From a virus, in the IMG/VR virus record IMGVR_UViG_3300035698_009668, positions 1 to 26,066 of that record: 26,066 nt of DNA. One strand, given 5' to 3'. Position numbers and translations under genes: made by a program. This document shows positions 1 to 26,066 of this stretch, in pieces. The notes under the pieces were generated by a model, which was not told the origin of the DNA, did not search any database, and was given only the letters and a program-made list of their open reading frames with translations. Positions within the stretch are counted from its first letter, which is position 1. Every line of letters begins with the position of its first letter.

Positions 1-195
1 GAGGCAGAGTTAGATATGACGGTAGAAAGAGTTGTATTAGATGGGCATCATCACGCTTGGGTGACTAAAGATTTACTTGATTTATGTGATTATATGAATA
101 AATCAGATCTACCTTTTTCAATGAGTGTGGTTAAATACCAAGATGTAGATGACAAAGCTGGTAATGGCTTTACCATAGTTTTACAAAAGTTATAG
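1..195 (+). CDS. 3' end of an unidentified virion gene (partial)
   Basis: An open frame enters from the left edge in frame 1 and runs 64 residues to a TAG stop. The visible part contains a histidine run (GHHHAW) and ends in FTIVLQKL. It lies directly before the neck and tail genes, so a head-completion or connector role is likely from position only. I do not recognise the family from this fragment. Codon use matches the adjacent structural genes. Confidence 0.75.
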   Translation, partial: EAELDMTVERVVLDGHHHAWVTKDLLDLCDYMNKSDLPFSMSVVKYQDVDDKAGNGFTIVLQKL

Positions 196-208
196 AGGAT
201 AGTTATTT

Positions 209-240
209 AATAATTCACTCATAGAAGTTCACTAATGGAG
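209..240 (+). promoter_or_regulatory. Candidate late-promoter motif, copy 1
   Basis: The 50-base gap between two virion genes holds AATAATTCACTCATA, then a second TTCACT, then AATGGAG. The same arrangement (AATAACTCACTCATA, TCAC, ATGGAG) recurs at 22078-22108 ahead of the terminase operon, and a short copy lies at 3664-3674. The GGAG at its 3' end also serves as ribosome binding site for the gene at 246. No good -35/-10 pair is visible, so recognition by the phage sigma factor is an inference. Confidence 0.45.
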
Positions 241-245
241 ACAAT

Positions 246-1082
246 ATGTTAGATATTAAAACACTTTTAGACATTAAATATTACGACACTTCCGCCTATG
301 CGGACTTGAAGATGAAGATGGGTGGAGCAGGACGTGATACATACACCGCAACTCTAGCTGACGATGAGTATTTATATATTGGTTTTGAGAAGCCAATAAA
401 GAATATTTACTTTGATTTCTCTACTCCCAACACAACTGTGAATACCCTAACTGTCGAATATTCTGATGCCGACGGAACCTGGACGGAACTAGATGTGTAT
501 GATGAGACAGAGGGCATGACTAGAAGCGGTCTTTTACAATGGGAAGAGTTAAGCGGAAGTCTCTTAGGTGAGATTGAAATTGATTCTATCTCTAAATATT
601 GGATAAGAATCCAACCATCTGCCACTCATTCAGAGGCAATATGGAATTTTATGGGGCTTATATTAGCGAGTGATACTGATTTACTCCTAGAAAACCCTTA
701 CATTTTAGAAACAAACCTATTGATGGGTGAATCAAATCACCTTAAAGCTCATGTAGCTGCTAGAAAAGAAATTATACAGACTTTCTCTAATAAGGGGGAC
801 ATCTCTTACACATCTGGCGGTAACTATAAGCAACTAGACTTCTGGGATATGTTGAATATTCAAGAGTTTAGACAGGGAGCAGTCTTCCTCGCATTGAGCA
901 AGATATATTTTAATCTCTCTGATAAAGACGAGGATACTTGGTTAAAGAAATCAGAGTCATATAGACAACGATACTTAGACCAGATTAACTTGTATTATAA
1001 AACGATAGATAAAAACGATAACGGTCTTACTAGCTCTTCAGAGAATAACGCTCGGGCAGCTACTAAGACACTAACGAGATAA
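246..1082 (+). CDS. Putative neck / head-tail connector protein
   Basis: 278 aa, started at an ATG preceded by GGAG. Residues about 45-140 read like a beta-sandwich of the discoidin/galactose-binding kind often found in virion proteins: YIGFEKPI, FDFSTP, LTVEYSD, DGTWTELDVYDE, ISKYWIRI. The C-terminal third is more helical, with basic and acidic stretches. It lies upstream of the putative tail terminator and tail tube, the usual place for neck or head-tail connector proteins. No catalytic motif is seen. Assignment to a virion structural role is fairly safe; the exact role is inferred from order. Confidence 0.6.
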   Translation: MLDIKTLLDIKYYDTSAYADLKMKMGGAGRDTYTATLADDEYLYIGFEKPIKNIYFDFSTPNTTVNTLTVEYSDADGTWTELDVYDETEGMTRSGLLQWEELSGSLLGEIEIDSISKYWIRIQPSATHSEAIWNFMGLILASDTDLLLENPYILETNLLMGESNHLKAHVAARKEIIQTFSNKGDISYTSGGNYKQLDFWDMLNIQEFRQGAVFLALSKIYFNLSDKDEDTWLKKSESYRQRYLDQINLYYKTIDKNDNGLTSSSENNARAATKTLTR

Positions 1083-1085
1083 TAT

Positions 1086-1544
1086 ATGTCAAACGAGATA
1101 ACAACATTACTAACAGGAATAAACACAAGGGTCTTAGCAGTGCTAGGTTCCTCGTATTCTGAATTAGGTTATATAGTTGACGTAACTGATAACCCTTTTA
1201 AGGGAAGCTCAAAATCCTATGGAACTCTTGCTGGAGATGTATCGGAAGTTGAGACCTCTGCGGGTGTATTAGGGAGTTATACAGTGACTCAGAACTTCAC
1301 TGTTAAGGTAACAAACAAATGGGCTACATCTCAGGCTGGTGATAGTAGCAAAAGAAGTACAATGGTTGCGTTACTTGAGAAGTGTCTTCTCATTTATAAA
1401 GACCTTGTTAACAACAAAGCAGGCAGTCCAAACATCGTACTAAATGTTTTAGACGGTATGGAGACAGTCAACACGTTTCACGATGAAGAAAATGTCTGTG
1501 AAGCGACCATGTCAATTGGCATACTCTATAGGATAGCATTGTAA
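1086..1544 (+). CDS. Putative tail terminator / tail completion protein
   Basis: 152 aa, starting 4 bases after the previous stop. Size, mixed alpha/beta character and position directly before the tail tube gene match tail terminator proteins (lambda gpU-like position), which cap the tube and join it to the head. The sequence begins with an amphipathic helix (NEITTLLTGINTRVLAVL) and ends in beta-like segments (NVCEATMSIGILYRIAL). The stop overlaps the next ATG as TAATG. In the uninterrupted ancestor this overlap probably led straight into the tail tube gene, but a GIY-YIG ORF now follows. Confidence 0.55.
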   Translation: MSNEITTLLTGINTRVLAVLGSSYSELGYIVDVTDNPFKGSSKSYGTLAGDVSEVETSAGVLGSYTVTQNFTVKVTNKWATSQAGDSSKRSTMVALLEKCLLIYKDLVNNKAGSPNIVLNVLDGMETVNTFHDEENVCEATMSIGILYRIAL

Positions 1545-1849
1545 TGTTTTATGTTTATAGACATATTAGACTCGACCATGACACCCCATTTTACGTAGGT
1601 AAAGGTAAGGGTAAACGTGCTTATTCTAAATGTAGAAATAAATACTGGAAAAATATTGTAAAAAAAACTGATTATGAAGTTATATCTAAGAGAACTGGTG
1701 AAGTTTGTGGAATTTTCAAATCTCAAATAGATTGTGCTCTTTCATTATTTAGTAATAAAAAAGCTCAGTCAAAGATATCCGCTATTCTTTTAGGTAGCGA
1801 AAATAGGAAATCCTATAAAGGATTTATATTTAAGTATTTAACAAAGTAA
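1544..1849 (+). CDS. Chimeric GIY-YIG homing endonuclease remnant (middle missing)
   Basis: 101 aa. Residues 2-40 are the start of a GIY-YIG nuclease domain: FYVYRH, then TPFYVGKGKGKRA with the YVG core, then RNKYWKNIV. The domain stops there, so the segment that carries the catalytic glutamate is absent. Residues about 48-101 (SKRTGEVCGIFKSQIDCALSL ... SYKGFIFKYL) look like the C-terminal DNA-binding tail (NUMOD1-like helix-turn-helix) of such enzymes. An internal deletion has probably fused head to tail in frame, and nuclease activity is not expected. The ORF is more A/T-rich than its neighbours, as expected for a mobile gene. It lies between tail terminator and tail tube, in the same frame as the tail tube. 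Confidence 0.75.
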   Translation: MFYVYRHIRLDHDTPFYVGKGKGKRAYSKCRNKYWKNIVKKTDYEVISKRTGEVCGIFKSQIDCALSLFSNKKAQSKISAILLGSENRKSYKGFIFKYLTK

Positions 1850-1865
1850 ACAATGTTTATATAAT
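1838..1865 (+). promoter_or_regulatory. Possible promoter TTAACA-16-TATAAT before tail tube
   Basis: TTAACA at 1838-1843 and TATAAT at 1860-1865 are separated by 16 bases. The element straddles the 3' end of the GIY-YIG ORF and the gap before the tail tube frame. A transcript would begin near 1872, only about 8-10 bases before the first conserved tail tube codon, so its leader would be nearly absent. This could be a promoter brought by the insertion. A/T-rich sequence makes chance matches common. Confidence 0.4.
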
Positions 1866-1879
1866 CACGGGGGTGGATT

Positions 1880-3058
1880 ATCGGATACTCAATCAAAAAC
1901 AATATAAAAATTGCAATTAAAGAAGAAGAGACGGAAGGAACCTTTGTAGCACCAACAGCAGGATCGGATTTTATCCAAGTACTAGCTGATGGAGCATCTA
2001 TGGACCCAGCAAAAGAATTGCTTGAACGTGACCTACTAGGTGGCGGTCTTTCAAAAGCAACTCCAAGAACTGGTCTATGGAGTGTAGCTGGTACGTTAAG
2101 CGTAGAAGCAAAAGCACATGGAACAGAAGGAACAGCTCCAGAATACGGACTTTTAATGGAAGGAATTCTAGGTAACACTAGAAGTGTAACAACTAAAACA
2201 ACTGATGATTCAGAAGCGGGAACTTATTCTGACACAGTATTGTGTCTTAATGCAGTAGATGCTTCCGGATATACCGCAGGAGACATAGTCGTTGTAAAAA
2301 GATCTGCAAACTATCATATTTCTCCAATTACAAATGTTGCAACTAATGAGATTACTCTTTTAGTAGCAGACCCAGCGGGAGCTTTTGTAGATGGACTAGA
2401 TATTGCAGCCGTAACAACTTATTACCCAGCAGATGAAGATCACAAAGCTATCTCAGTATCTAGATATATTGAAGGTGCAATTCTTGAAAAATCTGTAGGT
2501 TCTAAGATGGTATCTATGGCACTGTCAGGTTTCGAAACTGGAGCAATGGCTAAGTGGGAATTTGGATTTGAAGGACTTTATCCTGATAAAGAAGTATCAG
2601 CTATAGGCTATACTCCTGATTTTGATTCAGCACTTCCTCCAATTATTCTATCAGCTTGTGTTTATCAAGATGGTGTAGCTCTTCCTGTAAACTCTTTAGG
2701 ATTTTCTATAGAAAATGAATTAGGAAAAATTACATCCACATGCCACTCCAAAGGTACTATCTCAAGTAGAGTTACTGGTAGAGGAATCACTGGAACAATT
2801 GATCCTTACAAGCAGAATGATGATATTGCACAGTGGGAAAAGTTTGAATTAGGAACTGAATATTCTATCTTTGGTTTTGCTAAAGTCCCAACAGGAGTTG
2901 ATGGCGAATATGGAGATGTTTTTGCCTTCTATATGCCTTACTGTTTATCAACAGAACTAGGTGAGGGAGATAAGGACGGAATTTTGCAAGATTCTATTAG
3001 CTTTAATGCTGGCGGTGGATCAGATCAAGCGGAAGAAATATTTATTAGTTTCATATAA
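1880..3058 (+). CDS. Major tail tube protein (no canonical start codon visible)
   Basis: The open frame from 1865 gives GYSIKNNIKIAIKEEE, then TEGTFVAPTAGSDFIQVLADG, then MDPAKELLERDL. This resembles the N-terminus of siphophage tail tube proteins (T/S-E-G-T-x-V-A-P, then A-x-M-x-P-x-K-E-L-x-E-R), which polymerise into the tube. No ATG, GTG, TTG or CTG occurs in frame before the ATG at 2000. The coordinates use an in-frame ATC at 1880, which lies 6 bases after GGGGG (1869-1873) and directly before the conserved GGA TAC TCA; this gives 392 aa. The alternative ATG at 2000 (352 aa) has GGAG five bases upstream but would remove 40 conserved residues. The product is fairly sure; the start is unresolved. 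Confidence 0.7.
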   Translation: MGYSIKNNIKIAIKEEETEGTFVAPTAGSDFIQVLADGASMDPAKELLERDLLGGGLSKATPRTGLWSVAGTLSVEAKAHGTEGTAPEYGLLMEGILGNTRSVTTKTTDDSEAGTYSDTVLCLNAVDASGYTAGDIVVVKRSANYHISPITNVATNEITLLVADPAGAFVDGLDIAAVTTYYPADEDHKAISVSRYIEGAILEKSVGSKMVSMALSGFETGAMAKWEFGFEGLYPDKEVSAIGYTPDFDSALPPIILSACVYQDGVALPVNSLGFSIENELGKITSTCHSKGTISSRVTGRGITGTIDPYKQNDDIAQWEKFELGTEYSIFGFAKVPTGVDGEYGDVFAFYMPYCLSTELGEGDKDGILQDSISFNAGGGSDQAEEIFISFI

Positions 3059-3069
3059 GATTGACTTCT

Positions 3070-3105
3070 AACATAGATCTATATGATGATATATAGATCT
3101 ATGTT
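3070..3105 (+). repeat. Perfect 15-bp inverted repeat with 6-base loop
   Basis: AACATAGATCTATAT (3070-3084) and its exact reverse complement (3091-3105) flank GATGAT. It lies between the tail tube stop and the HNH gene start. No run of T follows, so it is not a standard intrinsic terminator. It may reduce HNH translation, stabilise the tail tube mRNA end, or mark the insertion boundary. Confidence 0.85.
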
Positions 3106-3113
3106 GATGTTTT

Positions 3114-3665
3114 ATGGAAAAATGGAAAGATGTTTCAGGTTATGAAGGTTTATACCAAGTAAGTTCTTATGGAAGAGTTAAAAGTTTAGAGAGATTAGTT
3201 TCTCATAGGCTATGTGGTATGCAAAAAGTTTCTGAGAAGATACTAAAACAAGGTAATGCTACCGGTGGATATAAATGCTTAAATCTATCCAAAAATAATA
3301 TAAAAAAATCTATAAGTGCACATAGGCTTGTAGCTTTAACATTTATCCCCAATCCTTTAAACTTACCAGAAGTAAACCACATAGATGAAATAAAGACCAA
3401 TAACCACGTCACTAACCTGGAATGGTGCTCAAAAAAATACAATTTAAATTATAGAGACACTCAAAAAAGAATAAAAAAATCTAATTACAAAAGTATACAA
3501 GGTAAAAAACGTGGAGTGTTTTGGAAGAAAGTAGAGAAAAAATGGCGAGCAGCTATAGGTTATAAGGGTAAGGAAATACATCTTGGTTATTTTTTTGTTA
3601 AAGAAGATGCCTATAAAGCTTACTATGATAAATATTTAGAGATTTATAAAGAGAGACCTTGGTAA
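3114..3665 (+). CDS. HNH homing endonuclease (NUMOD4-HNH-AP2)
   Basis: 183 aa with full domain order. Residues 1-27 are a NUMOD4 motif (W-K-D-V-S-G-Y-E-G-L-Y-Q-V-S-S-Y-G-R-V). Residues 69-110 are an HNH_3 domain (AHRLVALTFIPNP, VNHIDEIKTNN, NLEWCS). Residues 132-175 are an AP2-like DNA-binding domain (RGVFWKK, KKWRAAI, LGYFFVKEDAYKAYY). Such enzymes cut intron-less or insertion-less alleles and spread by repair. It appears intact, unlike the GIY-YIG remnants. It lies between tail tube and chaperone genes, behind a strong hairpin. No Shine-Dalgarno precedes its ATG, suggesting low expression. The gene is markedly A-rich. Confidence 0.9.
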   Translation: MEKWKDVSGYEGLYQVSSYGRVKSLERLVSHRLCGMQKVSEKILKQGNATGGYKCLNLSKNNIKKSISAHRLVALTFIPNPLNLPEVNHIDEIKTNNHVTNLEWCSKKYNLNYRDTQKRIKKSNYKSIQGKKRGVFWKKVEKKWRAAIGYKGKEIHLGYFFVKEDAYKAYYDKYLEIYKERPW

Positions 3666-3686
3666 TAATTCACTTGTGTATATAAT
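3659..3686 (+). promoter_or_regulatory. Possible promoter TTGGTA-16-TATAAT before tail chaperone
   Basis: TTGGTA (3659-3664) spans the HNH stop codon and TATAAT lies at 3681-3686, 16 bases apart. It lies 29 bases before the chaperone ATG, which also has AAAAAAGGAG. The AATAATTCACT motif (3664-3674) sits inside the spacer. Like the element at 1838, it follows an inserted endonuclease gene and could restore expression of the downstream tail genes. Confidence 0.45.
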
Positions 3687-3714
3687 ATAGAGAAACATAA
3701 AAAAGGAGACCAGA

Positions 3715-4143
3715 ATGCGAATTTTTAAGACTTCTGATGAGATATCTATCAAAATTGATGATGTGACTGTGATTGTATCCCCCCTAACTTATGAACATAA
3801 AGTAGAAGTGCAGGCATTTATGTTGAAAGCAGCTAAGGGAGATGCCGAAGGGATTAGTGCAGGAATGGAAGGTGCTAGACTAGCAATTAAATATGCTGTG
3901 AAAAGGGTAGACAACGTTACCCACGTAGACGGTACTCCCTATGAAGTGAAAATGGAAAACAAAGTCTTATCTGATGAAACTTTAAATGAATTATGTAACT
4001 GTGAAATAACTGATAAGTTATATAATGTTTGTTGCCAACTACTTGCAAGCATCCCTAAACAATTCATCGATCCTGTGTCTAAAAAACCGATGAAGGGGGT
4101 ATCCTTCTCAAAAAACTTAAAGAGGACGGGGAAAAAGAAATAA
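3715..4143 (+). CDS. Tail assembly chaperone, short (zero-frame) product
   Basis: 142 aa, with a strong AAAAAAGGAG ribosome binding site. Position between tail tube and tape measure, size, and a downstream overlapping frame without a start all match the gpG half of lambda-type gpG/gpGT chaperones, which coat the tape measure during tail assembly. The N-terminus is beta-like (DEISIKIDDVTVIVSPLTYE), followed by helices (KVEVQAFMLKAAK). The zero-frame end is lysine-rich (SKNLKRTGKKK) and stops at 4141. A -1 shift at 4110-4116 would give a 300-aa long form. Confidence 0.8.
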   Translation: MRIFKTSDEISIKIDDVTVIVSPLTYEHKVEVQAFMLKAAKGDAEGISAGMEGARLAIKYAVKRVDNVTHVDGTPYEVKMENKVLSDETLNELCNCEITDKLYNVCCQLLASIPKQFIDPVSKKPMKGVSFSKNLKRTGKKK

Positions 4144-4152
4144 TTCACGTCC
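4110..4152 (+). promoter_or_regulatory. Programmed -1 ribosomal frameshift site
   Basis: The heptamer A AAA AAC (4110-4116) is in the zero-frame register X XXY YYZ. After 7 bases, GGACG (4124-4128) can pair with CGTCC (4148-4152), a five-pair stem whose loop contains the zero-frame stop. A second, weaker slip candidate, GGGGAAAAAG, lies at 4128-4137. The -1 frame beyond has 166 codons and no usable start, which is the strongest reason to accept frameshifting. Confidence 0.8.
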
Positions 4153-4616
4153 GTTATCTTTCAGAATTTTGGGAATATGTAGTTTGGAAAATTATAGATA
4201 TAAGTTCCTTAAGCTTACATGATATAATTACCCTTAAGGCAAACTTTGAATATGTATATGTTTTAAGGTGTGACCACTTAGTAGAAGAACACGTTGATAA
4301 GGGTTACACTAGAGAAGTTGCAGAGAAGACAGTCCGTTTAGAACACGGTTGTAGTAAGATTTCAGAGACACCGATTTATAAGATTGATAATATTGATTTC
4401 TACACATGTCCATGTAACTTCCGTAATAATAAATTCAATTTTCTATTAACTGCTTCTGCAGCATATGAAAAAGGAATTTTACCCTACCCAGGAAGCTTAT
4501 CCGAGCAACCTGCCAAAGCGATGGAAGCTATTAACTTGCTGAGTTCTTTAAAACTTCAATTTCAGCAAGAAGAAAGTAAAAAACAAAAAGCTAACCAAAA
4601 AAGAATAACAGGATAA
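4116..4616 (+). CDS. Tail assembly chaperone, -1 frame extension (gpT-like)
   Basis: An open frame of about 166 residues in the -1 register follows the chaperone. It begins LKEDGEKEIIHVRYLSEFW and ends in a charged, Gln/Lys-rich tail (QFQQEESKKQKANQKRITG). The frame has no ATG, GTG or TTG in its first part and a stop just upstream at 4080-4082, so it is made only as a fusion to the zero-frame protein, total 300 aa. The extension would bind tail tube subunits, as gpT does in lambda. It contains a Cys cluster (FYTCPCNF) that might bind metal. It ends 29 bases before the tape measure. Confidence 0.8.
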   Translation, partial: LKEDGEKEIIHVRYLSEFWEYVVWKIIDISSLSLHDIITLKANFEYVYVLRCDHLVEEHVDKGYTREVAEKTVRLEHGCSKISETPIYKIDNIDFYTCPCNFRNNKFNFLLTASAAYEKGILPYPGSLSEQPAKAMEAINLLSSLKLQFQQEESKKQKANQKRITG

Positions 4617-4645
4617 GCTCAGCAGGCACAACCTAGGAAGTAATT

Positions 4646-7228
4646 ATGGACGGAGTTGTACTAGATTTTAAACTGGAAACGCAGAAGGCGAACAAACAGT
4701 TAAAAAGTTTAAACGATAATGTAAAAGAAGTCGGGAAACAGGTATCTGTAACCAGATTAGCGATAGCAAACGCCTTTGGTGCCGCTATTGTTGGAAGTGT
4801 GAAAGCAGTAGCATCAGCTTTGATAAGTGTAGCTAGAAACTCAATTGAAGCTGCTAGTGGGGCAGAAGAAACCGCAAGTAAATTTGCAACAATCTTCAGC
4901 ACTCTCGGAACAGATGGGGAGGCAGCAGCACAACAGCTTGCAGATGCTTATGGATTAACCTTAGATGCATCTAAAGAGATGATCTCAGGAACTGGAGACT
5001 TACTTACTGCTCTAGGTTATAGTCAAGAAGCAGCATTAAAACTATCAGTACAAGTACAGCAATTAGCTGTAGATTTAGTTTCATTTAAAAACTTTTCAGG
5101 AGGAGCAGAAGGAGCGTCTTTAGCAATTACAAAAGCTCTTTTAGGAGAGCGAGATTCGTTAACATCTTTGGGAATAAAAATAAGTGAAGTAGATGTTCAA
5201 ACACAAATTGCTACAAATAATACTAAAGGTTTAACTTTTGCTACGGATAAACAATCCAAGGCACAAGCTACTTTAGATTTAATTATGAAGAGTAGTGCTA
5301 ACGCTATAGGAGACTTTGCAAGGACTAGCCACTCTTATGCTAACCAATCCAGAATTTTAGATAATGCCGTAAAGGATATGTCTATTACTTTTGGTACAGC
5401 TCTTTTACCTGCAATGACAGCAGCGAAATCTGCTATGGTAAAGTTAGTAAAAGACAATAGAGATCTTATAAAATCTTTAGCAGATATGGCTGGAGGTGCT
5501 CTCAAAGCTATTATAGACGGATTCATAACTTTTGGAAAACATCTTAGAGACAACGCTGCTATCTATAAACCTATAATTGCGGGACTAGCTTTATTAGCAA
5601 CTACTTTAGGAATAATAGGAATAGCTTTACTTGCAGTAGCAGCTAAAACGTACATAGCATCAACTGGATTTGGAGCATTAGCAACAAGTGCAGCATCTGC
5701 TTGGGCAGCAGTTCTTTTACCTGTAACTCTTGTAGTAGCTGCTATCACCTTAGTTGGAGCTACAGCATATCTCTTATGGAAAAATTGGGATGATGTTGTA
5801 GGTTGGATAACAACTAAAGCTTACGAATTAGCAGCAACATTCAAAGATGTCGCAGCTACGATAGTAGAAGGTGTTGCGGTAATTGAGCCAGCATTCCGAT
5901 TAATTTTTTCATCTTTAATCACAATATGGGCACACACTACAGGCACAATTATTCAAGGAGCTATAGATATAGCTACTGTTCTAGGTGGGGTTTTTGGATT
6001 AGAGTTACCCGAGTTTATGACTAATTTTAAAAGTAATCTTTTAGAATCTGCAGAAGCTATGAGAGAGGGTGGGGGAAGTGCAGATAATTTAGCTAAATCT
6101 TTAAGAGTAGGAGCACAAGCATCTAGAGACAGTGCTTTAGCGGTTACTGTTGCTACAGAAGAGATTGCAGAAAATACAAAAGAAACTGATAAAAATGCCG
6201 AAGCTAAAAAATTAGCTGCAGAAGCTCAAAGAGCAATAGAGCTTAAAGAAGAAGAAGCTCGTAAAAAAGCTGCTGCTGCAAAAGAAGCTGCAGCACTTGC
6301 TGAAGTAGAGAGACAAACTAAACTAGCTGCAGATTTAAAAGCACTTAAAGATGCACAGAAACTTCTAAATGAAGAAGAGCGTTTAGTTGAAGAAGAAGAG
6401 GGGATAATTAGAAATGAAGAAGCTCTAGTTACTCTACAAACACAACTCACAAAAGAACAAGAATTAAAAATACTAGCTGCTCAAAATGTAGGACAAACCG
6501 TAAGGGATATAGAGGTACTGCGAACTAAATTTGAATCAGATAACACTAAAGCTAGAATAGCAAATGCTAATAAAGAGAGTAAAGAAAGAGATAAGATTTC
6601 AAAAAAACAACTTACTCAATTTCAACTTACTGACAAAGCTAAAGCTAAGTGGGAAAAATCTACTTGGTCTGAAAGAGCAGATACAACTAAAACAGGTTTA
6701 ACCGCTATCGCAGGACTACAAAACTCAAGTAATAAAGCAGCTTTCGCTGTGGGAAAAAGTGCAGCTATTGCAAATGCAATCATAGCAACATATCAATCTG
6801 CAACATTAGCTTTTTCATCTTTAGCAGGAATTCCAATTATAGGACCCGTCCTAGGCGGAATCGCTGCTGCAGCCGCAATAGCAGCGGGACTAGGCAACGT
6901 CTCAAAAATCAGATCACAGAAACCTCCACAGGCTTCTACGTTTGCAGCAGGTGGGGTAGTTACTGGTCCAGGCACATCTACTTCAGATAGTATCCCAGCT
7001 TTCCTATCGAATAATGAGACTGTTTTAAATGGTCGTCAACAAGCTAATACTTTGATGGCTATAGCTGAAGGCGGTGGAAACTCAAGAAACTCTGGTTTGT
7101 TAGATGCTATATATAAACTAGGAGATAGAATAGCTAATATGGAAATAGTTCTAGAGACTTCAGATTACCAGATTGGTAGAGCAGTTAATAGAGCAGTTTC
7201 AGATGGTCTAGTACTAGGAGGAATTTAA
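4646..7228 (+). CDS. Tail tape measure protein
   Basis: 860 aa, preceded by AGGAAG. It sets tail length and is ejected with DNA. The N-terminal part is helical and Ala/Lys-rich. Residues about 140-215 match the usual tape measure core (FKNFSGGAEGASLAITKALL, GERDSLTSLGIKISE). Residues about 310-385 contain hydrophobic membrane-like stretches. Residues about 510-650 are long charged coiled coil (KKLAAEAQRAIELKEEEARK). Near residues 705-750 there is another hydrophobic Gly/Ala segment (AFSSLAGIPIIGPVLGGIAA), followed by a conserved-looking C-terminal part (FAAGGVVTGPGTSTSDSIPA, LSNNETVLNGRQ). It is short for the family, so the tail should be short to medium. No lytic domain is seen. Confidence 0.92.
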   Translation: MDGVVLDFKLETQKANKQLKSLNDNVKEVGKQVSVTRLAIANAFGAAIVGSVKAVASALISVARNSIEAASGAEETASKFATIFSTLGTDGEAAAQQLADAYGLTLDASKEMISGTGDLLTALGYSQEAALKLSVQVQQLAVDLVSFKNFSGGAEGASLAITKALLGERDSLTSLGIKISEVDVQTQIATNNTKGLTFATDKQSKAQATLDLIMKSSANAIGDFARTSHSYANQSRILDNAVKDMSITFGTALLPAMTAAKSAMVKLVKDNRDLIKSLADMAGGALKAIIDGFITFGKHLRDNAAIYKPIIAGLALLATTLGIIGIALLAVAAKTYIASTGFGALATSAASAWAAVLLPVTLVVAAITLVGATAYLLWKNWDDVVGWITTKAYELAATFKDVAATIVEGVAVIEPAFRLIFSSLITIWAHTTGTIIQGAIDIATVLGGVFGLELPEFMTNFKSNLLESAEAMREGGGSADNLAKSLRVGAQASRDSALAVTVATEEIAENTKETDKNAEAKKLAAEAQRAIELKEEEARKKAAAAKEAAALAEVERQTKLAADLKALKDAQKLLNEEERLVEEEEGIIRNEEALVTLQTQLTKEQELKILAAQNVGQTVRDIEVLRTKFESDNTKARIANANKESKERDKISKKQLTQFQLTDKAKAKWEKSTWSERADTTKTGLTAIAGLQNSSNKAAFAVGKSAAIANAIIATYQSATLAFSSLAGIPIIGPVLGGIAAAAAIAAGLGNVSKIRSQKPPQASTFAAGGVVTGPGTSTSDSIPAFLSNNETVLNGRQQANTLMAIAEGGGNSRNSGLLDAIYKLGDRIANMEIVLETSDYQIGRAVNRAVSDGLVLGGI

Positions 7229-7229
7229 T

Positions 7230-7286
7230 ATGGCACATCTCAGAGCCTTCAAGAAAAGCATTAAATATTTAAAAGGAGAGTTGTAA
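7230..7286 (+). CDS. 18-aa peptide ORF between tape measure and distal tail gene
   Basis: The ORF encodes MAHLRAFKKSIKYLKGEL. It starts one base after the tape measure stop, with AGGAGG (7216-7221) eight bases upstream, and its stop overlaps the next start as TAATG. The peptide is basic and amphipathic. It may act only to couple translation: its 3' end contains the AAAAGGAG used by the next gene. Its first four residues (MAHL) equal those of the next protein, which suggests duplication of a start region. A functional peptide cannot be excluded. Confidence 0.5.
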   Translation: MAHLRAFKKSIKYLKGEL

Positions 7287-8056
7287 TGGCTCATTTATTT
7301 GGAAGCAATAATTTAGTAGATAACGCTACCTTATCCATGCTGACGGGGGACGAGAACGCTCAATTCCCACTAACAAATATACAACTACCTATCACTGGAA
7401 AAGTTTTTCGAGCTGATGGAGCTACTGTAGAGATACAATTAGATTTGGGTACAATGTTCAGCATAGATACTTTTATGTTGGTAGGAGACAGTATCGAAGG
7501 TTTGGGAGTATCTAATATTGAACTCTATGGTTCAACAACTAGCGGAGTATTTGATCCAACCCCACTCGCCACTGTCGATCTAAGTTCTGATAACAACTTT
7601 GGTTTTAAACAGTTCACAGAAGTTAATTATCGTTACTGGAAATTAAAACTAGAAGGTTCTACTTTTTGTGAATTAAGTAATATTTTTATAGGAAAAGCTA
7701 CATCTTTTGCAACAAATGCGATCAGTTTAGGTTCTTTTAAATATTTAGTTAAAGAGAATATGAAGGAGAGTAAAAACAACTATGGTACAAAGTTTATAAA
7801 CAAGTATAATACCCAGAAAACTTTATCGGGTGATCTCAAACTTTTAAACTCTACTGAATATAACACAATCAGAACAATATATGCATACCACAGAAAAAGT
7901 GAACCCCTTTGGTTTATAACTGATCCTTTAGATTTTCTAGAGACTGATGCTAAATATATTTATTCAGGTTTCTTTTATCTAAATGTAGATGTGGATTTTA
8001 AAAATACCCACTCTAAATTATGGTCAACTACTTTAAGTCTAACTGAGGTTGTGTAA
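7286..8056 (+). CDS. Distal tail-like protein with discoidin-like domain
   Basis: 256 aa, preceded by AAAAGGAG and coupled to the upstream peptide. The first 135 residues read like a galactose-binding (F5/8C-like) sandwich: ATVEIQLDLGTMFSIDTFML, SNIELYGSTTSG, YWKLKLEGS. The C-terminal half (LKLLNSTEYNTIRTIYAYHR, EPLWFITDPLDF, SGFFYLNVDVDF, LWSTTLSLTEVV) resembles distal tail proteins, which form the ring joining the tail tube to the tip. Position right after the tape measure supports this. Confidence 0.65.
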   Translation: MAHLFGSNNLVDNATLSMLTGDENAQFPLTNIQLPITGKVFRADGATVEIQLDLGTMFSIDTFMLVGDSIEGLGVSNIELYGSTTSGVFDPTPLATVDLSSDNNFGFKQFTEVNYRYWKLKLEGSTFCELSNIFIGKATSFATNAISLGSFKYLVKENMKESKNNYGTKFINKYNTQKTLSGDLKLLNSTEYNTIRTIYAYHRKSEPLWFITDPLDFLETDAKYIYSGFFYLNVDVDFKNTHSKLWSTTLSLTEVV

Positions 8057-8508
8057 TGTCTACGTTGCTCTATACTCCAATAACTACTGATCCAGTCTAC
8101 CAAGAGTTAAGATTATTGAAAAATACTTATTTGGAAACTTTGAGATTACATCTTTTTAAAATTGGAAGCCCTACAGGTAACTTGAGAATAAAAATCATAA
8201 CGGGACTATTGGGAACAACTTTAGTTACAAAAGATTTTGATATGGAAACTCTAAATACGGGGATAACTAAAACCTACGCACATGGGGTATATTCCTTTGA
8301 TATAGGTTTTCCTTTTAAAAAAGAACGTGGTTATAACACCTATAGAATCTCATTAGAAGCTCCTAGTTATGTGGGAGCGGGATACTTAGGTTGGTGCAGA
8401 AACTGGGAAGCAGAATTTGATAATTTATATGGTGATCTAGTTGTAGATGGAAACACAGGGAATGATGCAATAAAACCATACCACTATGAAATTTATGAGT
8501 TGGTGTAG
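8056..8508 (+). CDS. Minor tail protein, beta-sandwich
   Basis: 150 aa, overlapping the previous stop (TAATG). Predicted mostly beta strands: LRLHLFKIG, GNLRIKIITG, TLVTKDFDM, GVYSFDIGFPF, YNTYRISLEAP. It looks like a small jelly-roll or carbohydrate-binding type domain, and the C-terminal stretch (GYLGWCRNWEAEF) is aromatic-rich. Its place between the distal tail protein and fibre genes suggests a baseplate or receptor-facing role. Family not recognised. Confidence 0.6.
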   Translation: MSTLLYTPITTDPVYQELRLLKNTYLETLRLHLFKIGSPTGNLRIKIITGLLGTTLVTKDFDMETLNTGITKTYAHGVYSFDIGFPFKKERGYNTYRISLEAPSYVGAGYLGWCRNWEAEFDNLYGDLVVDGNTGNDAIKPYHYEIYELV

Positions 8509-8516
8509 GAGAAAAT

Positions 8517-10322
8517 ATGGAATTTGATACTTTTGTAGGATTTGAATCAGATACAGAATCGACAGTTATACATCAAAGAGTAACATCCCTAGGAATCTTT
8601 GCTTCCTCAGCAGCTTTTGAGGCAGCTAGTGGGGTATCCACTGAGGGAAATTATTATATAAATACCAGTGACGGTTTACTAAAATATTATATAGGAAGTG
8701 AATGGACTACACTAGGAGATCACTTAGCTGATGCCAATATAGGGACAAACACCCACACAGAGATTGATACCCATTTAGATAGCACAAGTGAAGAGCATTT
8801 TCTAATGTTAGATGAGAATGACTTTGCATCTGATTCAGATACTAAGTGCCCCTCTCAACAATCTTTAAAAGCTTATGTAGATACCGAAGCTTCATCGTAC
8901 ACTTCTGATGTGAGTTTTTTATATAACTCAACTATTACAACAGGGGATTTAATTAGAATTATAAATGACAGTGGGGCTAAAGTTGATAAACTCACCTCCA
9001 CAGCTTTTGATTCTGATGATTATAGGGCTGAAACCCCAGTTACTTTTGAAAGTGCAGCTACATCTAAAATATCTTGTTGCTTTGATTCAAATAGCAACAA
9101 AGTAGTTATAATTTATAAAGATGAGGGTAACTCCAATTATGGTACAGCAGTTGTCGGAACAATTGCTAACAAAATAATCTCTTTTGGTACTCCAGTAGTT
9201 TTTTCAGGTACAACTGCTATAGTGCAACAACTTTGTTGTTGTTTCGATACCAATAGTAATAAAGTTGTCATAATCTACGAACACAGAGGAATTGTGGGGA
9301 CAGTATCAGGCACGGGTATTAGCTTTGGAACAGCAGTTAGTTTCGACTCAGGAGCATATAGTGCTTCTTGTTGTTTTGCTCCAAACTATAACCAAGTAGT
9401 CGTGGTATATGAGGGTCCTTACACAGGACCAGGCACAGCTATAGTAGGGACAGTATCAAGTACATCTATCTCCTTTAAACCTACTATAATTTTTGAAAGT
9501 GGACAAATAAAGTATACTTCTTGTTGCTATGATTCTAATAGTGAAAAAGTTGTTGCTTCTTATCAAGATGTGGGTGATTTTTATTATGGAAAAGCTATAG
9601 TACTCACATTAGGAGATGCTGCGGAATCGTCTATATCAAAAGGAACAATAGCTACTTTTGCTAGTGCTCGTACTGAGTATATTTCAAGTTGTTTTGATTC
9701 TAATAGTAACAAAGTAGTTATAGCTTACCAAGACTATGCTAACACTTACAAGGGTACATCTATAGTGGGGACAGTCTCCTCAACTACTATTAGTTTTGGT
9801 ACAGAAGTTGTTTTCGAAAATGCGGTAACTTCTGATATAACTTGTTGTTTTGATTCAGAATACAACAAAGTAATTATAGCTTACAAAGATGAAGGTAACT
9901 CAAATTATGGTACAGCTATAGTCGGAATAGTTGCATCAACATCTATAAGTTATGATACCGCAGTTGTTTATGAGACTGGACAATCCGATAATAATTTTTG
10001 TTGCTTTGATTCTAGTAGTGCTCGAGTAGCTATAGCTTACACTGATAATGGTAATTCAGACTATGGCAAAGTTGCAGCATTTGGACCACTAGAATACTTT
10101 CCCGCAGATGAAATTGATTTTTTTGGAATAGCTCAAGAATCCGGAACATCGGGGCAGACAAAAAAAGTAGCTCTTCCTTATCAGGTATCGGATATACACA
10201 CTTCCTTGACTCCCAACACTAATTACTATGTACAAACTGATATGACACTTGGAACAACAGTAACCTCTTACCCAGTAGGACGTTCTATATCCTCTACTGA
10301 GATTTATATAAATAAAGAATAG
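8517..10322 (+). CDS. Tail fibre / receptor-binding protein with seven-repeat Cys-rich domain
   Basis: 601 aa, with AGGAG upstream. Residues 1-125 form an attachment module (EGNYYINTSDGLLKYYIGSE, HFLMLDENDFASDSDTK, QQSLKAYVD). Residues about 174-525 contain seven imperfect repeats of 46-55 residues with the core C-C-F-D-S-N-S-N-K-V-V-I-x-Y, often followed by GNSNYGTA and ISFGT. Seven repeats fit a seven-bladed beta-propeller. Residues 533-601 form a C-terminal module (FFGIAQESG, NTNYYVQTDM, TVTSYPVGR). The neighbouring protein has the N- and C-terminal modules but no repeats. Likely role: host surface recognition. Confidence 0.75.
   Translation: MEFDTFVGFESDTESTVIHQRVTSLGIFASSAAFEAASGVSTEGNYYINTSDGLLKYYIGSEWTTLGDHLADANIGTNTHTEIDTHLDSTSEEHFLMLDENDFASDSDTKCPSQQSLKAYVDTEASSYTSDVSFLYNSTITTGDLIRIINDSGAKVDKLTSTAFDSDDYRAETPVTFESAATSKISCCFDSNSNKVVIIYKDEGNSNYGTAVVGTIANKIISFGTPVVFSGTTAIVQQLCCCFDTNSNKVVIIYEHRGIVGTVSGTGISFGTAVSFDSGAYSASCCFAPNYNQVVVVYEGPYTGPGTAIVGTVSSTSISFKPTIIFESGQIKYTSCCYDSNSEKVVASYQDVGDFYYGKAIVLTLGDAAESSISKGTIATFASARTEYISSCFDSNSNKVVIAYQDYANTYKGTSIVGTVSSTTISFGTEVVFENAVTSDITCCFDSEYNKVIIAYKDEGNSNYGTAIVGIVASTSISYDTAVVYETGQSDNNFCCFDSSSARVAIAYTDNGNSDYGKVAAFGPLEYFPADEIDFFGIAQESGTSGQTKKVALPYQVSDIHTSLTPNTNYYVQTDMTLGTTVTSYPVGRSISSTEIYINKE
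9036..10091 (+). repeat. Seven tandem 46-55-residue protein repeats (propeller-like)
   Basis: The conserved FDxxxNKVVIxY core begins at about residues 187, 240, 286, 336, 391, 444 and 496 of the fibre. Most copies begin with two or three cysteines. The DNA copies are diverged, so this is an old duplication rather than a recent tandem expansion. The first (EGNSNYGTA) and sixth copies are nearly identical over KDEGNSNYGTA, which hints at more recent exchange between them. Confidence 0.8.
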
Positions 10323-10330
10323 GAGTAAAT

Positions 10331-11014
10331 ATGAAACGAGTAAAATTTTTTGATGGTTATGATTCAGCGGTAGCTCCCACAGAAATTATTGATTCATCTT
10401 TGTTAGTAATATACACATCTAACGCAGCCTATGAAGTTGATTATGGTACTCCAGAAGGTGGAGAAATCTTTTTCTGCAGTACTGATTCTCTAATACATTA
10501 TTATGATGAAAGTAACTGGATTGAGTTAGGGAATCATGAGGACTTATTAAATATTGGGACTAACGCTCACTCTGTAATTGATACTCATATAGCTGATGGA
10601 ACAAAACATTTTCTAATGTTAGATGAAGATAATATGGTGTCTGATTCTGAGACTAAAACGGTAACTCAACAATCTGCTAAGGCATACATGGATGATGTCT
10701 TTAATAATCTTGTTAGTTTTACTGCGAGTGGCGGAGTATCTATTGGGGATGCTGTTAAAGTAGACTCTGCTGGAAATGTTGAAACATGTTCTAGTGACTA
10801 CGCCGATTTTATAGGAATTGCACAGTCAACGGTAGCTACTACAGAATCAGTTTATGTGGCATTGATAGGAAGATTTTCAAAAATACACTCGGGTCAAACG
10901 CCTGGTGACAAATCATATGTACAAACAGATGGTTCTATAGGAGCTACAGTGACTTCCTACCCTGCGGGGAGATGGATTTCTGCTACAACTTTATTAGTAA
11001 CTACAACTCCATAG
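10331..11014 (+). CDS. Tail fibre paralog lacking the repeat domain
   Basis: 227 aa, with AGGAG upstream. The N-terminal module (EIFFCSTDSLIHYYDESNW, HFLMLDEDNMVSDSETK, QQSAKAYMDD) and C-terminal module (DFIGIAQSTV, KSYVQTDGSIGATVTSYPAG) match those of the 601-aa fibre just upstream, joined here by only about 35 residues. It probably occupies the same attachment position on the tail tip or forms a hetero-oligomer with the larger protein. The pair suggests gene duplication followed by gain or loss of the repeats. Confidence 0.7.
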   Translation: MKRVKFFDGYDSAVAPTEIIDSSLLVIYTSNAAYEVDYGTPEGGEIFFCSTDSLIHYYDESNWIELGNHEDLLNIGTNAHSVIDTHIADGTKHFLMLDEDNMVSDSETKTVTQQSAKAYMDDVFNNLVSFTASGGVSIGDAVKVDSAGNVETCSSDYADFIGIAQSTVATTESVYVALIGRFSKIHSGQTPGDKSYVQTDGSIGATVTSYPAGRWISATTLLVTTTP

Positions 11015-11021
11015 GATATAA

Positions 11022-13541
11022 ATGAAAACATACAATGAGTACATTGCTGAAACTACAAGTGAGAAAATAGTCCTTGCACATGTTTTTTGTAAGTGGCGAC
11101 CTTTTTTGTTTACAACTTATACAGGAAATATCCTTCAAAAAACTATGGATAACTTTGTCTCAGGAGTAACTCAGACTGGAACTACTTTGACGGAAGTAGC
11201 AGATAAAGATTCTGTTGTGGAAGATACCTATTATTTTGATATCCCCACAAGTATTTTATATGTGTACTCTACAGATATTGCTGAAGAAGAAGTTATCGTA
11301 GACTTTAAACTTTTTTATAGTACTGGTTCAATTAAGCTTCCTCACGACTTAGATGAGGGGTATGACGTGTATTATGAGCCTAGACTACTGAGTACTTCTG
11401 GTATTTCTATTAAGATTTCTGAAGAGATAAAAGGTATGGCACTGGTCGGGACATCCCGCCTTTCGTTACAAAATACCGATGGTTTTTTTAATGATATATA
11501 TGGAAAGTATATATGGGACAATAAATTAGTTGTTATCTACTCTTATAACCGTGATATTTTACCTAGCGAAGCCTCAATTATCTATCGTGGTTTGATAAAT
11601 ACTAGGAAAAATGATGAAAAAACGGTTACTTTTAACCTAAAAGATTACTTAAAGATATTTGAAATTACTCCTGCAATAGAAAGATTTGATTCTACTGATG
11701 ATGTCATTAAAGACGTTGAAGGAATTTATAAAAGAAGAATCTTCGGTCGTGTAGATGGGATGCAATTACAGAGTATAGATATGAGTGGGACTAGAGTTCC
11801 TTTAACAGGAACTTTTGCAGGAAACTCAGGATCAGCGACAATTACAGGAACGGGAACAGATTTTTTAGATGAACTTACTCCAGATGATACTCTTTTTTTA
11901 GGTGATCTAGAATTAAACATAGATTCTATATCTTCTAATACTTCTCTCACTTTAGGGGATGACTTGACTATTAGTTTTGGAGGAACAATTGGTTATTCAG
12001 AATATAATATCCCTTATCAAAAATTTAATAGAAAATGGTTTGTAAGCCCTAAAGCTTTATCAGAACCAACTTCTCAGATAACAGACATAACTAGTACACT
12101 ACTTTTTGCAGTAGCTGATGTGAGTAAATTTTTAGCAGGAGACACCGTAGTTTTCGATACTTCTCCAGCACAGACTAGAGTTATTGCTAGAATTATAAGC
12201 TCTGATAATTTGATTTATTTAACTACTGCTTTAGATACGCTTCCTACGACCAGTAATTACCTCTCTAGAGCACCGATACTAAATGTATACTATGACAAGC
12301 GATTAGTTTCTCCTAGCTATTACACCGTAACAAACAATACAAGTGGGTGTTATTTGACCTTTGCTTCTGACTTTGAAAAAGACTTTGCAATAGTAAGTAA
12401 CGTAAACTCTAAAACTTATGAAATGGATGCTTCTGAAAACATCATTTATTATTTTGATAAAACGACAGAACAACCTGAAATTGACGTAAAACCTAGAGAT
12501 TGGGTGTCTTTTGATGGTGCTGATTGGTTTGAAGTATTAGCATTAGATGAGGATGGTTTGATTTTAACTAGAACTAATAATTCTGCGGTAGCTAAATCAT
12601 CCACATTAAAGTTAAAGAAGACTAACCATTTAAATGATGACTCTATAGTTTCTGTTGACCTTTATGGAGAAACAATAGACGGAGCAGTTGCTACTGAGTG
12701 GTTGAGAAATACTCCTCAACTTTATAAAAAGATTATAACCGAATTTGGGTATGGAGACTCTTTAAATACATCCTCTTTCGATGATGCTGATGAGAACTCA
12801 ATAATAGCTGTAGTTACTCCTCTCAAGTTTAGTAAAACTTCTGAAACTTTTAAGTCTCTTATTGATAGACTAGGAGAAAGTACTCACTCCGTTTTAACTG
12901 TAGATAAAGACCTTAAGTTAAAATATGTGAACCTTAATACTGATCTAGATTATGATGATCTAACCACTATTACAGAATATGATATAATCAGTTGGGGTGT
13001 GGATTTAAGTGCTCCTCAACTTTATAGTGACCACAACACTGAGTATCGGTTTAAAGAGATCAATTATCTAACTGAAGAATATACCAACAGTGTTTATGAG
13101 TTTGAAAATGATTTTGTAAATAACTATGTAGGGGTGGACAGAATCAAAGATAGCGACTTTTTTCTATATGATAGTGATGAGGTAAAATACCTTACACAAC
13201 AGGACTCTTTCTTAAACAGTTTAAGTTCTTCTGTATACACAATTAAATCAGATTTAAAATATATTAACCTTGAGATTGGGGAAGTTATAAAATTAGACTT
13301 TTTAAATGTAGACCCCAAGCTAGGTATCATTATTTCTATCAGTAAAAAAGAAGATAGTGTGGATTTAATAGTAAGTGACTTGGGTAATATCTTTGATAGA
13401 AGAGCAGTGATTGCTCCAGATACTGCCGCAGATTACACTTCAGCTACAGACGCAGAAAAACTAATCTACGGATATATAACTGATGATTATGGATTATCAG
13501 ATGATGATGAGGATACTTTTAACACAAATTTAATTTTTTAA
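11022..13541 (+). CDS. Large tail hub / tip protein
   Basis: 839 aa, with GGAT upstream. The start (TSEKIVLAHVFCKWRPFLFT) and the alternation of beta-rich blocks with acidic segments match large central tail tip proteins that close the tube and hold fibres. Recognisable stretches include the pair EEIKGMALVGTSRLSLQNTD and FFNDIYGKYIWDNKLVVIYS, typical of hub domains that follow distal tail proteins, and a C-terminal hub-like region (KSDLKYINLEIGEVIKLDFL, LGIIISISKKEDSVDLIVSD). No peptidase or lysozyme motif is seen. Role assigned from size, order and these blocks. Confidence 0.65.
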   Translation: MKTYNEYIAETTSEKIVLAHVFCKWRPFLFTTYTGNILQKTMDNFVSGVTQTGTTLTEVADKDSVVEDTYYFDIPTSILYVYSTDIAEEEVIVDFKLFYSTGSIKLPHDLDEGYDVYYEPRLLSTSGISIKISEEIKGMALVGTSRLSLQNTDGFFNDIYGKYIWDNKLVVIYSYNRDILPSEASIIYRGLINTRKNDEKTVTFNLKDYLKIFEITPAIERFDSTDDVIKDVEGIYKRRIFGRVDGMQLQSIDMSGTRVPLTGTFAGNSGSATITGTGTDFLDELTPDDTLFLGDLELNIDSISSNTSLTLGDDLTISFGGTIGYSEYNIPYQKFNRKWFVSPKALSEPTSQITDITSTLLFAVADVSKFLAGDTVVFDTSPAQTRVIARIISSDNLIYLTTALDTLPTTSNYLSRAPILNVYYDKRLVSPSYYTVTNNTSGCYLTFASDFEKDFAIVSNVNSKTYEMDASENIIYYFDKTTEQPEIDVKPRDWVSFDGADWFEVLALDEDGLILTRTNNSAVAKSSTLKLKKTNHLNDDSIVSVDLYGETIDGAVATEWLRNTPQLYKKIITEFGYGDSLNTSSFDDADENSIIAVVTPLKFSKTSETFKSLIDRLGESTHSVLTVDKDLKLKYVNLNTDLDYDDLTTITEYDIISWGVDLSAPQLYSDHNTEYRFKEINYLTEEYTNSVYEFENDFVNNYVGVDRIKDSDFFLYDSDEVKYLTQQDSFLNSLSSSVYTIKSDLKYINLEIGEVIKLDFLNVDPKLGIIISISKKEDSVDLIVSDLGNIFDRRAVIAPDTAADYTSATDAEKLIYGYITDDYGLSDDDEDTFNTNLIF

Positions 13542-13553
13542 AGGAGAAAGGAA

Positions 13554-14486
13554 ATGACATTTACAAGTTTAACCGCGGCACAAGTAGAGTCTGGAAAGGC
13601 AGTAAAAACTGGGATGTTGGACACCATTAGAACAAATATGGATGATTTAGATAGCAGAATATCAAGTAGTACCTCTACTTTTGTTATTTTTAATGAGTTA
13701 ATTAATCAAAACGAAGAAAGAAACGGTTCTTTAAAATGGAGTTTTGAAAGCGAAGCTAACTTCCAAGCAGAAAATGGAAACGGATGGTCACTGATAGACG
13801 GAAGTACTGGAAGTTATAAAGACAAAGATGGTAGCACAGTTACTATTCCTACAGCTCAGTTACATTTTTTAATGAATAAGGGCGGTGCAAGCGTTGATGA
13901 GGAGAGCGTTTCCATAAGTGCAAGAGATACTCTAAATCCAAGAACTAAATTACCTAATTCAAGTTTTTCTGCGGTAGGAGTTGGAGATCACACGCATACA
14001 GCTTTGACTGGAGGCGGAGGAGTGTCAGGCGGCGGTGTAGCAATTGGAGAAGCATATCCAAATTTGACCAGTGGGGCAGCGGGTGCTCACGGACACAGTA
14101 TTTCTGGTGGAGATGCTGTAAACAGACCAAAATCTTTAGTAGCAAATCTTTTTATAAAGGTTAAACCAAACACAGGCACAAAATTACTAATATATAGAGC
14201 TAGTAAAGCAATTACTTTGACAACTGCAAAAGTCACAAACTTAGTAGCGGGAGCTTCAGGAACTGCTGAAATTGATATAAAAATAGGGAGTTCTCTAAGC
14301 AGTGTTTCTTCAGTATTTTCTACAAAACCTAGTGTAGCTTATACAGGCGGAGACTATGTTACATCAACGAACGCAGCTTTTAGCACAACTTCCGTAAGTA
14401 TTAACGATTTTATTGTACTAGATATCACAAATGTTCAAGATGTCGATCCTCGATTGTTTGTTCAATTAGAGGGCGAATCTAGTTAG
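13554..14486 (+). CDS. Collar-type tail fibre protein
   Basis: 310 aa, with AAAGGAGAAAGG upstream. Residues about 143-200 carry the tail-collar/fibre tip signature: GDHTHTALTGGGG, HGHSISGG, NRPKSLVANLFIKV. The pairs H146/H148 and H179/H181 resemble metal-binding HxH sites in T4 gp37- and gp12-like tips. The first 40 residues (TSLTAAQVESGKAVKTGM) form a helical attachment segment. The C-terminal 110 residues are beta-rich and may bind the receptor. It is the last gene before the intrinsic terminator, so it closes the virion transcript. Confidence 0.75.
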   Translation: MTFTSLTAAQVESGKAVKTGMLDTIRTNMDDLDSRISSSTSTFVIFNELINQNEERNGSLKWSFESEANFQAENGNGWSLIDGSTGSYKDKDGSTVTIPTAQLHFLMNKGGASVDEESVSISARDTLNPRTKLPNSSFSAVGVGDHTHTALTGGGGVSGGGVAIGEAYPNLTSGAAGAHGHSISGGDAVNRPKSLVANLFIKVKPNTGTKLLIYRASKAITLTTAKVTNLVAGASGTAEIDIKIGSSLSSVSSVFSTKPSVAYTGGDYVTSTNAAFSTTSVSINDFIVLDITNVQDVDPRLFVQLEGESS

Positions 14487-14501
14487 AAAGATACACTAAC
14501 T

Positions 14502-14541
14502 AAAGGAGGGGGAGTCGGTCTCCTCATAGCCCCTCCTTTTT
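14502..14541 (+). terminator. Intrinsic terminator of the virion operon
   Basis: AAAGGAGGGG (14502-14511) pairs perfectly with CCCCTCCTTT (14530-14539), 18-base loop, followed by a T run through 14541. It lies 15 bases after the collar fibre stop. Confidence 0.9.
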
Positions 14542-14555
14542 ATACGAGGTAAACA

Positions 14556-14753
14556 ATGAATGAAACTGAGAAATTTGTAATTGATAGATTGGACAGGATA
14601 GAGCTAAAAATTGATAAGCTATTGCAACATATTAATCACAGACTAGTTCCCCTCGAGAAATTCAAATCAAGAGTTATGGGCATAGTTACTTTTATAATGT
14701 GCTCTGCACCAGTAGTTGCCGCAATAGCTGCTGCTAAAATATTTTTTATCTAG
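14556..14753 (+). CDS. Small membrane protein, holin-like (one C-terminal helix)
   Basis: 65 aa, with GAGG upstream. The N-terminal 40 residues are charged and heptad-like (FVIDRLDRIELKIDKLLQHI), and the C-terminal 25 are a hydrophobic membrane segment (VMGIVTFIMCSAPVVAAIAA). This soluble coiled coil plus terminal helix matches XhlA-type lysis helpers and other phage membrane accessory proteins. It is paired with another small membrane protein 8 bases downstream. Holin or holin-accessory function is inferred from size, topology and place after the tail genes. Confidence 0.5.
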   Translation: MNETEKFVIDRLDRIELKIDKLLQHINHRLVPLEKFKSRVMGIVTFIMCSAPVVAAIAAAKIFFI

Positions 14754-14761
14754 GAGATTTT

Positions 14762-14983
14762 ATGGATTGGACACCAGTATTAGACTTTCTTTTAACTTTA
14801 ACCCCTTGGATGGGTTATTTATTTATGGCTTTAGGAGCACTTGTCACTATTGGAATCATGGTTGACTCTATGATTGACGATGAGAAAGACAAAGGTTTTA
14901 TGAAGAAGATTCTAGCGATACCTTTGCTAGGGGACATCTTAAAAGGTCTTAAGAGATTCTCACCATTTAATACAAAAGAGTAG
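14762..14983 (+). CDS. Small membrane protein, holin candidate
   Basis: 73 aa, with AGGAG upstream. Residues 5-38 are strongly hydrophobic (VLDFLLTLTPWMGYLFMALG, then ALVTIGIMVD), enough for one long or two short membrane helices. An acidic turn (DDEKDKG) follows, then an amphipathic basic helix (KKILAIPLLGDILKGLKRF). With the preceding gene it forms a two-gene membrane cassette. No endolysin is adjacent. Its 3' end overlaps the convergent 55-aa gene by 17 bases. Confidence 0.5.
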   Translation: MDWTPVLDFLLTLTPWMGYLFMALGALVTIGIMVDSMIDDEKDKGFMKKILAIPLLGDILKGLKRFSPFNTKE

Positions 14984-15134
14984 AACCCTCTAAAAATATT
15001 TCTTTATTCTTTTCGAAGTTAGCGTCGCTTCTAACTTCTTGAAGGGCGGTAAAGGCTTCCTCTTTGGAAGTCATACCGTTCTCGACTGCCACTATTAAAG
15101 AATCTAACATAATTAATATTTCTGAATCTGTCAT
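14967..15134 (-). CDS. 55-aa acidic protein coupled to the sigma-like gene
   Basis: Frame on the minus strand starting at 15134 and ending TAA at 14967-14969. It begins MTDSEILIMLDSLIVAVENG and continues with MTSKEEAFTALQEVRSDANF. It has GGAGG seven to eight bases before the ATG, and its ATGA overlaps the stop of the sigma-like gene. Such tight coupling suggests roughly equal production of the two proteins. The product is acidic and all-helical. A partner or anti-sigma role is possible, from context only. It meets the holin-candidate gene tail to tail. Confidence 0.65.
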   Translation of the reverse strand: MTDSEILIMLDSLIVAVENGMTSKEEAFTALQEVRSDANFEKNKEIFLEGSTLLY

Positions 15135-15727
15135 AAATGTTCCTCCATATAAAAGCTCAACATCTCTCGTAGTCTGCGCTTCTTTGCACCGACGCCTGCA
15201 GCGGTGATGCTAAATTTTCTAGATATCTCAGCGTCTTTCGAACCCATTAAATATTCTTGAAGCAAGACATCCATAGAAAGCTTTCTGCCCTGCCTATTCT
15301 TTTTAGTGTTAGCAAAGAATCTCTCACAAGCCTGCTTAAAGTCATACCTGACCTCGTTGTCATGTGTCTCATCTTTACTATCCTCTAGGAAGTCACCCAC
15401 GAGAGTATTACTGTCATGTTTAAGAGGGGTGCTAAGAGAGTTAGCCTTATAAAATATCATCTCTTTACCACGCTTACTAAAAACACTTTCAAAGACTTTG
15501 TACTTAATACACTGCATGACATAGGTGCTGAACTTAGCACTAGACCTCTTTCTATCAAACTTCTCAATAGTCTTCTGGTGAGCAAAGGCTAGGTAAACAT
15601 TTTGTATGGTATCTTCGACAGAAAATAGAGGGTCATTGAATTTATTCTTACATAGCTTATAGACTATCTTAACCACGTCTTGGTGGTTGTGCTTACAGAA
15701 CTCGTCTAGTGTTGAAACAGTCTTCAT
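15131..15727 (-). CDS. Phage-encoded sigma-70-like RNA polymerase factor
   Basis: 198 aa, minus strand, with GGAAGGAT before the ATG. Residues about 32-81 look like sigma region 2 (FSVEDTIQNVYLAFAHQKTI, FDRKRSSAKFSTYVMQCIKY), matching the helix that binds core polymerase and the -10 element. Residues about 148-190 look like a region 4 helix-turn-helix (LLQEYLMGSKDAEISRKFSI, then AAGVGAKKRRLREML). Length is that of small ECF-type or phage late factors. It probably directs host polymerase to late genes. It is transcribed leftward, toward and against the end of the virion operon. Confidence 0.7.
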   Translation of the reverse strand: MKTVSTLDEFCKHNHQDVVKIVYKLCKNKFNDPLFSVEDTIQNVYLAFAHQKTIEKFDRKRSSAKFSTYVMQCIKYKVFESVFSKRGKEMIFYKANSLSTPLKHDSNTLVGDFLEDSKDETHDNEVRYDFKQACERFFANTKKNRQGRKLSMDVLLQEYLMGSKDAEISRKFSITAAGVGAKKRRLREMLSFYMEEHL

Positions 15728-15746
15728 ATAACATCCTTCCCTGGAT

Positions 15747-15782
15747 ATTATAACCTTAACAGCCTGATGAGTGTTGTGTCAA
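15747..15782 (-). promoter_or_regulatory. Promoter elements before the sigma-like gene
   Basis: On the minus strand, TTGACA (15782-15777) lies upstream and TATAAT (15752-15747) downstream, but 24 bases apart, too far for one sigma-70 promoter. With a 17-base spacer the -10 would be TTAAGG (15759-15754). Either box may be used alone or with an activator. The region lies directly downstream of the lipoprotein stop. Confidence 0.4.
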
Positions 15783-15783
15783 A

Positions 15784-15912
15784 TTATTTATCGCAATATT
15801 GCTTACAATGCTCGGACGAGCAATAGCAATCAGCATTATAATGCTTGAATTTGAAGTCTCGGGTCACTGTAGAGCAACCCGATAGGAATATTAATAGGAT
15901 TAGAATCTTCAT
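15784..15912 (-). CDS. 42-aa Cys-rich lipoprotein
   Basis: Minus strand, ATG at 15912, TAA at 15784-15786. The protein is MKILILLIFLSGC followed by STVTRDFKFKHYNAD and a Cys-rich tail with C29, C31, C36 and C40. Residues 9-13 form a lipobox (F-L-S-G-C), so signal peptidase II would cut before C13, leaving a 30-residue lipidated peptide. Candidates are a superinfection-exclusion lipoprotein (as with T5 Llp or phi80 Cor, same general kind, no visible homology) or an Rz1-like spanin; position in the early operon favours the former. Only a weak GGGTAG precedes the ATG. Confidence 0.7.
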   Translation of the reverse strand: MKILILLIFLSGCSTVTRDFKFKHYNADCYCSSEHCKQYCDK

Positions 15913-15918
15913 CTACCC

Positions 15919-15947
15919 ATTATATCACGCATCCGTGGGCAGCGCAA
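15919..15947 (-). promoter_or_regulatory. Promoter TTGCGC-17-TATAAT for the lipoprotein
   Basis: Minus strand: TTGCGC (15947-15942), 17-base spacer, TATAAT (15924-15919). It overlaps the last codons of the upstream 104-aa gene. The lipoprotein ATG begins 7 bases after the -10 box, so the transcript would begin at or next to the start codon. Confidence 0.5.
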
Positions 15948-16239
15948 ACTCTACATCCCAATCAATGTCAAGTATAAACAATGCCTTATCAGGATGTTTT
16001 ACATTCATGAGCATGTAACCACATGATTTTAAAGAGGAAATTACCCCTCCTTTATACTTGGTGAACTCAGCTTCACTCAGTTTACCGCCATACATAGTGT
16101 AAATAAGCTTTGTTTCACCCTGTGCCATCTTAGTATTGACCAAACTATTGACAGTAGAAAGGTCATAAATTTCTTTCTTTTTGATGAATTCAACGGAACC
16201 TTTTGATACTTTTCTTGCTGTTTCTGCCTTAATACACAT
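15925..16239 (-). CDS. 104-aa early protein, unknown
   Basis: Minus strand, first gene of the leftward operon, with AAAAAAAGGAG before the ATG and a good promoter at 16271-16299. The sequence begins MCIKAETARKVSKGSVEFIK and ends DKALFILDIDWDVEFALPTD. It is a mixed alpha/beta soluble protein with a basic N-terminus and acidic C-terminus, no Cys cluster and no membrane segment. I do not recognise the family. As the most promoter-proximal leftward gene it may act on the host or on the phage switch. Confidence 0.7.
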   Translation of the reverse strand: MCIKAETARKVSKGSVEFIKKKEIYDLSTVNSLVNTKMAQGETKLIYTMYGGKLSEAEFTKYKGGVISSLKSCGYMLMNVKHPDKALFILDIDWDVEFALPTDA

Positions 16240-16270
16240 AAAAATTCTCCTTTTTTTATCTCACCCAAAC

Positions 16271-16299
16271 AGATTAGGCTGAGAGAAGTGAGCTGTCAA
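16271..16299 (-). promoter_or_regulatory. Leftward early promoter TTGACA-17-TAATCT
   Basis: Minus strand: perfect -35 TTGACA (16299-16294), 17-base spacer, -10 TAATCT (16276-16271). Transcription would begin near 16264, about 25 bases before the 104-aa gene. Confidence 0.7.
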
Positions 16300-16328
16300 C
16301 ATTTATGTTGGATGCGACGCAGCGTGTA

Positions 16329-16439
16329 TTGACATACTGAATCAAGTGTGTTATAGCGGGGCTGTGCGTATTGACATATCGAGTCTAGTATGAGTGTGAC
16401 TCAGAGGGTCTTGACATATAGGCTGCACTGTGTTACGTG
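16329..16439 (+). promoter_or_regulatory. Three tandem TTGACATA promoter-like repeats
   Basis: Perfect TTGACA boxes lie at 16329, 16371 and 16411 (spacings 42 and 40), each inside TTGACATA and each followed by a similar stretch (TC-A-G-T...TG). The first has TATAGC at 16352 with a 17-base spacer and an extended TG; the third has TACGTG at 16434, also with TG. The second has no clear -10. The region may be a set of rightward early promoters or an array of binding sites about four helix turns apart. Confidence 0.6.
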
Positions 16440-16489
16440 TGCGCCCGTTCATTATATTAGCTGTGAATCAGCTCATGACGCTGTTAGCC

Positions 16490-16518
16490 TTGACGGTCAT
16501 CAGCTAACTTGATATCAT
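16490..16518 (+). promoter_or_regulatory. Rightward promoter TTGACG-17-TATCAT
   Basis: TTGACG (16490-16495), 17-base spacer, TATCAT (16513-16518). The -35 is within the dyad TGACGGTCA and the spacer contains CAGCTAA, which suggests regulation by a DNA-binding protein. Confidence 0.6.
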
Positions 16519-16571
16519 GGCTGGTGATTGTTAGCTGTCTCAGTGGGGTGGTTGAGAATTTTAAAAAGTTA

Positions 16572-16600
16572 TTGACAGCCTGATTTGTTCAGCGTAGCGT
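16572..16600 (+). promoter_or_regulatory. Rightward promoter TTGACA-17-TAGCGT
   Basis: TTGACA (16572-16577), 17-base spacer, weak -10 TAGCGT (16595-16600). It is preceded by an A/T-rich stretch and lies nearest to the 58-aa gene. The weak -10 suggests activator dependence or a minor promoter. Confidence 0.4.
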
Positions 16601-16646
16601 TAAAGTCAGCTAATCACGAATGTCTCTCTACATCATGGAGGATGTT

Positions 16647-16823
16647 ATGGCTGATAAAGGTGACCGTTCGCAAGACGGACCGATAGTAGAATTGATTAGA
16701 ATAGGTGACGGGTTAGAAGAAGTAACTACACAACCTTTTTATTCATTATTTGAGCTGTTTAAAGAGCTTGAGGAAATTAAAAAACTTGACACAGTAGGTT
16801 CCTTCAAGCTAAACTATCTTTAA
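16647..16823 (+). CDS. 58-aa early protein, unknown
   Basis: The start at 16647 is chosen because GGAGGAT lies just upstream. The in-frame ATG at 16620 has no ribosome binding site. The protein begins MADKGDRSQDGPIVELIRIG and has an acidic helix (SLFELFKELEEIKKL). It is soluble and acidic, with no known motif. As first gene of the rightward transcript, followed by a terminator, it may be a regulator. It is in a single-gene segment between the control region and the replication genes. Confidence 0.55.
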   Translation: MADKGDRSQDGPIVELIRIGDGLEEVTTQPFYSLFELFKELEEIKKLDTVGSFKLNYL

Positions 16824-16855
16824 TACGAGTTCTACTATTTATTGTCTTGCGAATT

Positions 16856-16886
16856 AAGGGGTGCCATTAAGGTGCCCCTTCTTTTT
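16856..16886 (+). terminator. Terminator/attenuator before the replication genes
   Basis: AAGGGGTGCC (16856-16865) pairs with GGTGCCCCTT (16871-16880), ten pairs including two G-U, 5-base loop, then CTTTTTAT. The replication initiator starts only 12 bases after the T run with its own GGAGG, and no separate promoter is obvious, so read-through or antitermination is probably needed. Confidence 0.8.
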
Positions 16887-16897
16887 ATGGAGGATAA

Positions 16898-17758
16898 ATG
16901 GCTAGAGTAAATGTAGATGATACGTTATTTAAAGATGAGCGATTCAGGTTCATTTCTAGAAAAATCGGAGATAAATTAGCATTAGGGGATTGGTTAACCA
17001 TTGTGGTTACCGCTCAAAAGTATTGGGTTGATAATAAGCTTATCCCTAAGAACATATGGGCTATAGGAGAACACGACGAATCTTTCGTCTCTTCAGGTCT
17101 TGTTGTGGAAAGAGATGACGGTTTTTATCTGTGTGGCTCAGAAGAACAGTTTGCTTGGATACTGTCCTGTAGAGAGAATGGTAAGAAGGGTGGAAGACGT
17201 AAAAAAGAACCAAAAAAGAACCCACAGGTTAGCGATGGGTTAGCTGGGGGCAAACCTCTTACTCTTACTCTTACTCCTACTCCTACTCTATATATACATA
17301 CAGATACAGTAGGTAACATAACCGACGATGACATCACAGCTAGTTTCTATGCTAATCAAAAAACACCTGTCTCAAAAAAGCAACCATCTTCAACACAGGA
17401 CACAAGTGTCCACGATTTAATAATTCAACTATACACCGAGAAAGAACTTACACTACGACCATCTACCCTCGCTTCATACAGAAACAAGATTGACAGTTGT
17501 GCTGATAGAACTGGATACAGTATTGACGACATACTTCAGGCTGTGGTTAACTACAATACGTTCTTCGTTGGAGGTAGGTCCCCTTTCGCAAAACAAGCTT
17601 TCACCAAGTTTATGGCAGAGAGAGACCTTTCCTTGTTGCTAGAGGATTTTGACCCAGAAAGGAATAAGACGGACGAGGAAAGAGAGGAAGAACAGAATAA
17701 AAAAGATATAAAAGAGGCTGCTGAACTGACGGCGGACTACAATGACTTACATAAATAG
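16898..17758 (+). CDS. DnaD-like replication initiator
   Basis: 286 aa. The N-terminal ~95 residues (DERFRFISRKIGDKLALGDW, then WVDNKLIPKNIWAIGEHDE) look like the winged-helix domain of phage replisome organisers, with a basic patch (RENGKKGGRRKKEPKKN). A low-complexity linker (LTLTLTPTPTL) is encoded by a CTTACT/CCTACT tandem repeat at about 17257-17291. Residues about 165-260 form a C-terminal helical domain (RPSTLASYRNKIDSCADRTG, then FAKQAFTKFM) of the DnaD/DUF4373-like sort that loads helicase. Position at the head of the replication genes agrees. The N-terminal fold is inferred. Confidence 0.65.
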   Translation: MARVNVDDTLFKDERFRFISRKIGDKLALGDWLTIVVTAQKYWVDNKLIPKNIWAIGEHDESFVSSGLVVERDDGFYLCGSEEQFAWILSCRENGKKGGRRKKEPKKNPQVSDGLAGGKPLTLTLTPTPTLYIHTDTVGNITDDDITASFYANQKTPVSKKQPSSTQDTSVHDLIIQLYTEKELTLRPSTLASYRNKIDSCADRTGYSIDDILQAVVNYNTFFVGGRSPFAKQAFTKFMAERDLSLLLEDFDPERNKTDEEREEEQNKKDIKEAAELTADYNDLHK

Positions 17759-17766
17759 GAGATGGC

Positions 17767-18837
17767 ATGGACGACAAAGTAATTAGTGGCATGGAAGTCA
17801 CAGATGATGATGGGCTAGATGAAAAAATAGCTATTTTAGACGAGAGAGCAAAGCAGGGAGGAATACCCAAACACTTAAAACCTTCCACTCTACTCACCGA
17901 CGCAGAAAGAAAAGTAATACTAGACGGTCTTAAGATAAACGAGACTCCTGAACTAGACTTTGAGTTTGTTAAAATAATCAACGGTCTAAGGAAAAAAGAG
18001 AACACAATTGTTATGGCTCCTATTGGTAGAGGGAAGTCAACACTATCCAAAACAATTATAAACACCGCTTGTGAGGCTGGTAAGAAGGTATTTGTTATAT
18101 TATCAGAAGACAAGCCTGACCAATACCTGACCATGTGTGGTTTAGATTACAAATACAAAGATAACCTTTACGTTATCTCAGAAAAATTACAGTTAAAGAA
18201 TATAGCCAAATCGAAACACACTCATGAAGAGAAGATAACTAAACTAGGTGTATTTATCCTATTCCTACTTAAGAATCTAGATTTCAAACCTGACTATATT
18301 ATATTCGATAACGTACACACCTCCAAATTCTATAACTCATCTAACTCTTACGACATTTTCGATTTCTTCGATTGTTTTGAAGAGATTAGCGAGAGACACA
18401 ACTGCTCAAATATATTCTTTGCACACGTTGCTACCACTTCTCGAGAGAAAGTACCTCTTGACCCAGAAGACATTAAGGGTTTCAAAGATATCAACGTCAA
18501 GGCACATCATACAGCAGCCCTATACATGGCAGGTTTAGACAGAGCTAAAGGTGAGACTCCTAGGTTGTGCCTTCACTGGTGTAAGTCAAGAACTCAACCG
18601 CAATCCACGGGGACTAAGTTCTCGTTGTATTTTGACGAGAAAAAGAGCCTCTATTCATCTGACAAACGTATTGACAACAACACCTTTGAGCATTTTTGGA
18701 AACCCAAGAAGGGAAGAAAAACCACAGATGAGGTTGAGGCGACAAGACAGATGGATGAGCTGACTAAAGAAGCTACAAAAAGACTTTCCCAAACAAGAAA
18801 AGATATGTTAAAAATGGACTTGGAGAATTTTGTGTGA
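17767..18837 (+). CDS. RecA-fold replicative helicase-like ATPase
   Basis: 356 aa, with AGGAGATGG upstream. Walker A at residues 84-92 (APIGRGKST) and Walker B at about 177-181 (YIIFDN). A following beta strand, FFAHVATTSRE (218-227), matches the H3/sensor region of DnaB- and RepA-like ATPases. A basic C-terminal region contains TKFSLYFDEKK. The N-terminal ~70 residues are acidic and may bind the initiator. It probably forms a hexameric helicase. It is shorter than DnaB and lacks a primase-binding N-terminal domain. It overlaps the next gene by 4 bases (GTGA). Confidence 0.75.
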   Translation: MDDKVISGMEVTDDDGLDEKIAILDERAKQGGIPKHLKPSTLLTDAERKVILDGLKINETPELDFEFVKIINGLRKKENTIVMAPIGRGKSTLSKTIINTACEAGKKVFVILSEDKPDQYLTMCGLDYKYKDNLYVISEKLQLKNIAKSKHTHEEKITKLGVFILFLLKNLDFKPDYIIFDNVHTSKFYNSSNSYDIFDFFDCFEEISERHNCSNIFFAHVATTSREKVPLDPEDIKGFKDINVKAHHTAALYMAGLDRAKGETPRLCLHWCKSRTQPQSTGTKFSLYFDEKKSLYSSDKRIDNNTFEHFWKPKKGRKTTDEVEATRQMDELTKEATKRLSQTRKDMLKMDLENFV

Positions 18838-19889
18838 AAGAGCGAAGGAAGGTATTCGACATTCTTTACGACCAAGAAGATTGGTTAGTTTACGGATCCC
18901 GGTTCTGCAGGAACTCAACCGTTAAGTCTGACTACTCTCTACAAGGAAAACCTTACTCTCACTGGACTAAAGAAGGAAAGGTAATGAGTTTACAAGAGAA
19001 CTCTTACATCCTCCTAAATCCTGTCCTCCCCAACACCACTAGAAAGAAGGAAAACATCTCTAAGTTCAGAAGTTTCCTTTTGGAAAGCGACACCCTTCCT
19101 CTTGAAGACCAGCTATACATATTTAAGTATGCTATAAAGTATCACAACTTACCTTTAAGCTACCTTATGTTCTCAGGTAACAAGAGTTATCACGGGGTCA
19201 TTACCTTAGAGGAACCTATCACAGTAGAGAACCCTTACCTCAAATACAATACTGATTTCCTCTCCTTTGAAGATAACTACCACTCTCCTTCTGAGATATT
19301 CACAAACATCCATCAGCGTATGGTAAAAAAGATGGACGAGATTACCGTTGAAGCTATGGAACTCGGTAAGATAGATAAGATTCCTCCCAATAAGATAGGT
19401 CACTACTTCGATGTGGCGAACAAAGATGTGACTCGCCTGTCGAGGTTCCCCGAAGGAAAGGAACGAGGAAGAAATCGACAGAAGCTTATGATTGTATTGA
19501 ACAGGGCGACGAAGAAGAAGTTTGTACCTTTTCTCCGTAGATGTCCCAAGGTAGAGTTTTACGTCCCTCAGAAAAAAGAACACCAAGGATTCTTAGGAGA
19601 TTTTGATAAGACTTACTCAAAAAATACCTTCATGAACCAATGCTCAGGTGCCTTGCGTAACAAGATAGCCTTCTTCGAGAATAGCGCAGACAGCTCAGAG
19701 ATGCACACTTCTGTGAGAGGATTCTTCTTGCAAATATTCAAAGAGTTTTCTAAGATGACAAGAGATGAGGCTTTAGAGGTAGCTGAGGATTATGTTTTCC
19801 CTCACCTCATAAAAGCCGGATACGAGCAAGCTAAACTATACAAAAATACGACGATTGATTGGTGCTATGATACTGTGAGAAGGAAATGA
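18834..19889 (+). CDS. Archaeo-eukaryotic type primase (AEP)
   Basis: 351 aa, GTG start overlapping the helicase stop, with GGAG about 8 bases upstream. AEP motifs appear in order: motif I FLLESD (E84, D86), motif II SGNKSYHG (114-121, the S-x-H type), and motif III DVANKDVTRLSRFPEG (193-208, acidic residues and R201). These make the metal site and nucleotide pocket of AEP primase/polymerases. The C-terminal ~100 residues have helical content (VRGFFLQIFKEFSKMTRDEA, then WCYDTVRRK), perhaps a PriCT-like domain. With no DNA polymerase gene in the window, it may prime host polymerase or extend DNA itself. Confidence 0.75.
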   Translation: MKERRKVFDILYDQEDWLVYGSRFCRNSTVKSDYSLQGKPYSHWTKEGKVMSLQENSYILLNPVLPNTTRKKENISKFRSFLLESDTLPLEDQLYIFKYAIKYHNLPLSYLMFSGNKSYHGVITLEEPITVENPYLKYNTDFLSFEDNYHSPSEIFTNIHQRMVKKMDEITVEAMELGKIDKIPPNKIGHYFDVANKDVTRLSRFPEGKERGRNRQKLMIVLNRATKKKFVPFLRRCPKVEFYVPQKKEHQGFLGDFDKTYSKNTFMNQCSGALRNKIAFFENSADSSEMHTSVRGFFLQIFKEFSKMTRDEALEVAEDYVFPHLIKAGYEQAKLYKNTTIDWCYDTVRRK

Positions 19890-20353
19890 ACCCAGAACTC
19901 CAAAAACTCCTCAAATTCCAAGAACTCAATCACCTCTGTTATATAAAAGGTCATGAGAAGCTCGCCCTTATGGGTAGGTGCTCTTTTTATATAGGAGACG
20001 TTGGAAAGCTTCACAAATTTATTGTAACAGCTGATAACGGATATTACGAGGTCACAGAAGTACCCGAGGCTAGAGGAAAATCCTTTTATAGAATGGAGGA
20101 TGTACTTGACCATATTACTCAGTTTTATAAAGATAAAAATATCTCGCTACAAAAAACAAATGCTATGGTTTATATGGAATGGTTATCAGAAGAATTTGGG
20201 AAAGAAAAAACCCAGTGGGAAAACGGCATTAAACCTACTGGGCTTGATTCTAACCTTTCGTGGAAGCTAGAATCGGAGGACGACAGCGGGGAACGACTAC
20301 ATAAGAAGAAAAATATGAAGACCCGCCATCTAATATATTATAAGCACAAGTGA
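19886..20353 (+). CDS. 155-aa replication-operon protein, unknown
   Basis: The ATG at 19886 overlaps the primase stop (ATGA). The sequence begins MNPELQKLLKFQELNHLCYI, continues with beta segments (HKFIVTADNGYYEVTEVPEA) and ends in a basic tail (KKKNMKTRHLIYYKHK). It is likely soluble and nucleic-acid-associated given the tail, but no family was recognised. Coupling to primase suggests an accessory role. It ends 7 bases before the convergent HNH gene. Confidence 0.65.
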   Translation: MNPELQKLLKFQELNHLCYIKGHEKLALMGRCSFYIGDVGKLHKFIVTADNGYYEVTEVPEARGKSFYRMEDVLDHITQFYKDKNISLQKTNAMVYMEWLSEEFGKEKTQWENGIKPTGLDSNLSWKLESEDDSGERLHKKKNMKTRHLIYYKHK

Positions 20354-20360
20354 GTTATTA

Positions 20361-20903
20361 TTAAAAGCCCCATTTCTTCATATTTAACTTTTCTACTGCC
20401 TTAACTACATCCGGTGCCTCCCGATGAAATCTCCTATGGCACGATCGACATAAGAACAATCCTTTAAGAGGCTCAGAGTAGTCCATATGATGACAATCTA
20501 TCAGACCTTCACTCTTGCACAGCTCACATTTACAAGGTCTCTGTAACACACCTATAGCGATAGCATTCTTAACTACTTTGTAAGCAGCAATAGCTTCAGG
20601 GTTCTCTTTCTTCCATTTAGCTAATGTCTCAGAGAAAGCAACCTTATTTAGTTTCTGATACTTCTTAGATAACCCTAACAGCTTATCACGGTTCTCTTTA
20701 TAATAAACACGGTTGTAATCATCTATCTTAGATTTGTTATTCTCGTAATATTCCCTTGACTTCTTTGAGTCATATGCATTACGATTCCTAATGTTGGTAC
20801 ACTCTTTACAATAGCTGTGGAACCTATTTGCTTTCTTAATAAAATAAAAGTCTCCCTCAGGCTTCTCTTTACCACAATCTTTACACGTTTTTACTACATT
20901 CAT
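20361..20903 (-). CDS. HNH endonuclease with N-terminal zinc finger
   Basis: 180 aa on the minus strand, against the flanking genes. The N-terminus has C7-x2-C10 and C32-x2-C35, a zinc finger. The middle is a basic helix repeat (YENNKSKIDDYNRVYYKENR). The C-terminus is an HNH site: CELC (126-129), CHHMDY (137-142), then LCRSCHRRFH (151-160). This architecture is common in stand-alone phage HNH genes that spread by cutting DNA. ATCATGGAGGATG supplies the ribosome binding site. It separates the replication operon from the small genes at 20986-22082. Confidence 0.85.
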   Translation of the reverse strand: MNVVKTCKDCGKEKPEGDFYFIKKANRFHSYCKECTNIRNRNAYDSKKSREYYENNKSKIDDYNRVYYKENRDKLLGLSKKYQKLNKVAFSETLAKWKKENPEAIAAYKVVKNAIAIGVLQRPCKCELCKSEGLIDCHHMDYSEPLKGLFLCRSCHRRFHREAPDVVKAVEKLNMKKWGF

Positions 20904-20985
20904 CCATCCTCCATGATTTCAATTAATATCTTTCAACTAATATTCCACTTATATGAGTGCATTATCGAGATGGTTGGAGATTGTG

Positions 20986-21279
20986 ATGAAAGCGAAAAGA
21001 AAAGAACTGTTGATTGAAATTAAGAACTCTATCTACAAGAACGGTAAGAGAATCCCAATAGAGGAACGTAGTGGGGTATTCACATCATCCTCCCTAGCCA
21101 AATTATATAGAGACTATAAGCGTCATGTTGTTGATGCTGTTACAGATGGTTATCCTATATTAAGTCTCATCGAGTTCTACAGTATTATGCATGGACGGAA
21201 GGAAATACCTAAATGTACTGCATTTGAAAAATATATAACCAAACTTAACATGAGAGAGACTACACATGAATCTAAATGA
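20986..21279 (+). CDS. 97-aa protein, unknown
   Basis: The start at 20986 is preferred because TTGGAG lies 6 bases before it. An upstream in-frame ATG at 20953 lacks a ribosome binding site. The product begins MKAKRKELLIEIKNSIYKNG and is helical and basic (SSLAKLYRDYKRHVVDAVTD, GYPILSLIEFYSIM). It looks like a small nucleic-acid-binding protein, but no family was identified. It overlaps the next 56-aa gene by 14 bases. Confidence 0.6.
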   Translation: MKAKRKELLIEIKNSIYKNGKRIPIEERSGVFTSSSLAKLYRDYKRHVVDAVTDGYPILSLIEFYSIMHGRKEIPKCTAFEKYITKLNMRETTHESK

Positions 21280-21436
21280 ATGGCTAAGAAGCCCAGAAGG
21301 AAGACTGCTTTGTATATCTGAGGACTCGAGAGAGTACCCTCTATTGAAAAGAATATGGGAAGTAGCGCAGGAAAACGTACCGAAACCTGTAATAAAAAAG
21401 AAAAAAACAGGCAAAAAGGCGGTAAAAAATGCATAA
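21266..21436 (+). CDS. 56-aa Lys-rich protein, unknown
   Basis: ATG at 21266 inside the previous gene and TAA at 21434-21436 inside the next, overlapping both. It begins MNLNEWLRSPEGRLLCISED and ends VIKKKKTGKKAVKNA. GAGAG lies upstream. Overlaps on both sides and an unbroken frame support a real, translationally coupled gene. The strongly basic C-terminus suggests nucleic acid binding. Confidence 0.55.
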   Translation: MNLNEWLRSPEGRLLCISEDSREYPLLKRIWEVAQENVPKPVIKKKKTGKKAVKNA

Positions 21437-22082
21437 CTCGGAGGTAGATGTTGATTTTAGCTCATTTAATATAAAGAAAACTGAAAAAACTCACGTTGGT
21501 GCAGATAAAAGAATGACCGTTGAATATTTATCAGCGACATACAACAAAGAGGAACTAACCAGAATCCTAAGATTCTCCTTAGTAAACGATATACACGTTC
21601 TCTCCCCTAAAGACATAGAACTTGCACTCTCCCTCACAGAAGACTCACCATTACTCTCATACTATTATATGTTACCTAAAGGAGTGAAAGCACCTCTAGG
21701 TAAGTACTACTATACAACAGACTTTGATTGTCCATGTATGGATAGCTGTAACATAACAGAGATTAGTAAACCCCTCATAAAAGCATTACATAAGACACGT
21801 CTACTATTCAGACAACCCATTACAGTAGTAAAGGGGTTCATATGTCCTACACATAATCAGGGGAGTGATAAGCACTCACTAGCCCATACACAAGGAAGAG
21901 CATTAACTCTCCAATCCTCAGATAACGTAGGTCTCTATAAGCTTTTATCAGAAGGAGAGTTCAGTCACTACTCAGTAGGGATAGACGATAACTTTGTTTT
22001 CCTTAATATTGAGACACGTAAAGATACTTTCGGGAACATAACCCCTGATGGAATCAGATGGGACAATCGGTCTGAGCAATAA
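21429..22082 (+). CDS. Degenerate M15-type peptidase (probably inactive)
   Basis: 217 aa. Residues about 98-195 follow the plan of M15 D-Ala-D-Ala carboxypeptidases/endolysins: FDCPC-x3-C (99-107), LIKALHKTRLLFRQPITVVK, FICPTHN, HTQGRALT, FVFLN. Expected catalytic features are missing: the arginine of the SGYRC motif is I138, the aspartate of H-x2-G-x-A-x-D is T160, and the H-x-D pair near the end is F191 and N193. Only H153 of the zinc ligands remains. It lies just before the terminase genes, not beside the holin candidates. It may be a binding protein derived from a peptidase, a decoy, or a dead gene; an intact frame argues against the last. Confidence 0.6.
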   Translation: MHNSEVDVDFSSFNIKKTEKTHVGADKRMTVEYLSATYNKEELTRILRFSLVNDIHVLSPKDIELALSLTEDSPLLSYYYMLPKGVKAPLGKYYYTTDFDCPCMDSCNITEISKPLIKALHKTRLLFRQPITVVKGFICPTHNQGSDKHSLAHTQGRALTLQSSDNVGLYKLLSEGEFSHYSVGIDDNFVFLNIETRKDTFGNITPDGIRWDNRSEQ

Positions 22083-22108
22083 CTCACTCATATATCACAA
22101 TCATGGAG
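22078..22108 (+). promoter_or_regulatory. Candidate late-promoter motif, copy 2 (before terminase)
   Basis: AATAACTCACTCATA, then TATCAC, then ATCATGGAG, closely matching the motif at 209-240. It begins at the stop of the preceding gene and precedes a 40-base untranslated stretch before the small terminase. Here GGAG is not the ribosome binding site, so conservation of the motif is not explained by translation. GGAG (22105-22108) can also pair with CTCC (22115-22118). Confidence 0.45.
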
Positions 22109-22149
22109 CAGTGCCTCCAATCTAACAAACTGTGTTTGAAGGAGTTATT

Positions 22150-22509
22150 ATGGCAAGACCAACTAAATACACCAAGAAAATTGGTGAGCATGTACAGACC
22201 CTCTTATCTAAGGGGTATTCCAATAGAGTAGCAGCAGGATTAGTCCATATAGATGAGTCCACATTTTATGATTGGGTGAAGAATAATCCCAAGTTTTCCC
22301 TGTACGTTAAAGAAGGACGTGCAAATGGTGAGAAACACTACATTGATAATGCATTACGACTCGCTGATGGACACAAAGGTTCTGCAGAAATGCTAAAATT
22401 CCTGATGAAGAACATTTATCGATGGAAAGAGAACCCAGACGAAACTCAAGACACAAAACCAATCAATATAAATTTTACAATTAAAGAGAAACCTGACGAG
22501 GAAGAATAA
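22150..22509 (+). CDS. Small terminase subunit
   Basis: The start at 22150 has GAAGGAG 5 bases upstream; an in-frame GTG at 22132 does not. The protein (119 aa) begins MARPTKYTKKIGEHVQTLLS with a helix-turn-helix (GYSNRVAAGLVHIDESTFYD, then WVKNNPKF) that binds the packaging site, then a helical oligomerisation core (RLADGHKGSAEMLKFLMKNI) and an acidic/basic C-terminus (IKEKPDEEE) that contacts the large subunit. Typical order and adjacency to the large terminase. Confidence 0.85.
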   Translation: MARPTKYTKKIGEHVQTLLSKGYSNRVAAGLVHIDESTFYDWVKNNPKFSLYVKEGRANGEKHYIDNALRLADGHKGSAEMLKFLMKNIYRWKENPDETQDTKPININFTIKEKPDEEE

Positions 22510-23748
22510 TTGGATATTGAATTATTGCCTAAACAGCATGAATTCCTTACATCTGATGCAGAGGAAGTAGCTCTAGTATCTGGTATTGGATTCGGAAAAA
22601 CAACTGCAGGCTCACTATTCGCTATTAACGAGACCGCTCAGTACCCTGATGTACCGGGAATAATAGTCGCAACTACTTACTCACAGTTAACAAGTGCGAC
22701 TTTAAACAACCTCTCTCAGTGGTGTGAACTCCTCGGAATCTATTACAAATACAACTCCTATACCAAGATGGTCACCATAAACAATACCCAACACTTTGTA
22801 CGTTCTGCTGAGAACTATGATGCTAGTAGAGGGATAGAAGGTGGATGGCTATATTGTGATGAATCAGCCTATATTAGTGAACCAGCTATAGACATGTTCC
22901 TTGGACGTATACGTTACAAGGGAGGGTCATTGAAGAAGAGATATACTTCATCCCCTAATGGTTTTAATAGCTTCTACCATCGTATGCACCCCGCTGGGGA
23001 TAACTACGATATAGACAGGATAATGATTCAAGCTAAGACCGAGGATAACTACTTTCTACCTAAAGGATATATACAATCTCTCCGGAAGTCCTATTCCAGT
23101 AAAATGGCTGCTCAAGAGTTAGATGCAGATTTTATTAGTATGGCAGGTCTTAACTGTTACAGTGATTTCGATAGAAAGAAGCACGTCACACCCGTAAAAC
23201 AATTATTCAAGAATACATCTGACCAACAACTATACGTGTTTATGGACTATAACGTGGAGCCTTTTTGTGCTGTTGTAGGGTTCATGTATGGCTCTAAGCT
23301 CCTTATAATAGATGAGATTTATTTAGAAGGTGGGGCAGATGTCCGCATGATGGCTAGAGAAATAAAGAAAAGATATTCCAATGCCTACCCTATATGTTTA
23401 GGGGATGGGACAGGTAACAATAAGAGGTCAATCATCAATATTAAGCAGACTGCATACAAAGTATTACAGGAAGAAGGATTGAGGGTAGAGAAGTTCGCTA
23501 ACCCCCATGTTGCTAAAAGATTGGGAAACGTGAATAGATTGCTATTTCATAATCTACTTATTATTGACCCTACTTGCACCCGCTTAATTAAAGATTTAGA
23601 GCTGGTCGTATATGCAAAGAACAGTAATGACATTGACAAGAAGGGTAATCAAGATATTACTCACGTCAGTGATGCACTAGGATACCTATGTCACAAGCTA
23701 CTACCTTTCACAGACGTCAACCGAAAATCAAGACAATATCAATTATAG
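22510..23748 (+). CDS. Large terminase subunit (packaging ATPase-nuclease)
   Basis: 412 aa, TTG start directly after the previous stop, with GAGGAAG upstream. Walker A is SGIGFGKT (24-31), Walker B is GWLYCDES (112-119, D117, E118), and the coupling motif is TSSPNG (146-151). The RNase H-like nuclease domain has D246 (FMDYN), D268 (LIIDEIY), D299 (LGDG) and D388 (HVSDALG). It cuts and pumps DNA into the prohead with the portal. Length is near the usual 400-450. Confidence 0.95.
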   Translation: MDIELLPKQHEFLTSDAEEVALVSGIGFGKTTAGSLFAINETAQYPDVPGIIVATTYSQLTSATLNNLSQWCELLGIYYKYNSYTKMVTINNTQHFVRSAENYDASRGIEGGWLYCDESAYISEPAIDMFLGRIRYKGGSLKKRYTSSPNGFNSFYHRMHPAGDNYDIDRIMIQAKTEDNYFLPKGYIQSLRKSYSSKMAAQELDADFISMAGLNCYSDFDRKKHVTPVKQLFKNTSDQQLYVFMDYNVEPFCAVVGFMYGSKLLIIDEIYLEGGADVRMMAREIKKRYSNAYPICLGDGTGNNKRSIINIKQTAYKVLQEEGLRVEKFANPHVAKRLGNVNRLLFHNLLIIDPTCTRLIKDLELVVYAKNSNDIDKKGNQDITHVSDALGYLCHKLLPFTDVNRKSRQYQL

Positions 23749-23758
23749 GAGAACTCTA

Positions 23759-25240
23759 ATGTCATATTTGAAAACAAATTTACCAAAGATTCTCGACCAC
23801 ATTAAGGTCGTTCAACAAAACCAGACAATATATGAGGCAAAACTCCTAGATATTTATGAAGGCTCTTTACAGAAATACGTTGAGGACTCGCTAGATGCGG
23901 AGTTCTCTCCCTCAGCCTCTGCTAAGGCAAAACAAAGAATCGCCCCTATTAATATTTTACCTAAGATTATCAAAAAGATTTCTGCGGTATACACCTATGG
24001 TGTGCAACGTGAATCGAATGGTAATGAGATTGATCAGGGCATAGTATCTCACTATGAGAATAACCTAGCCTTCAACTCAATCATGGGAACAGCTAACAAG
24101 TATCTGAATTTATTTAGATATTGTGCCATTGAACCCTATATCAATAAAGGCGAGACTGCTATACGAGTCCTACCTCCTACACAATTTACCGTGTGGTCAG
24201 ACAATACTATCAATCCTCTCGAGCCAACTGTGTTCGTTAAGTATATAGGTAAGCACCAAGACCTCATCCCTAGAACGGACACGTCAGGTGTAAGTAACCT
24301 ACAACCAGAGAATATTATCCATGAAGTAGACATCTTTCATATGTACTCAGATAATGAGTTCCTAGTAGTAGATTCAGATGGGTCTATCAGGCTAGACATG
24401 ATGGCAAACAACCCAGAAGGTATTAACTTCTATGGAAGAATCCCTTTTGTATATCTCTCATTATCCGAGAATTTCTTAATCCCACTTCCAAATACGGATA
24501 TGTTTCAGATGACTATTCTGACTCCTAAGCTGTTAACCGATTTAAACTATGCTACCAAATTTCAATCACACGCTATCCTTTATGGGATTGACCTAGATAT
24601 TGCCAAGCTAGAAGCTAACCCAGATTCTTTTTGGGACTTAAAATCAGAGGAAGGCGAGAACAAGGCTCCTCAGGTAGGCTCAATTAAGCCCGAAGTTGAT
24701 GTGGAAAAGGTACTACAGCTAATTAAAGACACCTTAGCTATGTGGTTTGACAGTCTCGGTATGAAATCCTCAGGTATTAATAATATCAGTGCGTCTTCTG
24801 GAGAGTCAGGTATCGCTAAAGCAATCGATAATGCAGATATTGAAGAAGTTAGGTCTGAGCAGAAACCTATTATGAAGGCTGCTGAACTAGAGCTATGGGA
24901 CTTACTAAATACTCAACACGAGGTATGGGGAACAGAGCTTAAGACTCTTAAACCTTTCTCTAATACGTTTGACCCTGCAGTTATCTATAATGACCCAGAA
25001 CCAACGGTTGATTATAAAACTAAGATAGAGGGAGCTAAGATGAAGTACGAGGCGGGACTAACATCCTTTAAACGTGCCATCCAAGAAGCTAACCCAGACC
25101 TTAACTCGGAAGAAGTAGATGAGTTAATGGAAGAAATAGAAAAAGAAAAAGATGAGAGAATGTTAAAGGCTCAAGCAAGTTTCGGTAATATAAATGAGAC
25201 AGAAGAGACCGATGATGAGGAAGTAGTTGAAGAAGCATAA
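23759..25240 (+). CDS. Portal protein
   Basis: 493 aa, with AGGAG upstream. Directly after the large terminase and of standard size. N-terminal helices (YEAKLLDIYEGSLQKYVEDS), a stretch INILPKIIKKISAVYTYGVQ, a beta wing (TAIRVLPPTQFTVWSDN, HEVDIFHMYSD), a stem/crown region (LLTDLNYATKFQSHAILYGI), then the conserved helix region (ISASSGESGIAKAIDNADIE). The C-terminus is strongly acidic (ETEEDDEEVVEE-like). Matches SPP1/HK97-type portals, the dodecameric ring through which DNA enters the capsid. Confidence 0.88.
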   Translation: MSYLKTNLPKILDHIKVVQQNQTIYEAKLLDIYEGSLQKYVEDSLDAEFSPSASAKAKQRIAPINILPKIIKKISAVYTYGVQRESNGNEIDQGIVSHYENNLAFNSIMGTANKYLNLFRYCAIEPYINKGETAIRVLPPTQFTVWSDNTINPLEPTVFVKYIGKHQDLIPRTDTSGVSNLQPENIIHEVDIFHMYSDNEFLVVDSDGSIRLDMMANNPEGINFYGRIPFVYLSLSENFLIPLPNTDMFQMTILTPKLLTDLNYATKFQSHAILYGIDLDIAKLEANPDSFWDLKSEEGENKAPQVGSIKPEVDVEKVLQLIKDTLAMWFDSLGMKSSGINNISASSGESGIAKAIDNADIEEVRSEQKPIMKAAELELWDLLNTQHEVWGTELKTLKPFSNTFDPAVIYNDPEPTVDYKTKIEGAKMKYEAGLTSFKRAIQEANPDLNSEEVDELMEEIEKEKDERMLKAQASFGNINETEETDDEEVVEEA

Positions 25241-25442
25241 ATACGATTTAAATACTTTGGAAGCGGTATATTTAGCTACCGCTCCTAAGCAGATATCTCA
25301 TTACACGGGAGAACACTACCTTGACCATGCGGATACGCCTGTGTATTCCCTCGACCCAGTACAAGCTGGTCTATTAGAGGGTGACCAGCTATATGACTTT
25401 TTAATTATATCCCTTAACTTAGAGGAAATAGATGGTAGCTAA
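25227..25442 (+). CDS. 71-aa protein after portal, unknown
   Basis: A TTG start at 25227 lies within the portal 3' end, with AGGAAG just before it. It begins MKKHKYDLNTLEAVYLATAP and is acidic (LDPVQAGLLEGDQLYDFLII). Small proteins here often connect portal and head genes, but no family was recognised. Its end overlaps the GIY-YIG remnant start by 11 bases. Confidence 0.55.
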   Translation: MKKHKYDLNTLEAVYLATAPKQISHYTGEHYLDHADTPVYSLDPVQAGLLEGDQLYDFLIISLNLEEIDGS

Positions 25443-25590
25443 ATATTGTATATATAGGCATTCGAAACCAGATGGTACTCCTTTTTATATAGGTAAGGGG
25501 ACTATCAAACGTCCTTATTCAAAACATCATAGAAATAAGCACTGGCACAATATAGTTATCTTAAAGAAGGTTAGAAATGAGCTTTCCTAA
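25432..25590 (+). pseudogene. GIY-YIG endonuclease fragment (N-terminus only)
   Basis: 52 aa with a good AGAGGAAA ribosome binding site. It contains CIYRH, TPFYIGKGTIKRPYS and RNKHWHNIV, the first third of a GIY-YIG domain, and ends after VILKKVRNELS. The catalytic glutamate region and any DNA-binding part are missing. It stops at the same alignment point as the GIY part of the ORF at 1544. It overlaps the genes on both sides, so it may now be kept only as a translational link. Nuclease activity is not expected. Confidence 0.75.
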
Positions 25591-26066
25591 AAAAGATGTT
25601 CAGGAAAAAATATATCTTTCTAAGAAATATAATTCTCAACAAAGAGAGCTTATAGGGAAGGGTATAGTTGAGAGAATTATAAAACGTACCCAGTCTGGTA
25701 TTGATAAGAATGGTAAAGCATTTCCAAGATACAACAAGGAGTACGCAAAGGAGAAAGGATCTACTCATGTAGATCTCACACTCACAGAAGATATGTTAAC
25801 AGAATTAGATATTGTTTCTCATAAAGCTGGTGAGATAACTGTGGGGTACGAGATGTCCAACCCTGAAGCACCTAAAGCATCTGGAAATAATACAGGTAAA
25901 TATGGAAATCAGACTCCAATTCCAAGCAAGGCTAGACCTTTTATTGGAGTTACTGAGAAAGAAAAAACTCTCATCATTGCCAAGGCAGAACAATCCTTTA
26001 AAACCCTCGAACAAGATGAAGAGAAAAGTAAATTCTTAGATGCATTTGTTTCTAATCTTATAGGGA
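25577..26066 (+). CDS. Mu gpG-like virion morphogenesis protein (partial)
   Basis: Starts at the ATG at 25577, with AGAAGG upstream, inside the GIY-YIG fragment's last codons; open through the right edge (163 codons). The visible part has the order of the phage virion morphogenesis family: RIIKRTQSGIDKNGKAFPRY, then KEYAKEKG, VDLTLTEDMLTEL, EITVGYEMS, then ARPFIGVTEKEK. This family (Mu gpG, P2 gpS relatives) acts in head-tail joining or tail completion. The C-terminus is beyond the window. Its place next to the portal agrees. Confidence 0.7.
   Translation, partial: MSFPKKDVQEKIYLSKKYNSQQRELIGKGIVERIIKRTQSGIDKNGKAFPRYNKEYAKEKGSTHVDLTLTEDMLTELDIVSHKAGEITVGYEMSNPEAPKASGNNTGKYGNQTPIPSKARPFIGVTEKEKTLIIAKAEQSFKTLEQDEEKSKFLDAFVSNLIG

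Follow-up and report, generated by a model that had tools for sequence, protein, structure and literature searches.

A phage tail tube gene predicted to initiate at the near-cognate codon AUC behind an exceptionally strong Shine-Dalgarno sequence

The putative tail tube gene of a viral contig (IMG/VR record IMGVR_UViG_3300035698_009668, the whole analysed stretch of which, 26,066 nucleotides, is referred to as the window) raises the question of where its translation begins. Its open frame (Table 1) starts with TCA CGG GGG TGG ATT ATC GGA TAC TCA ATC, and the first canonical start in this frame is ATG 2000, as ATG, GTG, TTG and CTG are all absent before it. This absence had been pointed out in an earlier sequence-only reading and is confirmed on the sequence; with 45 start-less codons, the tail tube is an outlier among the window's genes, the others having 0-26 and mostly 0-8 (21 larger genes checked). 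Initiation at an AUC codon (position 1880), one of the explanations offered in that reading, would be exceptional, since to our knowledge prokaryotes very rarely use AUC as a start, and hardly any curated gene does.

Table 1. Features of the tail tube locus and its surroundings (positions in the window).
Feature	Position	Strand	Remarks
Tail terminator-like gene, upstream neighbour	1086-1544	+	152 aa; TAA 1542-1544; 72% aa identity to L001 1025-1483
GIY-YIG-type ORF	1544-1849	+	101 aa; PHROG 30235, E 1.8e-8, residues 2-45 only
Inserted segment	1545-1864	+	about 320 bp; ends ambiguous, TAA at both edges
Possible weak hairpin, Shine-Dalgarno sequence in loop	1861-1881	+	no better than shuffled sequence
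Tail tube open frame	1865-3058	+	opens after TAA 1862-1864
Shine-Dalgarno sequence GGGGGTG	1869-1875	+	7 consecutive pairs with 16S rRNA 3' end (E. coli-type assumed), -13.3 kcal/mol
ATT, alternative near-cognate start, less likely	1877-1879	+	spacing 3 nt shorter
ATC, proposed tail tube start codon	1880-1882	+	homologues have ATG here
Tail tube gene	1880-3058	+	392 aa counted from ATC; PF18906, E 6.9e-14, 52.5 bits
HNH homing endonuclease with NUMOD4	3114-3665	+	follows the tail tube, before the chaperone gene; not in L001

The tail tube protein belongs to the family Phage_tube_2 (PF18906), its score lying well above the Pfam cut-off of 27 bits, while its AlphaFold model is of low confidence (mean pLDDT 46.6) and was left out of the argument. 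A relative, L001 (IMG/VR contig 3300022871_001122, fetched also as L010), comes from a separate metagenome and encodes a tail tube sharing 90% amino acid identity with that of the window; in DNA, L001 is 86% identical. Phage, plasmid and genome-contig collections were also searched and yielded no near relative. Between positions 1883 and 1999, ten nucleotides differ from L001, nine of them at third positions, and nine of the ten altered codons still encode the same amino acid (P about 1e-5 if evolution were neutral); this pattern indicates that the codons ahead of the first canonical start are translated and selected at the protein level. The same stretch matches the beginning of Phage_tube_2, so that the conserved N-terminus that the sequence-only reading had proposed from 1883 onwards is borne out by both lines of evidence. 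A shorter protein starting at ATG 2000, the earliest canonical start and one retained in L001, is accordingly highly improbable, as it would discard codons conserved as protein, lower the Pfam score from 52.5 to 38.0 bits with the loss of profile positions 2-22, and lack an N-terminus that is present in all homologues aligned, none of which begins at the position of 2000.

L001 also contains neither the GIY-YIG ORF nor the insert that lies upstream of the tail tube in the window. Its tail terminator ends with ACATTATAA and is directly followed by CCACGGGGGTGGATTATCGGATATTC; CCACGGGGGTGGATTATCGGATAT, which stands immediately after the terminator stop, has ATT-ATC as in the window, and ATG is absent. 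As this other contig has the identical ATT ATC without an insert, the start-less state is independent of the insert and is not a sequencing error at 1880, an explanation that the sequence-only reading had considered and that is rejected here. The comparison with insertion-free relatives that it had suggested thus speaks against the insert as the cause.

The same observation bears on whether ribosomal bypassing or RNA splicing could leave out the GIY-YIG segment, bringing ATG 1544 next to GGA 1883 and restoring the expected start ATG GGA TAC. The intervening distance is 336 bases and in frame, which is a one-in-three coincidence; it results from an arbitrary cut between ATG and GGA, whereas the terminator stop is separated from ATC by 335 nt in the window and by 15 nt in L001, so the insert measures about 320 bp, is no multiple of three and leaves the leader unbroken. 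The TAATG at 1542-1546, formerly taken for a displaced tail tube start, contains the ATG 1544 that opens the insert's own ORF. Skipping should leave a continuous gene with its start wherever the segment is missing, yet L001 lacks the segment, lacks that ATG and is equally start-less. No Rfam intron or other RNA family reached gathering level in the window, and nothing credible was detected within 1400-2100. Bypassing or splicing is therefore rejected, as a reading with scarcely any probability left to it.

The GIY-YIG ORF shares 61% identity over 43 amino acids with a sequence from Enterococcus phage VRE9. Only its N-terminal 43-45 residues match GIY-YIG families and relatives, below the Pfam cut-off, and alignment with a relative of 201 aa, encoded by Curvibacter phage P26059A, shows gaps of >90 columns with the remainder mostly missing; instead of an intact GIY-YIG homing endonuclease, it looks like a truncated, decaying remnant. 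A 9-nt direct repeat, ATGTTTATA, is present at 1551-1559 and 1853-1861 near both edges of the insert and could be a trace of insertion. Another short GIY-YIG-like ORF of 52 aa (25432-25590, + strand) is a probable remnant as well.

More distant relatives were gathered by patterns taken from conserved portions of the tail tube protein. In seven of them (L060, L061, L062, L063, L064, L067 and L069) the insert is likewise missing and the tail tube starts with ATG, 3-15 nt past the terminator, and the more remote L070-L072 have an ATG start too. In an N-terminal alignment of seven sequences, the initiator methionine of five ATG-starting homologues aligns with ATC 1880 without gaps: ATC-GYSIKNN of the window is matched by MGYSVKSN in L060, and L067 (MADMVKNN) and L069, the latter near-identical to L060, start at the matching position. 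A near-cognate codon thus sits exactly where homologues carry ATG, which supports the first of the three options of the sequence-only reading, AUC 1880 behind the ribosome binding site GGGGGUGG, while its other two, skipping and a shorter protein, do not stand. On the parsimonious reading, a single ATG-to-ATC change would have occurred in an ancestor shared by L001 and the window phage. The ATC start is seen in these two phages only, the conservation of the codon itself being statistically not strong, and a leader with ATG or ATA replacing ATC was found in no IMG/VR contig.

The leader offers what a weak start codon may require. Its Shine-Dalgarno sequence, at -13.3 kcal/mol as calculated with an E. 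coli-type 16S 3' end, from which the anti-Shine-Dalgarno of the host may differ, is the strongest among 28 genes of the window, the next reaching -9.3; this value is attained by 0.1% of random 20-mers from the window and is equalled in L001. Genes of this phage usually have a spacing of 5-7 nt; that to ATC is at the top of this range and equals the spacing of several ATG genes, so ATC combines the strong pairing with a spacing in range. The leader (1865-1882) is identical to that of L001 at 17 of 18 sites (P 0.0008 to 0.009 against neutral sites), where fourfold (neutral) sites are 58% identical in the terminator and 68% in the tail tube. Initiation at the adjacent AUU 1877, which would add one isoleucine (fMet-I-GYS), is favoured by the retention of ATT in L001 and by the natural AUU start of E. 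coli infC, for which PMC9845219 lists references, but is unlikely, as the ATG of homologues falls one codon later and the spacing to the Shine-Dalgarno sequence, 3 nt shorter, lies at the edge of the phage's range. A regulatory hairpin over the Shine-Dalgarno sequence was rejected, its folding (z -0.09 and -1.19 against shuffles) being not above chance. No phage-encoded tRNA able to read AUC as a start was found.

Taken together, the tail tube is predicted, with a probability of about 0.78, to be initiated at the near-cognate AUC 1880 under the guidance of the Shine-Dalgarno sequence. In this scheme, ribosomes guided to the leader would begin at AUC and produce fMet-GYSIKNN from a codon that replaced ATG in the common ancestor of the two phages, and the very strong, well-spaced GGGGGUG would offset the weakness of AUC. 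In a later, separate event, which as far as seen is confined to the window's lineage, a GIY-YIG homing-endonuclease gene would have entered between the terminator and the leader, leaving the latter intact. As the insert parts the leader from all upstream genes, initiation must be local.

The tail terminator-like gene owes its name to its position beside the tail tube, which suggests this function; Pfam and PHROG searches with it returned no match. It shares one frame with the tail tube, at a distance of 3-15 nt, in six lineages (L001, L060-L064, L067) and not in L070, and some lineages have two stops in the gap; the shared frame is probably due to chance or common descent. It could also favour an N-terminus produced by read-through of the UAA just upstream, and GTG 1873 in another frame might allow a +1 frameshift, but both are very unlikely: in the window, owing to the insert, any sizeable ORF further upstream is separated from the tail tube by two UAAs in frame, two stops lie within the gap in L063, L064 and L067, the shared frame fails in L070, and GTG 1873 lies inside the Shine-Dalgarno sequence and has none of its own. 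Downstream, a pair of tail assembly chaperone genes (3715-4143 and 4083-4616, + strand) is joined by a -1 frameshift, the slippery A AAA AAC at 4110-4116 being conserved in L001; such pairs are ordinary for siphophages, and the second frame is likewise without a start of its own. An ORF at 15131-15727 (- strand) has a weak match to sigma-70 region 2 (E 2.8e-4, below the Pfam cut-off) and is possibly a phage sigma factor.

Beyond initiation itself, it may be speculated that AUC has been retained as a control point balanced by the exceptionally strong Shine-Dalgarno sequence, tying the synthesis of a multi-copy virion protein to start-codon discrimination, for instance through IF3, or to coupling with the stop 15 nt upstream; this is conceivable but rather unlikely. 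Gene finders restricted to ATG, GTG and TTG would cut such proteins short, in this case to 352 aa, or set their starts wrongly, and an essential structural gene keeping AUC in two diverged phages offers a natural test of the extent to which AUG can be replaced by a strong Shine-Dalgarno sequence. The case also shows that an unrelated nearby insertion can mislead.

Among known systems, the tail tube resembles other members of Phage_tube_2 (PF18906) in its domain and in the order of terminator, tube, chaperone pair with -1 frameshift and tape measure, and differs from them in that its relatives begin with ATG. Phage T4 gene 60 bypassing and self-splicing introns likewise have a segment with a homing-endonuclease-like ORF adjoining a phage gene; skipping is unneeded here, the start being missing even without the insert. 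The AUU of E. coli infC and the AUC described here both differ from AUG in the third base only and otherwise stand in a normal Shine-Dalgarno context, whereas the present codon is AUC, the gene encodes a phage tail tube, the Shine-Dalgarno sequence is exceptionally strong, and there is no known link to IF3 autoregulation. A survey of prokaryotes counted 61,358 ancestral AUG starts, of which 363 changed to GUG, 113 to UUG, 2 to CUG and 1 to AUU, with no AUC reported (PMC5622118); by this measure the AUC proposed here is unusual. As in the GUG and UUG genes of that survey, where a weak start is associated with a stronger Shine-Dalgarno sequence (PMC5622118), a non-AUG start is here accompanied by a stronger, conserved one. 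The AUC case is thus unusual and common to two phages, yet of a known kind, namely non-AUG initiation.
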